NCBI GenBank assembly: GCA_000635015.1
Contig: JFMR01000047.1
Location: forward strand, 1-64,000
From: Prochlorococcus sp. scB243_498I20
GTDB taxonomy: Bacteria > Cyanobacteriota > Cyanobacteriia > PCC-6307 > Cyanobiaceae
Reading direction: 5' to 3'
DNA length: 64,000 bases
The position numbers and the translations under genes are program-made. The notes under the pieces were generated by a model. The model saw nothing but the letters and a program-made list of their open reading frames with translations. It did no database searches and was not told where the DNA came from. Shown here piece after piece: positions 1 through 64,000 of this stretch. Each line of letters opens with the position of its first letter. The stretch's first letter is position 1.

Positions 1-125
1 TGATTTTACTTCTGACTCTACTATTTCTTCTTTAACTTCACTTTCTTCTGATTCCTCTGATTTTACTTCTGACTCTACTATTTCTTCTTTAACTTCACTT
101 TCTTCTGATTCCTCTGATTTTACTT
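1..125. repeat. 57-bp tandem repeat inside the TatA-like gene
   Basis: Two identical 57-bp units (1-57 and 58-114) are followed by the first 11 bases of a third. On the minus strand each encodes a 19-residue acidic unit of Ser, Glu, Val and Lys. The copies show no base difference, so the duplication is recent or kept uniform. More copies may lie outside the window to the left. Confidence 0.9.
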
Positions 126-285
126 TTGAATTTTCTAAGCTTTGATCTTCATCTTTACTTAAAAGGAATTTTAATAGTTTTTTGAATAATAAGGAACCTT
201 TTTCAATTCTTTTTGGCCCTAAAATTGAAAGCAAAATTACTAAAATTATGAATATTTCAGGTGAATTTAAACCTAATAGTTTCAT
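1..285 (-). CDS. TatA/Hcf106-like single-span protein (partial)
   Basis: The gene runs off the left edge, so only its first 95 codons are seen, starting at the ATG at 283-285. Residues 9-23 form one hydrophobic span that begins Pro-Glu and ends in a Gly-Pro-Lys-Arg hinge, followed by a basic amphipathic stretch (about 26-44). That is the layout of TatA/TatB subunits of the twin-arginine translocase. From about residue 56 the tail is an acidic Ser/Glu/Val repeat, which ordinary TatA lacks. Known of the family: TatA/B insert in the thylakoid or plasma membrane and help move folded proteins. Whether this copy still does so is unclear; it may be a paralogue with another role. Family call likely, function inferred. 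Confidence 0.6.
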   Translation of the reverse strand, partial: MKLLGLNSPEIFIILVILLSILGPKRIEKGSLLFKKLLKFLLSKDEDQSLENSKVKSEESEESEVKEEIVESEVKSEESEESEVKEEIVESEVKS

Positions 286-332
286 AAAATTTCATATTCT
301 ATTTATATTTTAGTATATGCTAAAAATTTAAT

Positions 333-755
333 CTAATTATTCTCAAAAGTTGGTAAATAGAGTTCCCTATTTGATGCAATTAAACCTTCTTCTTTAAAAA
401 AAATCTCTAGATCTTTAAGATCATTTATATCTACAAATTCACCACAATTATCTAATATATTATTATGGGTGAAATTCCATAAACTTTCCAAATATTCATC
501 ATCGTCTGGGAATGCTACAAATTTTAAATATGTATTATTCAAAGCATATTCACTAGCAAAATCAGAATCTAATCCTTCTCTCTTAGCATCACAAAAAACT
601 TTAGCAAATCTTTTACCTACAGAAGTTTGAGCACTCGATAAATCTAAATTACCTTGCATAGCTTTTACATTTATTGGTGCAACAAAAATAATTATTGGAA
701 GAAAAATAGATACTAATATAAACAAGAAAAACTTACCTTTTAAATTACAGCTCAA
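333..755 (-). CDS. secreted two-cysteine protein of unknown function
   Basis: The product has 140 residues with a TTG start (753-755); no ATG lies before the hydrophobic segment. Residues 8-28 are a signal-peptide core, with possible cleavage after the Val-Lys-Ala near residue 32, so the mature protein is probably periplasmic or lumenal. The mature part has two cysteines (C55 and C104) that could form a disulfide. The stretch around C55 (FC-D-A-K-R-E-G-L-D-S-D-F) resembles the stretch around C62 of the product at 62385-62840, so the two may be distant paralogues. No ribosome binding site is evident. Function unknown. Confidence 0.65.
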   Translation of the reverse strand: MSCNLKGKFFLFILVSIFLPIIIFVAPINVKAMQGNLDLSSAQTSVGKRFAKVFCDAKREGLDSDFASEYALNNTYLKFVAFPDDDEYLESLWNFTHNNILDNCGEFVDINDLKDLEIFFKEEGLIASNRELYLPTFENN

Positions 756-895
756 TATAAATTAGCAAAAAAAGTAATCAATTAGGCCTATTTAAGTAAA
801 AGCACTTATTATAAATTAAGAATTAAATAGAAAACATAAAATCAGCTCCATATCTGAATTTATAATATAGAAAGATTAAATAAATTTAAAAATAT

Positions 896-1903
896 ATGTC
901 TTCATATATAAAGCTAAAAGGAAGGGGAGTTAACAGGATAATTACGAGTAAGGTCATGCTATCGCCATTAGCAGGAGTTACAGATAACATTTTTAGGCGA
1001 CTTGTACGTAAATGGGCTCCAAACTCTTTACTTTTTACAGAAATGATAAATGCCACAAGCCTTAAAAAAGGATTTGGAACACAAAAAATCAATCAAATAG
1101 AATTAGAAGAAGGTCCAATTGGAGTACAAATATTTGATAATAGACCATATGCTGTTTCTGAAGCCGCGAAACAAGCTGAGGACTCGGGAGCATTCTTAAT
1201 TGATATTAATATGGGATGTCCAGTAAAAAAAATTGCAAAGAAAGGTGGAGGTAGTGCCTTAATAAAAGACCGAAAACTTGCTTTAGAATTAATCATAAAA
1301 GCAGTAAAAGCTGTTAAGGTTCCAGTAACAGTAAAAACAAGACTCGGATGGGATAGTAAAGAAGAAAATATAGAAGATTTCTTATTTAAACTTCAAGATG
1401 CGGGAGCAACTATGATCACACTTCATGGAAGAACTAGAAAACAGGGTTTTTCAGGCAAGTCAGATTGGGAAATGATCGGGAGAATTAAAAAGTTGTTGGA
1501 AATTCCAGTAATTGCTAATGGAGATATCAAAAATCCAGATGACGCTATTAATTGTTTAAAAAAAACAAATGCTGATGGGGTAATGGTTGGACGAGGGATT
1601 TTAGGTTCCCCATGGAAAATAGGAGAAATAGATTATGCCATTAGAGAAAATAAAAATTTTAAAGAACCAAACACAGAAGAAAAACTATATTTAATAATTG
1701 AGCATCTTGATGAATTAATAAAAGAAAAAGGAGATCACGGCTTGCTAATTGCAAGGAAACATATCTCATGGACATGTAAAGACTTTAAAGGAGCATCAAA
1801 TTTGAGAAATAACTTGGTTAGAGCTGTTGATAAAAATGAAGTTAAAAATTTAATAATTAAAATGATTAAAACTTTGAATAATGAAAAAAATACATTAGCT
1901 TAG
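896..1903 (+). CDS. dus: tRNA-dihydrouridine synthase
   Basis: A 335-residue TIM-barrel flavoenzyme of the Dus family, which reduces uridines in the tRNA D-loop using FMN and NADPH. The N-terminal MLSPLAGVTD segment (residues 21-30) is the FMN-binding start of the barrel, and the INMGCPV motif carries the conserved active-site cysteine (C108). Length is normal for the family. The start at 896 gives a 20-residue lead before the barrel; the ATG at 956 would also be workable. The gene opens a short + strand run with the DUF2470 gene 18 bp downstream. Bacterial cyanobacteria usually have one such enzyme; I cannot tell DusA from DusB position specificity. Confidence 0.92.
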   Translation: MSSYIKLKGRGVNRIITSKVMLSPLAGVTDNIFRRLVRKWAPNSLLFTEMINATSLKKGFGTQKINQIELEEGPIGVQIFDNRPYAVSEAAKQAEDSGAFLIDINMGCPVKKIAKKGGGSALIKDRKLALELIIKAVKAVKVPVTVKTRLGWDSKEENIEDFLFKLQDAGATMITLHGRTRKQGFSGKSDWEMIGRIKKLLEIPVIANGDIKNPDDAINCLKKTNADGVMVGRGILGSPWKIGEIDYAIRENKNFKEPNTEEKLYLIIEHLDELIKEKGDHGLLIARKHISWTCKDFKGASNLRNNLVRAVDKNEVKNLIIKMIKTLNNEKNTLA

Positions 1904-1921
1904 AACAAATTTATTTTTATA

Positions 1922-2179
1922 ATGAAAATTATTAGTAAAGAGACAAGTAAAAGAGTTTGTGATCATATGAATAATGATCACATTGATTCGGTTCACAAAT
2001 ATCTTATTCATTATGGGAAGATATCAAGATTTGAGAATGCTTATATGGAAGAAATTAATAACAGTTATATAAAAATTAATTACGATGGCCAGTCAGCAAT
2101 TATCAATTTTAAAAATGAAATATCTGAAGAAGAAATTCATTCAACTTTAGTATCAATGATTAAAGAAATTAAAAAATAA
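1922..2179 (+). CDS. DUF2470 protein
   Basis: An 85-residue protein built almost entirely of one DUF2470 domain: the N-terminal helix carries the family pattern CDHMNNDH (residues 13-20) followed by a beta-sheet region. In other proteins this domain sits at the C-terminus of HugZ-like heme oxygenases and related flavin/heme-binding split barrels. Standing alone it may bind a tetrapyrrole or act as a partner, which is inference. It lies 18 bp after the dus gene on the same strand and is probably co-transcribed. Confidence 0.75.
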   Translation: MKIISKETSKRVCDHMNNDHIDSVHKYLIHYGKISRFENAYMEEINNSYIKINYDGQSAIINFKNEISEEEIHSTLVSMIKEIKK

Positions 2180-2198
2180 AATAATTTATAAAAAAATT

Positions 2199-2363
2199 CT
2201 AATTTTTATTTTCATAGTAGTCAGTTATTTTTTTACATTCTTCAAAAGAAAGCATGCTTAACCTAGATGTGGCTTTTATTTTTAGAATTGCACAAACAGC
2301 TAATAAATCAGAGCTATCAACATTAAGTGCTTCAGAAAGTTCTAGGACCCTAAGACCTTTCAT
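2199..2363 (-). CDS. free-standing IF2_N-like mini-protein (54 aa)
   Basis: A short gene with an ATG at 2361-2363 and a TAG at 2199. Its product begins MKGLRVLELSEALNVDSSDL and continues into a second helix containing a Ser-Met-Leu-Ser turn before the Glu-Glu-Cys-Lys-Lys-Ile helix. This matches the pattern of the small N-terminal domain of bacterial initiation factor IF2 (IF2_N: RVYELAKELGV-S-S-K-E-L ... SSLSEED). In IF2 the domain is an appendage to the GTPase; here it forms the whole protein. It lies 42 bp downstream of the secreted protein gene at 2406-2645 on the same strand. Whether it touches the ribosome or nucleic acid is unknown. Confidence 0.65.
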   Translation of the reverse strand: MKGLRVLELSEALNVDSSDLLAVCAILKIKATSRLSMLSFEECKKITDYYENKN

Positions 2364-2405
2364 TAGTATTAAAAAATTATTTCTACATTATCAAGAACCT
2401 TTAAA

Positions 2406-2645
2406 TCAATGGGCTGCATTTTTCCCTAAACCTGCAACGAATGGAAAAGTTTGTTCATCTCCAAATATATCTTCTACCGAAGAACTAGAAATATTAGTTT
2501 TTTTATTATTATCAGGCTTAATTTCTTCAATTTCATTAGAAATATTATCTTTAAAATTATTTTCAATTTCCTTTGCTAATAAATTATTCGTATTAGAAAA
2601 TATTGAAAAAACTAATACACATAAAAACAAAATAATTCTTTTCAT
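2406..2645 (-). CDS. small secreted protein of unknown function
   Basis: A 79-residue product with an N-terminal signal peptide (MKRIILFLCVLVFSIF, cleavage probably near the Leu-Leu-Ala at residues 22-24). An acidic, Asn-rich linker follows, and the C-terminus is distinctive: EDIFGDEQTFPFVAGLGKNA. A conserved-looking C-terminal block behind a low-complexity spacer suggests a peptide-sized partner or lipid-surface role in the lumen or periplasm, but the function is not known. ATG at 2643-2645. The overlapping + strand frame (2254-2694) is not coding. Confidence 0.65.
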   Translation of the reverse strand: MKRIILFLCVLVFSIFSNTNNLLAKEIENNFKDNISNEIEEIKPDNNKKTNISSSSVEDIFGDEQTFPFVAGLGKNAAH

Positions 2646-2746
2646 AAAAAAAATTTATATAGTACTATTGTTATATGCCAATAGAGTTATTTAGAAAAAC
2701 TAGATAATTTTAAAACAAATCTATATAAATCAAAATCAAAAAATAT

Positions 2747-2983
2747 TCATCTTCCCAACTTATTTCTATTTTTAAATCTAATTAAAAAATAAAGACCTAG
2801 TAACAAAAGAATTGCTAAGGAGTACTGATTAAGAAAAGCATAAACCATATAGACGAGAAAGGGGAATAAGCACGCCCTCTTGAGATTTAATTTCTGTTCC
2901 TTTGACATATTTTTCCAATTTAAATATTCTTCCCATTGAAAAATCTTCTTCATTTTTCTACTTCTATTTTTACGATTAAACAT
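2747..2983 (-). CDS. small two-span membrane protein
   Basis: A 78-residue protein with a basic N-terminus, an amphipathic Trp-containing segment (about residues 15-35) and two hydrophobic spans at roughly 36-52 and 54-69. The chosen start is the ATG at 2981-2983; a second ATG ten codons later (2951-2953) would give a protein beginning MKKIFQW. No family recognised. Confidence 0.55.
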   Translation of the reverse strand: MFNRKNRSRKMKKIFQWEEYLNWKNMSKEQKLNLKRACLFPFLVYMVYAFLNQYSLAILLLLGLYFLIRFKNRNKLGR

Positions 2984-3088
2984 AAATTTATAAATATAGT
3001 TTTGATGATTCTTATGTTAATAAATAAAATTAATTTACAATATCAAAATAAGTTTTTTCATTGAATAAAAATATTTTTTAAATAAAAG

Positions 3089-3508
3089 ATGAACTCAAAA
3101 CCAGTTTGGAAAACAGAAAAAATTGTTTTACCTCAACATGTAGATCATGCAGGCGTAATGTGGCACGGTAAATATTTTAATTGGCTTGAAGAAAGCCGAA
3201 TAAATGCACTTTTAGAAGTAGGTATAAGTTATTTCGAACTAACTAAAAATGGCTTAGATTTACCTTTAATCAATACTTCAATAAAATATAAATCTCCTTT
3301 ATTGCTCGGTGAAGAAATAACAATCGAGAGCGAATTCAATATTGATAAAAGTCCTAGAATTAATGTGATTTCAAAATTTCATAACAAGAAAAATGAAATC
3401 TTAACGATTGCTGAAGTAAATTTAGTCTTAATAAATAAAATGAATTTTTCTATAATAAGAAAAAGGCCAGATTTCCTATCGGAAGCTTTTAGTAAATTAA
3501 ACGGTTGA
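3089..3508 (+). CDS. hot-dog acyl-CoA thioesterase (4HBT family)
   Basis: A 139-residue single hot-dog domain protein. The VDHAGVMWHGKYFNWLEE stretch (residues 18-35) is the signature of the 4-hydroxybenzoyl-CoA thioesterase / YbgC family, with D19 in the position of the catalytic acid. In cyanobacteria one member of this family hydrolyses 1,4-dihydroxy-2-naphthoyl-CoA in phylloquinone synthesis; that specific role is plausible here but cannot be shown from sequence alone. Length and start (ATG at 3089) fit the family. Confidence 0.82.
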   Translation: MNSKPVWKTEKIVLPQHVDHAGVMWHGKYFNWLEESRINALLEVGISYFELTKNGLDLPLINTSIKYKSPLLLGEEITIESEFNIDKSPRINVISKFHNKKNEILTIAEVNLVLINKMNFSIIRKRPDFLSEAFSKLNG

Positions 3509-3542
3509 AATTATTATCCGCCAATTGAACGATTTATTAATT

Positions 3543-3740
3543 ATGAATATATTTCAAGTTATTGATTCTTATCAATATGAAATGGAATCAAGATATCAAG
3601 AAAAATCAATGCTCACAAATCTTTTTACAGAGCACAAATTTATAGGATGGTTAGGGTTGTTTATAGTATTTTTCTCTATCTTTGCAATTTTTGTTTTTCA
3701 ATTTCTTGAGTGGGAAAGTAATGACAATAATAAAAGTTAA
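3543..3740 (+). CDS. small single-span membrane protein
   Basis: A 65-residue product read from the ATG at 3543; a TTG at 3525 in the same frame would add six residues. It has a polar N-terminal half rich in Glu, Tyr and Gln, one hydrophobic span near residues 36-54, and a short acidic/Asn tail. It lies between the thioesterase gene and the gene at 3781, all on the + strand. No family recognised. Confidence 0.55.
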   Translation: MNIFQVIDSYQYEMESRYQEKSMLTNLFTEHKFIGWLGLFIVFFSIFAIFVFQFLEWESNDNNKS

Positions 3741-3780
3741 GAAGATTTAATGCTTATAATTCAACTGAATGACTTAAAAA

Positions 3781-4032
3781 ATGGCTATCTACTTAAAAAT
3801 AACTAACCCTACAGAGGTTGTAAAAAAAAAGACCTCAAAATGGCTTACAGATATTACACCTGAAAGAATTGATAGAAAATTGGTAGAGGATGAAGTAATA
3901 AAAGGCATTATCGAGCAATTAACATTAGAAGGCATAAAAGGAGAAATATCAGCAATTAATGGGTTTGAAGTAAATGAATCTTCAGTAATAACAAAAAATA
4001 ATTTTGTTATTAGAAAAACAAAAACTTTTTAG
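3781..4032 (+). CDS. conserved-looking protein of unknown function
   Basis: An 83-residue soluble protein beginning MAIYLKITNPTEVV. It has a basic N-terminal third with Lys-Lys-Lys and Trp, an acidic helix (residues 32-50) and a C-terminal beta-like region. There is no signal peptide, membrane span or cysteine, and the family is not recognised. It is 20 bp upstream of the Mrr-like nuclease gene in the same direction, so the two may be co-transcribed, but nothing in its sequence says it is a nuclease partner. Confidence 0.55.
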   Translation: MAIYLKITNPTEVVKKKTSKWLTDITPERIDRKLVEDEVIKGIIEQLTLEGIKGEISAINGFEVNESSVITKNNFVIRKTKTF

Positions 4033-4052
4033 ATAGAAAATAAAAATCGTTA

Positions 4053-4919
4053 ATGAAAATTTTTATTTTAATAATATTTATTATTTTTTTTATTTTTATA
4101 ATTGTAAGGAATTATCAAATTAAAAAGAAAAAGTACAAATTAAATAATGCTTTAAATTCCAATTTATTTATTCAAACAATTAATAATTTAATAGAAGAAA
4201 ACAAATACAATTTGTTAGAAGAAAGGATCAGATTAAGGGAAATAGATGCTTACGGCAACGAGGATTATAAAAAATGGATTGGCAATCCACCTCTTGATGA
4301 AAAAGCTATAGAAAAAAATATATTTAATGGATCTAAGCGATTTAAAGAGGGAATTCCATACTTTTGGGAAAAGGTAATTTTAAAAAAATTTGGGAGTATG
4401 GAATTATTTTTTGAAAAGTGGAGATCGTATTGTAATGAAAATCCTACTATTGATGATGAGATTATTGGATCGATTAGAAAGCTTGAAACTGAAGATTGGT
4501 TTGTATTCATAGCAAGTCAAATAGAGAAATCATGTTTAAACCTAATAGAAAAAAATTACTCAAGTAAAAACAAGGAAAACTACAAAAAAGGTATTAGATT
4601 TGAAAATCATTGTATGGAAATTCTCAAACAAAATGGCTGGGGAGTAAAAGAAACCCCTAATACAGGAGATCAAGGGGTTGACCTAATTGCGTCAATAAAT
4701 GATTTGAGAATATGTATTCAATGCAAAGATCATGAAAAAGCTATTGGAAATAAAGCAGTTCAGGAAATTTCAGCTGGTAAATTATTTTGGAAAGGTACAC
4801 ATGCCATAATAGTCTCAAAATCTGGCTTCACAAAGTCTGCGTATCAACTAGCAAAATCAAATAAAGTGAAACTAATCAATGAATATCAATTAAAAGATTT
4901 AGAAAAGTTTATTGTTTAA
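4053..4919 (+). CDS. membrane-anchored Mrr-type restriction endonuclease-like protein
   Basis: A 288-residue protein with a strong N-terminal transmembrane helix (residues 2-18) followed by a Lys-rich stop, a helical middle region, and from about residue 177 an Mrr_cat (restriction endonuclease-like) domain. The catalytic PD-(D/E)xK layout is visible: Glu184 in the first helix, Asp210 in GDQGVDLI, and Gln223-x-Lys225 in CIQCK. Mrr-family proteins cut DNA, often modified DNA. No methyltransferase or specificity gene is nearby, so this is not a classical restriction-modification pair. Membrane tethering suggests it acts on DNA at the envelope, for example entering DNA, which is inference. Confidence 0.8.
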   Translation: MKIFILIIFIIFFIFIIVRNYQIKKKKYKLNNALNSNLFIQTINNLIEENKYNLLEERIRLREIDAYGNEDYKKWIGNPPLDEKAIEKNIFNGSKRFKEGIPYFWEKVILKKFGSMELFFEKWRSYCNENPTIDDEIIGSIRKLETEDWFVFIASQIEKSCLNLIEKNYSSKNKENYKKGIRFENHCMEILKQNGWGVKETPNTGDQGVDLIASINDLRICIQCKDHEKAIGNKAVQEISAGKLFWKGTHAIIVSKSGFTKSAYQLAKSNKVKLINEYQLKDLEKFIV

Positions 4920-4924
4920 ATAGT

Positions 4925-5329
4925 TTATATCAATTGAGTTAAGCCTTCTTTGTAAAGCAAAAGTGTTGTAAAAATTCCTGAGGCCCACATTAAACCTCTA
5001 GCTGCTGGGATATTAAATACATAGGCACCAATATATAAAAAACGAAAAAAAGGATGAATAAATGCTGCAATTATTGCAATATTAGAGTCAGTTAAAGTAA
5101 TTAAACAAAGAAGACATGCTGGAGCATGTAGGGAAATACTTTCCCAACAATTTTGGTGACACCAAACTGCTCTTTTACCAAAAGAAGGTAATTCATCGAA
5201 TAAAGCCCTTGGAGCAGCCATATTTTCAACAGAATATCCAGCTTTAATTCTCCCTATAGTTAATGGGATAATAGATAACAAAACAACACCCACTGAAAGA
5301 CAAAGACTCCAGGCAAAAGCTACTTGCAT
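4925..5329 (-). CDS. MAPEG family membrane protein
   Basis: A 134-residue protein with four predicted membrane spans. The middle block combining Arg-Ala-Asn-like spacing (AAPRALFDELPSFGKRAVWCHQN-type region, residues 38-60) with a Glu in the next helix fits the MAPEG superfamily (membrane-associated proteins in eicosanoid and glutathione metabolism). Bacterial members are often glutathione transferase or peroxidase-like, but substrate is unknown. The gene converges with the Mrr-like gene, leaving 5 bp between the stop codons. Confidence 0.75.
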   Translation of the reverse strand: MQVAFAWSLCLSVGVVLLSIIPLTIGRIKAGYSVENMAAPRALFDELPSFGKRAVWCHQNCWESISLHAPACLLCLITLTDSNIAIIAAFIHPFFRFLYIGAYVFNIPAARGLMWASGIFTTLLLYKEGLTQLI

Positions 5330-5448
5330 ATGATTTAAATAATATTATTAGCTTAATAATTGAAGCTCGTTATCGTGATAAATGAAAAATCATTACTATA
5401 GATAAAATCTTGCAAAAAATCCTGTAATTTATATTAAAAAAATCATTT

Positions 5449-5574
5449 ATGGATATTTCAAAGATAGTTTTAATTTTTGGTATAAGCCTACTAATATATT
5501 TGGCTTTTCTGTTTTTAGGATTTTTTCTTAAGAATAAAAATCTAAAGGCACAGAATCTAAAAAAAGAAGAATAG
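5449..5574 (+). CDS. 41-aa single-span membrane protein
   Basis: A short frame from ATG (5449) to TAG (5572-5574). The product starts MDISKIVLIFGISLL, has one hydrophobic span (residues 5-27) and a basic, Lys-rich cytoplasmic or stromal tail ending Lys-Lys-Glu-Glu. The clean helix-then-charged-tail layout is like small thylakoid subunits, but it does not match any subunit I know. A frame on the other strand (5370-5588) covers it and is less protein-like. Confidence 0.45.
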   Translation: MDISKIVLIFGISLLIYLAFLFLGFFLKNKNLKAQNLKKEE

Positions 5575-5705
5575 ATTATTAATGCCACGAAAATTTACTA
5601 TTTTCTCTATGTGTTTATATCTTTTTGGATATATTTCATAGAAATAAAATTTAATCCAAATAATAATAAGGGATATTTGAAACTAAATAAGACAGTTGCT
5701 GGTAT

Positions 5706-5999
5706 ATGAAAAAATTTTATAAATTTCTTAAAAGTTTTCTATTTATATCACTTTGGCTCATTTTATCCTCATATTTAACCCAATATTGGAATACCTTTCA
5801 TTGGGAATATATTTACTTAAACTTCAGAATTATATTTGATAAAGAATTTTGGTTTGTTGTAGAAAAAATTCTTTTAGGATTTGATATTGGTTACTGGTTA
5901 GAAGAAGCACTAAAATTCTTAAGTTATGAAATACCTAAAGAATCTTTTAAATATGTACCAATTTATTTCGTATTGAAGTCTATTTGGATAAAGAATTAA
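5706..5999 (+). CDS. small aromatic-rich membrane protein
   Basis: A 97-residue protein with a basic start (MKKFYKFLKSF), one clear hydrophobic segment at residues 10-25 and many Trp, Tyr and Phe residues through the rest. It may have a second, weaker span near residues 45-62. No family recognised. It converges with the PAP/fibrillin gene at 6009, with 9 bp between them. Confidence 0.55.
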   Translation: MKKFYKFLKSFLFISLWLILSSYLTQYWNTFHWEYIYLNFRIIFDKEFWFVVEKILLGFDIGYWLEEALKFLSYEIPKESFKYVPIYFVLKSIWIKN

Positions 6000-6008
6000 T
6001 CTATATTT

Positions 6009-6551
6009 TTAGTAGATTTTAATAAATTCCTTAAAATTCTTGAATAAAATCGGCGAATTTATTTTTCTTAAAACGAATAAAGTTCCTTTATCACCTCTGC
6101 AGATTCTAAGCTTATTACTTAAATAAGTTATCTCTAACCACCCTAATTGTTCATTATTTATTTCTTTCATAGCATTTATATTATTTCTTCCAAATTTAGG
6201 ACCTATAACACCAGCATGTGTAAATTTGACCCCAATTTTTCTTTCATTTATGTAATTAAGTCTTATTAAAATACCTGTACCAATAATTGATTTTATTCCT
6301 TTAGGTTTAAGTAAATTAAGACCATTTAAATTAAAGGGATCAAGAATTTGAAGGTTATCAATAAAAGGAGAATATTTTAAAAAAGGACTATTAGAGCTAC
6401 TCCACCTAAGCTCCCAAACACCCTGTAATTCATTTTTATCTTTGCTAAAGGAAAAATTATGATCAATTTCAAGTTGCTCGGCAATAGCTTGTATCTTCGC
6501 TGAATTTGGAGATTTAAGAAGAAATTTTAATAATTCACCTTCGGATTCCAT
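6009..6551 (-). CDS. PAP/fibrillin-like protein
   Basis: A 180-residue protein of the PAP/fibrillin (plastid lipid-associated, lipocalin-like) family. Visible marks are the LQGVWELRWSSSNSP strand-turn (about residues 42-56) and the near-C-terminal pair of strands LEITYLSNKLRICRGDKGTL. Family members bind lipids or quinones at thylakoid membranes. A second member is encoded at 8978-9748. The ATG at 6549-6551 is 3 bp from the start of the divergent gene at 6555, so its promoter must lie inside that gene or the transcript has almost no leader. Confidence 0.75.
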   Translation of the reverse strand: MESEGELLKFLLKSPNSAKIQAIAEQLEIDHNFSFSKDKNELQGVWELRWSSSNSPFLKYSPFIDNLQILDPFNLNGLNLLKPKGIKSIIGTGILIRLNYINERKIGVKFTHAGVIGPKFGRNNINAMKEINNEQLGWLEITYLSNKLRICRGDKGTLFVLRKINSPILFKNFKEFIKIY

Positions 6552-6554
6552 TCA

Positions 6555-6914
6555 ATGAACTTTGAGTATAAAGCTAAGGATAAATACTCACCTCCATATG
6601 CTATATTCTACCCAGAATATGTTGATTTGATGACAAAAAGCTATTGGCTAAAGAAAATTTCAATTCCAAATGCTGATTTATTTCTGGAATATATAAGGAC
6701 AGTATTGCCTTGGATTAAATCTGTTGGAGGAGTAATAGTAAAAAGAGATTTGATACAAGAATCATCCTCAAACGAATGGGATGGAGGGCAACTAGGTTTA
6801 GTAATAGAATTCGAATCAAAATTTGCCGCTAAAAAGGCATTTTATTCTGAAGTATTTCAAAAATATCTGCAGTCCAGAGATTTAATGGAACTAGTTACTA
6901 TAAGTACTCTTTAA
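6555..6914 (+). CDS. DUF1330-like small protein
   Basis: A 119-residue soluble protein that looks like a dimeric alpha-beta barrel (ferredoxin-like fold) protein of the DUF1330 type: an early helix, then GGVIVKRDLI as a strand, then LGLVIEFESKFAAKKAF as strand plus helix, then a helix with YLQSRDLMEL. Function is not known. It is divergent from the fibrillin gene with start codons only 3 bp apart. An internal ATG at 6630 is possible, but it would remove the first part of the fold. Confidence 0.55.
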   Translation: MNFEYKAKDKYSPPYAIFYPEYVDLMTKSYWLKKISIPNADLFLEYIRTVLPWIKSVGGVIVKRDLIQESSSNEWDGGQLGLVIEFESKFAAKKAFYSEVFQKYLQSRDLMELVTISTL

Positions 6915-7050
6915 ATATCAACCAATAACGATCTCTCACAACTAGCTTATAAGTATTTATTACTATTAAATTATTTATGTAATATTTATAACTTCACTTG
7001 CAATTGTATATTTTGCAAAATTTAAATGTAAAAAGTAATCCGGAAATCAA

Positions 7051-7230
7051 ATGAATTATTCAACAGAAAAAGATGATTATTTGATGACAACTCCATATAC
7101 AAAAAAAATTCAGCAAAAATTTGAAAAGGTTAAATCTTTTTTAGAGCAAAATGGATTTAATCCCTCATCAGAGAGCTTAATGCAAGATATAGTTAGTTCA
7201 GAAGAATATATTGCTAAAAATGGCTTATAA
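7051..7230 (+). CDS. 59-aa protein of unknown function
   Basis: A short frame from ATG (7051) to TAA (7228-7230). The product starts MNYSTEKDDYLMTTPYTKK and is hydrophilic, with one predicted helix around residues 17-35 (Lys-Ile-Gln-Gln-Lys-Phe-Glu-Lys-Val) and a second around residues 42-55. There is no membrane span and no cysteine. The composition is protein-like, not AT-noise, which is the main reason for calling it. Confidence 0.5.
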   Translation: MNYSTEKDDYLMTTPYTKKIQQKFEKVKSFLEQNGFNPSSESLMQDIVSSEEYIAKNGL

Positions 7231-7234
7231 AGTA

Positions 7235-7414
7235 TCAGAATATATTCAGAGTCCTTAAATAATAAAAACCGCCTATTAGAAAAGGTAATAATATTCCAAT
7301 AAATAAAAATAAGGATTTCTTTGATTCGCCTTCTGATATGGGGTTAATTTCTGGTTCAATTGCAAAACCGTTCTGTCTACCTCCGCTTTCGGTTGTATAA
7401 CCTTTTTTATTCAT
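7235..7414 (-). CDS. small membrane protein with a high-light-inducible-like N-terminus
   Basis: A 59-residue product from the ATG at 7412-7414. The N-terminus (TTESGGRQNGFAIEPEI) resembles the leader segment of cyanobacterial high-light-inducible proteins. However, the single span that follows (residues 34-52) lacks the Glu-x-x-Asn/His-x-Arg chlorophyll-binding motif of that family. It may share a thylakoid targeting or assembly segment with them. The gene is convergent with 7051-7230, with 4 bp between stops. Confidence 0.55.
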   Translation of the reverse strand: MNKKGYTTESGGRQNGFAIEPEINPISEGESKKSLFLFIGILLPFLIGGFYYLRTLNIF

Positions 7415-7442
7415 AAGAAAAATAATCTATGCAGATTATCTC

Positions 7443-7475
7443 ATGTAAAAACTTATTTAAATAAATTTTTTACAT
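7443..7475. repeat. inverted repeat upstream of the 7235-7414 gene
   Basis: A perfect 9-bp inverted repeat, ATGTAAAAA (7443-7451) and TTTTTACAT (7467-7475), with a 15-base AT-only or nearly AT-only spacer. It sits in the intergenic stretch upstream of the gene starting at 7414 and downstream of the gene ending at 7500. It could be an operator or a weak terminator hairpin; in DNA this AT-rich it may also be chance. Confidence 0.3.
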
Positions 7476-7499
7476 TTAGAATTAAAATAATTTTAAGAT

Positions 7500-7634
7500 C
7501 TAATAATTGATTTCAATCTGAGATTTCAATTTGGCAGCTTTTTTTAAAAGACCTACAACTTCCTTACGGCCAGTAGCAAACTCAGCCTTGTTAAGTAACT
7601 CGCTATATTTTTTTGTGATTTCTCTATGGTTCAT
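7500..7634 (-). CDS. 44-aa basic protein of unknown function
   Basis: A short frame from ATG (7632-7634) to TAG (7500-7502). The product is hydrophilic and helical: MNHREITKKYSELLNKAEF, then ATGRKEVVGLLKKAAKLKSQ. It has 10 basic residues and no cysteine. The residue pattern is typical of a two-helix hairpin. Family not recognised. Confidence 0.5.
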   Translation of the reverse strand: MNHREITKKYSELLNKAEFATGRKEVVGLLKKAAKLKSQIEINY

Positions 7635-7719
7635 TTTGAATGTTATATTCTAAAATTATAAAGTTACTAAAAAAAGTTTTTGTATAAAAGATATCAAAAA
7701 AAAGTTTAAGTACCTTTAC

Positions 7720-8022
7720 CTATTTAAACCAACCTTTTTTCTTTGGTTTAATCTCTTCTTTAATAACTTCTTTTTTTCTCCCAAATAATCCCTTTTTTTG
7801 GACTGGTAAATTCTCTTCAACAGGTTTAGATTTTCTGTTAAATAAGCCTTTTTTAGGTTCTTTTTTAATTGATTCTTTTTTATCGGAAATCTTTGTTTTT
7901 TTAGGATTTGATTTTGAATTTTTGGGTTTACTATCTGCGAATAAAGTTTGATATACAAAAAAACCAAAAACAGCAAAGAAGCCTAATGCCTGTACTAGAG
8001 CAGTTCCAAGATTATCAAACAT
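7720..8022 (-). CDS. single-span protein with Lys-rich repeat tail
   Basis: A 100-residue protein with a short N-terminus, one hydrophobic span (residues 7-28) and a long basic tail. The tail holds three variants of a Lys-Lys-Gly-Leu-Phe-type motif (KKGLFNRKS, KKGLFGRKK and KKKGWFK) separated by Glu/Val/Pro linkers. Its ATG follows directly after the TAA of the upstream gene in the same frame, so translation is probably coupled. The repeated basic motif could bind an acidic surface or nucleic acid, which is inference. Confidence 0.6.
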   Translation of the reverse strand: MFDNLGTALVQALGFFAVFGFFVYQTLFADSKPKNSKSNPKKTKISDKKESIKKEPKKGLFNRKSKPVEENLPVQKKGLFGRKKEVIKEEIKPKKKGWFK

Positions 8023-8208
8023 TTAGGCCTCAACTTTGTATAGTGATTCTTTTTCTTTCGCTTCAATACATTTTTTATCATCAGAGAAGCATTCAATTTC
8101 TGACTTCTTCTCTGGATAAGAACTGCAGCCACCTGCATTTGCATTAGATATTGAAAACAAAGCTAGTGCCCCAAAAATTAGGGCAAATGAGGTTTTAATT
8201 GGTTTCAT
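8023..8208 (-). CDS. small secreted cysteine-containing protein
   Basis: A 61-residue product with a clear signal peptide (MKPIKTSFALIFGALALFSI, cleavage after Ala-Asn-Ala near residue 25). The mature part is about 36 residues and starts with Gly-Gly-Cys; three cysteines (C28, C40, C47) and many Lys/Glu residues are present. It is the first gene of a pair: its TAA (8023-8025) is directly followed by the ATG of the next gene in the same frame. Confidence 0.65.
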   Translation of the reverse strand: MKPIKTSFALIFGALALFSISNANAGGCSSYPEKKSEIECFSDDKKCIEAKEKESLYKVEA

Positions 8209-8292
8209 GTTTTTATTTTTATTATGGAAAAATAATTTCGAAATTGCGAAGATAATCTTCTCTTCTGCTAAAAGTATCCCCTTTTCATATAT

Positions 8293-8472
8293 CTATTTGT
8301 AGTAATTAACTAAATCGATAATTAATATTGCTAGTAATGTAAAACCTAAAATGAAAGGTAAATAAGGATATTTATTTAAAATTTTGTTTAGTTGATTTTT
8401 AGATGCTTGTTTTTCCTTTTTCTTTTCTCTAGGTGGTAAGCCTAACTCTTCCCTTCTCTTAGCTTCTCCCAT
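8293..8472 (-). CDS. DUF2839-like membrane protein
   Basis: The product begins MGEAKRREELGLPPREKK, the characteristic opening of a small cyanobacterial protein family (DUF2839), and has one C-terminal hydrophobic span (about residues 37-55 of 59). The frame is open 11 codons further upstream (to 8505), but the family start at 8470-8472 is preferred because conservation begins there. Function is unknown. Confidence 0.75.
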   Translation of the reverse strand: MGEAKRREELGLPPREKKKEKQASKNQLNKILNKYPYLPFILGFTLLAILIIDLVNYYK

Positions 8473-8597
8473 AATTTTTAAACTATTTAAAACTATTTTA
8501 TACATTTAGAAAAAGTATTGTATTTATCTAGATTTAAATTATTAACGGTTAATTTAGTTTAAATTTTGGATATATTAAAAATATATAAAAAAATTAA

Positions 8598-8705
8598 ATG
8601 ATAGAAGTAGTTTGGTCAGTAAATATAATGATTGCAATTCTGATTATTGGTGTTGCCTGGGTTCTTTATTACATATTTACTTATGATCAAAAATTTACTT
8701 CCTAG
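8598..8705 (+). CDS. 35-aa single-span membrane protein
   Basis: A short frame from ATG (8598) to TAG (8703-8705). The product, MIEVVWSVNIMIAILIIGVA followed by a Trp and aromatic-rich end, has a single membrane helix over residues 4-28. Its size and layout are like small photosystem or cytochrome b6f subunits, but it matches none that I can name. It ends 4 bp before the Nif11-like gene. Confidence 0.45.
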   Translation: MIEVVWSVNIMIAILIIGVAWVLYYIFTYDQKFTS

Positions 8706-8709
8706 ATAA

Positions 8710-8892
8710 ATGTCAGATAAAGATCTAAGTAATTTTCTAAAAAAAATAGAGCAACTTAATCAAATTGCAGAGCTAATAAAAAGTAATCCTAGTAAAAAGT
8801 TATCCCTTTCAAAATGCAAAAATCATAATGAAGTAATTAAATTAACCACTGAATGGGGTTTTGATATTGGTAAAAGGTGGGGAGAATATTAA
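8710..8892 (+). CDS. Nif11-like mini-protein
   Basis: A 60-residue protein starting MSDKDLSNFLKKIEQL, with a second helix ending in a 'TTEWGFDIGKRWGEY' segment. This is the two-part pattern of the Nif11 domain (first helix, then 'A-x-x-x-G-F-x-I/F'), which elsewhere forms leader peptides of modified peptides or stand-alone small proteins. There is no peptide-modifying enzyme nearby and no core peptide with the usual Gly-Gly cleavage site, so a leader role is unlikely here. Probable stand-alone member. Confidence 0.6.
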   Translation: MSDKDLSNFLKKIEQLNQIAELIKSNPSKKLSLSKCKNHNEVIKLTTEWGFDIGKRWGEY

Positions 8893-8977
8893 TTGATTTT
8901 ATTACCAGCTTTATTAAAATTGACATCAACTTTAAATTAAATTCCTAAGATTAATTAGTATTTCTTGTATTGGAGTT

Positions 8978-9748
8978 ATGAAAGAAATTGTAGAGATAAA
9001 GTCAAATATATATAAAATAGCTGCTGTTACAGATAGAGGGCAAAGATTAAATAAATTAATTTCTCCTATGTATGAGGAAAAAGCTAATGAAATAAATGAA
9101 TTGATTGAGGATCTTAAAGAGTTTAGTTTTGAAATATCAGAAAAATCATTGTCTGGAGAATGGGAATTGATTTTTTCTAATGTTGAATTATTTCGAAGTT
9201 CTCCTTTCTTCCTTGCTATTGAAAAGGCATTAAATGATGAATTTAAAAGTAATCTTTTTTTTAAATTACATCAATTGCAAGTAGGATCCTTTGGCATATC
9301 AACTATTGGGAGAATTGCTCAAAAGATTGATTTTGAAAAAAAAGAATTTATATCCACTTTTGACACTACAATATTTGGGCTTACTACTATTCCTATCTTA
9401 GGTTGGTTCAAACTATTGCCTACTTTTGGTGGAAGAGTAATAACTCTAGCAAGTGATTTAGTTTTAAGAAATAATTTACTTGATATGAACCTACAAAAGA
9501 CAAAAGTTTCCAAAGTTGATGGACTTAATAAGATTCCATTATTTAGTGATTTACTGATGGATAGATGGTATCCAGTTAAAGAGGTATGGAATAAGTTACC
9601 TTGGAATAAAGAATCTCCAAATTGCCAGGTTTCAATTGTATATTTAGACGATGAAATGAGAATTATGCAGGATATGTATGGGTCTATTTTTATTTATATA
9701 AGGCCTTCAATTTCCTTGTTGAATTCAAATTCAGTCTCTAATGATTAA
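8978..9748 (+). CDS. PAP/fibrillin family protein
   Basis: A 256-residue soluble protein of the PAP/fibrillin (lipocalin-like) family. It shows the family strand 'SLSGEWELIFSNVELFRSSP' around residue 58 and the closing strands 'VSIVYLDDEMRIMQDMYGSI' near residues 219-238. Such proteins associate with thylakoid lipids, quinones or carotenoids. The start ATG at 8978 follows a 'TGGAGTT' stretch that could act as a ribosome binding site. It is longer than the sister protein at 6009-6551. Confidence 0.8.
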   Translation: MKEIVEIKSNIYKIAAVTDRGQRLNKLISPMYEEKANEINELIEDLKEFSFEISEKSLSGEWELIFSNVELFRSSPFFLAIEKALNDEFKSNLFFKLHQLQVGSFGISTIGRIAQKIDFEKKEFISTFDTTIFGLTTIPILGWFKLLPTFGGRVITLASDLVLRNNLLDMNLQKTKVSKVDGLNKIPLFSDLLMDRWYPVKEVWNKLPWNKESPNCQVSIVYLDDEMRIMQDMYGSIFIYIRPSISLLNSNSVSND

Positions 9749-9781
9749 TTAAAACACTGAAAATACTACCAGCAGTTAAAT

Positions 9782-9943
9782 TCAAGATAATAATCCAGAT
9801 CCTTTCAAATAAAATTTAAATAAAAGAATCACTACAAGGTTTACTATTGCTAAGGCTACTAAACCATTTCTGTTTTTTACATCTAATTTCTTGACTAAAT
9901 TAGAAAGATAAACTACTGGATTTTCTGGCTCTTGATTATCCAA
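9782..9943 (-). CDS. 53-aa single-span membrane protein (TTG start)
   Basis: The frame from TTG (9941-9943) to TGA (9782-9784) encodes a polar N-terminus (Asp-Asn-Gln-Glu-Pro-Glu-Asn-Pro, then LSNLVKKLDVKNRNG) and one hydrophobic span (residues 28-45) ending in Lys-Gly-Ser-Gly. The layout resembles the C-terminal half of the neighbouring product at 10040-10414 (soluble acidic part, then one span). There is no ATG in frame. Called on protein-like composition. Confidence 0.45.
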   Translation of the reverse strand: MDNQEPENPVVYLSNLVKKLDVKNRNGLVALAIVNLVVILLFKFYLKGSGLLS

Positions 9944-10039
9944 ATTTTATTTAAATATTAATTTGACAAGAAAATATCACAGTTTCATTTGAAGAATCAA
10001 AATTGTAAAGATGAATATCCAAAAAGAAATAAATAATTT

Positions 10040-10414
10040 TTAACCCATAATTCCTGCATTTCTTAAAAACGCTTTACCCATATTGCCAATTACAAAAAAT
10101 AGAGACAGATTAATTAAAAGGACTATTAATAATGCCAACATTTTATAGTTTGGATTAGTTGAAATGCCATCAAATCCATTATTAAGAAATCTTTTAAAAA
10201 GTGATTTGTCAATTTTTAGTTTTTGTGGCTCAGAATCAAGTTTTACTTTTTCTTCTGAAGAATCTTGATTACTTGCTTTCTCTAGAAATTCTGTAAATGC
10301 CTTAACATTTTCTTCTTTTTTATTCCCCTCATTAAGATCTTTATTGTCTTCATTCAAATTGGGGGACGATTCGATTGAATTATTTTCCTCAGGATTAAGT
10401 TTTGAATCTTCCAA
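10040..10414 (-). CDS. acidic protein with a C-terminal membrane anchor
   Basis: A 124-residue protein with a TTG start (10412-10414). Residues 1-65 are very acidic and Asn/Ser-rich; a basic patch (residues 66-77) precedes a single hydrophobic span (about 90-110) and a short Gly-rich C-terminal tail. It is a tail-anchored-type layout. No family recognised. The TTG start is uncertain, as no ATG is available before the acidic region. Confidence 0.55.
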   Translation of the reverse strand: MEDSKLNPEENNSIESSPNLNEDNKDLNEGNKKEENVKAFTEFLEKASNQDSSEEKVKLDSEPQKLKIDKSLFKRFLNNGFDGISTNPNYKMLALLIVLLINLSLFFVIGNMGKAFLRNAGIMG

Positions 10415-10448
10415 ATTAATAGTAAATGCTAGGAGTATATTACACCAT

Positions 10449-10483
10449 AAAAAAAACCCACTCGATCAATTGAAGAGAGGGTT
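10449..10483 (-). terminator. Rho-independent terminator, minus strand
   Basis: Stem AACCCACTC (10455-10463) pairs with GAGAGGGTT (10475-10483), with one A-A mismatch and an 11-base loop. In minus-strand sense the 3' arm is followed by eight T residues (10456-10449). There is no T-run in the plus direction, so it serves the minus strand only. Confidence 0.7.
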
Positions 10484-10558
10484 AGCTAAGGTTAAAGTTC
10501 TTAATTTGATAATAATTTATTTTAATTAAATTTGCGGTTGTAGCATAATGAAGTTTTA
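10449..10558 (-). ncRNA. candidate small RNA between 10040-10414 and 10594-10800
   Basis: On the minus strand a perfect TATAAT hexamer (10570-10565) is followed about 100 bases later by a terminator hairpin and an eight-T run. No gene lies on this strand between the two, so an RNA of roughly 110 nt, from about 10558 to 10449, is the simplest reading. No conserved sequence links it to a known cyanobacterial sRNA family. The start site is inferred from the -10 box alone; no clear -35 element is seen. Confidence 0.45.
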
Positions 10559-10593
10559 AATTAGATTATATTCAAGGTGTTATTTTCGTACAT

Positions 10594-10800
10594 ATGTTAG
10601 ATGCAAATACTAAAAAAGCATGTAAAGATGATCCCTCAATAAGAGATATTAAAATTAGAAATATAGAACATGCTATTGAACAAGCAGAATTGATGATAAA
10701 AGAATCAAAAATGAGCCAAGAAGAATTAATCTTTTTAAAAAAAAAAATATCAGACTCAAGACAAGATTTAGAGATACTTTATTTAATGAAAATTCAATGA
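10594..10800 (+). CDS. small helical protein of unknown function
   Basis: A 68-residue soluble protein. After a short N-terminus with one cysteine (C10) and an acidic DDPSIRD turn, the rest is one or two long amphipathic helices with Glu/Lys heptad-like spacing (residues 22-66), consistent with a helical hairpin or coiled coil. ATG at 10594. No family recognised. Confidence 0.55.
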   Translation: MLDANTKKACKDDPSIRDIKIRNIEHAIEQAELMIKESKMSQEELIFLKKKISDSRQDLEILYLMKIQ

Positions 10801-10915
10801 ATATAAATTTGTTAATCTTTAAAAGGATTGAATTTATACAAAGAAAATTAATTTGTATATTTGAAGACTTATAAAGTTTAAAGGGAATGTAATTATTTGT
10901 ATAAAGGTTCTAGTT

Positions 10916-11017
10916 ATGTCTAAAAATAATCTATATATACCTTTAAAGGTTGTTCCATACATCTTCATTTCAATTACTGCCATAGCAATAACAGCAGCTA
11001 CATATGTAATTACTTAG
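10916..11017 (+). CDS. 33-aa single-span membrane protein
   Basis: A short frame from ATG (10916) to TAG (11015-11017). The product, MSKNNLYIPLKVVPYIFISI then Thr/Ala/Ile-rich, is a single membrane helix with a short polar N-terminus and almost no C-terminal tail. An AAAGG at 10904-10908 is a plausible ribosome binding site. No match to a known photosystem subunit recognised. Confidence 0.45.
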   Translation: MSKNNLYIPLKVVPYIFISITAIAITAATYVIT

Positions 11018-11081
11018 TTCTATAAGCTATGTAAAGTTTTTAGATATTAATTAAATTAAAATATTTGTAAAAATTAATTGT

Positions 11082-11324
11082 ATGAATAAATTCAAAATAG
11101 CAATTTTTACAATATCAATAATCATATTTTCCCTAATTGGGATTAAAAAATTAATTTATATAAATCAAGTTAAAGATATAAAAAATAAAGAAGAATCATT
11201 CTTAAATGAATCTATACGTGTTTTAAATGAATGTTTCGATCTAGAAAATAAAAATAAAAGAACTCTTAATAAATCAATTGAATTAATTGAGTATTGCTTA
11301 GAGGAATATGGATATAAAAACTGA
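11082..11324 (+). CDS. small membrane-anchored protein
   Basis: An 80-residue product with one N-terminal hydrophobic span (residues 5-22; MNKFKIAIFTISIIIFSLIG) that may be a signal anchor. It is followed by a Lys/Glu/Asn-rich helical region with two cysteines (C52 and C73) placed about one helix apart. ATG at 11082. Family not recognised. Confidence 0.55.
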   Translation: MNKFKIAIFTISIIIFSLIGIKKLIYINQVKDIKNKEESFLNESIRVLNECFDLENKNKRTLNKSIELIEYCLEEYGYKN

Positions 11325-11450
11325 TTTCAAAACTTGAATGATGAATTTCCTTAATACTCCACTAATATGCAAAAAACTTTTCTCATCAATAATCTTGTTA
11401 TGTTCCATAATTTTTTATTAATAATATTTTCCTAATTTAATTTTTTTAAA

Positions 11451-11858
11451 ATGACTAAAGTTAAATGTTCTTATTTAGGAAATTTAAACTGTGAGGCTAT
11501 TCATCTACAATCTGGAAGTCTTATTAGAACTGATGCACCTTTAGATCACTGCGGTAAAGGTGAAAGTTTTTCCCCAACTGATTTATTAGCAACATCTCTA
11601 GGTACTTGCCTGCTAACTATCATGGCAATCAAAGCCAAATCGAAAGGATTTGATTTGAAAGGTATATATTTAAATATTGAAAAAGTAATGACACGAAATA
11701 GCGACAGGAAGATAAAAGAACTAATAATAGATATTTTCATACCAGAGAGCACTTCTAATGAAACTATTGATTTTTTGAAAAAAGCTTCCAAAGAATGTCC
11801 AGTTACAAGAAATTTATCTCAAGAAATAGATATTAAAATTAGTTGGCATCATGAATAA
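11451..11858 (+). CDS. OsmC/Ohr family protein
   Basis: A 135-residue OsmC-fold protein. Family proteins are thiol-dependent peroxidases that reduce organic hydroperoxides. The two expected redox cysteines are present: C53 in SLGTCLLT, at the start of the central helix, and C116 in KECPVTRNL. The SPTDLLATSLG segment before C53 is typical. Whether it belongs to the OsmC, Ohr or YhfA branch is not decided; the CPVTRNLS-type motif is closest to the OsmC/YhfA type. Length is normal. Confidence 0.88.
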   Translation: MTKVKCSYLGNLNCEAIHLQSGSLIRTDAPLDHCGKGESFSPTDLLATSLGTCLLTIMAIKAKSKGFDLKGIYLNIEKVMTRNSDRKIKELIIDIFIPESTSNETIDFLKKASKECPVTRNLSQEIDIKISWHHE

Positions 11859-11888
11859 ATCTCAAAAATAGTAATTACATAAAAAATA

Positions 11889-11999
11889 ATGAAATACTTT
11901 ATTGGAATAATCATTCTTTTATTTGGAATATATGTAATGACAGACTTGGCATTAAAGACTAGGTATACAAGGAAGAGACTTTCAAAAGAAAAAAAATAA
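11889..11999 (+). CDS. 36-aa single-span membrane protein
   Basis: A short frame from ATG (11889) to TAA (11997-11999), 30 bp after the OsmC gene. The product MKYFIGIIILLFGIYVMTDL is a membrane helix with an acidic Asp near its end and a strongly basic tail (Lys-Thr-Arg-Tyr-Thr-Arg-Lys-Arg). The positive tail would keep it on the cytoplasmic side. Probably co-transcribed with the OsmC gene. Confidence 0.45.
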   Translation: MKYFIGIIILLFGIYVMTDLALKTRYTRKRLSKEKK

Positions 12000-12074
12000 A
12001 TCCTATAAATTTTAATATTGCAGATTAAGGAAATAGATTTATTTTTGTACTGAGAATTAAGGCATATTTTAGTT

Positions 12075-12359
12075 TTATTTATTTACTATTTTTTGGTCAA
12101 TCAAACTAATCAAAGGGATCATGAAATTTACATTTATTCCAACAGTGCACCATGTATAAATAATAAGAAAAAATATTTTTATAAATAAATTAGGGGGTAA
12201 GGTGAAAAATATTTTGAAAAACCCTCCAATGAATAATACCAATATTCCAATTTGCAAAAGACCTTTGATTATCCATTTAACTCCATTTTTTTTAATATTT
12301 ATATAAAACCAGAAAAAAACAAAACTAGATAACAATAAATATATAAAATTTATGATCAT
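12075..12359 (-). CDS. three-span membrane protein of unknown function
   Basis: A 94-residue, very hydrophobic protein with spans at roughly residues 2-19, 30-50 and 58-82. A short basic loop (IKKNGVKWIIKG) lies between the first two. ATG at 12357-12359. No family recognised. Confidence 0.55.
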   Translation of the reverse strand: MIINFIYLLLSSFVFFWFYINIKKNGVKWIIKGLLQIGILVLFIGGFFKIFFTLPPNLFIKIFFLIIYTWCTVGINVNFMIPLISLIDQKIVNK

Positions 12360-12499
12360 CTTTTCAGAGAAAATATAATAAATTTGCCATTATCAAGGCA
12401 TGATGACAATTATCACTTTTTTATCTGCTAATTTTTTTTTAAAATGGAAAAGTTATACAAAAAACAATAAAAATAAATTATTTTTTTTTACTTTTTATC

Positions 12500-12883
12500 T
12501 TAAAACATTTTAGATTTTAGTAAATCAACTCTTTTTTGATTCACTCCCAAATCACTTTCTCCAACTCTTGATTCTGATCTTATAGATAAGATGTTTGATT
12601 CAGGTAGAAAGGATACTTCTAAGTCGTCTACATACTTCATCCATTTACTGGTTGCCTCAGCATGAAGATAATCGCCATCTATTTCTACAATCTCAGTTCT
12701 TGGAGTGTTTTCGATAAATGTTTTAATCTCTTCAAAAGGTTTCTCAATATTATTAACCTCCCATTCTTCTCGTACACAATGAGCAATCTCTACACAAGGT
12801 TTTAGTTCTATATGTGAGGCAAATGATGAAGAAGGGAATAAAAAGCTTGTACAAATTAAAATTGTTAAAAAAAGTATTTTCAT
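12500..12883 (-). CDS. DUF1499 protein, exported
   Basis: A 127-residue product with a signal peptide (MKILFLTILICTSFLFPSSS, cleavage after Ser-Phe-Ala near residue 22). The mature domain fits DUF1499: a 'CVEIAHCVREEWEV' start with two cysteines (C29, C36), the 'TPRTEIVEIDGDYLHAEA' strand, the 'KYVDDLEVSF' strand, and the 'ILSIRSESRVGESDLGVN' strand-turn that is the most conserved part. Function is unknown. Likely periplasmic or lumenal. Confidence 0.85.
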   Translation of the reverse strand: MKILFLTILICTSFLFPSSSFASHIELKPCVEIAHCVREEWEVNNIEKPFEEIKTFIENTPRTEIVEIDGDYLHAEATSKWMKYVDDLEVSFLPESNILSIRSESRVGESDLGVNQKRVDLLKSKMF

Positions 12884-13014
12884 TAACAGAAGTATTTAAC
12901 GAATCATAATCTAACTAATTAAATTACTAATTTGTAATGACGTATCTAATTATTTTGGAAGAAAGCATATATGTTTTTATATTCAGAATTTAATATGTAT
13001 TTCTAAAAATCCAC

Positions 13015-13045
13015 AAAAAAAAAGATCTCTCAAAGAGAGATCTTT
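13015..13045 (-). terminator. terminator of the Yfr2-type RNA
   Basis: A perfect 11-bp stem (13021-13031 with 13035-13045; AAAGATCTCTC and GAGAGATCTTT) closes a three-base loop. On the minus strand it is followed by a run of nine T residues (13023-13015, partly within the stem). A textbook Rho-independent terminator. Confidence 0.85.
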
Positions 13046-13110
13046 TAAAATTGATTTATATCAAGTGTTTCCTTGTTTCCACTGAAATAAATCAATTCCT
13101 CCTACACACA
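13015..13110 (-). ncRNA. Yfr2-family small RNA
   Basis: The minus strand holds two closely spaced GGAAACA elements (GTGGAAACAAGGAAACACTT) in a structured region, followed by a perfect terminator. This repeated loop sequence and a length of about 95 nt are the marks of the Yfr2-5 sRNA family of marine cyanobacteria. The 5' end is estimated at about 13110 from a GATATT-like -10 box. Its 5' part carries TGTGTGTAGGAG (13110-13098), nearly complementary to the Yfr1 core; an interaction between Yfr1 and the Yfr2 type has been proposed in the literature. Target and exact ends not shown here. Confidence 0.75.
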
Positions 13111-13188
13111 AACTTAATATCACACTTAATTTCAAAATATGTAATGCCTAATAGACCTCTATCTTAACTGTCACATCGCAAAGAATAT

Positions 13189-13223
13189 AAAAAAGTACTC
13201 AAACATTGCGGACGAGTACTTTT
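13189..13223 (-). terminator. terminator of the Yfr1-like RNA
   Basis: A 10-bp stem (13191-13200 with 13214-13223) closes a 13-base loop. In minus-strand sense the 3' arm runs into six T residues (13194-13189) before an AT. In the plus sense only four T follow, so the minus strand is favoured. Confidence 0.65.
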
Positions 13224-13291
13224 AAAGTTATCAGAAAAAAGTGTGTGAGGAGTTTCTGATGTATCTAATTTACTCCGTAGGTAATTTAAAA
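13189..13291 (-). ncRNA. candidate small RNA with a Yfr1-like core
   Basis: The minus strand reads a TATACT -10 box (13303-13298), then about 30 bases, then a hairpin with stem ATCAGAAA / TTTCTGAT (13260-13253 with 13237-13230). Its loop displays ACTCCTCACACACT, identical over 14 bases to the core of Yfr1 at 41143-41197. A terminator hairpin (AAAAGTACTC, 13223-13214, with GAGTACTTTT, 13200-13191, then six T) follows. In Yfr1 the core lies single-stranded between two hairpins, so this is a different scaffold carrying the same regulatory sequence. Predicted length about 100 nt. Expression not shown; a sponge transcribed from the other strand is the alternative. Confidence 0.6.
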
Positions 13292-13334
13292 GGCTACAGT
13301 ATAAATTACTAATTATTTAAATCTTTCAGAAAAA

Positions 13335-13511
13335 TTGGACGCTGATGAAAAAAATAATCAAAAACATAAAAAATTCATGAAAAGCATTTACAAAAAAATC
13401 ATTTTTATTATTTCGGCAATTGCTCTTTTTTCAGTAATAGTGGGTGTAGTCAAATATTCGCTTATTTATATTGAAAATAATCCCGAAAAATACTTACTTA
13501 CACAAAAGTAA
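13335..13511 (+). CDS. small single-span membrane protein
   Basis: The frame encodes a charged N-terminus, a hydrophobic span (KKIIFIISAIALFSVIVG) and a polar C-terminal tail ending in Lys. I give the TTG at 13335 (58 residues) because the upstream residues are protein-like; the ATG at 13377 (44 residues) is the conservative choice. Neither has a clear ribosome binding site. Called on composition and one convincing membrane helix. Confidence 0.45.
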   Translation: MDADEKNNQKHKKFMKSIYKKIIFIISAIALFSVIVGVVKYSLIYIENNPEKYLLTQK

Positions 13512-13588
13512 GACAAAAATTAAGTATAAATTCACTTCAAAAAATCTATAAGATGTCTTAAATATGTTCTACAGAGACAGCTTGAGTC

Positions 13589-13732
13589 ATGAAAATCAAA
13601 AATACTTCAGTTCTTAATCAGAATAATATTCATTTAAGTCAATTCAAAAATAAGCATAAATATCAAATACTTGAGAATTACTGGAAGAAAAGAAAGAAAG
13701 AGTGTGAAAAAAATCTTTCAAAATTTTGCTAA
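13589..13732 (+). CDS. 47-aa basic protein of unknown function
   Basis: A short frame from ATG (13589) to TAA (13730-13732). The second half is a Lys/Arg-rich helix around YWKKRKKECEKNL with two cysteines (C40 and C47). The Trp followed by a strongly basic block suggests nucleic-acid or membrane-surface contact, but this is inference. It ends 9 bp before the next gene on the same strand. Confidence 0.45.
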   Translation: MKIKNTSVLNQNNIHLSQFKNKHKYQILENYWKKRKKECEKNLSKFC

Positions 13733-13741
13733 CTGATAATT

Positions 13742-13990
13742 ATGAATTTTATTTTTTCTTTTTTATTAGCATCTGTGATGTGGGTACAAGTTCCACAGTG
13801 GGAAGCTGACTGGTCAAAATGTGCTGTAGATGTTCCCGATTCATCATGTCACTGGTACGTAGCTGCTCCCGATAATACTTTTGGAGAAGGATTTAATTGG
13901 GAAAACGCTCCTTGGTTTGATGCTAATGGATTACAAGATGTAGCTAAAATTGAGAAAGAATCTGTAGTAGAAAAACTTCAAAATAACTAA
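13742..13990 (+). CDS. small secreted Trp-rich protein
   Basis: An 82-residue product beginning with a short hydrophobic leader (MNFIFSFLLASVMWVQ) that may be a signal peptide. The rest is unusual in carrying six or more Trp residues and two cysteines (C27, C36) in short spacing (WSKCAVDVPDSSCHWYVAAP), and in having an acidic C-terminus. The pattern is strong enough to suggest a conserved small lumenal or periplasmic protein, though no family is recognised. Confidence 0.65.
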   Translation: MNFIFSFLLASVMWVQVPQWEADWSKCAVDVPDSSCHWYVAAPDNTFGEGFNWENAPWFDANGLQDVAKIEKESVVEKLQNN

Positions 13991-14073
13991 AGTTTCTATT
14001 TCATCAATTAACTTTTAAAAGTATTTAAATCTCGTTGCATAGTGGTTAACTTTTGATTAATTAAAAAATTTTT

Positions 14074-14220
14074 ATGCGTTTCAAAGTAAGTCTCAAAAAA
14101 AATGGAAAGGAATTTGATGAGGTTGTTATAGCTAATAATAAAAAAGAGGCTATGGAAGTAGCTTTAAAAAACAATCCAGAAGCTCAAGCATTAAACTCAG
14201 ATTGGACATTTAAGATTTAA
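14074..14220 (+). CDS. 48-aa protein of unknown function
   Basis: A short frame from ATG (14074) to TAA (14218-14220). The product reads as a strand-helix-strand miniature: MRFKVSLKKNGKEFDEVV, a helix NKKEAMEVALKNNPEAQA, then SDWTFKI. Such a pattern fits a small stress-related or DUF-type beta-alpha-beta protein. It abuts the stop codon of znuB on the other strand with no gap. Confidence 0.55.
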   Translation: MRFKVSLKKNGKEFDEVVIANNKKEAMEVALKNNPEAQALNSDWTFKI

Positions 14221-15006
14221 TTATTTGCGAAGTTTAGGAATCAAAAGAGATGCGACACAAATAACACTAATTGCAGGTCCTGGCGACAAATTAAAGACTA
14301 TAGAGAGAATAAAGCCCAGAAGTGAGATGCATAACCCAAAAAATGAAGACCTCATCATTGCAACTCTTAAACTATGAGCCTTATTTAGCCCTAACAGAGT
14401 TGGGGTAGAAAGAAGAGCAATAACAAGAATTACTCCCACTGCTGACATTGAACTAACAATTACTAATGCAGTTGTAAAACTCAAAGCAAGATTTAATAAA
14501 GAAACGTTTATACCACTCGCGGATGCACCTTCTGGATCCAATCCCACATAAACAACCTTTTCATATCCAAAAGTCATTAAAAGTATAAATACTAAAAAAG
14601 CAATTATTGTTCTAAGTAAATCTCCAAAATTTGCTGTCAATAAATCGCCAAATAATACTGCCTCCAAATCAATCCTTATTCCGAGTAAAGGGATTATAAG
14701 GACCCCAAATCCAAGCATTCCAGCGAGAATAGTATTCATAACTGCTTCATAATTTTCACTTTTTCTATTAGTTAAACTTTCCGCAATTACTGAGCCCAGA
14801 AGACCACTTACAACACCACCAATTGAGGGGTGAATTCCAAGCGCTAATGCGAGAGCAAGTCCAGGCAACACACAATGAGAGATTAAATTAACTTGTAATA
14901 ATCTCTTATGAGTGATTAATACAGTTCCCATAGCTGGGCATAAAATCCCGGAGAATATAGTTATTATTAATGGAACCAGCCACCAGTTGTTATTAATAAA
15001 AGACAT
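14221..15006 (-). CDS. znuB: zinc ABC transporter permease ZnuB
   Basis: A 261-residue inner-membrane permease of the ABC-3 (zinc/manganese) family with about eight hydrophobic spans. The GILCPAMGTVLITHKRLLQVNLISHCVLPGLALA-type segment (residues 20-53) and the Asp-Pro-Glu-Gly-Ala-x-A-x-G loop (residues 158-166) are typical. It pairs with ZnuC (ATPase) and ZnuA (binding protein), both encoded within 3 kb. It is separated from znuC by the zur gene, which runs the other way. Assigned to zinc, and not to manganese, from the neighbours. Confidence 0.9.
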   Translation of the reverse strand: MSFINNNWWLVPLIITIFSGILCPAMGTVLITHKRLLQVNLISHCVLPGLALALALGIHPSIGGVVSGLLGSVIAESLTNRKSENYEAVMNTILAGMLGFGVLIIPLLGIRIDLEAVLFGDLLTANFGDLLRTIIAFLVFILLMTFGYEKVVYVGLDPEGASASGINVSLLNLALSFTTALVIVSSMSAVGVILVIALLSTPTLLGLNKAHSLRVAMMRSSFFGLCISLLGFILSIVFNLSPGPAISVICVASLLIPKLRK

Positions 15007-15010
15007 TATT

Positions 15011-15021
15011 CGAATGATTCG
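15011..15021. promoter_or_regulatory. short palindrome between znuB and zur
   Basis: CGAATGATTCG is a perfect 11-bp inverted repeat (5-1-5) lying in the 17-bp gap between the start of znuB and the first ATG of zur. Its odd-centre layout is like that of Fur/Zur operators, but it does not match the TGATAATxATTATCA consensus well. It could be a control site for both genes; the evidence is position and symmetry only. Confidence 0.35.
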
Positions 15022-15023
15022 GT

Positions 15024-15458
15024 ATGATCAAAAATACGGGACAAAAAAAGATTTCGGAAACAATGGTAACTAAGTCTGACATTACCAAAAGACAAGAACA
15101 ACTTCTTGAAGAACTTAATAAATGTGAGGATGAATTGACTGGTCAAGAGTTGCATAGACAATTGATAGAAAGCGGAAAGGCTATGGGACTGACGACTGTT
15201 TACAGGAATCTTCAAGTTCTTATAAAGCATGGCTTAATACGTTCTAGGCATCTCCCAACTGGAGAGGTTCTGTACACTCCCGTAGATAGAGATATTCATC
15301 ATTTGACCTGTGTTCAATGTGGTGAGACATCAAAAATGGAAGGATGCCCGGTAAAAGATATACATACACCCAAAACAAATCCAAAGAAATTCCAATTGTT
15401 GTTTCATACCCTCGAATATTTCGGGCTTTGCCAAAACTGTTATCAAGCTCAGAATTAA
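15024..15458 (+). CDS. zur: Zur, zinc-responsive Fur-family repressor
   Basis: A 144-residue Fur-family regulator. The winged helix covers about residues 17-85, with the recognition helix near LTTVYRNLQVL, and two CxxC pairs (C96-C99 and C136-C139) hold the structural zinc in the dimerisation domain. The name Zur, not Fur or PerR, follows from its place between znuB and znuC and a Fur-type box before znuA; the family alone does not decide the metal. The ATG at 15024 is only 17 bp from znuB; an ATG at 15063 would drop 13 poorly conserved residues and leave more room for a promoter. Confidence 0.88.
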   Translation: MIKNTGQKKISETMVTKSDITKRQEQLLEELNKCEDELTGQELHRQLIESGKAMGLTTVYRNLQVLIKHGLIRSRHLPTGEVLYTPVDRDIHHLTCVQCGETSKMEGCPVKDIHTPKTNPKKFQLLFHTLEYFGLCQNCYQAQN

Positions 15459-15471
15459 AAAGGAACATTCT

Positions 15472-16242
15472 CTAATCACAGAAATTATTTTCGTTTATAG
15501 AGCTAATGTTTAATGCCTTTAATTTATCTTGTATTTGGTCAGGACTACCAACTGCCAAAACACTTTTATCAAGAACGATTACTTGATCATAGTTATTTAA
15601 AGAATCGCCCCAATCATGGCTACTTACGAGCAAAGAAAGTCCGGCATCGGCAAGTTGACGAACAATTTTAAGAAAATCCTCCTTTGCAGGTGGGTCCAAA
15701 GCTGCACAAGGTTCATCTAAAAGAAATATTTTTGCCGGGGACATAAGAGTTTTTGCTAATAGAGCTCTTTGCTGTTGTCCTCCTGAAAGAGAATCGAGTC
15801 TCCTATTCGCCAAACTTGCAATGCCTACTCTCTGCATTGTCGCCTCTAATTCACAACATTTATTAATCCAAGAATTAGGATAAGCTAGAAGAGTCTTAAT
15901 TTGAAATGGGTTATTACTTCTTGATTTTGAATACTTTATTTGACCAAGAGATACCAATTTTTCAACTGTGATGGGGAACTTCCAATTCATAGAACTTCTT
16001 TGAGGCATAAGTGCCACAAGAGCTCTAGATCTATATAAATTTTCACCATCAATTTTTATTTCGCCTTTATCTGGAGTATTTTGTCCTTGCAAAATTCTCA
16101 AAAGAGTTGATTTACCTGCGCCATTTGGGCCAACTAACGCTGTTAGAGTTCCAGGTTTAATCTCAACCGATACCTTATTCAAAACTGGCTTACTTTTTTT
16201 TGCGTATGCAAAGGTTAAATTTTCAGCGACTAAAGTAGCCAT
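15472..16242 (-). CDS. znuC: zinc ABC transporter ATP-binding protein ZnuC
   Basis: A 256-residue ABC ATPase: Walker A GPNGAGKST (38-46), Q-loop QRSS (81-84), signature LSGGQQQR (152-159) and Walker B FLLDEP (173-178). It powers zinc import through ZnuB. The gene diverges from znuA, with 136 bp between them holding a Fur/Zur-type palindrome and a second inverted repeat, so both directions may answer to zinc. It converges with zur, with 13 bp between the stops. Confidence 0.93.
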   Translation of the reverse strand: MATLVAENLTFAYAKKSKPVLNKVSVEIKPGTLTALVGPNGAGKSTLLRILQGQNTPDKGEIKIDGENLYRSRALVALMPQRSSMNWKFPITVEKLVSLGQIKYSKSRSNNPFQIKTLLAYPNSWINKCCELEATMQRVGIASLANRRLDSLSGGQQQRALLAKTLMSPAKIFLLDEPCAALDPPAKEDFLKIVRQLADAGLSLLVSSHDWGDSLNNYDQVIVLDKSVLAVGSPDQIQDKLKALNISSINENNFCD

Positions 16243-16280
16243 TAATTAATCTTTTAAAAAAGTCACTTTACAAGCTTACC

Positions 16281-16303
16281 AATAATACAAGTTGCGTATT
16301 ATT
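16281..16303. promoter_or_regulatory. inverted repeat on the znuC side of the znuC-znuA gap
   Basis: AATAATAC (16281-16288) and GTATTATT (16296-16303) form a perfect 8-bp inverted repeat with a 7-base spacer, 39 bp upstream of znuC. It could be a second operator for the znuC promoter. It does not resemble the classic Zur box, so binding by Zur is only a possibility. Confidence 0.4.
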
Positions 16304-16340
16304 TTGATAACATTTGATACCTTCACTTGTCAGAGATAAT

Positions 16341-16359
16341 GAAAATGATTATCATTTTT
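16341..16359. promoter_or_regulatory. Fur/Zur-type box before znuA
   Basis: AAAATGAT-T-ATCATTTT (16342-16358) is a perfect 8-1-8 palindrome, and the 19 bases from 16341 match the classic Fur box GATAATGATAATCATTATC at 15 of 19 positions. It lies 20 bp upstream of the znuA start codon, where a bound repressor would block the promoter. With zur adjacent it is most likely a Zur operator. It may control znuC as well. Confidence 0.75.
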
Positions 16360-16378
16360 AAGTATTTAATTATTTTTT

Positions 16379-17920
16379 ATGTCAATTTTTAAAAGACTTT
16401 TAACAAATAAAAAAGGTTCGAGTAAGTCAATTATTAAAATTTCCGTAATCGCAGGAACAATTATATTTTCTGGTTTTGGGCAGGATGTTATGGCTAAAGG
16501 AAAGTCATATGTAGCAGTAGAACCACTAGTTTGTGATTTAGTTAAATCAATTGCATTACCATCTGACGAAGTTACATGCTTAGTAGAAAGAAAACAAGAT
16601 GTTCATGATTTAAAGATCAATCCAAGACAAGCTCAATTACTAAATAGCGCAGATAAAGTATTTACTCTTGGTAAAGAAATGACTCCAAGTATGAGAAATT
16701 GGGAGAATAAAAAGAATACGGTTGTTGTAGGTGTTAGTGCAATAGACGTAGATGATCATTCTGATCATGGAGGTCATGATGATCACTCAGACCATGGTGG
16801 ACATGACGATCATTCTGAACATTCAGCTAAAGTAGATGATCATTCTGATCATGGAGGTCATGATGATCATTCAGACCATGGAGGACATGATGATCATGCT
16901 GAAGGTGCTTTCGAATGGGCAGGCAAATTTCAACTTTCTAAGGGTTCTTACAAATGGTCATTTGAAAAAGTCGATGGCGAATATGCAGATCCTGCAATGA
17001 AGATGGTGATTCTCAAATCTAATGACATAGAAGGGTCTGAAGATTTAGCTAAAGAATTATTAGGATCTAAAGACTCAATAAGCAGAAAAAATGATGGTAC
17101 TTTGATAGCAAGTAATAAAGCTTTTGTTCTTAACTTTGATCAAAGAAAAGAAAGTACTGTTTTTAACGTGGATATCAAAGAAGATGGTCAATATATATTT
17201 TTTACTGAACACATGCCTTTTGAGTTTGAAGCAACTCAACACTTTTTTAAAGACGTTTCAAATAGTGATGTAGAACCAATAGCACAAGTTCCAGACGAAA
17301 GTGAGGGGCATCATCATCATGATCATGGAGGTCTAGATCCACATGTATGGCATGATCCGCATAACATCATAAAAATGGGAGATCTTATAAGCAAAAGTTT
17401 AAAGAAAGATATTTCAGTTTTTAATAGAGGTGACAGAAAACTAATTAATGAAAGATTCGAAAAAGCTGATTCTCTCTTAGAAGGCTTAGATAGTTGGATC
17501 GTCGAACAAGTAAGTTCTATTCCTGAGGAAAACAGAGTAATTGTCTCTAAACACAAAGCAATGGAATATTACGGGGATGCATTTGGTTTTGAAACCATTA
17601 GTTTACTTGACTTTCTTGGAGACTCCTCAAGCTTAAGGCCAGACAACATAAGTTCTACTTTAAAAATGTTAGATGAAGAGAAAGTTCAGGCAATATTTCC
17701 TGAACAAATTCCAGCATCTAAGTTATTAAGGAACTTAAGTAGACAAAGTTCAGTTCCTTTAGCTTCTAATCAAATATTCGTTGATGGATTGATGATGGAT
17801 GGTAATACGGTTTCAGTAGCTGTTCACAATACTTGTACAATTGTTGATTCATTAGGTGGAAGCTGTGATAAAGAATCTGGCTCCAATCTTGAGTCTGAAT
17901 GGTACAAACTTTCAGATTAA
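16379..17920 (+). CDS. znuA: zinc-binding protein ZnuA with a large inserted domain
   Basis: A 513-residue periplasmic zinc-binding protein (usual length about 300-330). It has a hydrophobic N-terminal leader (about residues 18-36, then Met-Ala-Lys). Expected zinc ligands are H76, H322 or H325 (in LDPHVWHDPHN) and H392. Between the first lobe's start and the H322 region sit two extra parts: a His/Asp-rich run (residues 125-177) with DDHSDHGGH units, which could collect zinc, and a beta-rich domain of about 120 residues (178-295) with FEWAGKFQL at its start and FTEHMPFEF near its end. That second domain also appears in the CobW GTPase encoded next door. Start ATG at 16379 follows the Zur box. 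Confidence 0.9.
   Translation: MSIFKRLLTNKKGSSKSIIKISVIAGTIIFSGFGQDVMAKGKSYVAVEPLVCDLVKSIALPSDEVTCLVERKQDVHDLKINPRQAQLLNSADKVFTLGKEMTPSMRNWENKKNTVVVGVSAIDVDDHSDHGGHDDHSDHGGHDDHSEHSAKVDDHSDHGGHDDHSDHGGHDDHAEGAFEWAGKFQLSKGSYKWSFEKVDGEYADPAMKMVILKSNDIEGSEDLAKELLGSKDSISRKNDGTLIASNKAFVLNFDQRKESTVFNVDIKEDGQYIFFTEHMPFEFEATQHFFKDVSNSDVEPIAQVPDESEGHHHHDHGGLDPHVWHDPHNIIKMGDLISKSLKKDISVFNRGDRKLINERFEKADSLLEGLDSWIVEQVSSIPEENRVIVSKHKAMEYYGDAFGFETISLLDFLGDSSSLRPDNISSTLKMLDEEKVQAIFPEQIPASKLLRNLSRQSSVPLASNQIFVDGLMMDGNTVSVAVHNTCTIVDSLGGSCDKESGSNLESEWYKLSD
16748..16901 (+). repeat. 84-bp duplication in the His-rich loop of znuA
   Basis: A 70-bp sequence starting GTAGATGATCATTC at 16748 recurs at 16832 with three differences, all silent third-base changes (period 84 bp, 28 codons). 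Within each copy a shorter 27-bp HSDHGGHDD-type unit is repeated. The high identity points to recent expansion; the number of histidines in this loop is probably variable among strains. Confidence 0.85.
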
Positions 17921-17997
17921 ATTTTTCTAATAAAAACGGTTTTCATTTCTTATTATTACTATTATTAAACTATTGTTTATTTAGTAAAAATCAGTAA

Positions 17998-19347
17998 ATG
18001 AGCATCAAAGATAAAGTTCCCGTAACCATCCTCACTGGATTCTTAGGTTCAGGGAAGACTACTTTGCTTAATAGAATTTTAAGTGAAGAGCACGGGAAAA
18101 GAATAGCCGTAATTGAGAATGAATACGGCGAAGTAGGTATAGATCAAGGTCTCGTAATTAATGCCGATGAAGAAGTGTTTGAGATGTCAAACGGGTGCAT
18201 TTGTTGTACTGTTCGCGGTGATTTAATAAGAGTCCTTGGCAACCTTATGAAAAGAAGAGATAAGTTTGACTATGTTTTAGTAGAAACAACAGGATTAGCA
18301 GATCCAGGCCCAGTTGCTCAGACTTTTTTCATGGATGAAGAGATTAGTTCTGAATTTACTCTTGATGGAATTGTGACTTTAGTTGATGCTGCACATATTG
18401 ATCAACAGCTAGGCAGGAGTGACGAAAGTTCAGAACAAGTGGCATTTGCAGATGTTCTTGTCCTTAATAAAACTGATTTAGTCTCTGATGATGCATTAGA
18501 TACCCTTGAATCAAGATTGAGAGATATGAATCGAATGACTCGCATTATTAGAGCCGAGAATGCCAAAGTACCAATTGAAACAGTCTTAAATCTAAGTGCA
18601 TTTGATCTCGATCAGATCCTTAAACGCAGACCAACATTTCTTGAACCAGAATATCCTTTTGAATGGACGGGTGTTTACGATCTAGATGCAGGTAAATATG
18701 AATTAATGCTAGAAGAAGGACCCGATCCAGAAATGTCCCTAGTAGCTCTCATTAATCAAGGTGAGAGTGAGGAAGAACTTAAAGATGGTGCTGAATCCTC
18801 CGTAAGACTTTATGCAGAAAATGCTAATACTTTAGATCCTGGAAATACTGTCCCATATGGAGAACATGTAAATCTAAAATTGGAGGATAAAGGAAATAAA
18901 TCCTTCATCCTTAACATAGAAAAGCCAACAAAAATAGGTTTGTTTACACAGCACACTGCTGAAGAATTTAATATGAAAGTCATTAAAAGTGACGAAAATA
19001 AAGAGATTCCATTTAATACTGAAAGGTTCTGGCAAGCAGAGCATGAACATGATGATGAAGTAGGCTCAATTGCCATAGAGCGTTTTGGAGATGTTGACCC
19101 AGAAAAACTAAATACTTGGATGGGAAGGCTTCTCTCAGAAAAAGGGGTGGATATATTCAGAACTAAAGGTTTCATAAGTTACTCAGGCAACCCAAGGCGA
19201 ATAGTTTTCCAGGGGGTACACATGTTATTTACTGCACAACCTGACAAAGAATGGGGTAACGAACCTCGTAGAAATCAACTTGTTTTTATCGGTAGAAATC
19301 TAAATGAGAAAGAGATGCAAGAAGGCTTTGATAAATGCCTGATATAG
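17998..19347 (+). CDS. CobW/COG0523 metallochaperone GTPase with inserted domain
   Basis: A 449-residue GTPase. Walker A GFLGSGKTT is at residues 14-22, the family metal motif NGCICC has C67, C69 and C70, and the NKTD guanine motif follows further on; a CobW_C domain occupies about residues 345-449. COG0523 GTPases with this gene context deliver zinc to client proteins. Residues 218-335 are an extra domain, starting FEWTGVYDL and ending near FTQHTAEEF, that matches the one inserted in ZnuA in the order FEW-x-G, DP-x-M, FT-x-H and EF. A short His/Glu run (HEHDD) follows it. The gene is 77 bp after znuA and overlaps the WD40 gene by 13 bp, so the three are probably one operon. Confidence 0.88.
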   Translation: MSIKDKVPVTILTGFLGSGKTTLLNRILSEEHGKRIAVIENEYGEVGIDQGLVINADEEVFEMSNGCICCTVRGDLIRVLGNLMKRRDKFDYVLVETTGLADPGPVAQTFFMDEEISSEFTLDGIVTLVDAAHIDQQLGRSDESSEQVAFADVLVLNKTDLVSDDALDTLESRLRDMNRMTRIIRAENAKVPIETVLNLSAFDLDQILKRRPTFLEPEYPFEWTGVYDLDAGKYELMLEEGPDPEMSLVALINQGESEEELKDGAESSVRLYAENANTLDPGNTVPYGEHVNLKLEDKGNKSFILNIEKPTKIGLFTQHTAEEFNMKVIKSDENKEIPFNTERFWQAEHEHDDEVGSIAIERFGDVDPEKLNTWMGRLLSEKGVDIFRTKGFISYSGNPRRIVFQGVHMLFTAQPDKEWGNEPRRNQLVFIGRNLNEKEMQEGFDKCLI

Positions 19348-20408
19348 AACCATTTAGCCCAAGAGGCATGTTCCATGAAGGATGGACAGCTGAAGTTAAC
19401 GATTATGCCATTGCATGTGGCTGGGCTCTTAAAGGTAAACAATTTATTGTTGGAGACGTGGCAGGAGGTCTTTTTGCATTCGAAGGAGATACTGGAAAAA
19501 TTATTTGGAAAAAAGAAAATACACACTCTGGTGGTTTACTAGCAATGGCAATTCATCCAGAGGGTGAAATTTTTGCAACATCAGGTCAGGATGGAAATGT
19601 TCAAATTTGTAATTGTCACGAAGGTAAAGTAATTAAAACTCTTGATCTTGGTAAGGGTTGGGTAGAACACCTCAAGTGGTCTAATGACGGTTTATTTCTA
19701 GCCATAGCTTCATCAAAAAAGGTATATGTTTTTAATGAAGTTGGTGAAGAAAAATGGATCTCAGAAGACCACCCAAGCACTGTGAGTGCAATAACATGGT
19801 CAAATAAAAATGAACTAGCTACTGCTTGCTACGGAAGAGTGACATTCTTTGACATAGTTAATAATAAAACTAATCAAAAACTCGAGTGGCAAGGATCATT
19901 GGTATCAATGGAATTAAGTCCTGATGGAGATATAGTTGCCTGTGGGAGTCAAGACAATTCAGTTCATTTTTGGAGAAGATCAACCGGAATGGATGCTGAA
20001 ATGACAGGATACCCTGGTAAACCAAGTCATCTTTCTTTTGATGACAGTGGAAAATTATTAGCAACTAGTGGCAGTGAAAGAATTACAGTTTGGAGCTTTA
20101 TAGGAAATGGTCCAGAAGGAACTATGCCAGGAGAGCTATGTCACCATACAGAGCCCATTTCAAGCCTAGCCTTTTCAAATAAAGGTATGCTCGTAGCCTC
20201 AGGATCTAGGGATGGTTCTGTTGTCGCAAGTTTCCTAAAGAATGATGGCAATGGAGATCCAGTTGGGGCTGCATTCGCTGGAGATTTAGTAGGGGCAATA
20301 TCATGGAGACCTGATGATTGTGCACTTGCAGCAGTTAATGCAAAAGGCGTTGTAAATGTATGGAAATTTAAAGTTCGTACTAACCTTTTTTCAAAGGGAT
20401 TTAAGTAA
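19335..20408 (+). CDS. WD40-repeat protein of the zinc operon
   Basis: A 357-residue protein made of WD40-type repeats (about seven blades; repeat ends such as GQDGNVQICN, SQDNSVHFW, SGSERITVW and SRDGSVVAS are visible). No signal peptide, so it is cytoplasmic. Such beta-propellers hold protein complexes together and have no known catalytic role. It overlaps the CobW GTPase gene by 13 bp, so it is probably translated with it. A role in zinc delivery by scaffolding the GTPase and its clients is inferred from this coupling. Confidence 0.8.
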   Translation: MPDIEPFSPRGMFHEGWTAEVNDYAIACGWALKGKQFIVGDVAGGLFAFEGDTGKIIWKKENTHSGGLLAMAIHPEGEIFATSGQDGNVQICNCHEGKVIKTLDLGKGWVEHLKWSNDGLFLAIASSKKVYVFNEVGEEKWISEDHPSTVSAITWSNKNELATACYGRVTFFDIVNNKTNQKLEWQGSLVSMELSPDGDIVACGSQDNSVHFWRRSTGMDAEMTGYPGKPSHLSFDDSGKLLATSGSERITVWSFIGNGPEGTMPGELCHHTEPISSLAFSNKGMLVASGSRDGSVVASFLKNDGNGDPVGAAFAGDLVGAISWRPDDCALAAVNAKGVVNVWKFKVRTNLFSKGFK

Positions 20409-20425
20409 AAAGTAGAAATTTATAA

Positions 20426-20581
20426 TTACCAATAGTTAGCTTTTAAATGTCTCTCCATACAAATGACCTCACAGTCATTATCTATTCCTTTTGGGTGAAT
20501 ATCGCAATACGAGAGACATTGAAAATATTCGTCTATGGGATTAGATTTATCAGTTTTACTAACTTCTTTCGACTGCTTCAT
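20426..20581 (-). CDS. 51-aa Cys-containing protein of unknown function
   Basis: A frame from ATG (20579-20581) to TAA (20426-20428), with a GAGGAA stretch just upstream as a ribosome binding site. The product has four cysteines (C22, C26, C37, C41) in two pairs: 'YFQCLSYCDIHP' and 'DNDCEVICMERH'. The C-x3-C...C-x3-C pattern fits a helical hairpin with two disulfides or a metal site. It ends in a Tyr-Trp. The overlapping + strand frame (20447-20707) looks like noise in comparison. Confidence 0.7.
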   Translation of the reverse strand: MKQSKEVSKTDKSNPIDEYFQCLSYCDIHPKGIDNDCEVICMERHLKANYW

Positions 20582-20794
20582 AAAAGAGTTCCTCAATTAC
20601 TTAGAATTAAGATAGTCGAATTAAATATCAAAAGAAATAAGCAAAACTTACTAAAAATATCTCAAAAAAAATTTGCGCGATTGATTACTACTCTCGGACA
20701 TTTTTAATTAAAAAGCAATGCGTATAAAAACGGATTGTCTTTAGAGTAATATTTTCCTAATTTTATATTGTTGAGTTCTAGGAGGTCTTTCAAA

Positions 20795-20827
20795 ATGATC
20801 GATAGCCTGCCTGAAATTTCGGAATAA
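20795..20827 (+). other. 10-codon open frame behind a perfect Shine-Dalgarno sequence
   Basis: AGGAGG (20780-20785), nine bases of spacer, ATG at 20795, then MIDSLPEISE and TAA (20825-20827). Perfect AGGAGG is uncommon in this genome. It may be a leader peptide or chance; the same bases read CCTCCT on the minus strand. Confidence 0.3.
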
Positions 20828-21056
20828 ACCGAACTAATTTAATTAACTGCTCCAATTATTTTTTATTAATGTCTAAGCTTCCTTCTTCTGCATCGTTTAG
20901 GTGCCCTTTAAGAAACAAGCTTAATTCTAGAGTTTTTGCCCCAGTTAAAGACAATTAGTTAATTTTGGTGAGCATTAGCTTAAAAGAAGTTAGCAACAAG
21001 GATCCATGATTTAGGTGCGTTATTAACTTCAGTAAAAAATATAAGTAAGAGATAAA

Positions 21057-21084
21057 AGAGGGCTTATTTAAGCCCTCTTTTTTT
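21057..21084 (+). terminator. strong Rho-independent terminator
   Basis: A 9-bp stem (AGAGGGCTT, 21057-21065, with AAGCCCTCT, 21070-21078) closes a four-base loop and leads into seven T residues (21078-21084) on the plus strand. It ends whatever plus-strand RNA comes from the 20.6-21.0 kb region, 58 bp before the next gene. Confidence 0.85.
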
Positions 21085-21141
21085 ATTAAGATGACTTTAT
21101 TCTAGTTTTATAGATAATGATTAAAGCAATAAAATTTTAAA

Positions 21142-21417
21142 ATGGTTAGATATTATTGCCCATATTGCAATCCTAAATATCAATTTCAAAAACAATCCTC
21201 AAAAGGTAATTTGATTTGTGGCTTGTGCGGAGAGGATCTTGTAAAAAAACCATTTATTAGGTTGAACCAGATAATTGCTTTAGTTGCAGCGTCATCATTA
21301 CTTCTACCGTTGATATATACTTTTATTTTTTTAATTAAAAATCAAATAAATCCTCCTAATAAAAATTATCAAGCAAATAGTACTTTAATCATAATTACCA
21401 AAGAAACACTTTCATAA
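21142..21417 (+). CDS. zinc-ribbon plus membrane-span protein
   Basis: A 91-residue protein. The N-terminal half has two CxxC pairs, 'YYCPYCNP' (C6, C9) and 'LICGLCGE' (C26, C29), which form a zinc ribbon. A membrane span follows (about residues 43-66), then a polar tail. The layout is a membrane-anchored zinc ribbon, of unknown role. ATG at 21142. Confidence 0.75.
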   Translation: MVRYYCPYCNPKYQFQKQSSKGNLICGLCGEDLVKKPFIRLNQIIALVAASSLLLPLIYTFIFLIKNQINPPNKNYQANSTLIIITKETLS

Positions 21418-21441
21418 AACAATTTAAAAAATCTCGAGAGG

Positions 21442-21663
21442 TCAACCTCTACATAGTGATTTATTTAAACAAGAATTTTTGCTCTCAATATTTATTTGAT
21501 CATCAATATTTTTTAATTTATTTTTATTACTTGTTACTTTAACTTTTTGCCCACAATGTTCTTTGCAACCACCATTAAATAAGTTATGTGCATATAAATT
21601 TGAAATACTCGAAAGTAATAAAAGAAAGATTATTTTATAAATTTGGTAAAAATAAGAGTTCAT
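21442..21663 (-). CDS. small secreted four-cysteine protein
   Basis: A 73-residue product with a signal peptide (residues 1-25, cleavage after Ser-Asn-Leu-Tyr-Ala). The mature part has a Cys-Lys-Glu-His-Cys cluster (C33, C37) and a second pair near the C-terminus (C64, C71), suggesting two disulfides. Its stop overlaps a small hairpin (AGAGGT/ACCTCT, 21438-21451) followed by a T-run on the minus strand, probably its terminator. Function unknown. Confidence 0.65.
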   Translation of the reverse strand: MNSYFYQIYKIIFLLLLSSISNLYAHNLFNGGCKEHCGQKVKVTSNKNKLKNIDDQINIESKNSCLNKSLCRG

Positions 21664-21706
21664 TTTTATTATGATTTTCCCAAAATTATTAAATAAATAA
21701 TATCAG

Positions 21707-21943
21707 TTAATTCCAAGGTGTGTTTATCAGTCCCCAGATATCGAAGAAGAAAAATAAAACTGCAATTACAACAAGATCCCATGCTCTTTCCCTAAAAGCC
21801 CAAGGCGCAATAAAAACTTCTCCAAGTCCATGAAGTGCTGCCCCTACTGGCAGATGATCAAGAACCAGCAAACTGTGAGAGAGGATAAAAAGAAAGCTTG
21901 CAAAATATCTAAAAAAAACAAATTGCCAATTACTAGAATTCAT
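21707..21943 (-). CDS. conserved-looking two- or three-span membrane protein
   Basis: A 78-residue membrane protein with hydrophobic spans at about residues 8-28, 30-48 and 57-72. It is rich in Trp, Phe and Leu, and has a distinctive LGEVFIAPWAFRERAWD loop between spans. No family recognised, but the residue choice is well structured. ATG at 21941-21943. Confidence 0.6.
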   Translation of the reverse strand: MNSSNWQFVFFRYFASFLFILSHSLLVLDHLPVGAALHGLGEVFIAPWAFRERAWDLVVIAVLFFFFDIWGLINTPWN

Positions 21944-22071
21944 GCCCTTTAGATTTTTAAAAAATATACTTCAATGATCAAAATATTGATATAGATCGAG
22001 TCAAGAGATATTATTTTTGGTAGCCATAAATACGAATAAAGATATAAAGCTAAAGTAAAAGTTACTAAACG

Positions 22072-23514
22072 ATGAAATATATGTTTTCAAGTTATCAGCC
22101 TAAAAATAGTTTTGATGAATACTTTAAGGATAATGTTAACTCTGCTAGAGAAATATTGATTCCACTTCTTTCATCCTTAGATAATATGGGACTTGAGGAG
22201 TTAAACAGGAATCATTCTGCCGCAAAAAAATTATTACTAAGACATGGTGCAACTTTTAGATTAAATGATACTGGTTTAAAAGGTACTGAGAGAATATTAC
22301 CTTTTGATCCACTTCCTAGAATAATAAGTAAAGATGATTGGATAACTTTAGAAAAAGGACTAAAACAAAGGCTTGAGGCAATTGATTTATTCCTAGATGA
22401 TATTTATAATTCTCAAAAAATAATTAATGATGGAATAATTCCAAGAGAATTAATAGAGAGTTCAGAAGGTTGGAGACCTCAGATGATAGGTTTCAAACCT
22501 CCACTAAATAAATGGTGTCAAATTTCAGGACTTGATCTAATAAGAGATAGAAAAGGAGATTGGCATGTTTTAGAAGATAATTTAAGGTGCCCTTCTGGTG
22601 TTGCTTATTTTTTAGAAAATAGATTAGTCATGAAGAATATTTTTCCTAATCTTTTCTCAGGAAGAATAGTAAAACCTATCGATGAATATCCATCATATCT
22701 TTTAAAAACTCTTCAAGAACTTGCAGTTTGGACAGATACTCCCAAGATAGTTCTACTTACTCCAGGAATTTTTAATAGTGCTTATTTTGAACATAGTTAC
22801 TTAGCGCAAGAAATGGGCATCCAACTAGTCCAGGGTCATGACTTAGTTTGTAATGATGACTATGTATATTTAAAAACCACCTCTGGATTAAAAAAAGTAG
22901 ATGTCATTTACAGACGAATTGATGATGATTTCTTAGATCCTCTTAATTTCAGAAAAGATTCCTGCCTTGGTGTTAGCGGATTACTTGATGTTTTCAAGGC
23001 AGGTCATGTTGCTTTAGCAAATGCACCTGGGACTGGAATAGCAGATGACAAAATGATTTATTCTTTTGTTCCAAAAATGATTAAATATTATCTTGATGAA
23101 GAAATTATTATTAAAAATGTAGAAACTTATATTTGTCATTATCAAAAGGATCGAGAATATGTTCTAGAAAATTTATCAAAACTTGTTGTTAAGTCTGTAG
23201 CAGAAGCTGGGGGTTATGGAATGTTAATTGGCCCTCACTCAACAACATCTGAAATAGAAGAATTCGCTAATAAAATTAAAAAAAATCCTAGAAATTTCAT
23301 AGCACAACCAACACTAGAATTATCTACTGTGCCATCATTATGTGATGGAGAACTATATCCATGTCATGTTGATTTAAGACCATATATCTTGAGAGGAAAA
23401 GATTCATGGGTAAGCCCCGGTGGGCTTACGAGGGTAGCATTAAAAAAAGGATCATTAGTCGTCAATTCTTCTCAAGGTGGAGGATGCAAAGATACATGGG
23501 TTGTAGGTAAATAA
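22072..23514 (+). CDS. circularly permuted ATP-grasp protein (DUF404/407)
   Basis: A 480-residue protein of the circularly permuted ATP-grasp family: a DUF407-like N-terminal region with 'RHGATFRLNDTGLKGTERILPFDPLPRI', then the nucleotide-binding and grasp parts ('HVLEDNLRCPSGVAYFLENR', 'VVKSVAEAGGYGM', 'FIAQPTLELSTVPS'). These enzymes are expected to form a peptide or amide bond with ATP. It is the first gene of a tight three-gene operon with an alpha-E and a transglutaminase-like protein. This set has been predicted to make a small peptide-like product, but the substrate is unknown. Start ATG at 22072; 22081 is an alternative. Confidence 0.88.
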   Translation: MKYMFSSYQPKNSFDEYFKDNVNSAREILIPLLSSLDNMGLEELNRNHSAAKKLLLRHGATFRLNDTGLKGTERILPFDPLPRIISKDDWITLEKGLKQRLEAIDLFLDDIYNSQKIINDGIIPRELIESSEGWRPQMIGFKPPLNKWCQISGLDLIRDRKGDWHVLEDNLRCPSGVAYFLENRLVMKNIFPNLFSGRIVKPIDEYPSYLLKTLQELAVWTDTPKIVLLTPGIFNSAYFEHSYLAQEMGIQLVQGHDLVCNDDYVYLKTTSGLKKVDVIYRRIDDDFLDPLNFRKDSCLGVSGLLDVFKAGHVALANAPGTGIADDKMIYSFVPKMIKYYLDEEIIIKNVETYICHYQKDREYVLENLSKLVVKSVAEAGGYGMLIGPHSTTSEIEEFANKIKKNPRNFIAQPTLELSTVPSLCDGELYPCHVDLRPYILRGKDSWVSPGGLTRVALKKGSLVVNSSQGGGCKDTWVVGK

Positions 23515-23515
23515 T

Positions 23516-24457
23516 ATGCTTTTAAGTCGTGTAGCAGAATCTCTTTATTGGATCAATCGTTATTTAGAACGTGCTGAAAACATATCTCGTTTCGTGGAAG
23601 TAAGCGAAGCAATGTCATTAGATTGTCCGCCAGGAAGTGCAGAACCCTGGCTACCGTTAATTGACGCTTCTAGTGACAGAGAATCTTTTGATAAAAGATT
23701 CCCAGAGAAAAAACCTGATGACGTTATTAATTTTTTAATAAGAGATCGTTTAAATCCAAATAGCATAATTTCTTGCATTCAAATGGCAAGAGAAAATGCA
23801 AGACAAATCAGAGATGTCATGACCACAGAAATGTGGGAACAGATTAATATTTTATATTGGAATATGCAAGAAGGAGAGGCAATATGGAATAAACCAAGAC
23901 AAGAACAATTAAGTGAAATAAGGAGGGAATGTCAGCTTTTTTATGGAATTACAGATGCGACTCTAAGCAAAGATCTTGCCTGGAGATTCAGCATTCTTGG
24001 TAGATTAATCGAAAGAGCTGACAAAACATCAAGAATTTTAGATGTTAAATATTATTTACTCCTACCCAGCTTAGATGAACTTGGAGGAGTTCTTGATGAG
24101 CTGCAATGGATTGCACTTTTACGTTCAGCTGGAGCTTATCAAATGTTTAGGAAAGCAGTGCAAAATTCTATAAAGCCTAATTCAGTTGCGAGATTTCTTT
24201 TACTTGATCCAATTTTCCCTAGATCAGTAAGATACTGTCTTGATGGGATAAGCAATACTCTTAATACAATAGATACCTCTCCAAGTACTGAAAATCCTTC
24301 AGAATTAGAATGCATGAGAGGTTTGCTTAAAGCAAAGTGGAGTTATATCAGAATTGAAGATATAATCAATGATGGTTTACATGAGGCAATCGATTCATTG
24401 CAAATGGATTTAAATAAATTAAATGATCTCATTCAAGAAAAATATTTTATTAATTAA
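23516..24457 (+). CDS. alpha-E domain protein (DUF403)
   Basis: A 313-residue all-helical protein of the alpha-E (DUF403) family. 'MLLSRVAESLYWINRYLERAENISRF' (residues 1-26) is the conserved opening, with a later Arg-Glu-Asn-Ala-Arg-Gln helix. Alpha-E proteins almost always come with the circularly permuted ATP-grasp enzyme. This gene starts 1 bp after it and is followed by the transglutaminase-like gene 11 bp on. The biochemical role is not known; partner or scaffold is likely. Confidence 0.88.
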   Translation: MLLSRVAESLYWINRYLERAENISRFVEVSEAMSLDCPPGSAEPWLPLIDASSDRESFDKRFPEKKPDDVINFLIRDRLNPNSIISCIQMARENARQIRDVMTTEMWEQINILYWNMQEGEAIWNKPRQEQLSEIRRECQLFYGITDATLSKDLAWRFSILGRLIERADKTSRILDVKYYLLLPSLDELGGVLDELQWIALLRSAGAYQMFRKAVQNSIKPNSVARFLLLDPIFPRSVRYCLDGISNTLNTIDTSPSTENPSELECMRGLLKAKWSYIRIEDIINDGLHEAIDSLQMDLNKLNDLIQEKYFIN

Positions 24458-24468
24458 TAAGTTTATTA

Positions 24469-25326
24469 ATGAGAATTAAATACATTCACAAACTTGAATA
24501 TAAATACGAAGACCCTGTTCAATTAGGCGAGCATAGATTATGTATAAAGCCAAGGTCAAATGGATTCCAAAAGCTAAAGAATTTTGAATTAAAAATAACC
24601 CCAGAACCAGAAATAATTTATCCATTACTTGCTGCCAGCGGAGAAGAGATTAATAGAATCAGATTCAATGGATTAACAGATAATTTAATTATTGAATCAA
24701 TGAGTGAAGTTGATACTATTAAACATCCAAACATTATTGATGGAGTTAAAAATAGAGATTTAACATTACCTTTTTGTAGAAGTATTATTAACAGAGATTT
24801 GCAAGGAGCATTAGAGGGATGGATGCCTAATGGACAACACGACCCTTCTGCTGTAGAACTTGCCCAAGAAGCCTTAGCAGGAAGCATTAATAACGCATTA
24901 TCATTTACCTACCAGTTAATAGAGATTATTCAAGATCGGGTTAAATATACCAAAAGACATACAGGTCCAGCATGGCCGGCTAGCAGAACGCTTAGAGAAC
25001 GTATAGGTTCATGCAGAGATTTAGCAATGCTGATGGTTGAAGCTTGCAGATCTATAGGTATCCCAAGTAGGTTTGTAAGTGGTTATCATTTTGAAGATCC
25101 GTTACCCTCTGAGTTGGATTTACACGCTTGGGCTGAATTATATATTCCAGGTGCTGGTTGGAGAGGTTTTGATCCAAGCGGGAAAGGATTAATAGATGAT
25201 AGATATTTAACATTGGTATCATCTTCAAAATCTAATTTAACCTCTGTAATCACAGGAAACTTTATAGGAAAAAATAATCTAGAAAATACTTTATCCTGGG
25301 AAATTAAACCTCTTGAGATTAAATAA
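24469..25326 (+). CDS. transglutaminase-like protease
   Basis: A 285-residue protein with an N-terminal beta-sandwich (Transglut_N, about residues 1-95) and a transglutaminase-like core. The catalytic triad is visible: C182 (in IGSCRDLAML), H219 (in LDLHAWAEL) and D235 (in GFDPSGKG). Members of this bacterial group are usually cysteine proteases or peptidases. As the third gene of the ATP-grasp / alpha-E operon it may trim or recycle the peptide-like product; this is inferred from gene order. Confidence 0.9.
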   Translation: MRIKYIHKLEYKYEDPVQLGEHRLCIKPRSNGFQKLKNFELKITPEPEIIYPLLAASGEEINRIRFNGLTDNLIIESMSEVDTIKHPNIIDGVKNRDLTLPFCRSIINRDLQGALEGWMPNGQHDPSAVELAQEALAGSINNALSFTYQLIEIIQDRVKYTKRHTGPAWPASRTLRERIGSCRDLAMLMVEACRSIGIPSRFVSGYHFEDPLPSELDLHAWAELYIPGAGWRGFDPSGKGLIDDRYLTLVSSSKSNLTSVITGNFIGKNNLENTLSWEIKPLEIK

Positions 25327-25450
25327 AGACTAAATTTTTAATCTTTTAAATGAAGAAAAATATAAATAATAATATGTTTCTTTTTTAGTGTTAATTGATA
25401 CGTTCTTGGACGAATATATCTGTTTTCATTTGTTTAATCTTTAAAGAAAA

Positions 25451-25972
25451 TTGAACTCAAGTTTAGAAATTCCAGTTGTCAAATCAAATAAATCAAAAAT
25501 GTTTGAATTGATAACTTATGAAAAATTTCGCGATACAAAAGATGTAAGATTTTTTGATATTAGTGTTAATGAATCAAACTATAGAGATCTAGTTATTCAC
25601 AGTGGGCCTGCAGTTAGTCCTCCAAATGATGAAGAATTTAAGAATTGGCAATTTTACATACATCACAATCAAGAAGACAATCTACTGGCTATCTCCGGGG
25701 GAAGAACATTTTTTCTTGTCAATTTTGGCTGGGATTATCCTTTTTATAAAGTTAGATTAGAATCTTGCGGATACATTTTAAGAATACCTAGAGGAACTTT
25801 TCATAGATCAGTATCTGACGAAAACGGTTCCATAGTTTTAAATCAAGCTATAAGAGATAAAGAAGGTACAGTTGAATCTGAATTCAAGGTTACGAATAGC
25901 AAAGATAACAAAAAACTTCTAGATTGTTTAACGAATTTAGAGCCTAGATTCAAAATTTATAGTGTTAAATAA
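25451..25972 (+). CDS. cupin-like protein
   Basis: A 173-residue protein with one cupin-type beta-barrel. 'WQFYIHHNQEDNLLAISGGRTFFLVN' followed by 'YILRIPRGTFHRSVS' gives the two-motif pattern with several His (including HH and the H in TFHRS) that could bind a metal. The start is uncertain: the TTG at 25451 follows an A-rich stretch, while the ATG at 25499 would skip 16 poorly conserved residues. Substrate unknown. Confidence 0.6.
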   Translation: MNSSLEIPVVKSNKSKMFELITYEKFRDTKDVRFFDISVNESNYRDLVIHSGPAVSPPNDEEFKNWQFYIHHNQEDNLLAISGGRTFFLVNFGWDYPFYKVRLESCGYILRIPRGTFHRSVSDENGSIVLNQAIRDKEGTVESEFKVTNSKDNKKLLDCLTNLEPRFKIYSVK

Positions 25973-26055
25973 TTTTAAAAAGGAGTTCCAAATTTAGTCA
26001 TCAATTTTAAAAATTATCTAATTGTTATAAAATAATAATATTCGAATTATCTAGT

Positions 26056-26574
26056 ATGAAATTTTTCAGATTTTTAAAATATTTTTTATGCATAACTTTT
26101 TCTTTCTTAGTTTTATCCTCTCCAGTTTTTGCTGGGGCAAATGTAGCTGTTAAGGGCGAGGGAGATGAAGTTCCAAGTTATGTAAGATCTAATATTACTG
26201 GATTTGATTTCCATGGAGAGGATCTTCATTTGTCATCTATAGCTGGAGCAGTTGCGAGAGATGCAGATTTTAGTGACGTTGATTTACATGGGACAACCTT
26301 AACCCTATCTGATTTAAAAGGTTCTAATTTAAATGGAATCGACCTGACCGATACTCTTTCTGATCGAGTTAATTTCCAAAAAACAGATCTTAGAAATGCT
26401 GTTCTAATAAATATGATCGCATCAGGTAGCAGTTTCGCAGGAGCTCAAATAGAAGGAGCAGATTTTTCATACGCTATTCTTGACAGCGAAGATCAAAGAA
26501 ATCTTTGTGAAATTGCTGATGGGATCAATCCAACAACAGGAGTTTCAACCAGAGAAAGTCTTGAGTGTAGTTAA
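26056..26574 (+). CDS. exported pentapeptide-repeat protein
   Basis: A 172-residue product with a signal peptide (residues 1-27, cleavage after Val-Phe-Ala). From about residue 44 to 141 it is made of pentapeptide repeats of the A/S-[DN]-[LF]-x-x type, such as [20 protein letters not shown] and DLRNA, which fold into a right-handed quadrilateral helix. Similar proteins occur in the cyanobacterial thylakoid lumen. The C-terminal end has two cysteines, C151 and C171, possibly a disulfide. Role unknown. Confidence 0.85.
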
Positions 26575-26597
26575 AACAAAAACCAAAAGTAAACTTA

Positions 26598-26951
26598 TTA
26601 TAGATAAACTTTCTTACCATCATTAAATTTATAAATCCTTTGTTCATTATCTTGAAATATCATTTCACCATTTAATTTGGATTTCTTAAATTTTGAAAGC
26701 CTTGCTCTGTGAATATTAGATTTCCTATTAATATTTTCTTCGTTATCATAACTCCCAATATAGATATTTATATTAGGGTTTGAAAAGGTTTTTTCTTCCT
26801 CTCTTAAAAAAATTCTTTCAATATTTGTTTGCGTGCTTTGAAGTTTATTTTTAAATTTATTTAATTTTAAGTTCTTTGTTTTTTTAGATTTAATTTTTTT
26901 GTAGACAAAAAAAATAACTCCTAAAATTAGAAAAAATAAAAATATATTCAT
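26598..26951 (-). CDS. membrane-anchored basic protein
   Basis: A 117-residue product with one N-terminal span (residues 2-17), then a very Lys/Asn-rich region and a C-terminal portion with alternating strands (SKLNGEMIFQDNEQRIYKFN). Its start lies 3 bp from the stop of the upstream gene at 26955, so they are likely one transcript. No family recognised. Confidence 0.5.
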   Translation of the reverse strand: MNIFLFFLILGVIFFVYKKIKSKKTKNLKLNKFKNKLQSTQTNIERIFLREEEKTFSNPNINIYIGSYDNEENINRKSNIHRARLSKFKKSKLNGEMIFQDNEQRIYKFNDGKKVYL

Positions 26952-26954
26952 TAA

Positions 26955-27146
26955 CTATTTAATTTTTATCTTAATATCTACGCCTAAGTTATTTTTAGTA
27001 GTTAATATTTCTTTTCTTAAGATTCCATAAGTAAAAATTCTAGATAAAGTTTTCAAAGATTTAAAAACCAAAAAAACCGTAAATAAAAAGAAAACAATAA
27101 TATTTTCTACAAGAATATTTTTATTTTTATTATCTAGATTGCTCAT
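26955..27146 (-). CDS. small membrane protein of unknown function
   Basis: A 63-residue protein with a polar N-terminus, one hydrophobic span (about residues 12-28) and a basic, Thr/Asn-rich C-terminal half ending in a strand-like 'VDIKIKIK'. It lies directly upstream of the gene at 26598 and 16 bp downstream of the PfkB gene on the same strand. Confidence 0.5.
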   Translation of the reverse strand: MSNLDNKNKNILVENIIVFFLFTVFLVFKSLKTLSRIFTYGILRKEILTTKNNLGVDIKIKIK

Positions 27147-27162
27147 GTAAGTGTTAATTCAA

Positions 27163-28032
27163 TTATTTTTCATCATTATTTGCATATGGTCCGAAGAACT
27201 CACTAGCGTCTCTTCCCATTATTTTAGCAAGATTTAAACTTTTATCTATATCCCATTTAGATGCCATTCCATAAAGAATACCCGCAGCAAAAGAATCACC
27301 ACATCCATAAGAATCAACTTTTAGTTTTTTGTTTTTAAGAGCCTTATATCTTCCTCCTGGGAATATAATGCCTCCCTTCTCTCCCTCGGTTTTAATAGTA
27401 TATTTGGGTTTTAACGATAATTCAGAAAAAGAAAAAACTTCTCCGGGATCAAGATTACTGCCAATTAATCCATCTAAAAGAACATTTGAATTATTAATTG
27501 TATTTAATCCTACCCTTGGAGTTGTACACAGTATTGAGGCTGATCTAGCCATTTTAAAAATCTCTGAATCAGATGCAGTAATAAAAATTCCGTCCATATT
27601 TTTTAAAATGTTCCATTCTAAATTGTCTTTATGAGTTGGAGCTAACCTTTCTCCAATAACTGTTATTGCTCTTTCACCTTGAGAGTCAATTAAACTAAAT
27701 CCTCTTCTAGTTGGTTTATCACGCCAAGCTACATGTAACTTAATTCCCATATTTGAGAGAATCTTGAAACACTTATCTCCATAATCATCATTACCTAATG
27801 ACGTAAAAAAATGAATTTGGTTTGAAGTTAAATCAGAAAGTATTTTCGCGATAATAGATCCACCACCAGCTGGATAATCAAAGGACTTTTCAGAATGAGA
27901 AATGACTCCGGGTTTTGGTAATTGATCAACCTTTAAAAAATTTATCCACTCAACATGACCAACAACGGCAAAATTTAAATTTCCTTTTTTAAATTTATAG
28001 TCTTCAACTTTATTATTCTTTTCAACAACCAT
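27163..28032 (-). CDS. PfkB family carbohydrate kinase
   Basis: A 289-residue ribokinase-like sugar kinase. It has the 'YPAGGGSIIAKILSDL' N-terminal motif (substrate side) and the 'VDSYGCGDSFAAGILYG' C-terminal motif with the catalytic Asp of the GCGD signature. The length is slightly below the family average. The substrate cannot be read from sequence. ATG at 28030-28032; it is divergent from the DUF2834 gene. Confidence 0.85.
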   Translation of the reverse strand: MVVEKNNKVEDYKFKKGNLNFAVVGHVEWINFLKVDQLPKPGVISHSEKSFDYPAGGGSIIAKILSDLTSNQIHFFTSLGNDDYGDKCFKILSNMGIKLHVAWRDKPTRRGFSLIDSQGERAITVIGERLAPTHKDNLEWNILKNMDGIFITASDSEIFKMARSASILCTTPRVGLNTINNSNVLLDGLIGSNLDPGEVFSFSELSLKPKYTIKTEGEKGGIIFPGGRYKALKNKKLKVDSYGCGDSFAAGILYGMASKWDIDKSLNLAKIMGRDASEFFGPYANNDEK

Positions 28033-28073
28033 AAGCTTTTAAATACTATTATTAAAAGAAATATTTTTGACAA

Positions 28074-28445
28074 GTGAATTCATTTAACATTTTAAAAGAT
28101 AATAAACAGATACTATCTTTTCTTTACCTTTTTCTATCAATTTTGGGGGCTGTTCTGCCAATGTTGGCAAATTTCGAATTTGCTAGGGAATATGGAAACA
28201 GCTTTGATATAAATAACTTCATTTCTTTAGCAAATGCAAACCCTGCAGCTCAGTCAATTTCTAGAGACTTATTAGTAGGTGCAAGCGCTATTTTTATATG
28301 GATAGTAAATGAATCAAAAAAACTAAACATGAAGAATATGTGGGTTGTATACATTGGAACTTTTCTTATAGCATTCGCATTCTCTGCACCTTTTTTCTTA
28401 TTTTTAAGAGAGAGAAGAATTATTGAATTAGAAAAGATTAATTAA
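28074..28445 (+). CDS. DUF2834 membrane protein
   Basis: A 123-residue four-span protein with a GTG start (28074). The pattern of spans, the NFEFAREYGNSFDINNFI loop, the NPAAQSISRDLLVGA segment and the closing LFLRERR motif match DUF2834. The gene converges with the MFS gene and overlaps it by 4 bp. Function unknown. Confidence 0.75.
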   Translation: MNSFNILKDNKQILSFLYLFLSILGAVLPMLANFEFAREYGNSFDINNFISLANANPAAQSISRDLLVGASAIFIWIVNESKKLNMKNMWVVYIGTFLIAFAFSAPFFLFLRERRIIELEKIN

Positions 28446-29671
28446 AATAATCTCTTAAATAGGATTGCAAAAATTAATAAGCAAGCAAATGAAATAGATA
28501 GCCAGATTACTGAAGCATAACCAAATAGATCTAATATACGTCCCGAGATAAATGGTCCAAAAAAATAACCCATAGCAAAACATTGTGATAATAGAGCAAG
28601 TGCAAAACCTTTTTTGTTTGAAGGAGCTATTCTGAAAACGATATCTGTTGATGTGGGGAGAAATGAAGCAGTCCCTAAACTTACTAATATCAATGAAAAA
28701 GAAATTAAATAAAAAGCTGAGATATTTAAATAACTAGAAATAAATAATAAAAAAGAAGCGAAAGAGAAATTTATTAAACTAAATTTCAAGCCATATAATC
28801 TTCCTTTCTTAGATATCCAAGAACCGACAGGCCATTGTAAAAACAACAACAAAATTAATTGAATAGAAATTATAAGACTAATAATTTCTTTACTTAATGC
28901 ATTGCGATAAACTCCACCTTTAACAAGATCCAGAGGCAAAGTTACTTGAATCAAAGCTAAAGAAGTAGTTATCAATAAAATAGATAAAATTATTATTGTT
29001 GAATTTTTATTCCATTTCGATTGTCCCTTATTAATTGGATCTACTAATTTTTTTTGGAAATTTTCTAAGTTGATATTAATTGAAGAACTATTTTTAGATA
29101 TTAAATATGTGATGACTAACATGCAAAATATATCATTAATAAAAATTGATTTAGAATACAAAAAATTTGTCATATAACCCCCTATTAATACCCCTAGAAA
29201 TATTCCTAAAGCCTCCGAGCTTCTAACAAGAGCATATGCTTTTCGTGTGTCTATAGGATAGCAAAAATAAGGAACTCCAAACTCTGCAGCAGGCCAATAT
29301 ATTCCTGCTGCAGCTCCAACAAATGATTGTCCAATTATGTATAAAAAGGTATCTCTTGAAAAAATGAGGCATAAGCTAGCGGCAATACTTAGAATTGAAG
29401 ATATAACTATTGGAAATTGTATTTTTCCTGTTTTATTAAGATAATTACCTGTAAAGAGTCTTGTTACGGTTCCAATTATTGCTGAGATAGTAAACCCCAA
29501 GCCAATATCTGTTGCCGATAATCCTATGTTGTTAAAAATAAGTGATGTTAAATAAATAACGCCACCTGCTCCAAATGCAGCATAAAATCTTATCTTGGTT
29601 ATTAACCTCAAATGATATGGGAATTGAATCCACCAATTTTTGCTAATTTTTAAACTATTTGGACTAATCAC
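28442..29671 (-). CDS. MFS transporter
   Basis: A 409-residue protein with about 12 membrane spans typical of the major facilitator superfamily. The 'GLGFTISAIIGTVTRLFTGNYLNKTGK' region (TM2-3 with the family loop between, Gly-Asn-x-Leu-Asn-Lys-Thr-Gly-Lys) supports this. Start is GTG (29669-29671), only 2 bp from the GTG of the divergent hydrolase gene. Substrate not predictable; sugar, drug or small-molecule export are all possible. Confidence 0.82.
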   Translation of the reverse strand: MISPNSLKISKNWWIQFPYHLRLITKIRFYAAFGAGGVIYLTSLIFNNIGLSATDIGLGFTISAIIGTVTRLFTGNYLNKTGKIQFPIVISSILSIAASLCLIFSRDTFLYIIGQSFVGAAAGIYWPAAEFGVPYFCYPIDTRKAYALVRSSEALGIFLGVLIGGYMTNFLYSKSIFINDIFCMLVITYLISKNSSSININLENFQKKLVDPINKGQSKWNKNSTIIILSILLITTSLALIQVTLPLDLVKGGVYRNALSKEIISLIISIQLILLLFLQWPVGSWISKKGRLYGLKFSLINFSFASFLLFISSYLNISAFYLISFSLILVSLGTASFLPTSTDIVFRIAPSNKKGFALALLSQCFAMGYFFGPFISGRILDLFGYASVIWLSISFACLLIFAILFKRLF

Positions 29672-29673
29672 AA

Positions 29674-31224
29674 GTGAAATACATTTTTATAATTTTTTTT
29701 AGTTTTTATGGTTTATTTTTTAATAATGGATTAAAGGCTGCTGAAAAGATAAATATTAAATTTGAAGAGATGGAAATCCCTCTTACTATAGAACAATTAT
29801 CAAAATTAGAAAAATACAAAGATGATTCATCAGAATTAATAGATTGGTTAAAAAAAAATGGATTAATAAAAGTTTTTGAATTATCAAAATTTTTAAAGTT
29901 TCCTGTTTTCAAAGAAGAGGGATTAAATAGAGAAATATTAAGAAGTTGGATAGGACGTAAAATTCTTACAGAATTAAGCGAAAGCATTAAAGTTCCAAAT
30001 GACAATAATGGGACTGAAATTTATAACACTATAGAAAATTTATTAGATCAAAAAAAAGAAGTTTCAACTTTAGAAATCATAAAGGCATTACCATCAGAAG
30101 AAATTTCACTTGATATTGATAATTTAATTTTAATAATTTCATCTTGGAAAAATGAATTATCAATGCAACAGGAACTTTTATCAAAATTAAATAAACTTGA
30201 AAGAACGAACCAAAATGCCTTCAAAAATACTGAAAAAAAATCAACTCAAGATATTATAAAAATTGATAAAAAAGTTTATGCTCCTCACCGAGTGAAACCT
30301 TTTGAAATTGAAATTTGGAAAAGCAATAAAACAAATGAAGATAAAGAACTTATAGTTTTTATGCCAGGACTTGGAGGTGAAATTAATAATTTCAAATGGA
30401 TAGGAAACGAATTGGCTAAAAGAGGTTGGCCAATTTTATTCATAGATCATAGAGGAAGTAATTTAGAGTCATTTATAGAAGTACTCGAAGGTAAGGAAAC
30501 AATACCAGGAAGTATAGACTTTTTCTTATATAGAATTAAAGATTTAGATGCTGTATTAAAAGCTCATGAAAATGGGGAATTTGGTTTACCTAATGATTCT
30601 TATATTTTAATGGGGCATTCACTTGGTGCTTTAATTGCACTTTTATATGAAGGCAATAAACCTACTGATCAATTAGAGGACAAATGTGATTCGGCATTAA
30701 AAGACTTTGCGGCAACAAATTTATCTAAATTACTTCAATGTCAGTTGAGCGAAATACCATTCCCTAATAAAAACAACTCTATTAAAGCCAGTGCGATTAT
30801 AGGTTTTAATTCGTTTGGCAGTTTAATATGGCCAAAAGAAAATAGTACAGGCATTAATGCACCAACCCTTCTAATAGGTGGTACGTATGACCTTATTACA
30901 CCATTAATTAATGAACAATTTAGAGTTTTTTCTGCTTTAAATAATCCATCAAATAGATTTCTTATTATTGAAGGGGCAAGTCATTTCTCTCCAATAAGAA
31001 TTAATAAAAGCTATGAAGATAATAATGACGTATTCAAAATAAGTGAAACTTTTATTGGTTCAGAGCCAATATTAGTACAAGATTTATCTACGAAATTTAT
31101 AGTTGAATTTTTAAAAAATATTAAGGAACAAAAGGCCCCTAAAGTAATTAAAAACCAAAGGGATTTGGGACTTGATTTCCATCTTTTAGATCTTAAAACA
31201 ATAAAAGAAATTTCCGAAAATTAG
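29674..31224 (+). CDS. exported DUF1400 alpha/beta hydrolase
   Basis: A 516-residue product. Signal peptide at residues 1-23 (GTG start at 29674; cleavage after Leu-Lys-Ala-Ala). The N-terminal half is a cyanobacterial DUF1400 region (INIKFEEMEIPLTIEQL, then a helical block). From about residue 220 an alpha/beta hydrolase domain follows, with the oxyanion-side 'FMPGLGGEINNF' and the nucleophile elbow LMGHSLGAL (Ser316). Periplasmic or lumenal esterase or lipase-like activity is likely. Its stop overlaps the ABC permease stop by 4 bp. Confidence 0.85.
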   Translation: MKYIFIIFFSFYGLFFNNGLKAAEKINIKFEEMEIPLTIEQLSKLEKYKDDSSELIDWLKKNGLIKVFELSKFLKFPVFKEEGLNREILRSWIGRKILTELSESIKVPNDNNGTEIYNTIENLLDQKKEVSTLEIIKALPSEEISLDIDNLILIISSWKNELSMQQELLSKLNKLERTNQNAFKNTEKKSTQDIIKIDKKVYAPHRVKPFEIEIWKSNKTNEDKELIVFMPGLGGEINNFKWIGNELAKRGWPILFIDHRGSNLESFIEVLEGKETIPGSIDFFLYRIKDLDAVLKAHENGEFGLPNDSYILMGHSLGALIALLYEGNKPTDQLEDKCDSALKDFAATNLSKLLQCQLSEIPFPNKNNSIKASAIIGFNSFGSLIWPKENSTGINAPTLLIGGTYDLITPLINEQFRVFSALNNPSNRFLIIEGASHFSPIRINKSYEDNNDVFKISETFIGSEPILVQDLSTKFIVEFLKNIKEQKAPKVIKNQRDLGLDFHLLDLKTIKEISEN

Positions 31225-32246
31225 TATTCTATTCGTGGATCTAAATATGCGATTAAAATATCTACTAAGAGATTTAAAGAAACTATAAGCATAGAGGTAA
31301 AAATCACAATTCCTTGAACCAAGGTATAGTCTCTTTGAGAAATAGCTTCATGTAATCTTAAAGCTATACCTGGCCATGAAAAAGTTACCTCAAACAATAA
31401 AGCACCTCCTGCTAATGAGGCTATAGTCAAGCCAGAAATAGTGAAAATTGGCAATAAAGCATTAGGCAATGCATGGTTTAAAAATATTTTTTCCCTTGAT
31501 ATTCCTCTACATATAGCTGCATTTACATAATCACTTTTTAATGTCTTATCCAAATTTACTCTTAGTGAGCGACTGAATATACCACTTAATAAAAAGCCAA
31601 GGGTAATCGAAGGAAGTGCGAGATGATAAAGACTATCTTTCAAAGCAACAATATTATTTGAAAAAATACTATCTAAAACAAGAAAACCTGTAATTTGTGG
31701 TTGTTGCTGAAATATTGGAAATCTACCTCCAATTGGGGAAATATTAAAGAATACAGAAAATAATAATTGCGCTAACATTGCACCCCAAAAAGGAGGGATC
31801 GCATATGTAGCAATTCCTAATATTCTTGAAATATAATCAGTCTTTTTACCTTTATTTCTTAAGCCAATTAATCCTAATGGGAATCCTATTAGTGTGGCAC
31901 TTAATATTGAAAAGAATCCAAGCTCAAGACTTGCAGGCAATGACTTAAAAATAATATTGAGGACTGGCTCCTGGGTACTAAGAGATTGGCCAAAATCTAA
32001 GTGCAATATATTTTTAATATATGAAAAATATTGACTTATTAAAGGTTCATTTAGTCCCAATTTATTTCTTAGAAATTCCCTTGAAACCTCATCTGCACCA
32101 GATCCAAGTATGGCATCGACAGGATCGCCAGGGGCAACTCTCAATAAAATAAATACTAATGAAGAAATTATCCATAGCATTATCGGTATTAATGAAATTT
32201 TTAATAAGGAATAATTTAGTAATTTATTTAAATTTCTACTCATCAA
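31221..32246 (-). CDS. peptide-type ABC transporter permease (DppB-like)
   Basis: A 341-residue permease of the oligopeptide/nickel transport family: about six spans, with the N-terminal 'LRVAPGDPVDAILGSGADEVSREFLRNKLGLNEPL' block and the inner-loop region 'LPSITLGFLLSGIFSRSLRVNLDKTLKSDYVNAAICRGISREKIF' (EAA motif) that contacts the ATPase. It overlaps the substrate-binding protein gene by 11 bp. No second permease or ATPase is encoded nearby, so those must come from elsewhere. Confidence 0.88.
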   Translation of the reverse strand: MMSRNLNKLLNYSLLKISLIPIMLWIISSLVFILLRVAPGDPVDAILGSGADEVSREFLRNKLGLNEPLISQYFSYIKNILHLDFGQSLSTQEPVLNIIFKSLPASLELGFFSILSATLIGFPLGLIGLRNKGKKTDYISRILGIATYAIPPFWGAMLAQLLFSVFFNISPIGGRFPIFQQQPQITGFLVLDSIFSNNIVALKDSLYHLALPSITLGFLLSGIFSRSLRVNLDKTLKSDYVNAAICRGISREKIFLNHALPNALLPIFTISGLTIASLAGGALLFEVTFSWPGIALRLHEAISQRDYTLVQGIVIFTSMLIVSLNLLVDILIAYLDPRIEY

Positions 32247-33807
32247 TTAACTCTAGATCACTCAATGAAATTATTCCTGCACCATTAAAAATAGGTTTTG
32301 ATATTTTATTTTGAGACCATGCTTTTTGAGAGGATATCCAAATAGGAATATAAGGGATTGAATTTGCTGCTATTTTTTCAATTTCAACAAGTTTTTCTAA
32401 TCTTTTAATTCCACTTATTTTTTCACTCTCAAGAAATAAACTTTCCACTTTATTTGATCCCCAAAAACTACCGCTGTAAACTGATTCTCCTTTTTTACAT
32501 ATGCCATCAACTATTTCATTACAACTTAAAAGAGGGGTGAGATATGCTTCTGGATCTGAATAAGCTCCAGTCCAATCGAGAATAACTGCTGTATAAATAC
32601 CTAAACTTAGATTCTTATAAACTGTTGTAGATTCAACCCCATTAAGTTCAATGTCAATACAATCTTTCAAAGAACTTTTAATTTCTTCTTGCCATGTCAG
32701 AGCAATAAGCTTGTCAGCTGGTACATTCGATCTATAAGTAAGGGGTATTTTTAGAATATTTCCATTGCAATAATTTTCTTTTTGCAATAACCTTCTTGCT
32801 TCCAAATAATCGTATTTAGGCCACTGTTCTTGATTATCTTTTTTTAATATCGGAGGAATAATTGATCTAGATGGCTGCCTTAATCCATAACTTACTTTCT
32901 CACTAATCAATTTTCTATTAAGACTTTTTGCCAAAGCCAGTCTTAAATTAAGATTATTTAGGGGATAAGAACTAGTTTTAAGGCTTATAAAACTTAATTC
33001 AGTGAAAGGACTATTACCTTCATTCAACTGTTTATTTTTGCTTAAATTACTTAAACTTTTTCTCTGACTATCATCAATTGAATTTGATAAAAGCACGTCA
33101 ATTTGTTTACTTTTTAAAGCCCCAAAAAGAGATGATGAATTTGAATATCCCACAAAATTAACTCCATTATTTAAGGGCTTTTCACCCCAATAATTCAAAT
33201 ATGGATCAATGGATTGAACTTCATTAGAAAAACTAGTCAGCACATACTTGCCAGTACCAACGAATTTTTCATTTAGAAACTTATCAGAATATTGTTTGTA
33301 AAATGTAGGAGATATTGGAGTTAAATTTACTGATGTGAGTAAACCATTTAAAGAACTTGATGGTTTATTCAAATTTATTATGACTGAATATTCACTCGGC
33401 GTTTCTATTGATTTAATCTTATTTCCTAAAATATAGTTCATTGTTCCAATTCTTTTGAATCTATCAAAGGTAAACTTCATAGCATTTGAGTTAAATGCAG
33501 TTCCATCGTGAAAAAAAACATTTTTTCTTAAATTGATAGTTATTTGAAGTCTATCCTTTGAAATAACTGGCATTCCCGAGGCCAATTGAGGGAATAAATC
33601 TCCATCAGAATTTAATTCATATAATGTGTCTCCAAGAGAACTGATTAATTGAATTGCTTTAAGAGTATTTGCTCTAGCTGGATCTAAAGATTCAATTTTT
33701 CCAGAACTTGCTACTATGATTTTTTTAGATATTCTTTTTGAGCCGCAAGAATTCTGTAAAAAAGAAATTAAAATGATAAATATTGATAAAACAACTTTTT
33801 TTTTCAT
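32236..33807 (-). CDS. peptide-type ABC substrate-binding lipoprotein
   Basis: A 523-residue solute-binding protein (SBP_bac_5 family). The signal sequence has a lipobox LQNS-C (Cys21), so it is a lipoprotein held on the membrane. The 'IESLDPARANTLKAIQLISSLGDTLYEL' opening and 'LRKNVFFHDGTAFNSNAMKFTFDRF' block are typical. It pairs with the permease downstream (11-bp overlap). Ligand unknown; family members bind peptides, nickel, haem or sugars. Confidence 0.9.
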   Translation of the reverse strand: MKKKVVLSIFIILISFLQNSCGSKRISKKIIVASSGKIESLDPARANTLKAIQLISSLGDTLYELNSDGDLFPQLASGMPVISKDRLQITINLRKNVFFHDGTAFNSNAMKFTFDRFKRIGTMNYILGNKIKSIETPSEYSVIINLNKPSSSLNGLLTSVNLTPISPTFYKQYSDKFLNEKFVGTGKYVLTSFSNEVQSIDPYLNYWGEKPLNNGVNFVGYSNSSSLFGALKSKQIDVLLSNSIDDSQRKSLSNLSKNKQLNEGNSPFTELSFISLKTSSYPLNNLNLRLALAKSLNRKLISEKVSYGLRQPSRSIIPPILKKDNQEQWPKYDYLEARRLLQKENYCNGNILKIPLTYRSNVPADKLIALTWQEEIKSSLKDCIDIELNGVESTTVYKNLSLGIYTAVILDWTGAYSDPEAYLTPLLSCNEIVDGICKKGESVYSGSFWGSNKVESLFLESEKISGIKRLEKLVEIEKIAANSIPYIPIWISSQKAWSQNKISKPIFNGAGIISLSDLELIDE

Positions 33808-34070
33808 ATTTCATAATTACTTAGTTTTTCTGAAGAATTATTTGAGCAGAAAATTTGTAAGGTTATTTGATTTATTTTTAAAGCAAATGTTTTTTTAGAA
33901 TTACAGGCAAAAGGCCACTCTCTCACCCAACAAATTTCTTTACTTATATTTAAACCAATTACTTGAAAAGTCTTATTGCTATTTTTAATTTTTACACAAG
34001 CACCTTTATAAAGTTTTTCACAAGAAATTAAATTATTATTTTCACTGCCTAATAGTTTTGAATGAATCAT
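33804..34070 (-). CDS. small conserved-looking protein of unknown function
   Basis: Encodes about 88 residues from the ATG at 34068-34070 (a GTG at 34091 would add seven). It is Cys- and Asn-rich, with 'CEKLYKGACVKIKNSNKTFQVIGLN' and 'CWVREWPFACN' blocks and four or five cysteines. Its stop overlaps the start of the binding-protein gene by 4 bp, implying translational coupling. Not recognised as part of a known transporter. Confidence 0.55.
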   Translation of the reverse strand: MIHSKLLGSENNNLISCEKLYKGACVKIKNSNKTFQVIGLNISKEICWVREWPFACNSKKTFALKINQITLQIFCSNNSSEKLSNYEI

Positions 34071-34140
34071 TAAGGTTCTAAAACCAAACACTTACTTTCT
34101 TCGGTTTAACAAGTTATAAAGAAATTTGCAAACTATTTTT

Positions 34141-35442
34141 TTAAATACAACTTAATTGACTTGCAATAATTTTGACTTCATTTAACGAATTTATTTCATC
34201 TTTCGATTTCTCAAAATCTCCATTATTCACCTCATGAGTAATAACGACAATTTCTGCTTTGTCCTCACTTGCATCAAGTTGAACAATTGATTCGATTGAT
34301 ACATGATTCTTTCCAAAAATATCTCCAATCTTTCCTATGACGCCTGGACTATCAAGACAAATAATTCTAAGGTAATTTTTTTTGTTTATTTGCGAAGATT
34401 CTATGATATGACAGTATCTCCAGAAATCAAAAGATAACAATGGGTCGACTGAATTATTATTTTTTACTGAGGCGGCATGCAGATTTAATATATCTGATAC
34501 TACAGATGCAGCAGTTGGGCCACTCCCTGCACCTGGACCATACAACATTATCTCTCCTAGAGGATCAGCCTCTATCAATAAGGCATTGTTAACTCCCTTA
34601 ACTGTTGCCAATGGATGAGATTTTGGAATCAAAGAAGGGCCTACCCAAATATTCAAAGCAAGTGAATCATTACTATTTTTTTGTCCCCTTTCAGAGAGCG
34701 CTAAAAGTTTTATTTCAAACCCTAATTTATTGGCATATTCGATATCCTTTAGATTTATTTTGCTAATGCCCTCTGAATGAATCTCCTCTCTTTTGATTTT
34801 CCCTCCAAATGCAAGTTCACTAAGAATTGAAATCTTATCAGCAGCGTCATGGCCCTCAACATCTGCAGTTGGATCAAATTCTGCATAACCAAGGCTTTGG
34901 GCCAATTTTAAGGTCTCTTTATAATCAGCTTTTTCAATTGTCATCTTTGAAAGAATAAAATTTGTTGTGCCATTTATTATCCCAACCATTTTTTTTATGC
35001 TGTTACTTTTTAATGATCTTTTTAAGGGTTCAATTATAGGAATCCCCCCGCAAACTGCCGCCTCTGACAATATATAAACTCCTTCTTTAGATGCAGTTCT
35101 ATAAATTTCTTCTCCATATCTTGCAATGACTGCTTTATTTGCTGTAACAACAGATTTACCTAATTTCAATGATTGCAGAATAATATCTTTCGCTAAATCA
35201 ACCCCACCCATTACTTCAACAATTACATCTATAGAGGGGTCATTAATTAGTTTAAATGGATCATCAGTTAATAAATTATCATCTAGCTCAATATCCCTTT
35301 TTTTATTAAGATCTTTAACCGCTATTTTTGCAATTTCTATTTCTTTTATGATTGGATGTGAATCAACTTCAGAACTTAATATTTTATAAATCCCTGAACC
35401 TACAGTTCCAAAACCTACAATCCCAATTTTACATTTTCTCAT
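34141..35442 (-). CDS. hom: homoserine dehydrogenase
   Basis: A 433-residue NAD(P)-dependent enzyme converting aspartate semialdehyde to homoserine for threonine and methionine. The N-terminal GFGTVGSGIY (residues 10-19) is the nucleotide-binding loop, and the long catalytic domain contains 'GIINGTTNFILSKM' and the 'GYAEFDPTADVEGHDAADK' region. A C-terminal ACT domain (about residues 355-433) would allow feedback by threonine. Length is normal. Confidence 0.96.
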   Translation of the reverse strand: MRKCKIGIVGFGTVGSGIYKILSSEVDSHPIIKEIEIAKIAVKDLNKKRDIELDDNLLTDDPFKLINDPSIDVIVEVMGGVDLAKDIILQSLKLGKSVVTANKAVIARYGEEIYRTASKEGVYILSEAAVCGGIPIIEPLKRSLKSNSIKKMVGIINGTTNFILSKMTIEKADYKETLKLAQSLGYAEFDPTADVEGHDAADKISILSELAFGGKIKREEIHSEGISKINLKDIEYANKLGFEIKLLALSERGQKNSNDSLALNIWVGPSLIPKSHPLATVKGVNNALLIEADPLGEIMLYGPGAGSGPTAASVVSDILNLHAASVKNNNSVDPLLSFDFWRYCHIIESSQINKKNYLRIICLDSPGVIGKIGDIFGKNHVSIESIVQLDASEDKAEIVVITHEVNNGDFEKSKDEINSLNEVKIIASQLSCI

Positions 35443-35486
35443 TTTTTACTTCTTTTAACTTTGAGTTTAATTTTATATTATTAGGC

Positions 35487-35906
35487 CTACAAAAATTCAT
35501 TTGCTTGAGACTGCATTTTCAATAAAATATTTAAAAAACCATTTGATCGTGAAGGGGTTAAGCTTGCTTTCAAACCAGTATCTTCTATAAATTGCTTATC
35601 TATTTCAACAACTTCATTTGGTGTTAACTCATTTAATCCACTTATTAGAAAGGCCAACAAACCCTTTGTTATGAGAGCATCAGAATATCCTTCCCAAAAT
35701 AATTTGCCAGCTTTAATAGTTGCCTTAACAAAAACTTCTGAAACACATCCCCTAACTTTATTTTCTTCAACAAGTATTTCGCTATCTGGTTCTTTCAATT
35801 TTTTCCCTAACCACAAAATGTATTCATATTTCCTTTTTGGATCTTCTGATTTCTTCAACTTTTGTACTAATTTTGATAAATTATTGTATTTTTCCTGATT
35901 TTCCAT
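35487..35906 (-). CDS. sufE: SufE family sulfur-transfer protein
   Basis: A 139-residue SufE-fold protein. The VRGCVSEVFV motif contains the persulfide-accepting C54. SufE takes sulfur from the SufS cysteine desulfurase for Fe-S cluster assembly. No sufS, sufB, C or D gene is in this window. The gene sits 40 bp downstream of the 5-formyl-THF cyclo-ligase gene. Confidence 0.9.
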   Translation of the reverse strand: MENQEKYNNLSKLVQKLKKSEDPKRKYEYILWLGKKLKEPDSEILVEENKVRGCVSEVFVKATIKAGKLFWEGYSDALITKGLLAFLISGLNELTPNEVVEIDKQFIEDTGLKASLTPSRSNGFLNILLKMQSQANEFL

Positions 35907-35945
35907 TTTTTAAAACTATAAATTAATCACATTATGAGTTTTCTA

Positions 35946-36503
35946 TTATACAAATATTTCTTTTTCTGTGATAAAGCCCGATAAAGGAATGTCCCACTCA
36001 GCTCTGGTTAATGGAATAGTACTTACACAATTAGAAGTTAATACTCCAATGCATGGAACATTTCTCCAATCATTATCTCTCCTTAATTTATCAAAATATC
36101 CTCCTCCATAACCTAATCTTGTTAAATTTTTATCAACGGAAAGACATGGTACAAATATCATGCTTATCTGCAAATAACTTAATGGGGAAGAGTTTTTTGG
36201 ACTTAGTATCCCCTCAGAATCTTTGGTAAGAGGTTTTTCGTCCCATGGATAAAATAACAACTCTTTTTTATCTTTACATCTAGGCAAAGCTAAACTAAAT
36301 TTTTTTTTAAGACTTCTTATATCAACTTCATTTTTTAGAGGCCAATATATGCCTATATAACCAATATTTTTATATCCCTTAACAAATGAATCAATATATA
36401 ATCTTACATTCTTTTCTACACTTTCTCTTTGATTTAGAGAAATTCCATCTCTTAGTTTTCTAAAAGTATCCCTCTCCAATTTCTTATTTTCAAAGATCAT
36501 CAT
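35946..36503 (-). CDS. 5-formyltetrahydrofolate cyclo-ligase
   Basis: A 185-residue enzyme making 5,10-methenyl-THF from 5-formyl-THF with ATP. The family marks are visible: the basic N-terminal helix, the 'YWPLKNEVDIRSL' block, the closing 'LTRLGYGGGYFDKLR' glycine loop (about residues 126-140) and the following strand with a conserved 'PCIGVLTS'. Two ATGs in a row (36503 and 36500) are both possible starts. It is 9 bp after ruvC. Confidence 0.9.
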   Translation of the reverse strand: MMIFENKKLERDTFRKLRDGISLNQRESVEKNVRLYIDSFVKGYKNIGYIGIYWPLKNEVDIRSLKKKFSLALPRCKDKKELLFYPWDEKPLTKDSEGILSPKNSSPLSYLQISMIFVPCLSVDKNLTRLGYGGGYFDKLRRDNDWRNVPCIGVLTSNCVSTIPLTRAEWDIPLSGFITEKEIFV

Positions 36504-36512
36504 ATTAAATTT

Positions 36513-36986
36513 TCAGTTAAATCCATCCTCATTTAGTTTTGTTAGCGCTATAGCCAATGCATCTGCTGAATCATCAGGTTTTGGAGGTCTGTCAAGATCT
36601 AAGTTATACATAACAGCATCGAGAATATCTTTCTTAGATGCCTTTCCAGATCCAGCAATTGTTAATTTTATCTGAGCAGGTGAATACTCACTCACATGAA
36701 TTTTTTTAGACGCCAATACCATCATAATCACCCCTCTGGCCTGCACCACACTAATGGTAGTGCTCGACCTGTAAAAGAAAAATTTTTCTACTGCCGCTGT
36801 AGTTGGCTTCCAATGATTTATTAATTGATTAAGATCTTGGAATATCTCATAAAGTCTATCTTCTTCTTTTTTATCTTTACCTGTCTCAATAACGCCACAA
36901 TCTAATAATATCTTTCTTTCATTTTCTATCTCAATTATTCCATAACCAACTCTAGCTAATCCAGGGTCAATCCCAATTATTCTCAC
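36513..36986 (-). CDS. ruvC: Holliday-junction resolvase RuvC
   Basis: A 157-residue endonuclease that resolves Holliday junctions. Asp7 in [12 protein letters not shown], the Glu in '[12 protein letters not shown]' and the C-terminal acidic pair in '[12 protein letters not shown]' are the catalytic residues. Its start is 5 bp from the stop of chlI, so the two are probably co-transcribed. Confidence 0.96.
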
Positions 36987-36991
36987 TGTTA

Positions 36992-38080
36992 TTAAGCTTC
37001 AGCAGATAATTGAAATTTTGATAGATTTTCTTTTTCATCTAAATCAAATATTTTACAAAAAGCTTGAATAACTTTTTCACCAGAATCAACTTGTTCTAGG
37101 GGATCTTTTCTTAATCTATGTCTTAACGAACAAGAAATAACCCTTGCTATATCATCTTCTTGCACTTCTGTTCTGCCCTCAAATGCTGCAATTGCCCTTG
37201 CTGATCGATTGGTAACAATATCTCCACGTAAACCATCTACATCTAGTTCTCCGCAAATTGCAGAAATATTCAATCTCAAGTCATCGTCCATTTGAACAGA
37301 ATTTAAGATTTCTTGTGCTTTAATAACTTTTTGTTGAAGTTCATCCTGTTGTTTCTCAACACTCAATGAAAACTCATCAGGATTATCATCAAAAGAAGTT
37401 CTTTGATCAACCACTTTAACTCTTAATTCAGCATCTCTAACTGTCTTAACTTCAACACTCATTCCAAACCTGTCCAATAATTGAGGCCTTAATTCACCTT
37501 CTTCTGGATTTCCTGAACCAATAAGGACAAACCTCGCAGGATGTCGAACTGAGACGCCCTCCCTTTCAACCGTATTCCATCCGGAAGCGGCCGAATCTAA
37601 AAGTACATCAACTAAATGATCATCAAGTAAATTCACTTCATCAACGTATAGTAAACCTCTATTAGCTTTTGCTAATAGACCTGGCTCGAATGCCTTAACA
37701 CCTTCGCTCAAAGCCTTCTCTATATCAATGGTTCCACAAAGCCTGTCTTCAGTAGCTCCTAAAGGTAAGTCAACCATAGGTACTTGTTTTTGAGTACTTT
37801 CTAGATTTTCTCCTTGAGTGATTTTTTCCAAAACTTCTTTACTTTGTAAATCAGGATCGACTAGTGAACTATTATAAGGATCGTCTTTAACAACATCAAT
37901 TGCAGGCAACAAATCAGCTAAAGCTCTTATTGTAGTGGACTTTCCAGTCCCTCTATCACCCATTATCATTACTCCTCCAATTCTTGGATCAATAACATTT
38001 AACAAGAGAGCCAATTTCATTTCTTCTTGACCAATTACTGCTGTAAAAGGAAAAACTCTTCTTTTCTTTGTTGTAGGCAC
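36992..38080 (-). CDS. chlI: magnesium chelatase subunit ChlI
   Basis: A 362-residue AAA+ ATPase that drives Mg2+ insertion into protoporphyrin IX, the first committed step to chlorophyll. Walker [10 protein letters not shown] is at residues 41-49; the Walker B-type '[34 protein letters not shown]' stretch and the arginine-finger region '[12 protein letters not shown]' are clear. In picocyanobacteria this gene is essential for divinyl chlorophyll synthesis. Confidence 0.96.
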
Positions 38081-38201
38081 AGTTTTAGTTTTCTTAAATA
38101 TTCAAATAATCAATAGATGCTACTTCAGAAAATGTTTTTAGTAAATATCCCTATCAAATTAAAACAAGTAACCAATAGTAACTAATCAAATTTCTACTGA
38201 C

Positions 38202-38951
38202 TTATTTTTTGTTTGAATTGTTCAAAAACCAGTTTATTTGATGGACAATTCCTCTTAAAACATTAATTTCGTGCATTGATGTATTTGCCCTCAAAATAAA
38301 ATTCTTAAATTTACTGATTTTTGCCCTGGATGTATGTTTTAAGAGATATCCAACTCGCAAAAGCATTTCCTCTATCTCCACAAATGTATCATGTACTTCT
38401 CTCGATGATGCCAAGTTAAAAACTTTTAATTCATTATTTAAATTCTTTTTTGAAGACTTATTTAATTCATACAAAACTATTGAAACAGCGTGAGAAAGAT
38501 TTAATGAAGGATTATTCTGAGAAGTTGGAATATTAAAAGTTTTATTTGCTAGAAGCAATTCACTGTTAGTTAAACCTCTATCTTCTCTTCCAAATATAAT
38601 TGCTAAATTATTTATCTTCTTAAAGGATAAAGTCCAATCAAATACATGTTCAGAAGATAAAAAAAATGAATCTTTATTTACATCAATCCTTCCACAAGTG
38701 GCTAGAACTAAATCACAATCAAAAATTGCTTTTTGAAGATCATCAAAAACCTTACAATGTTTAAGAAATTTTTGACCTTTAAGAGCCATTTTTTTTGCTT
38801 CTAAAGAAAATATGTCGCATTTAGGAGAAACAATTCTTAATTCATCGACTTCAAAATTACTGCATAATCTAGCAACGCTCCCTACATTTAAAGGACCAAT
38901 TGGTTCAACTAAAATCACCTTTAAATTAGAAAAATTTTTTCCCAAAATCAT
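38202..38951 (-). CDS. SpoU-family RNA methyltransferase
   Basis: A 249-residue knotted SPOUT methyltransferase. The 'LVEPIGPLNVGSVARLCSNF' N-terminus, the 'NLAIIFGREDRGLTNSEL' motif and the 'IPTSQNNPSLNLSHAVSIVLYEL' C-terminal motif are the three SpoU signatures. The overall pattern is closest to TrmJ-type tRNA 2'-O-methyltransferases, but the target nucleotide is not determined. Its ATG overlaps the stop codon of the cytochrome gene (38948-38951). Confidence 0.85.
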   Translation of the reverse strand: MILGKNFSNLKVILVEPIGPLNVGSVARLCSNFEVDELRIVSPKCDIFSLEAKKMALKGQKFLKHCKVFDDLQKAIFDCDLVLATCGRIDVNKDSFFLSSEHVFDWTLSFKKINNLAIIFGREDRGLTNSELLLANKTFNIPTSQNNPSLNLSHAVSIVLYELNKSSKKNLNNELKVFNLASSREVHDTFVEIEEMLLRVGYLLKHTSRAKISKFKNFILRANTSMHEINVLRGIVHQINWFLNNSNKK

Positions 38952-39334
38952 TCAAGGCTATGAAGATATTTTAATAAATTGGACATATTTACAGGATCAA
39001 TTTCAAAACTTGGCATGGGAGGCGTCAGGCCTCCAGTAACTTGTTTTATTATCTCTTTATCATTCAAACGATGTGTTATTAAGTGTAAGTCTGGGCCCAC
39101 TAAACCTCTTGCTGTAATTCCATGACATCCAACACAATTTACCTTAAAAAGAGCATCTCCTTCCTCAGCAGAGCCATTAAGCTCAAGAGTTTCAATAATA
39201 TATTTGTTATTTTCATGATGATTTACGAAAAATATTGAAAAACAAATCAATAGAACTCCAAATAATACAAAAACAATTTTTAAGAATCCTCTCTTAGAGT
39301 CTCTTTCTGCTGCAGTTGATGAAGATGTTGACAC
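38948..39334 (-). CDS. cytM: membrane-anchored cytochrome c (cytochrome cM type)
   Basis: A 128-residue protein with a single N-terminal span (residues 17-37) and a class I cytochrome c domain. The heme site is C67-V-G-C70-H71 and the likely axial Met is M107 in 'PPMPSF'. Cytochrome cM of cyanobacteria is small and membrane-anchored, which fits; the length is longer than the classic form. It is expected to pass electrons between the photosynthetic and respiratory chains, though its role is debated. It diverges from petG. Confidence 0.75.
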
Positions 39335-39389
39335 AAAAAATAGTCTCTATGTAACAATTGTGAGTAAGAAATTCAAAATAGGCAAAAAA

Positions 39390-39509
39390 ATGATCGAGCC
39401 TCTTCTATGTGGAATTGTTTTAGGTTTAGTTCCAATAACTCTTCTTGGATTATTCGTAAGTGCATGGAATCAATACAGAAGAGGTTCAGGGATGTTGGAC
39501 ATTGATTAA
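39390..39509 (+). CDS. petG: cytochrome b6f complex subunit PetG
   Basis: A short gene of 39 residues from ATG (39390) to TAA (39507-39509). The sequence opens [15 protein letters not shown], then a Thr/Leu/Phe span, then a Trp-Asn-Gln-Tyr-Arg-Arg-Gly basic end, an almost exact match to the conserved PetG small subunit of the cytochrome b6f complex. It has one membrane helix and is needed for complex stability. It lies 55 bp from the divergent cytM gene, and its last 24 bases overlap the 3' end of rsmD on the other strand. Confidence 0.93.
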
Positions 39510-40085
39510 AAATGTTAATTTTGACTGCCCATAATTTCTTACATCTATAGTTTCCCATAAAGTACTTTTTTTAATAAATAGATTTGGAGAATGTTCACAA
39601 ATAACTGTTGAATCTTTTTTTAAAAGATTACAATTAAATAATTGAGTTAAAACTAATTCATGGAAATCCACATCGTATGGAGGATCTAAATAAACAAAAT
39701 CAAATTTTAATTTGTTTAAATCCATATTTCTAGATGATAAGTTTCTCTCATAATTAGGTTTAGTCCATTTCAAAACGTCTTTACAAATTACTTCGATATC
39801 ATTTTTCCTTTTCTCTATATCCTCTAATGAGAGTAGATTTTCTAAGCAAATTTTTGAGTTGATTTTGTTTTTTTCAATTGCAATTATTTTGCTTGCCCCG
39901 TGATTATAGGCTTCACAAGATATGGTCCCTGTTCCACTAAATAAATCTAGCCAGTTACTATTTTCAACTCTTTTATTCAATATATTAAATATGGCCTCTC
40001 TCACTCTCAAAGTTGTAGGTCTGGTATAAGAATTATTTGGACTTTGGAGTTTTTTTCCACCTATTAATCTTAAGTTAGTCTTCAT
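39486..40085 (-). CDS. rsmD: 16S rRNA guanine-966 N2-methyltransferase RsmD
   Basis: A 199-residue Rossmann-fold methyltransferase. It has the family opening '[13 protein letters not shown]', a SAM-binding '[21 protein letters not shown]' (about residues 42-62) and the catalytic DPPYD motif ('[12 protein letters not shown]'), as in RsmD. It modifies 16S rRNA. It is followed on the minus strand direction by petG's 3' end (24-bp overlap) and starts 14 bp after the hisH stop. Confidence 0.9.
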
Positions 40086-40098
40086 CCCTAAGCATCTG

Positions 40099-40716
40099 TT
40101 ATTGAATATTACTCAGCCATCTTCTCAAAAGTTTTTCACCGGTTTTCCCAGATTTTTCCGGATGAAATTGACAAGCCAATAAATTTTCATTCTCAATCAT
40201 TGCAGTTAATTTTTCAGAGCCATAATCAACCTGAGCTGCAATAATATTTAAGTCATCTGGGATTGCATGATAGGAATGTACAAAATAGACCCAATTATTT
40301 AATTCTTCAATCCCAAATAAAGTATTTTTTTTTGTAGGTAAAAGTTTGCACCAACCCATGTGTGGGATTCTTTGGTTAACAATATTGGGTATTTTTTGTA
40401 TTTTTCCTTTTAAAATTCCCAGCCCTTGAACTTTTCCTTCATCACTAGATTCAAAAAGGAGTTGGAGACCTAAACATATCCCAAAAAAGGATTTCCCACT
40501 TTTAATCCAATTTTTCAAATCAGTTATCAAATCAGTATTTATGAGATTATTCATTGCTGGGTCAAATGCTCCAACCCCAGGAAGTATTATCGCCTTACAA
40601 AGCTTGGAATCATTAAAGTTTTTAATTAATATAATTTCTTCTCCAAGACTTTCTAGAGATTTTCTTACAGAATGAATATTACCCATTCCATAGTCTATTA
40701 GTCCAATTTTATGCAA
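40099..40716 (-). CDS. hisH: imidazole glycerol phosphate synthase subunit HisH
   Basis: A 205-residue class I glutamine amidotransferase that feeds ammonia to HisF in histidine synthesis. The catalytic nucleophile is C81 in FGICLGLQL, and the His-Glu pair is H185 and E187 in CQFHPEKSG. The N-terminal 'IGLIDYGMGNIHSVRKSLESLG' is typical. hisF is not in this window. It starts 11 bp downstream of the trxA stop. Confidence 0.95.
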   Translation of the reverse strand: MHKIGLIDYGMGNIHSVRKSLESLGEEIILIKNFNDSKLCKAIILPGVGAFDPAMNNLINTDLITDLKNWIKSGKSFFGICLGLQLLFESSDEGKVQGLGILKGKIQKIPNIVNQRIPHMGWCKLLPTKKNTLFGIEELNNWVYFVHSYHAIPDDLNIIAAQVDYGSEKLTAMIENENLLACQFHPEKSGKTGEKLLRRWLSNIQ

Positions 40717-40727
40717 AGCTTTTAAAT

Positions 40728-41051
40728 CTATAAATGCTTAGTTAAAGTGCTCGAAAGAGTTGCTTTTGGCACAGCCCCAACAACGGTATCAACCTTTTGA
40801 CCTCCTTTAAAGATCATTAATGTAGGAATACTTCTTATTCCGTATTGGCTGGCTACATTTGGATTCTCATCTGTGTTTAATTTAAAAACTTTAATTTTCC
40901 CTTCAAAGTCTTTTGAGATTTCTTCTACAACTGGAGCGACCATCCTGCATGGACCGCACCATGGTGCCCAAAAATCAACCAATACTGGTAGATCACTTTG
41001 CAGTACATCTTTGTCAAATGAAGAATCAGTTACGGCTGGAGCTGATGACAT
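40728..41051 (-). CDS. trxA: thioredoxin TrxA
   Basis: A 107-residue thioredoxin with the active site WCGPC (C32, C35) in '[17 protein letters not shown]' and the cis-Pro 'RSIPTLMIF' further on. It reduces disulfides in the cytoplasm. Its place next to Yfr1 and guaB is the expected cyanobacterial order. Confidence 0.96.
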
Positions 41052-41142
41052 AATTTAAGTATTCCTTTTTGAAAATTTAGCAGGCAATTCTTTTAAGTGA
41101 TGATTTCATTACAGATTAAATAATATAAGTAACAAAATATCT

Positions 41143-41197
41143 AAAAAAGCCCGATTAATCGGGCGATTTAGTGTGTGAGGAGTATGGGGTTTCCCCC
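41143..41197 (-). ncRNA. yfr1: small RNA Yfr1
   Basis: The minus strand reads GGGGGAAACCCCATACTCC, then CTCACACACTAAATCG, then GCCCGATTAATCGGGC and a run of six T. This is the classic Yfr1 layout: a 5' hairpin, the single-stranded core ACTCCTCACACAC and a terminator hairpin. The place between guaB and trxA is the conserved location. Yfr1 is a short regulatory RNA that pairs with outer-membrane protein mRNAs and other targets. Ends inferred from structure. Confidence 0.95.
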
Positions 41198-41282
41198 ATC
41201 ATTTAATAATAACTCCAAATTAGAAATTTTTTCAAATTAATAATTAATTCACTAAGGATTAATAATCTTAATCTATATTGAA

Positions 41283-42446
41283 CTACTTACCCATCCCAAG
41301 CTGCTGAGCTTTTTGATAAACCTTACCTTCTGTAAGAAGCGATGGTGCGATAACTATTTCAACATCATGCATTTCTTTAATATTTTTTGCTCCAAGAGTA
41401 CTCATTGAGGTTCTAATGGCTCCTAATAAATTATGTGTCCCATCATCAAGTAAGGCAGGGCCTTTAATTATTCTTTCTAAGGATCCTGTAGAACCAACTT
41501 CAATTCTTGTGCCCCTCGGCAATACTGGACTGGGAGTAGCCATACCCCAGTGAAATCCTTTACCTGGAGCGTTTGAGGCTTTAGCTATTGGGGATCCAAT
41601 CATTACAGCATCTGCTCCACATGCTAAACATTTACAGATATCTCCACCAGTAACAATTCCTCCATCACCAATAATAGGGATATAACGACCACTTTCTTTA
41701 AAGTAATCATTTCTTGCCGCACTACAATCAGCAATTGCAGTTGCTTGAGGAATTCCAATTCCCAATACTCCTCTTGATGTACATGCTGCTCCAGGTCCTA
41801 TCCCAACCATCAATCCTGCAACTCCTGCATCCATGAGAAGTTTTGCAACTTCGTAAGTAACACAATTGCCTGCTACAACTGGAATATTCATAGATTGACA
41901 GAGATCTTTAATATTTAAGGTTTCATTACCTTCCATACAAAGATGTTCAGTGGAAACAACTGTTCCTTGAAGAAAAAATAAATCTATTTTTGAATTATTA
42001 AGTGTTTCTTTAAACTTAATGGCAGCTTGAGGAGTTCCACTAAAAGCTGCTATACCTCCTCTTTCTTTTACCTCATTTATTCTTTGTACAATCAATCCCT
42101 CCTTGACCGGTTCACTGTAAATTTTTTGCATTAATGGAACAAATTCATTCTTCCCGACTGATGCTATTTGGTTCAATATTTCATCAGGGTTTTCATATCG
42201 TGTCTGTATGCCCTCCATATTAATAACTCCTAGGGAACCTAATTTTGTAAGCTCTACAGCCGTATTGACATCAACAACACTATCCATGGCACTAGCGACG
42301 ATCGGAACTTCTCTTTTAATATCACCTATTGACCAAGAAGGATCAGTCAGATCGTAATCAAGTGTTCTATTGCCTGGGACTAGAGCTATTTCATCAATGC
42401 CAAAAGCCCGTTTGACTCTTTTATTTAAACCAAGTTCAATATTCAC
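41283..42446 (-). CDS. guaB: IMP dehydrogenase family protein, short form
   Basis: A 387-residue (beta/alpha)8 enzyme of the IMPDH/GMP-reductase family, the step from IMP to XMP in guanine synthesis. The active-site cysteine is in 'GIGPGAACTSRGVLGIG'. It has no pair of CBS domains, which long IMPDHs (about 490 residues) carry; cyanobacterial GuaB-like proteins often lack them. A GMP-reductase role cannot be ruled out from sequence alone. The ATG is at 42444-42446. Confidence 0.85.
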   Translation of the reverse strand: MNIELGLNKRVKRAFGIDEIALVPGNRTLDYDLTDPSWSIGDIKREVPIVASAMDSVVDVNTAVELTKLGSLGVINMEGIQTRYENPDEILNQIASVGKNEFVPLMQKIYSEPVKEGLIVQRINEVKERGGIAAFSGTPQAAIKFKETLNNSKIDLFFLQGTVVSTEHLCMEGNETLNIKDLCQSMNIPVVAGNCVTYEVAKLLMDAGVAGLMVGIGPGAACTSRGVLGIGIPQATAIADCSAARNDYFKESGRYIPIIGDGGIVTGGDICKCLACGADAVMIGSPIAKASNAPGKGFHWGMATPSPVLPRGTRIEVGSTGSLERIIKGPALLDDGTHNLLGAIRTSMSTLGAKNIKEMHDVEIVIAPSLLTEGKVYQKAQQLGMGK

Positions 42447-42626
42447 GGTAGTTTTCTTTATATTCTGATTAAATTAACAACTAAAGGGGTATTAAGCCAA
42501 GGTTTATTCAAAAACAACAGGTTTTATTTTGATTTGTGTGTAAATGTGAGTATTTGGGAATTAAATAAATCTTTTTTTTTATTCATTGTGACAATCAACG
42601 ATTATTATTAAAGAAAGGATTTTTGT

Positions 42627-45224
42627 ATGTCTGATATTTTAGATTCCGACAACTCAGGATTAAGCGAAGATAACGACCGAATTATTCAGACTGACTTAAG
42701 AAATGAGATGTCTCGTTCATACCTTGAGTATGCAATGAGCGTTATAGTTGGTCGTGCTCTTCCAGATGCAAGAGATGGATTAAAACCTGTTCACAGAAGA
42801 ATTCTTTATGCAATGTATGAACTAGGTTTGACTAGCGGTAGACCATACAGAAAATGTGCAAGAGTTGTAGGAGAAGTACTTGGTAAATACCACCCTCATG
42901 GCGATACTGCTGTTTATGATGCTTTGGTTAGGATGGCCCAGGATTTCTCTATGAGGATGCCACTCATAGATGGCCATGGAAACTTTGGTTCTGTTGATAA
43001 CGACCCTCCTGCTGCAATGAGATATACAGAATCTCGTTTACAGTCTCTTACTGATGAAAGTTTATTAGAGGATATTGAATCTGAAACTGTAGATTTCGCC
43101 GATAATTTTGACGGCTCTCAGCAAGAGCCAACAGTTTTACCTGCTAGGATCCCTCAACTACTTCTAAATGGATCATCTGGAATAGCAGTAGGAATGGCAA
43201 CTAATATTCCACCTCATAACCTAGGGGAACTAATAAATGGTCTTAAATCAATAATCAAAAACCCTGCAATTGAAGATAGTGAACTTTTTGAAATAATTAA
43301 GGGTCCTGATTTTCCCACAGGTGGTCAAATCTTAGGCAGAGACGGTATTAGAGAAACTTTCAAAACAGGAAGGGGGTCAATAACCATGAGAGGGGTAGCA
43401 AATATTGAGCAAATTAAATCCACTGGTAGAGCAGAGAAAGATGCAGTAATAATTACAGAGCTTCCATTTCAAACCAATAAAGCGGCATTAATAGAGAGAA
43501 TTGCTGACTTGGTTAATGAAAAAAAATTAGAGGGTATTTCTGATATTAGAGATGAAAGTGATCGAGATGGGATGAGGATTGTTATTGAACTAAAAAGAGA
43601 TGCCTACCCACAAGTAGTTTTAAATAATTTATTTAAGTTAACACCTCTACAAAATAACTTTAGTGCAAATATCCTTGCTCTAGTAAAAGGAGAGCCCACA
43701 ACACTTTCACTCAGAAAAATGTTAGACGTTTTTCTAGACTTTAGGGTTGAGACAATAAGACGAAGAACAACATTTTTATTAAAAAAGGCAGAAGAAAGAG
43801 ATCATATTGTAAGGGGTCTTTTATTGGCCTTAGATGCTATGGATGAAATTATAAACCTAATAAGATCAGCGAAAGATTCAATATCAGCTCGAGAAAAATT
43901 ACAATACGACCATAAATTATCTTCCATACAGGCAGATGCAATTCTACAAATGCAGTTAAGAAGATTAACAGCACTTGAAGCAGATAAAATCAAAGGGGAA
44001 CATAATGACTTAACCCAAAAAATCAATTTATATCAACAAATATTAAATAGTAAAGAAAGAATTTTTGAAATTATTCTTGAAGAACTTAATAAAATCGATG
44101 AAAGATTCTCATCTCCTAGGAAAACAGAAATACTAGATTTAGGTGGCGGATTAGATGATATTGATCTCATAGCAAATGACAGATCCGTAGTTCTATTAAC
44201 TGAAGCAGGTTATTTAAAAAGAATGCCTGTTAATGATTTTGAATCTACCAGTCGTGGTTCAAGGGGTAAAGCTGGGACAAAAACCAAAGAAGATGATGAC
44301 GTGAAATTATTTATAAGCTGTAACGATCATGATACTCTCTTACTTTTCAGTGATAGGGGAGTAGCTTATGCTCTCCCAGCATATAGGGTTCCTATGAGTA
44401 GCAGAACAGCAAAAGGTACTCCATCAGTTCAACTTCTCCCAATTCCAAGAGAAGAAAAAATCACCTCACTAGTTGCTGTGGATTCTTTTGTTGATGATCA
44501 CTATTTATTGATGCTAACCAAAACTGGCTATATAAAAAGAACTGCACTTTCTGCTTTCTCAAAGATTCGCTCAAATGGACTAATAGCAATTAATCTTGAG
44601 GATGGAGATGCCCTAACCTGGGTCAGATTATCAAAAGAAGGTGATAGTGTTTTAATTGGATCTAAAACAGGAATGGCGATTCATTTCAGACTAGATATCA
44701 ATGAATTAAGACCACTTGGTAGAACAGCAAGAGGGGTTAAATCAATGAACTTGAGAGAAGGCGACAATCTAGTTTCTATGGATGTTATAACATCTAATCT
44801 AGTTGATCAATTGGCTAAAGTTGAGGATCTTGCAGAAGATCTTGATGATAATGTTGAGGAAAACTCTACAAATGGTCCATGGGTATTAATAGCCAGTGCA
44901 TTTGGACTAGGGAAGAGAGTACCTGTGGCTCAGTTTAGATTACAAAAAAGAGCAGGCATGGGTTTGAGAGCAATAAAATTTAGAATTAAAGATGATCAGC
45001 TAGTTTGTTTGAAGGTACTTGGCGAGGGAGAAGAATTACTACTTGTGACCGAAAAAGGAGTAATAGTAAGAACAAACGCAGATAAAATCTCTCAGCAATC
45101 CAGGGCAGCTACAGGAGTAAAATTACAAAGATTAGATGACGGTGATCATTTATCTGAAGTGGTATTGGTACCTCGTGAACAGATAGAGGAAAAAGACCAA
45201 CCTAGCTCAGTTGAACCAAATTAA
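42627..45224 (+). CDS. gyrA: DNA gyrase subunit A
   Basis: An 865-residue type IIA topoisomerase subunit that breaks and rejoins DNA to add negative supercoils with GyrB. The catalytic Tyr133 is in [10 protein letters not shown], the quinolone region [17 protein letters not shown] spans about residues 89-105, and the C-terminal pinwheel includes the GyrA-box-like '[12 protein letters not shown]'. An acidic-Asn stretch ([15 protein letters not shown]) interrupts the C-terminal domain. ATG follows AAAGGA. Confidence 0.97.
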
Positions 45225-45248
45225 AAGCCTTATGGTTAGCTAAATAAT

Positions 45249-46460
45249 ATGGAAATACTTGATATTTTAATTTTAGGTTCAGGTCCTGCAGCATTATGTT
45301 TAGCTTCAGAATTAGCCAAGCAGGATCTAAATATAAAGGGAATATCAACAAAATCTCCAAATGAAAAATGGGAGAATACATATGGTATCTGGGCATCTGA
45401 ATTAGAAGAATTAGGGTTAGAGTCCTTGTTATCTCACCGATGGTGTAAAACAGTTAGTTTTTTTGGAGATGGGGAAAATAAAAAAGGTGATACTCCTACA
45501 AAACATAACTACGATTATGGTTTAATAAATCAAGAAGCCTTTCAAAATGAGCTTTTAAAAAAATGTAAAGGGATTGAATGGTTGAATGAAACAGCAAAAG
45601 ACATTAAAGAAAAAAATAAACTATCTGAAGTAATTTGTTTTTCAGGTCTCAAAATAAAGGCGAGATTAGTTATTGACGCAAGTGGTCATAAAAGTAATTT
45701 TATAAAAAGACCATTTCAAAATGAAATCGCTCAACAAGCTGCTTACGGAATTGTAGGTAAATTTTCATCACCACCTGTTAATAAAGAACAATTTGTTCTA
45801 ATGGATTTTCGTCCGAATCATTTAAACAATGAAGAAAAGTTATCATCTCCTTCCTTTCTTTATGCAATGGATCTTGGTAACGAGACTTTTTTTGTTGAAG
45901 AAACTTCATTAGCTAGTTATCCTGCATTATCCCAAGAAAATCTCAAAAAAAGACTTTATAAAAGACTTAATAGTAAAGGTATTGAGGTAAGTGAAATTTT
46001 TCATGAAGAAAATTGCCTTTTCCCTATGAATTTACCCCTCCCATTTAAAAAACAATTTGTACTTGGTTTCGGAGGGGCTGCAAGTATGGTTCATCCTGCA
46101 TCAGGATACATGGTTGGATCCCTATTAAGAAGGGCTCCACTCCTTGCGCAAAAATTGGCAGTCTTTTTAAAAGAACCTCATCTAAGTTCGCTAGAGTTAG
46201 CTTCAAAAGGTTGGGAAATCCTTTGGCCCTACGAGTTAACACAAAGGCATAAACTTTACCAATACGGTCTAAGAAGATTGATGAGTTTTGACGAAAGTAG
46301 ATTAAGAAGCTTTTTCTCAAATTTCTTTAGATTATCAACAAATGAATGGGTAGGTTTTCTAACTAATACACTTCCACTTCCAAAACTAATTTACGTGATG
46401 AGTAAGATGTTTATAAATTCACCTCTAAAAGTAAAACTAGGAATGCTTAAGTTAAATTAG
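45249..46460 (+). CDS. crtL: lycopene cyclase (CrtL type)
   Basis: A 403-residue flavoprotein of the lycopene cyclase family. The dinucleotide-binding motif LILGSGPAALCLASELA is at residues 7-23, and the family blocks 'NTYGIWASELEELG' and 'FGGAASMVHPASGYMVGSLLRRAP' follow. It forms beta- or epsilon-rings on lycopene. Prochlorococcus has two such enzymes; I take this as the beta type from its place beside gyrA, with moderate confidence in that detail. Gene starts 24 bp after gyrA. Confidence 0.88.
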   Translation: MEILDILILGSGPAALCLASELAKQDLNIKGISTKSPNEKWENTYGIWASELEELGLESLLSHRWCKTVSFFGDGENKKGDTPTKHNYDYGLINQEAFQNELLKKCKGIEWLNETAKDIKEKNKLSEVICFSGLKIKARLVIDASGHKSNFIKRPFQNEIAQQAAYGIVGKFSSPPVNKEQFVLMDFRPNHLNNEEKLSSPSFLYAMDLGNETFFVEETSLASYPALSQENLKKRLYKRLNSKGIEVSEIFHEENCLFPMNLPLPFKKQFVLGFGGAASMVHPASGYMVGSLLRRAPLLAQKLAVFLKEPHLSSLELASKGWEILWPYELTQRHKLYQYGLRRLMSFDESRLRSFFSNFFRLSTNEWVGFLTNTLPLPKLIYVMSKMFINSPLKVKLGMLKLN

Positions 46461-46465
46461 TATTT

Positions 46466-48049
46466 TTATTTTCGCCAATCATCAATATTAATATCTGGGA
46501 AGACTTTATCCTCTTCCTCAATATCTTCAAGAAACTTTAAATTAATATTATAATTATTTTTTATCATTTTAACCAATTTCCAGAACCTGAATAAGTGTCT
46601 TTCTATTCTCTCTTTAGCGAGCTCAGTAGTGGTTCCAGCTCTTAGAATAAAACTCCAATCAGATGACTCAGAAAGAAGTAGTTCTCTTGCAGCTTGCTTG
46701 AAGAGTCTTAGAGATAAATCATTATTAAAATTCTCCAAGCACAAATCTACAAATGTTGAGCCTGCCTTTGTGATTTCTGGAACAATCCATGCATTTGCAT
46801 CATTAATCCAGTAATTATGGTAACCACCTTGCCCCCAGCTTGATGGCGATGGATCACAAATCTGAAGATTTGGTTTTTGCATTAAGAATTCTTTTAAGTT
46901 TGTAAGCCTAATCGAATATTTACTAGATTTCTTTAGTATATTTTCAATAAAAAAAGGTCCCTCATACCACCAATGACCAAATAACTCTGCATCAAATGGA
47001 GCAACCAATAAAGGCTTAAAGGAGGAGGATAAAGTTAATTTTTCTAGTTGTCTGGATCTCTCTAATAGATATGCATCAGCATGTTCTGCTGCCTTATTCT
47101 TTGCTTCATTTTCAAGGTAAAACTCTTTTTCCCCTAAAGAAATATTTTCATCTGTAATCTTATGAAACTTTAAACCCAAAGGTCTTTTTGTTGAAATACC
47201 CTTCTTTTGTAGCTTTGAGAGAGGTAATTCCCACCCCAAATCTTTATGAAATTCCCTATAGACTTTATCGCCAGGGAACCCATCCTTAGCAGACCAAACG
47301 GGCAAGGTTGACTCACTATCTCTTCCAAAAAATGCCACTCCTTTTTTCGAGCATATTGGAGCATATACACCATACCTAGGCCTTGGAGTGGAGTTTAGAA
47401 TCCCGTGTCCGTCTAAGATTGTATATCTAATTCCAGAATTAAATAGTACTTCATCTAAACCCTCAAAATAGGCGCATTCAGGTAACCAAATACCTAAAGG
47501 CTTTGTTTCAAAAATATTTTCATGGCTCCTAATAGCTGTATTGATTTGTCCTTTTACAGTTTCAGGATTCTCCCTTAAAATTGGCAGATACCCGTGAGTA
47601 GCAGCACAAGTAAGAATATCCAAATTTCCAGATTTATTTAATACCCTAAACTTCTCAATTAAATTTCCAGAACATTTTTTCCAGTATAAGTATTTATCAT
47701 TAAGATTATTAATTAAAAATGCAGAGGCATTTTTTTCTTCTGGTGGTAGTTCGTTGAGGAAATCATTCCTTGTTTTAATCCAGTTTGGGAAAGTTTCTTG
47801 AATTTGTTTATTTTTTAGAAGTGATAATAATGTTGGAGACAAACTAATTGTAAGTTTTGTATTTTCAGGATTTTCATTTTTGGAAGATTCTATTGATTGA
47901 AGTAGTGGTATATAACATTCCAGAATCGCCTGAAATAACCAATCCTCTTCTAAGGAGTTTTTTTCATTTTTTCTAACATAAGGTAAATGAGCATGTAAAA
48001 CTATCGCTAACTGACCTAAAACATTTTTTTGGGAGTATCGCCCATTCAT
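46466..48049 (-). CDS. GH57 glycoside hydrolase (1,4-alpha-glucan branching type)
   Basis: A 527-residue protein of glycoside hydrolase family 57 with a DUF1957-type C-terminal part. 'LAIVLHAHLPYVRK' at the N-terminus, 'GIWLPECAYFEGLDEVL' (catalytic Glu) and 'FDAELFGHWWYEGPFF' (catalytic Asp) are typical. GH57 members of this kind are glycogen branching enzymes or amylases. It would act on cytoplasmic glycogen. The gene converges with crtL (5 bp between stops). Confidence 0.9.
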   Translation of the reverse strand: MNGRYSQKNVLGQLAIVLHAHLPYVRKNEKNSLEEDWLFQAILECYIPLLQSIESSKNENPENTKLTISLSPTLLSLLKNKQIQETFPNWIKTRNDFLNELPPEEKNASAFLINNLNDKYLYWKKCSGNLIEKFRVLNKSGNLDILTCAATHGYLPILRENPETVKGQINTAIRSHENIFETKPLGIWLPECAYFEGLDEVLFNSGIRYTILDGHGILNSTPRPRYGVYAPICSKKGVAFFGRDSESTLPVWSAKDGFPGDKVYREFHKDLGWELPLSKLQKKGISTKRPLGLKFHKITDENISLGEKEFYLENEAKNKAAEHADAYLLERSRQLEKLTLSSSFKPLLVAPFDAELFGHWWYEGPFFIENILKKSSKYSIRLTNLKEFLMQKPNLQICDPSPSSWGQGGYHNYWINDANAWIVPEITKAGSTFVDLCLENFNNDLSLRLFKQAARELLLSESSDWSFILRAGTTTELAKERIERHLFRFWKLVKMIKNNYNINLKFLEDIEEEDKVFPDINIDDWRK

Positions 48050-48274
48050 ACTTTTTATAATTTATGCCTGAAATTCTATAAAAAATCAAAATTAAGCTTT
48101 TATAAAAGGAAACTTTGATCTTAAAAGAATACTTTAATAATTTAAGTATTTCATTTTTTTCCTCAGAATTTTAACCAATATTGTTTAAGTTATAAAATTA
48201 CAGCAGATTTTAATTGAACTAAAGCTAGTCAAATTTTTTTAATTAGCTTATTATGAGTCAAGGTAATCCTACTA

Positions 48275-49903
48275 ATGACAAAAGATCCTGGAAGAATTTT
48301 GATATTTGATACAACTCTTCGAGATGGAGAGCAGTCGCCTGGTGCCAGTTTGAATCTTGAAGAAAAACTTGCTATCGCTCATCAATTAGCAAGACTAGGT
48401 GTGGATGTTATTGAGGCTGGATTCCCTTTCGCAAGTCCAGGAGATTTTAAAGCTGTTAATAAAATTGCCAATGCTGTAGGGAAAGAAAATGGTCCCATAA
48501 TATGTGGTTTAGCTAGAGCCTCTCAAGGAGATATAAAAGCCTGTTACGAAGCAGTAAGTCCAGCTCCCAGAAAAAGAATACATACTTTTATTGCGACAAG
48601 CGATATTCATCTTAAACATAAACTTAAAAAATCCAGAAAAGACGTTCTTCAAATAGTTCCAGAAATGGTTAACTATGCAAAATCGTTGGTAGATGATATC
48701 GAGTTTTCTTGTGAAGATGCCTCAAGGAGTGATCCTGATTTTTTATACGAAGTGATACAACTAGCAATTTCTGCAGGAGCGACAACAATAAATATTCCTG
48801 ATACTGTTGGATTTACAACTCCTAGTGAATTTGGGAAACTAATTGCTGATATAAATAAAAATGTATCAAATATTGATGAAGCAGTAATCTCGGTTCATGG
48901 TCATAATGATTTAGGTTTAGCAGTAGCCAATTTTCTAGAGGCAGTAAAAAATGGAGCAAGACAACTAGAATGTACGATTAATGGAATTGGGGAAAGAGCA
49001 GGGAATGCCTCGCTAGAGGAATTAGTAATGGCACTACATGTTAGGAAAAGTTTTTTTAATAGTTTTTTCAAAAGAAATCCAGATTCACCAACTCCTCTTA
49101 CGGCTATAAGAACAGAAGAAATAACAAAAACCTCTAGACTTGTTTCCAACCTAACTGGAATGACAGTGCAGCCTAATAAAGCAATTGTGGGCGCCAACGC
49201 TTTTGCACATGAGTCAGGCATTCATCAGGATGGGGTTTTAAAAAATAGACTAACTTATGAAATTATCGATGCAAAAACTGTTGGGTTGAGTGACAACAAA
49301 ATATCTTTGGGGAAACTTAGTGGAAGAAGTGCTGTAAGAGCAAGATTAGAAGAGATGGGATATGACTTGAGCCGAGAAGATTTAAATGATGCTTTTGCTC
49401 GTTTCAAGGATTTAGCTGACAGAAAAAGGGAAATTACTGATCGAGATTTAGAAGCAATCGTTAGTGAACAGGTGCAACTCCCAGAAGCTAAATTTCAATT
49501 AAGTCTCGTACAAGTAAGTTGCGGTAACGCATCTAAACCTACTGCAACCATTTCGCTTCTAAACACGGAAGATAATACTGAGGATACTGCAGTATCAATA
49601 GGGACTGGACCCGTTGATGCTGTATGTGAAGCTTTAAATAAATTAGCTAAAGTTCCTAATGAATTAATTGAATTTTCTGTCAAGTCGGTAACAGAAGGAA
49701 TTGATGCATTAGGCGAAGTAACAATAAGAATAAGAAGAGATAATAAAATATATTCTGGTCATTCTGCAGATACAGATGTTGTAGTTGCTGCAGCGAATGC
49801 ATACGTAAATGCTTTAAATAGGCTTGTCTTTTCTGAGAAAAAAAATTCAATTCACCCACAATTTGATAATTTAGAAAATTCGGATAGTACAATTTCTATC
49901 TAA
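48275..49903 (+). CDS. leuA: 2-isopropylmalate synthase
   Basis: A 542-residue enzyme that condenses acetyl-CoA and 2-ketoisovalerate, the first step of leucine synthesis. The TIM barrel has '[21 protein letters not shown]' and '[19 protein letters not shown]', with the metal site in the last. From about residue 390 a C-terminal LeuA regulatory domain allows leucine feedback. Length normal. Confidence 0.97.
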
Positions 49904-49983
49904 TCGAGCAAATTAAATTCTTTTAGGAATATTAAGTAGCATTAAAAATTGTCACTCAATATTGTAAATTAATCTAATGTTTA

Positions 49984-50388
49984 ATGCTGTTAATAATGAG
50001 AGAAAGGGTAATAGGATATTGGGCGCTTTCATGGGTTGGGTTAATCAGCAATATAATTGCACTTCCAATAATCGCATTAATAATTAGTTATGGTCCTCCA
50101 CTAAAAGTTGCTAATATAACGCTTGCCATTAGTCTTGGATGGCCTGCTGCGATAGTTGGCATAGTTTCTTCAGCAGCTCTTCTAGCAGAAAGAAAATGGG
50201 GCGTAACTTTAACTTTAGTATCTCTATCAATGGTGATTTCTGGGACGGGACCTTATTCAATGGTGAGACTCATAACTCTTAAAGACATTTTTGGAATTGG
50301 TGGGTTTACTCTTTTAACAACATTATTAAGTACATTAGCTCTTATATATTGGTGTAATCCAAAACATCGAAGAAGTATAAGGCTATAA
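49984..50388 (+). CDS. four-span membrane protein of unknown function
   Basis: A 134-residue protein with four spans at about residues 10-36, 42-66, 73-95 and 99-124. The short loops carry Pro-Pro and Lys/Arg. ATGs at 49984 and 49996 are both open. It converges with the HD-domain gene, with 9 bp between stops. No family recognised. Confidence 0.6.
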   Translation: MLLIMRERVIGYWALSWVGLISNIIALPIIALIISYGPPLKVANITLAISLGWPAAIVGIVSSAALLAERKWGVTLTLVSLSMVISGTGPYSMVRLITLKDIFGIGGFTLLTTLLSTLALIYWCNPKHRRSIRL

Positions 50389-50397
50389 AATTAAAAA

Positions 50398-51870
50398 TCA
50401 AGAAAAAGTATTATTCTTGCTAGTTGGATACTGAATTCTTCTATGTCTAATTCTTTTCCAAACATTTAAGAATGCTCTTTTTATAAGAAAAATTTCTCCA
50501 TGTGATAAATTACTATCATTTAATTGCCCATCTTTTTGACGCGAATAGATAATATTAGATATTGTTTCCAAAGCTTCTTTATCAGATGCATTTATATTCA
50601 TAGCTCTTAGTGCTGCTTCACATCCATCTGCAAGCATTAAAATAGCTGTTTCTTTTGACTGGGGAATAGGGCCCTTATATCTAAAATAAAATTCATTAAT
50701 GTCGAGATTTTTTTCTTTAGCTTTTTGGAAAAAATATCCCATTTTTAGGGTACCTTGATGTTCAGGGATAAAATTAGCTATCAACTTAGGTAGTCTATTT
50801 TTTCTTGCAAATTTCAATCCTTCATCTACGTGTGCCTGTAATACTTCTGCACTTTTAATCGGATCATCTAATTCGTCATGCGGATTTCTTAAACCATCCT
50901 GATTTTCAATAAACCAATTAGGTGCATGTAATTTACCAACATCATGATATAAGGCTCCAGTTTTAATAAGATCAATATCCCCACCAATCATTCTTGTTGC
51001 TTCCTCTGCTAAACCACATATAAGTAAGGTATGTTCAAAAGTACCTGGAGCTTCAAGAGACAATCTTCTAATTAAAGGTTTCTCCTTATCAGCTAATTCG
51101 AGTAATCTTGCTTTAGTTAATAATCCGAATATCGATTCAAAAATTGGAATAAATAAAATAGTAAAAAGCATTACTATTGCCAATAGGAAGGAATCAGAAA
51201 ATATATCCCCATTAACTAAAACAAAATCTTGGTTATTAATAAGAGTTATTTTATCTTTACCTATCAATATCCATTGACTCAAGAACGATCCTATGGGGAC
51301 AAAAATTGATAGTTGAAGTAACTGAGCTCTACTTCTTATTCTTCCTCCAAGTATAGATACTACTGAAGAGCAAACTAATAAAATAAAAAATAAATTATTA
51401 TTTATAGCAACTGCTGGGTCTGGCCAACTTAAGCTTGCTATTGATACCCAAGCTAAAGCTGTTATGGTTCCCATTCCTTGGGATATTATTAATGCTGGTG
51501 GGATAATAATAGATAATGGACTTATTGTTGAAGCTAAGGCTAATTTCGTAGCTTGTGCTGCTAAAAGAAGAGTAATGATCAAGAAGATTTGTCTTGAAGA
51601 AATTGTAGGATTCTCTTTTTTTGCAATTAATATCAAAATTCCGGAACCAATGAGTATTTCAGTAAAGGTCAAAAGCCATGAAAAAATATCTGCGACATTT
51701 AAAGGCGAGATAAGAAGTAGTTTATAGGAAGAAATTATTGAAATTAAGATACACACTAAAAAAATTATGAGATTATCTATCCTTGAAATCTTAATTGGTT
51801 GTTTTAGTGGAACTTGACTTCGCTTCCACAGATAAAACAATTTCTTTAAGGTAGTTGTGATGTTTTGCAC
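50398..51870 (-). CDS. PgpH-like 7TM-HD phosphodiesterase
   Basis: A 490-residue protein with a short cytoplasmic N-terminus, about seven spans (residues 33-250) and a cytoplasmic HD domain. His280 (in GTFEHTLLICG) and the HD pair (309-310, in LYHDVGK) are metal ligands. This is the layout of PgpH c-di-AMP phosphodiesterases. The large extracellular 7TMR-HDED domain that Firmicute PgpH has before the spans is absent. Role in c-di-AMP breakdown is likely by family. Confidence 0.82.
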   Translation of the reverse strand: MQNITTTLKKLFYLWKRSQVPLKQPIKISRIDNLIIFLVCILISIISSYKLLLISPLNVADIFSWLLTFTEILIGSGILILIAKKENPTISSRQIFLIITLLLAAQATKLALASTISPLSIIIPPALIISQGMGTITALAWVSIASLSWPDPAVAINNNLFFILLVCSSVVSILGGRIRSRAQLLQLSIFVPIGSFLSQWILIGKDKITLINNQDFVLVNGDIFSDSFLLAIVMLFTILFIPIFESIFGLLTKARLLELADKEKPLIRRLSLEAPGTFEHTLLICGLAEEATRMIGGDIDLIKTGALYHDVGKLHAPNWFIENQDGLRNPHDELDDPIKSAEVLQAHVDEGLKFARKNRLPKLIANFIPEHQGTLKMGYFFQKAKEKNLDINEFYFRYKGPIPQSKETAILMLADGCEAALRAMNINASDKEALETISNIIYSRQKDGQLNDSNLSHGEIFLIKRAFLNVWKRIRHRRIQYPTSKNNTFS

Positions 51871-51944
51871 AGAATATAAATAAATCTATTTGAATAATTT
51901 AAAATTATAGGCATGCTAGGTGTAAAAAGGAGATGTTTTTCTAA

Positions 51945-52841
51945 ATGTCATTAAAATTAGACGGTAAAAAATTATCTCTTGAAATTGAAGAAAGGTTAAA
52001 TGACTATATCTCTAGTAATAAAAAATTTGCAAAAAGAGCTCCCGGTCTAGCTGTAATAAGAATAGGTGATGACCCTGCAAGTGGTGTTTACGTTAATAAC
52101 AAGGAGAAAGCATGCTCAAGGATTGGGATAAAGAGCTTTATCTTTCATCTAAGAGATAGTGTAGAGCAACAAGAAGTTGAACAATTAATAATCAAACTTA
52201 ATTCTGATAAAGATATTGATGGCATGTTGCTACAACTTCCTATCCCAAAAAAGTTTGATGAGCAAAAACTTATCAGCCATATTAATCCAAGCAAAGATGT
52301 AGATGGATTAAATGAAATAAACATCGGCAAATTAGTGAAAAATGAGCCTGCGATGAGATCATGTACACCAGCAGGAATTATTAATTTATTGAGATCCCAA
52401 AATATACCAATTGAAGGTAAGAAAATTGTTGTTATTGGAAGAAGTTTGCTTGTTGGAAAACCCCTATCACTTATGTTGTTGAATCTAAATGGCACTGTAA
52501 CAATGACTCATTCAAAAACGTTGAATTTGAATAAAGTCTGTAGAGAAGCTGATATCCTAATTGCGGCTGCAGGAAAACCCAATCTTATAGATTCGAGTTT
52601 TGTCAAAGAAGGCGCAGTAATTATTGATGTTGGAATACATAGATTAAAAAGTTCCGATAAAAATCAAACCAGATTATGTGGCGATGTATTATTAGAAGAT
52701 GTCATTTCTAAAGTATTTGCTTACACACCTGTGCCAGGAGGTGTTGGGCCAATGACAGTAACAATGTTACTTGTAAATACTATTTTTAGCTGGCAAAAAC
52801 AATTTGGTTTATCATCAACTCTTAATGACCTTTTGCCATAA
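51945..52841 (+). CDS. folD: FolD bifunctional methylene-THF dehydrogenase/cyclohydrolase
   Basis: A 298-residue enzyme that interconverts 5,10-methylene- and 10-formyl-THF using NADP. '[24 protein letters not shown]' holds the catalytic Lys, and '[12 protein letters not shown]', '[19 protein letters not shown]' and '[15 protein letters not shown]' are the family blocks. An AAAGGAGAT (51925-51935) before the ATG is a good ribosome binding site. First gene of a + strand run with crtE and the PAP2-like gene. Confidence 0.96.
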
Positions 52842-52878
52842 ACTCCAAGATGAAAAATTTTTCTACTAAAGGTATAAA

Positions 52879-53781
52879 ATGACTGAAGTTATAAATAATA
52901 TTTCTGATTTTGAAAAATATCTTAAAAACACAAAAAAAGTTGTAGAAGAAGCACTTGATTTTTCATTGGGCCCTGAGAATCCAGCAACATTGAGAGAATC
53001 AATGAGATATTCCCTTTTAGCTGGAGGGAAAAGAATACGTCCAATTTTATGTTTAGCATCTTGCTCACTGGCTGGAGGAGATCCCTCTCTTGCTGTTCCT
53101 ACTGCAGTAGCGATAGAAATGATCCATACAATGTCCTTGATTCATGATGATCTGCCCGCGATGGATAATGATGACTTGAGGAGAGGTAGGCCCACAAATC
53201 ATAAAGTATATGGAGATGCAATAGCTATTCTTGCAGGCGATGCTTTATTAACCAGGGCCTTTGAAATGGTCTCTTTAAGAAGCCCTGGAGTTGATCCAAA
53301 TAGATTATTAAATGTAGTTGGCGAATTATCCCTAGTTGCTGGTGCACCAGGCCTAGTCGGGGGACAAGTAGTTGATTTAGAATGCGAAGGTAAAGAAGTA
53401 GACCTTGAAACTCTCGAATATATTCATCTTCATAAGACTGGGGCTTTATTAAAGGCTTGTGTAAGAACAGGCGCCATGATCGCAGGCGCTAACGAAAAAC
53501 TATTAAAAGCTCTAACAATATATGCAGAGGGAATTGGTTTAGCCTTCCAAATAATAGATGATATTCTTGATTTAACTTCCAGCAGTGAAAAGCTTGGTAA
53601 AACTGCCGGCAAAGATCTTTTAGCTGACAAAACTACTTACCCTAAATTACTTGGGATGGAGGAGTCAAAGAAAAGAGCATTTGATTTAGTTGAAAAAGCA
53701 AAAAAAGCAATTGAACCTTGGGGTACAGATGCTAAATATCTAGTATCTTTAGCCGACTTTATTACAAATAGAGACAGATAA
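52879..53781 (+). CDS. crtE: geranylgeranyl diphosphate synthase
   Basis: A 300-residue trans-prenyltransferase. The first Asp-rich motif is '[17 protein letters not shown]' and the second '[13 protein letters not shown]'. It makes C20 (or C15) prenyl diphosphate for carotenoids, chlorophyll phytyl tails and quinones. The sequence alone does not fix chain length between CrtE and IspA; CrtE is favoured for a photosynthetic organism with one such gene here. Confidence 0.93.
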
Positions 53782-53792
53782 AAGTTTAATTT

Positions 53793-54272
53793 ATGTCTGA
53801 GTTTTTTGCCTTTTTTAACAATTCAGTTCTTTTCTGGAGCTTATTATCCTGTTTAATTGCTCAATTTTTTAAAATCATATTTAATTTTTTATCAAATGGA
53901 GAAATAAGATTTGGAATTATGTTCGAGACTGGTGGTATGCCTTCAAGTCATTCTGCCTTAATAACTGGTGCTACATCTGGTATAGGTTATGAATTGGGAT
54001 TTGATAGCTCGATATTCGCACTTTCAGTTGCTGTAGCATTAATAGTTATGTATGACGCAAGTGGTGTGCGGAAATCAGCTGGAATTCAAGCTGCAGAAAT
54101 CAATAAACTAACAAAAAAACTAAACCCACAATCTGAATTATATTTAAAAGAAACCCTTGGCCATACTAAAATTGAGGTCATTGTTGGAAGTTTTTTGGGT
54201 CCATTAATAACTTTGCTTGGAATGTTTTTTTTAGGTTCTCCTATCGAAATATTTGATTTAATAATAAACTAA
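53793..54272 (+). CDS. divergent PAP2 family membrane phosphatase-like protein
   Basis: A 159-residue protein with four or five spans. 'GGMPSSHSALITGATSGIGYELG' (residues 49-71) gives the central PAP2-type Pro-Ser-Ser-His pattern, and 'SLGHTKIEV' near the C-terminus carries a second His. This is the divergent PAP2 (DUF212, acid phosphatase/haloperoxidase-related) group. It may act on prenyl or lipid phosphates, as suggested by lying 11 bp after crtE, but this is inference. Confidence 0.85.
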   Translation: MSEFFAFFNNSVLFWSLLSCLIAQFFKIIFNFLSNGEIRFGIMFETGGMPSSHSALITGATSGIGYELGFDSSIFALSVAVALIVMYDASGVRKSAGIQAAEINKLTKKLNPQSELYLKETLGHTKIEVIVGSFLGPLITLLGMFFLGSPIEIFDLIIN

Positions 54273-55660
54273 GAAAATTTTGAAAAACTAATTTGTGTAG
54301 CATCTATAAAGTTTTTTGCGACCTCTGGAGAACTCGGCAAATGTAAGTGAATCCAACTTGCATGTAATTTTTTATCAAAAAACCCTTCATTTTTGTATTC
54401 AGATTCCCAAGATTTAATTTTCCATGGAGAAGAGAGTTTCATTTGATTCTCAGCTTTTCTTAAATCATGTTCAGATAAATTATTTTCAATTTCCCAATAA
54501 TGAAATTCATGTCCTCTAATTAATTGGTTTTGTTTAATGATCGGAGTATCTTTTAAACCCTTAATGTATCTATAACCTACAGAAAGTTTACTTTTTTTTG
54601 ATTTAAAAGGCAATATACCACTCATTTTGTGATTATTGCCATTTTCATCTTTTATAAAGTCTCCTAAAATCATCATCCCTCCGCACTCTGCATATATAAA
54701 TCCATTTTTACGGAATTTCCTTAACGAATTTAAGCTTTTTAAAGAGTTACTTATATGATTAGCATATTTTTCTGGGAACCCTCCAGGAATAATTAAAGAA
54801 GAAGCCTCAAAAGGTATCTCTTCATCATCATAAATACTCCATGAAATCAATGGTATGCCTATATCTCTCAAAAACTCCTTAGTTTCAGGGTATTGAAAAT
54901 GAAAGATTTTATCTTCTGCAATTGCGATAGGTTTACTTTTATCTATTTTAAAATCTTTAAAACTGACAGAATTAAATATTTTCCTTTCAGGAGATTTCAG
55001 AAATTTAATAATAGACAATAAATCAAGATTTCTTTCGGCGAAATTTGCAAAATATTCAACATCAATTTCTTTACCATCATCCAAAGGAGATATCAAACCT
55101 AAATTAGCTTTGTTTAAAGTTATTTTTGAATCAGATGGTAAAAAACCAAGAATTTCGATATCTTCATTTTTAAAAACTTCTTTGATTAATTTTTTATGTC
55201 TATCCGAATTAACGTTATTAAATATAATTCCAGATATTGACAACTCACTATCAAAATCTCTAAAACCTCGAACAGTGGCCAAAAGAGAAGATACTTGACC
55301 TCTAGCATTAACAATAAAAATTACTGGAACATTGAGAAGTTTAGAGATATTTGCCGTGCTGGAATATGTTGTTGACCCTAATCCATCAAAAAGACCCATT
55401 GCTCCCTCAATTAATGAGAATTCATATTTCAAAGAATGTTTAAAAAAACTTTCTTGAACCCATTCTTCACCACTTAAAAAAATATCTAAATTCCTACAAA
55501 TAGGTTGGCCAATTGAACTAAGTTGTTGTTGATCAAGATAATCTGGACCAACCTTGAAAGTTTGTATCTTTATACCTCTTGAGAACGCCCAACAAGATAT
55601 CAATAGCGATAATGTAGTTTTCCCACTATCAGTTGAAGGAGAAGATATTACACAAGGCAT
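54269..55660 (-). CDS. cbiA: cobyrinate a,c-diamide synthase (CobB/CbiA)
   Basis: A 463-residue cobalamin-pathway enzyme that amidates cobyrinate at two positions using glutamine and ATP. The N-terminal 'SSPSTDSGKTTLSLLISCW' is a P-loop; 'FKVGPDYLD' and the C-terminal amidotransferase part 'SLIIPGGFPEKYA...GGMMILG' with a class I triad (Cys and His) complete the family. It overlaps the PAP2-like stop by 4 bp. This organism would therefore build at least part of a corrinoid. Confidence 0.92.
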   Translation of the reverse strand: MPCVISSPSTDSGKTTLSLLISCWAFSRGIKIQTFKVGPDYLDQQQLSSIGQPICRNLDIFLSGEEWVQESFFKHSLKYEFSLIEGAMGLFDGLGSTTYSSTANISKLLNVPVIFIVNARGQVSSLLATVRGFRDFDSELSISGIIFNNVNSDRHKKLIKEVFKNEDIEILGFLPSDSKITLNKANLGLISPLDDGKEIDVEYFANFAERNLDLLSIIKFLKSPERKIFNSVSFKDFKIDKSKPIAIAEDKIFHFQYPETKEFLRDIGIPLISWSIYDDEEIPFEASSLIIPGGFPEKYANHISNSLKSLNSLRKFRKNGFIYAECGGMMILGDFIKDENGNNHKMSGILPFKSKKSKLSVGYRYIKGLKDTPIIKQNQLIRGHEFHYWEIENNLSEHDLRKAENQMKLSSPWKIKSWESEYKNEGFFDKKLHASWIHLHLPSSPEVAKNFIDATQISFSKFS

Positions 55661-55670
55661 TTATTATTTA

Positions 55671-56972
55671 TTAATTATTAAAACCATTAAATATTTGAAG
55701 AGCTATTTTAATAGAATTTTCAAAAAGAGGACTTGTATTACCTCTACTACTTCCCAATAATTTACTAACATCATATTCTGATGTAGAAAAAGAATTTGGA
55801 ACAACTTGTTCTATTAATTCCATATTAGCCATTCCCCCTGCTTCAAGTCTCATACATTCCACTGATTCACATCCAAGTATTACACAAGTATTATTTTTTT
55901 GAACCTCACTAATTTTTGAAATTAACCTCAATCCAATAACTTGTCCTGAATGAATAATTGGATTTCCCAAAGATAAGGGATTAATTGATGCAGAGATTAT
56001 TTCGCCATTAATTCTTTGAAATTCTATTTTTGTTGATTCTTTATCCCTTTCAACTCCTAGAAAAGACCAACCAAGTTTATCGCTAATCCATGAAATCAAA
56101 AACAAAGCTTGAATCATATGATCTCCAGCGATATCAATATCAATATCAGTAATATGATCTAAAATTGGTCTCCTCGAAGGCGGATCAAAAATCATTGCCA
56201 ATGATTCCCTCCAATTTTTCAATCTAACCCAATTCAAATCATTAATAGCTTTATTTGATTTATTTAATTGATCTAAAACTTTTAAACATCTTTCAGGCGT
56301 TCCAAGAGCAGTATCAATTATTAACCTTAGACCATGATTAATAAAATATTCGAAGATTTCAGGCGACTCATCCAAGCTTCCATTCCACCACAACCATGAA
56401 GGTAATTCATCAATAAATAATTCATCAATTATTTTTAATCCTTTATTAAATATTGAGGCCGAGTCCCCCCTAATAACAACTAAATCCCCACAAATAGGTT
56501 GCATAGCTGTAGTATCACTTAATGGACAGTAAGCGGATACAAAAGTTTTGATATCTGAATTTTTATTTAATGTTGGCGCTAGAGTTATTAATCTTCTTGG
56601 ATTCAATGTACCTATCGTTGATGCAAAAAATTGTCCTCTAAAATCTTCAAAGTCTTTATTTGATAAATTTCCCTTCAACAAATTCAATAATTCTTCACTA
56701 TTAAGTGAAGTAGTGATAGGAAGTCCTTGATCTAATATAAATTTTTTAGCAACTTCAATTATTTCTGGACTTAAATTTCCAGTAATTGGCCCGCTTACTA
56801 ATCCTTTTTGAACCAAACATTGTTCTAGCCAAGCAGGCTGCCAGACCATTAATGTGAAAGTATTAGCTCCACTATTATCTTTATCTTCTGAAATCCATAA
56901 TTTATTAAGGTAATTAGAAATTTCCTGATAAGGCAGCTCTAAAGGAGTTTGTAGTGTAAGTTGAGGTTTCAT
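55671..56972 (-). CDS. opcA: OpcA, glucose-6-phosphate dehydrogenase assembly protein
   Basis: A 433-residue protein matching OpcA, which allosterically activates cyanobacterial G6PDH and links its activity to redox state. The downstream place of opcA next to zwf is the conserved order; here the two genes are 2 bp apart. The protein has no enzyme motif and is soluble. Confidence 0.92.
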   Translation of the reverse strand: MKPQLTLQTPLELPYQEISNYLNKLWISEDKDNSGANTFTLMVWQPAWLEQCLVQKGLVSGPITGNLSPEIIEVAKKFILDQGLPITTSLNSEELLNLLKGNLSNKDFEDFRGQFFASTIGTLNPRRLITLAPTLNKNSDIKTFVSAYCPLSDTTAMQPICGDLVVIRGDSASIFNKGLKIIDELFIDELPSWLWWNGSLDESPEIFEYFINHGLRLIIDTALGTPERCLKVLDQLNKSNKAINDLNWVRLKNWRESLAMIFDPPSRRPILDHITDIDIDIAGDHMIQALFLISWISDKLGWSFLGVERDKESTKIEFQRINGEIISASINPLSLGNPIIHSGQVIGLRLISKISEVQKNNTCVILGCESVECMRLEAGGMANMELIEQVVPNSFSTSEYDVSKLLGSSRGNTSPLFENSIKIALQIFNGFNN

Positions 56973-56974
56973 TT

Positions 56975-58498
56975 TTAGGGTCTACGCCAGAAAATATTGT
57001 CTTTTGAAATTAATTGATCTGATTCAGGAGGTCCCCATGTCATAGATTCATAATTATAAATAGGTAACTTCCAAGGAGAATTATCCATCAATTCTATTAA
57101 AGGCGTATAAAGTTTCCAGGCTGCCTCTACCTCATCACTTCTAGTAAATAATGTTGGATCAGAAAGCATTGCATCAGCTAATAATCTTACATAGCCTTCA
57201 TCTGAAGGTTCTCCAAATGATTCATCATAAGAAAATTCCATCTCAACAGGTCTTGATTTCATTCCAGAACCAGGAGATTTTACCTCAAATTTGAAAGTAG
57301 CACCTTCATTTGGCTGAATTCTAAGGATAAGTTGATTTGGGGCAGGATTTATTATTGTTGATTCAAATAAATGAACAGGAACGTCTTTAAAAGTCAAGAC
57401 TATTTCTCCAAGTCTTTTAGGTAGTCTTTTACCTGTTCTCAAATAAAAAGGAACCCCTTGCCAACGCCAGTTATCAACGAAAACTTTTGTCGCAATATAA
57501 GTTTCTGTTGTGCTATTACTATTAACACCATCTTCTTGCCTATATCCTTTGAGTCGATTTGAAATAATCCCTCCCTCCCCATATTGACCTCTTATACAAC
57601 AATTCCATGGTTCATTTTCGTCAGCAAGTTTTGAAGCTTGAAGAACCTTAGCTTTTTCATTTCTTATTGCTTCTGGTTCAAATTTTCCAGGAGGTTCCAT
57701 TGCAGTAACTGCAAGCATTTGAGTCATATGATTTTGAAGCATATCCCGTAAAGCACCAGAGCTTTCGTAATAACCTGCTCTATCTTCAACACCAACTGTT
57801 TCAGATGAAGTAATTTGAACACTTGATATATAATTCCTATTCCAGATTGGTTCAAAAATAGTGTTAGCAAACCTCAAAACAAGAATATTCTGAACTGTCT
57901 CTTTACCTAAATAATGATCAATCCTATAAATCTGACTTTCTTCAGCGCAACTTTGAACAATCTTATTCAATTTTTTTGCACTTGAATAATCTCTTCCAAA
58001 AGGTTTTTCAATTACTAAACGACTTTTCTTAGGGTCATCTAAGAGGCCAGCCCCTTTTAGAGCTTTACATCCACTTGCATAGAAATTCGGAGATACTGAT
58101 AAATAAAATGTTCTATTCCCATGAGTAGCTTGTGTTTTATCAATTTCAGTTAATCTTCTAGAAAGCCTTACGACATGCTCACTTTGTTGCAGGTCAACTG
58201 GTTCATAGAAAAGATAATTAGAAAATTGTTCCCACTCCCTTTCTTTACCAGATATTTGATTTGATAACTTTACTTTCATCTTTTCTCTAAACTCATTATC
58301 AGTCCAAGGTCTTCTCGCACAACCAACTATTCCAAATTCACTAGGAATTCTTCTTTGCAAATAGAGTTCAAATAAGGCTGGTATTAATTTTCTATGAGTA
58401 AGGTCTCCACTCGCGCCAAAAATTACTAAACATTGTGGAGATATGACTCTTTCCTGTCGTAAACCTAATCTTAGAGGATTACTTAAAGTTGAAGGCAT
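56975..58498 (-). CDS. zwf: glucose-6-phosphate 1-dehydrogenase
   Basis: A 507-residue enzyme that oxidises glucose 6-phosphate with NADP, opening the oxidative pentose phosphate pathway used at night. 'LVIFGASGDLTHRKLIPALFEL' is the nucleotide site, and 'RIDHYLGKETVQNILVLRFAN' contains the catalytic His. Start ATG at 58496-58498. Followed by opcA, with which it is probably co-transcribed. Confidence 0.97.
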   Translation of the reverse strand: MPSTLSNPLRLGLRQERVISPQCLVIFGASGDLTHRKLIPALFELYLQRRIPSEFGIVGCARRPWTDNEFREKMKVKLSNQISGKEREWEQFSNYLFYEPVDLQQSEHVVRLSRRLTEIDKTQATHGNRTFYLSVSPNFYASGCKALKGAGLLDDPKKSRLVIEKPFGRDYSSAKKLNKIVQSCAEESQIYRIDHYLGKETVQNILVLRFANTIFEPIWNRNYISSVQITSSETVGVEDRAGYYESSGALRDMLQNHMTQMLAVTAMEPPGKFEPEAIRNEKAKVLQASKLADENEPWNCCIRGQYGEGGIISNRLKGYRQEDGVNSNSTTETYIATKVFVDNWRWQGVPFYLRTGKRLPKRLGEIVLTFKDVPVHLFESTIINPAPNQLILRIQPNEGATFKFEVKSPGSGMKSRPVEMEFSYDESFGEPSDEGYVRLLADAMLSDPTLFTRSDEVEAAWKLYTPLIELMDNSPWKLPIYNYESMTWGPPESDQLISKDNIFWRRP

Positions 58499-58608
58499 AT
58501 TTTTATTATTCTTTATTTAAAATCCTCTTTTTTTCAAATATTAGCTACATATTGTGTCTAAACCAAAAAGTATTTAGTATGTGAAACTTAAATCTAAATA
58601 TCAAAAAT

Positions 58609-59724
<1,116 letters not shown>

Positions 59725-59902
59725 TTAGATTTCTTTTATAAGAGAATATCAATTTGTAGTTTAATTTGTAGTGATTTTACAAAAATGGTTACGTTTTGAG
59801 ATCGGGATAAATAAAAGAAATTATTTTAATTTTTCAGTATTTGTTGTTTTTATCAGTATAGTTACACAGAAATAATTTTTTATCTAATTAAAAAATTCAT
59901 TT

Positions 59903-60445
59903 ATGAATAATCCTCAAGAATCAGAAGATCATTCTAGGAACAATGATTACAGGACAATTGAGCAGACGATGGAGAAGTTTTCCAGTGGAACAAGACGACT
60001 GGCAGCTCAACTTACAACTTCTGCAAGTTTTGATTCTTTGTGGAGTGTTTTAACAGATTATGATCGGCTAAATCTCTACATACCAAATCTTTTATCGAGC
60101 AAAAAAATATTTCAGAAGGGGAATAATGTCCATCTTAAACAAGTTGGGGCTCAGGATTTCCTTGGCATGAAGTTTTCAGCTGAAGTAACCATCGATTTAT
60201 TCGAAGATAAGGCGCTTGGCCTTTTAAAATTTAATTTAATTAAGGGAGATTTCAGGAAATTTGAAGGCAGTTGGAAAATACAAAATATTAAAAATACTTC
60301 AACTAACTCATTAATTTATGATCTTACTGTTCAAGGTTGTAAATGGATGCCAATAGGGATGATAGAGAAAAGACTAAAAAAGGATCTTTCAGAAAATTTA
60401 ATTGCCGTAGATAGGCATGCAAAATTATCCAAAAGATCTTTGTAA
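59903..60445 (+). CDS. START/SRPBCC-like protein (polyketide cyclase fold)
   Basis: A 180-residue protein. The 'SASFDSLWSVLTDYDRLNLYIPNLLSSK' block (residues 44-71) is the standard opening of the Bet v1/START-like (polyketide cyclase/dehydrase) fold, with a ligand cavity. It probably binds a lipid or quinone, but the ligand is unknown. It lies next to tRNA-Glu and is divergent from petH. Confidence 0.8.
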   Translation: MNNPQESEDHSRNNDYRTIEQTMEKFSSGTRRLAAQLTTSASFDSLWSVLTDYDRLNLYIPNLLSSKKIFQKGNNVHLKQVGAQDFLGMKFSAEVTIDLFEDKALGLLKFNLIKGDFRKFEGSWKIQNIKNTSTNSLIYDLTVQGCKWMPIGMIEKRLKKDLSENLIAVDRHAKLSKRSL

Positions 60446-60456
60446 ATTTAAATAAA

Positions 60457-60529
60457 TAGCCCCAAGGGGATTCGAACCCCTGTCGCCTCCGTGAAAGGGA
60501 GGTGTCCTAGGCCTCTAGACGATGGGGCC
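60457..60529 (-). tRNA. trnE: tRNA-Glu (anticodon TTC)
   Basis: Minus-strand gene of 73 nt. Acceptor GGCCCCA pairs with TGGGGCT (first pair G-U wobble), the D-arm reads 'TCGTCTAGAGGCCTAGGAC', the anticodon loop is CTTTCAC with anticodon TTC (60495-60493), and the T-arm has AGGGG-TTCGAAT-CCCCT. CCA is not encoded. In cyanobacteria this tRNA also feeds haem and chlorophyll synthesis through glutamyl-tRNA reductase. Confidence 0.97.
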
Positions 60530-60540
60530 AGGTAATTAGC

Positions 60541-60546
60541 ATAATA
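60541..60546 (-). promoter_or_regulatory. -10 box of tRNA-Glu
   Basis: TATTAT on the minus strand, about 11 bases upstream of the tRNA 5' end and within the gap after the sasA stop codon (60571). It differs from TATAAT at one position. No clear -35 element is seen. Confidence 0.4.
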
Positions 60547-60570
60547 GCTTATTAAAAACTAAGAGTAAGG

Positions 60571-61689
60571 CTAGCCTTTCGTCAAGTATTGTTGCTCTTT
60601 GTTTTGTCCTTGCCATACAGGAACTGTGAAATGAAAGCAGGAACCTTCACCAACTTCAGATACGACCCATATTCTTCCTCCATGGACTTGTACTATTCTC
60701 CTACATACTGATAACCCTATTCCAAATCCTGAAGTCCCTTCAGAAGTCTGTGGAAGTCTAACTCTATCTAGAAAAATTCTTTTTTGTTCGCTCAAAGGAA
60801 TACCTGCACCTTTGTCACAAATTGTTATTTCTACCCATTGATTTGTCTTATGAATCATAGTGATTTTTATAGATCCAGAGTCTTTAGAAAATTTAATAGC
60901 ATTTTCAATTAAGTTTAAAAATACTTGCCTCATTCTTCTTTGATCTGCAAATACATTTGGCAGATCAGATGGAATATCAGTATCAATTTCTATATTTCTT
61001 AATCTCCAGAATTTTTCTAATTCAAGTATTACTTCAGCACTAATATTACCTAAATCAATTTTCTGAGGATTAAATAACGCTTCCCATTTAGTTGTTCCGA
61101 CCTCCAAAAGGTCCTGAGATAAGAGTTCGATCTCTTCAAGACGTCTTTTAATTACCTCTTGCAATTTTGAAATATCTATTTGTCCGAGTTTTTGACTTTG
61201 AACAGCCAAAGTAGCTGCCGTTAATGGGGTTCTTAATTCATGCGCCACCATTCTTAATAATCTTTCCTGAGACTCTATTCTTTTTGTTAATGTCTCATTT
61301 TCTTGTCTTAAAACGAGAAGTTCGTCCTCCAATAGGAATTCTTTTTGAGTCCTTATTGAATCAATTTTAGATGGTTGCAAATTAATCCCAAGATTTTTTG
61401 TTACGCCTTCCTGCGTCCACCTCGGCAACCATTTTTGCAACTGAGAAAAAATATTACTTCCAGCAAATATTTGTTTTGGCGCTGGGGAAACTTTTATAAG
61501 AGCAGGAATTGCGACTAATCTATGCAATTCAAGTAATTCAGGCTGCTCTGTGGGCTCAGAAATCTGAAGAGATATCTCAAATTCACAATCATCTGATTCT
61601 AAATAAGCTATTAGGGACTTAATGTCATTACTAGAAAGTTGATTTCTAGCTGCCACAAGTATTAATTTTAGCTCTTTTTTATCATTCAA
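60571..61689 (-). CDS. sasA: SasA, clock output histidine kinase
   Basis: A 372-residue sensor histidine kinase. The N-terminal 100 residues are a KaiB-like thioredoxin fold domain that binds KaiC ([17 protein letters not shown] to WLPRW), and the kinase has H150 in [12 protein letters not shown], an N-box ([12 protein letters not shown]), the G1 (DKGAGIP) and G2 (GFGIGLSV) motifs. SasA passes clock phase to RpaA. In Prochlorococcus the clock lacks kaiA, so this output arm runs on a KaiBC timer. Confidence 0.94.
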
Positions 61690-61795
61690 ATGATTCCCTC
61701 TGAAGTGTTGAAAAGCTGTTAATCCTTATAAACACCTTAAGATATATTTTTTTATTTTACAGATAAGCTATGAAATAAATAGAACTTATTTATAT

Positions 61796-62335
61796 ATGGT
61801 TGCCATTAATCCAAAGAAGAATTTACATTTTGGTGAAAACCCTCCTGAAATTAATTTGAATAGTAATTTAAAAAGGTGGTTTTCGAGGAACATTGGATCG
61901 TGGAAATCTTATAGAACGTATTTTCTTGATGAAGCACAAAAAACTTATAATTTAAGTATGAATATAAATATTCAAGTTCTCGAGAGCAAGTCCGAATGGG
62001 AGTCGCATTATAAATTCACTTGGTACCCAGAAAAAAAGTATAATTTCTTTGATGAAAATCCCCAATATAAAGAACGCGGAGAAATGCTTGCATTTTTAAA
62101 GGGCCATCAACTCAAGAGAGAAAATTTTTATTTAAGTAATGATCAAGGTATTTCAAATATTAAACAGGTCGACGAACACGAAATGATTTTTGAATCTTGT
62201 TACGAAGATTGGTATATTCTTGAACATACAAGACTTGTAGATTCTGATAATTTTAGATTTAGGGTTATATATTCATGGAACAAAAATAAATTGAAAATAG
62301 TAGAAAATCATCACGAAATTAAAATTATTAAATAA
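61796..62335 (+). CDS. CpeS/CpcS-like protein (possible)
   Basis: A 179-residue protein that looks like the CpeS/CpcS bilin-lyase group: a 'WFSRNIGSWKSYRTYF' start, alternating strands, and 'SCYEDWYILEHTRLVDSDNFRFRVIYSW' near residue 138-166, which aligns with the lyase core 'YSEERLWFASPNLRLRTS'. If so, it would attach phycobilins to proteins or bind other small ligands in a lipocalin-type barrel. The match is weak; unknown lipocalin-fold protein is the fallback. ATG at 61796. Confidence 0.5.
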   Translation: MVAINPKKNLHFGENPPEINLNSNLKRWFSRNIGSWKSYRTYFLDEAQKTYNLSMNINIQVLESKSEWESHYKFTWYPEKKYNFFDENPQYKERGEMLAFLKGHQLKRENFYLSNDQGISNIKQVDEHEMIFESCYEDWYILEHTRLVDSDNFRFRVIYSWNKNKLKIVENHHEIKIIK

Positions 62336-62384
62336 ATTCTGTTGGCCATTAAGTTTGAAAAAAAAAAAATGTTATCTTAAATAT

Positions 62385-62840
62385 ATGAATTTAAAAAAAT
62401 CAAATATGGGTTTAAAAAAATTTAAAATTTTTGCAATCCCCCTAATTTTTTTATCTCTCTTTTTAGATATAAATAATGAATTTAATAATTTAAATGCAAA
62501 TGTTAAAAATTCGCCTGCTAATAAAAATGATTTAGATTTATATCATGGGATGGGTGTTTCATTTTTATGTAATGCGACAAGAAAAGGATTTGATTTAGAT
62601 TTTCCAAAAACATTAAACGTTGCCTCAGCAACTTTCGCATCAGTAATTGAACAAAAACATGGAGGAAAAATAATAGAAAGAAAGAAAGAACAAACAGTTA
62701 ATATTAAACAATTACAATTTATTGCATCTCTACAATTAATTGAATCAGCTCTTAAGGTGTGCCCAGATAATGTTCCGGAAAAAGTCGAAAAACAATATAA
62801 AATTGAAACTGAGAGACTTAAGAAATTACAAGGATTGTAA
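62385..62840 (+). CDS. secreted two-cysteine protein
   Basis: Read from the ATG at 62385 (151 residues); a TTG at 62355 and an ATG at 62406 are also in frame. The N-terminus has a Lys-rich start and a hydrophobic segment (about residues 13-28), so it is exported or membrane-anchored. Two cysteines (C62 and C126) fall in the mature part, and the stretch LCNATRKGFDLDF around C62 resembles that around C55 of the protein at 333-755. The C-terminus is a Lys/Glu helix. Function unknown. Confidence 0.65.
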   Translation: MNLKKSNMGLKKFKIFAIPLIFLSLFLDINNEFNNLNANVKNSPANKNDLDLYHGMGVSFLCNATRKGFDLDFPKTLNVASATFASVIEQKHGGKIIERKKEQTVNIKQLQFIASLQLIESALKVCPDNVPEKVEKQYKIETERLKKLQGL

Positions 62841-62854
62841 AAAAATTTTTTCTT

Positions 62855-63850
62855 TTATCTAAACATAGAACTAACGGAACTTTCTTCATGAATTCTCCAA
62901 ATAGCTTCCCCAAGCATATTTGCTACAGATAGTACTTTTAACTGCGCAAAATTATCCTTATTTAAAACGGGTATGCTATTTGTCACAATAACTTGTTCGA
63001 AGAGATTCTTAGTACTTAATCTTTCATGAGAAGGTGGAGAAAATACAGCATGTGAGGCACATGCGAATATTCTGTTAGCTCCTTCTTGTTTTAATAAATT
63101 AGCTCCGGAACAAATTGTGCCTCCAGTGTCAATCATGTCGTCTATGAGAATAGCTGTTTTGCCTTTAACTTCACCAATAACTGTTAGACTTTCGGCGATA
63201 TTATGAGCCGATCTCCTCTTATCGATAATAGCCAAGGGAGCATCTTTCATTAATTTTGCGAATGCTCTTGCTCTCGCAACTCCACCTACATCAGGAGAGA
63301 CGACAACTATTTCTTCTAAATCTAACGATTCCAGATAATCAATTAATACAGGTGAACCGTAAATATGATCGCATGGTATATCAAAATAACCTTGTATTTG
63401 AGCTGAATGTAAGTCCATAGCAAGAACTCTATCAACTCCTGATTTTTCAAGCAAATTAGCAGTTAATTTTGCAGTTATAGACTCTCTTCCTGAGGTCTTT
63501 CTATCTGCCCTAGCATATCCAAAATAGGGAATTACAGCCGTTATTTGTCTTGCAGACGCTCTCTTGCATGCGTCAACCATTATCATGAGCTCCATTAAAC
63601 TATCGTTTACAGGAGCACATGTAGGTTGTATTAGGAATACATCACAGCCTCTAATAGATTGCTGAATCTGGACATAAATTTCTCCATCAGCAAATCTTTT
63701 GGATACCAAAGGTACATTTTCAATCCCTAAGTATGATGCAATTTCTTCAGCTAATTTAGGATTTGTTGTCCCACTTACTAACCTTAATCTACTATTAGTT
63801 AGATTAAAGTTTGACTCTTTATTCTGCATTGCCGTGATGAAACTTGTCAC
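62855..63850 (-). CDS. prs: ribose-phosphate pyrophosphokinase
   Basis: A 331-residue PRPP synthase. 'RLVSGTTNPKLAEEIASYLG' opens the fold, 'DLHSAQIQGYFDIPCDHIYGSPVL' is the catalytic part, 'VVSPDVGGVARARAFAK' the ATP part, and 'ILIDDMIDTGGTICSGA' the PRPP loop. It makes PRPP for purine, pyrimidine and histidine synthesis. The GTG at 63848-63850 gives the longest form; the ATG at 63827-63829, seven codons in, is also possible. Confidence 0.96.
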   Translation of the reverse strand: MTSFITAMQNKESNFNLTNSRLRLVSGTTNPKLAEEIASYLGIENVPLVSKRFADGEIYVQIQQSIRGCDVFLIQPTCAPVNDSLMELMIMVDACKRASARQITAVIPYFGYARADRKTSGRESITAKLTANLLEKSGVDRVLAMDLHSAQIQGYFDIPCDHIYGSPVLIDYLESLDLEEIVVVSPDVGGVARARAFAKLMKDAPLAIIDKRRSAHNIAESLTVIGEVKGKTAILIDDMIDTGGTICSGANLLKQEGANRIFACASHAVFSPPSHERLSTKNLFEQVIVTNSIPVLNKDNFAQLKVLSVANMLGEAIWRIHEESSVSSMFR

Positions 63851-64000
63851 GAAATTTGCACCATAAAACTATATACTTATCGTAGTCGTTTATGTGAATT
63901 TCGCAAAAAATAATATCTATATCTTTTCAAAAAGTATATCAACCAAGCTAGATTTCTTTTATTAAAAATCAGAATTTATATTTACTTTAGTTTTAAAAAC

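Follow-up and report, generated by a model that had tools for sequence, protein, structure and literature searches.

A homologous domain in the ZnuA-type protein and the COG0523 GTPase of a Prochlorococcus zinc operon, with a putative metal-binding site

Accessory zinc domains and chaperones of ABC importers are known, among them the ZinT domain of AdcA and the protein ZrgA. For COG0523 GTPases, both the cargo and the way in which zinc is received are unsettled for most subfamilies. In the importer system that includes AztC, zinc is handed to this protein by AztD (PMC6689063). In the parts of Haas et al. (2009; PMC2770081) drawn on here, prokaryotic members of COG0523 subfamily 5 cluster with WD40-repeat genes and znuABC, several of them lie behind predicted Zur sites, Prochlorococcus marinus is among the cyanobacteria with COG0523 genes behind Zur sites, and the human COG0523 proteins are placed in this subfamily. 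Closer to the present case, the genes synw0970-0973 of Synechococcus WH8102 (znuC and znuA with two others whose function is unknown) respond to zinc and to Zur (PMC9337993), and the predicted picocyanobacterial ZnuA cluster is described, in the portion of a review cited here, as almost absent from Prochlorococcus (PMC8786288).

The window studied here is a stretch of 64,000 nucleotides from Prochlorococcus sp. scB243_498I20 (GCA_000635015.1, contig JFMR01000047.1). It encodes a ZnuA-type metal-binding protein of an ABC importer (513 aa; 16379..17920, forward strand), which matches Pfam ZnuA at 143 bits against a cut-off of 29 and retains the main-site His motifs DVHD, DPHVWHDP, and SKHKAM. 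The next gene (17998..19347, forward) encodes a 449-aa COG0523 (CobW-type, G3E) GTPase, recognized by its Walker A (GFLGSGKT), NKxD (NKTD), and GCxCC motifs and by Pfam cobW (206.9 bits) and CobW_C (86 bits) domains. All three Cys of its GCICC metal motif (18193..18207, forward) are invariant in 33 aligned proteins, as are both His of the short motif EHEHDD (19039..19056, forward). A gene for a WD40-repeat protein (Pfam WD40; 19335..20408, forward) overlaps the end of the GTPase gene. Divergent from znuA lies a znuC-type ATPase gene (15472..16242, reverse), followed by a Fur-family regulator, probably Zur (15024..15458, forward; Pfam FUR 69.4 bits), and a znuB-type permease gene (14221..15006, reverse). 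Between znuC and znuA, a Zur box (16340..16360, forward) matches the published cyanobacterial consensus (PMC9337993) with 0 mismatches, where 24 of 100 shuffled sequences matched within 2 mismatches. The perfect box and the adjoining znuB, znuC, and Fur-family genes thus bear out the zinc-operon setting proposed in the initial annotation.

The ZnuA insert (residues 177-292; 16907..17254, forward) and the GTPase insert (residues 219-332; 18652..18993, forward) are copies of one homologous domain of about 115 residues, matched by its profile at E 4.2e-42 and 5.7e-50, respectively. In ZnuA, the domain is preceded directly by a His/Asp-rich repeat linker (16751..16903, forward; 15 His per 51 residues) and followed by a second His-rich stretch, EGHHHHDHGGL, read in the sequence at 17303..17335 (forward), and in the GTPase it is flanked by Pfam cobW (residues 8-184) and CobW_C (residues 356-448). 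The initial annotation had proposed such a common domain at 178-295 and 218-335, close to the boundaries given by the profile, and the motifs on which it relied are exact: FEWAG at ZnuA 178 and FEWTG at COG0523 221; DPAM at 204 and DPEM at 243; and, at the end, FTEH at 275 with PFEFE at 280 in ZnuA and FTQH at 316 with EEFN at 322 in the GTPase. When the whole proteins were compared by blastp, the insert region gave the sole significant alignment (30.8 bits, E 8e-5, 34/115 identical; next alignment, E 1.7), and phmmer gave E 2.3e-6, both E-values being those of a one-sequence search. Taken by itself, this pair shows a modest 30% identity and nothing more, which is what could be said for a chance resemblance. 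Against chance stand the Smith-Waterman score of 79, compared with a shuffled mean of 29.4 (sd 5.2) and reached by 0 of 2000 shuffles, and the hhalign comparison of insert profiles built with many relatives (probability 97.2, E 3.9e-11), which is under the level suggested beforehand (well below 1e-3) and far from the best of 60 column-shuffled controls (E 0.0075) and the reversed control (E 0.22). Chance is refuted by these values, and we regard it as vanishingly improbable.

AlphaFold models the isolated ZnuA copy as a small beta-sandwich (pLDDT 87.6), and in the model of the full GTPase the strands and helices follow one another in the same predicted order, with a reduction of one short strand and of the final short helix. 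The impression that the domain has no name held up in searches of Pfam, NCBIfam, and PDB sequences. In Pfam, neither isolated window copy matched any family at E up to 5, and no match at a curated cut-off was seen among 44 relatives; the best among these 44, DUF7055, was rejected (E 0.0015 over 16 residues; 18.7 bits against a cut-off of 27.6). NCBIfam cut-offs were not reached by any of the 44 (best E 0.041), and PDB sequence searches gave a best E of only 0.37. Structure searches returned no PDB or viral-structure match with E < 1e-3; the nearest neighbors, all weak, are GOLD, CBM35, and collagen-binding domains (best Foldseek E 4.4e-3; best VIA-align Z 5.2 over 82 residues, rmsd 3.8).

A search of other proteins, as had been suggested, found the domain widespread in many bacteria and archaea. 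It occurs in COG0523 GTPases of many phyla, which are the host protein at 79 of the 80 loci kept and usually adjoin a WD40 gene, which lies downstream at 73 of 80 related loci by tblastn and within 400 bases of 67 of 79 GTPase ORFs (for 7 of the 12 misses, less than 500 bases of contig are left). To our knowledge, the human COG0523 proteins have no such insert. ZnuA-type hosts are found in the family of the window, in Verrucomicrobiota, in one Desulfobacteraceae MAG, and in haloarchaea; such ZnuA-type hosts with a Pfam ZnuA match are present in Verrucomicrobiota, in that MAG, and in two haloarchaeal plasmid records, and two ZnuA relatives hold two copies each. Further hosts are small His-rich, lipoprotein-like haloarchaeal proteins, one of them directly downstream of urease accessory genes, and one Alicyclobacillus membrane protein near cation-transporter genes, provisionally labeled NicO, whose second half has a weak, below-cut-off match to Mntp (E 0.0034). 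The domain thus recurs in metal-handling proteins, and annotators would gain a domain found in four kinds of protein and unnamed in the Pfam and NCBIfam collections searched.

A zinc operon with both copies, as in the window, recurs in two verrucomicrobial genomes. In 20 of 24 GTPase-bearing genomes nothing but the COG0523-type copy matches, and within the family of the window the ZnuA-type copy is missing from 5 of 27 matching genomes. The reverse case, a ZnuA-type copy without a COG0523-type copy, is seen in one draft genome (G478, 1 match) and in haloarchaea, where the cases are plasmid records only. With a single COG0523 copy as query, matches were obtained in 61 of 150 genomes of the order of the window, and with the profile in 31 of 386 genomes of its phylum, so that many relatives are without the domain. 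In other phyla, the matching genomes numbered 1 among 247 (phylum of G478), 2 among 299 (G482), 12 among 201 (G483), and 31 among 337 (G500), counts that each include the center genome already known to carry the domain. A search for viral copies found none.

Seven positions of the domain (E, W, G, D, H, E, F) never vary among the 158 full-length matches, counted as distinct matches with E < 1e-8 and at least 95 profile positions. The contig scan had picked its hits by two motifs, and 81 of the 158 come from outside that set, counting L207, a scan locus that was refetched; in addition, scan hits picked by one motif alone retained the residues of the other in 53 of 53 and 15 of 15 cases. The invariance describes the 158 kept matches and is broken by 22 His-loop proteins and by L236, which were found afterwards. 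Among 116 COG0523 proteins, the GPDPxM-type loop and the FTxHxPxEF-type motif occur together in 92 and are both missing from 23, and one (L143) was scored for the second motif only and reads GPDDPAM by eye. In 22 of the 23 motif-less proteins, all of them verrucomicrobial GTPases, a His-rich loop (8-20 His per 40 residues; 9-24 by another count) occupies the place of the first motif, a replacement that a quick GTPase tree shows as one event (support 76). Both motifs were lost a second time, separately, in L236, whose loop is less rich in His (5). The motif test in the verrucomicrobial set tolerated variants (L234, GPDASI), and the 29 ORFs of that set are those with locus sequence, the second G1520 matches and the G1406 match being left out. 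As for the flanks, His is absent ahead of the first copy in the two double-copy ZnuA proteins, and the other 23 matched by script have 3-21. In COG0523 GTPases, the stretch before the domain is His-poor (mean 0.2 per 30 residues), and the His-rich frame is therefore limited to exported and membrane proteins.

From the trees, the two copies appear to represent old, separate lineages. In a first tree the ZnuA-type copy of the window groups with the Desulfobacteraceae copy (99/88), apart from COG0523-type copies (89/80); in a second it groups with a verrucomicrobial copy (99/93) and is split from COG0523-type copies (96/81), with long branches meeting among the ZnuA-type rows. This second tree places the Alicyclobacillus copy on the side of the COG0523-type copies, and two changes are then needed. 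Local duplication within the operon seems unlikely: it is disfavored by the ZnuA-type grouping and by the 28.4 log units that it costs to force the ZnuA copy of the window together with four picocyanobacterial COG0523 copies, a constraint whose AU p of 0.054 is borderline. The domain is under purifying selection. The dN/dS of the ZnuA copy is < 0.09 and, in all 7 chosen comparisons, below that of the remainder of the gene, and the COG0523 copy evolves faster than its host (0.11-0.21 vs. 0.02-0.04 for the rest of the GTPase), several of the comparisons having dS > 1, near saturation.

Our preferred reading of the domain, which we consider probable, is that it binds one divalent metal ion, zinc in the operon of the window. 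The ion would be held at one end of the sandwich by some of Glu179, Asp204, His278, and Glu282 (ZnuA numbering), which should meet in space judging from their places on the modeled strands. In ZnuA, a domain placed between two His-rich stretches may collect or hold zinc beside the transport site; in the COG0523 GTPase, where it sits between the GTPase domain and CobW_C and just before a short HxHD motif, it may hold zinc or relay it beside CxCC. The initial annotation had offered a zinc-contact or partner-docking module, perhaps for a shared ligand, or a sensor of zinc state, and zinc contact is the best reading given the conservation and the His-loop replacement. Mutual docking is unlikely to be an obligate function of the two copies because each copy type occurs alone and the two should sit on opposite sides of the membrane.

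A broader form of docking, in which the domain uses its conserved end to hold another protein and metal is not directly involved, is unlikely but deserves the most weight among the alternatives; the partner could be a membrane component, the WD40 protein, or a further copy of the domain. The WD40 gene that usually follows the domain-bearing GTPases encodes a typical scaffold, and among the weak fold neighbors are GOLD and carbohydrate-binding domains, whose role is to bind partners or ligands; yet we see no partner that could be shared by a GTPase in the cytoplasm, an exported binding protein, and lipoprotein-like and membrane proteins, and metal is indicated by the His-rich loop that 22 of the 23 motif-less proteins carry at that position. 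The same replacement better suits a bare ion than a small metal-carrying ligand (a chelator or metal complex), a reading that we hold improbable even though the fold recalls ligand-binding beta-sandwiches and Trp180 and Phe283 are invariant beside polar residues. No likelier is a structural spacer that places the His-rich loop, its invariant residues holding the fold: the His-rich stretches that frame the domain in ZnuA and the structural kind of the invariant G, W, and F would fit, but the COG0523 copy has no His-rich stretch before it, and a spacer would not usually have four charged or His residues that never vary, three of them lying in motifs jointly absent from the His-loop clade.

The proposed metal site has its counterpoints: invariant polar residues can be structural, the His-loop replacement counts as a single event, the COG0523 copy lacks the His-rich frame and evolves faster than the rest of its GTPase, and zinc is not suggested by the GOLD, CBM35, and collagen-binding neighbors. 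Given that a lone haloarchaeal protein adjoins a nickel (urease) operon, some copies may serve a metal other than zinc. It is possible, although we would place it just short of an even chance, that this is a portable zinc module used in bacteria and archaea by several kinds of protein that handle metal on either side of the membrane, its site swapped wholesale for a His-rich loop in one lineage, and used by both the capture protein and the GTPase of one operon in picocyanobacteria and Verrucomicrobiota. If so, one type of zinc site would stand at the start and at the end of an uptake route. A module common to the binding protein of an importer and the GTPase of the same operon is a testable handle on zinc delivery: it is small, its invariant residues are few, and the His-loop proteins offer a natural replacement for comparison.

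Compared with described systems, the window has the gene neighborhood described for COG0523 subfamily 5 (WD40 gene, znuABC, and Zur site); the portions of PMC2770081 cited here mention no inserted domain for this subfamily, and an earlier description may exist elsewhere in print. The synw0970-0973 layout of Synechococcus WH8102, as given in the cited part of PMC9337993, resembles the znuC, znuA, COG0523, and WD40 genes of the window, known here from sequence. The diatom protein ZCRP-B was considered as a relative and dropped as NikA-like, on the portion of PMC9010474 cited. With ZnuA of the cluster A-I binding proteins, the window protein shares the Pfam ZnuA match, the His motifs, the His-rich stretches, and nearby znuB and znuC, and it differs in bearing the 115-residue domain between its His-rich stretches. 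The GOLD and CBM35/collagen-binding beta-sandwiches show a weak structural likeness to this domain, below the level that would prove kinship, and no sequence match. The ZinT domain of AdcA, ZrgA, and AztD embody the same idea, an extra zinc module that aids an importer, and AztD is an eight-bladed propeller, unlike the fold predicted for the domain described here.

The zinc gene cluster of the window spans 14221-20408 and comprises znuB (14221-15006, minus strand), a gene for a Fur-family regulator (15024-15458, plus), znuC (15472-16242, minus), znuA (16379-17920, plus), a gene for a COG0523, or CobW-type, GTPase (17998-19347, plus) and a WD40-repeat gene (19335-20408, plus). Between znuC and znuA lies a Zur box (16340-16360) that is a perfect copy of the published cyanobacterial consensus (PMC9337993); it is the window's sole match, with 0 mismatches, and a match within two mismatches occurred in 24 of 100 shuffled control windows. 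The N-terminus of ZnuA, the metal-binding protein of the zinc ABC importer, suggests that the protein is exported. Its His/Asp repeat linker (16751-16903) varies among relatives from 21 to 147 residues, with 0-21 His. Judged by its size, gene content and relatives, the genome is probably that of a picocyanobacterium similar to Prochlorococcus.

ZnuA (residues 177-292) and the GTPase (residues 219-332) each contain a domain of about 115 residues, and it is close to certain that these two inserts are homologous. The initial annotation had called them related on the strength of shared motifs, which do lie where it placed them. As a single pair, the inserts align with E-values of 8e-5 (blastp) and 2.3e-6 (phmmer), and none of 2000 shuffles matched their Smith-Waterman score. 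Comparison of profiles built from 25 ZnuA-type and 33 COG0523-type copies bore out the relationship (HMM-HMM probability 97.2, E 3.9e-11), whereas 60 column-shuffled controls reached no better than E 0.0075. Further, single-sequence queries with either copy bring up members of the other family from many relatives, at lowest E-values of about 3e-5 and 2.7e-6.

A search for a named domain gave none: neither window copy, taken by itself, matched a Pfam family at E up to 5. Across 44 relatives, the best Pfam E-value was 0.0015, for a 16-residue match under its cut-off, and the best NCBIfam E-value was 0.041; PDB sequence searches gave at best E 0.37. The AlphaFold model of the domain (pLDDT 87.6, pTM 0.80) comprises nine strands and two short helices, and structure searches returned only weak beta-sandwich neighbours. 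A model of the full COG0523 protein places the domain at the junction of the GTPase domain and CobW_C, with the same order of elements and two short ones reduced; this agreement is support rather than independent proof because the alignments were partly common to both models.

Seven residues (Glu179, Trp180, Gly182, Asp204, His278, Glu282 and Phe283 in ZnuA) are identical in all 158 distinct matches that have E below 1e-8 and cover 95 or more profile positions, an invariance that the scan patterns may have forced in part. The same positions are invariant in 81 matches outside the scan set (one of them, L207, a refetched scan locus), and hits found by a single pattern retain the other pattern's residues in 53/53 and 15/15 cases. 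The model has these residues where strand 1 begins, immediately ahead of strand 3, and in the turn and helix that follow strand 8, positions that would lie at one end of a sandwich.

Purifying selection acts on both copies. Across seven comparisons chosen within the genus of the window, dN/dS of the ZnuA copy is below 0.09 and always lower than in the rest of ZnuA, and that of the COG0523 copy is 0.11-0.21 versus 0.02-0.04 in the rest of the GTPase, some of these ratios being rough because several dS values exceed 1. Against one relative (L066, ZnuA ORF 824-2341), dS is 0.18 in the domain and 1.08 in the remainder of the gene, a sign that this segment has recombined between strains.

Scanning of genome contigs gave 324 pattern matches, of which 293 were confirmed as relatives. 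The best 80 of the 293 comprise 79 COG0523 GTPases and one ZnuA-type protein (L160, from a Desulfobacteraceae MAG), a mix biased by the use of a COG0523 copy as the confirming query. Of these 80 loci, 73 have a WD40 match downstream; by a stricter count, a WD40 ORF is at most 400 bases away for 67 of the 79 GTPase ORFs, and 7 of the 12 misses have fewer than 500 bases of contig remaining. ZnuA-like ORFs occur in 28 of the 80 loci, and among those so found only that of L160 has the domain; the search overlooked a divergent ZnuA at L161 that also carries it. Of 386 genomes from the phylum of the window, 31 have a domain match. The window's own family accounts for 27 of these, and 22 of the 27 (by row count) have a ZnuA-type copy, always alongside a COG0523-type one. 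The two lie far apart in genomes G036 and G049, so that the cluster is broken up in some genomes. In two verrucomicrobial genomes (L259 and L260), COG0523 with the domain, WD40, ZnuA with the domain, ZnuC and ZnuB stand in one row; L260 and L161 (each 25539 bases, same genes) are apparently one contig.

Plasmid records extend the range to zinc ABC binding proteins of haloarchaea, three small His-rich lipoprotein-like haloarchaeal proteins (one adjoining urease accessory genes), a membrane protein of Alicyclobacillus, and proteins of Pantoea agglomerans and Paraburkholderia annotated as GTP-binding. One haloarchaeal znuA (L100, 5467-6183) has its reading frame broken within the domain, and the same plasmid holds a further copy at 64403-64759 of the record. 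The haloarchaeal protein beside the urease genes is a stand-alone copy (L106, 4872-5423) and sits immediately downstream of them, which suggests that the domain is linked to nickel as well.

On domain trees, copies group by kind of host protein and not by genome, with two exceptions: lone haloarchaeal proteins adjoin haloarchaeal ZnuA-type copies, and the one from Alicyclobacillus switches sides. The copy in the window's ZnuA joins that of the Desulfobacteraceae MAG (support 99/88) and, once it is included, a verrucomicrobial ZnuA copy (99/93); window ZnuA-type, Desulfobacteraceae and haloarchaeal copies form one set (100/93). This grouping disfavours local copying within the operon, which we consider unlikely, and an AU test against a clade joining the window ZnuA copy to four picocyanobacterial COG0523 copies was borderline (p 0.054, on a tree with long branches). 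We conclude that the operon is a meeting place of two old module lineages. The COG0523 copies of L221, L225 and L228, from genomes drawn as members of the phylum of genome G483, group with picocyanobacterial ones through either transfer or mixed bins.

As for function, the insert is reasonably likely to be an accessory metal-binding module, in the window's operon for zinc. Docking of the domain on some other partner is a live rival. Read as an obligate docking of one copy on the other, the docking module suggested by the initial annotation is unlikely, since the two are expected to occupy separate compartments and either can be present without its counterpart. The strongest hint comes from Verrucomicrobiota, where 22 of 29 GTPases read (L230-L258) have a His-rich, often Cys-rich, loop in place of the domain's GPDPxM loop, and the second motif, FTxHxPxEF, is also absent; six of the other seven keep both motifs, and L236 has neither. 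Of 116 COG0523 proteins, 92 carry the two motifs together, 23 lack the pair, and one (L143, whose loop by eye has an extra Asp) was scored as having only the second. A quick GTPase tree puts the change to a His-rich loop in a single event (support 76), and L236 is a separate loss. Since the motifs are lost jointly and a His-rich loop stands at the site, the two behave as one site for which such a loop can substitute. Two ZnuA proteins (L057, ORF 2617-4455; L068, ORF 1218-3056), which may be of common origin, have two tandem domain copies and 0 His before the first; the other 23 matched have 3-21 His before the domain.

The COG0523 and zinc literature searched, in the parts available, makes no mention of the inserted domain, though an earlier mention in print is possible. 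The setting itself is familiar: association of subfamily 5 of COG0523 with WD40, znuABC and Zur was already described by Haas et al. 2009 (PMC2770081).
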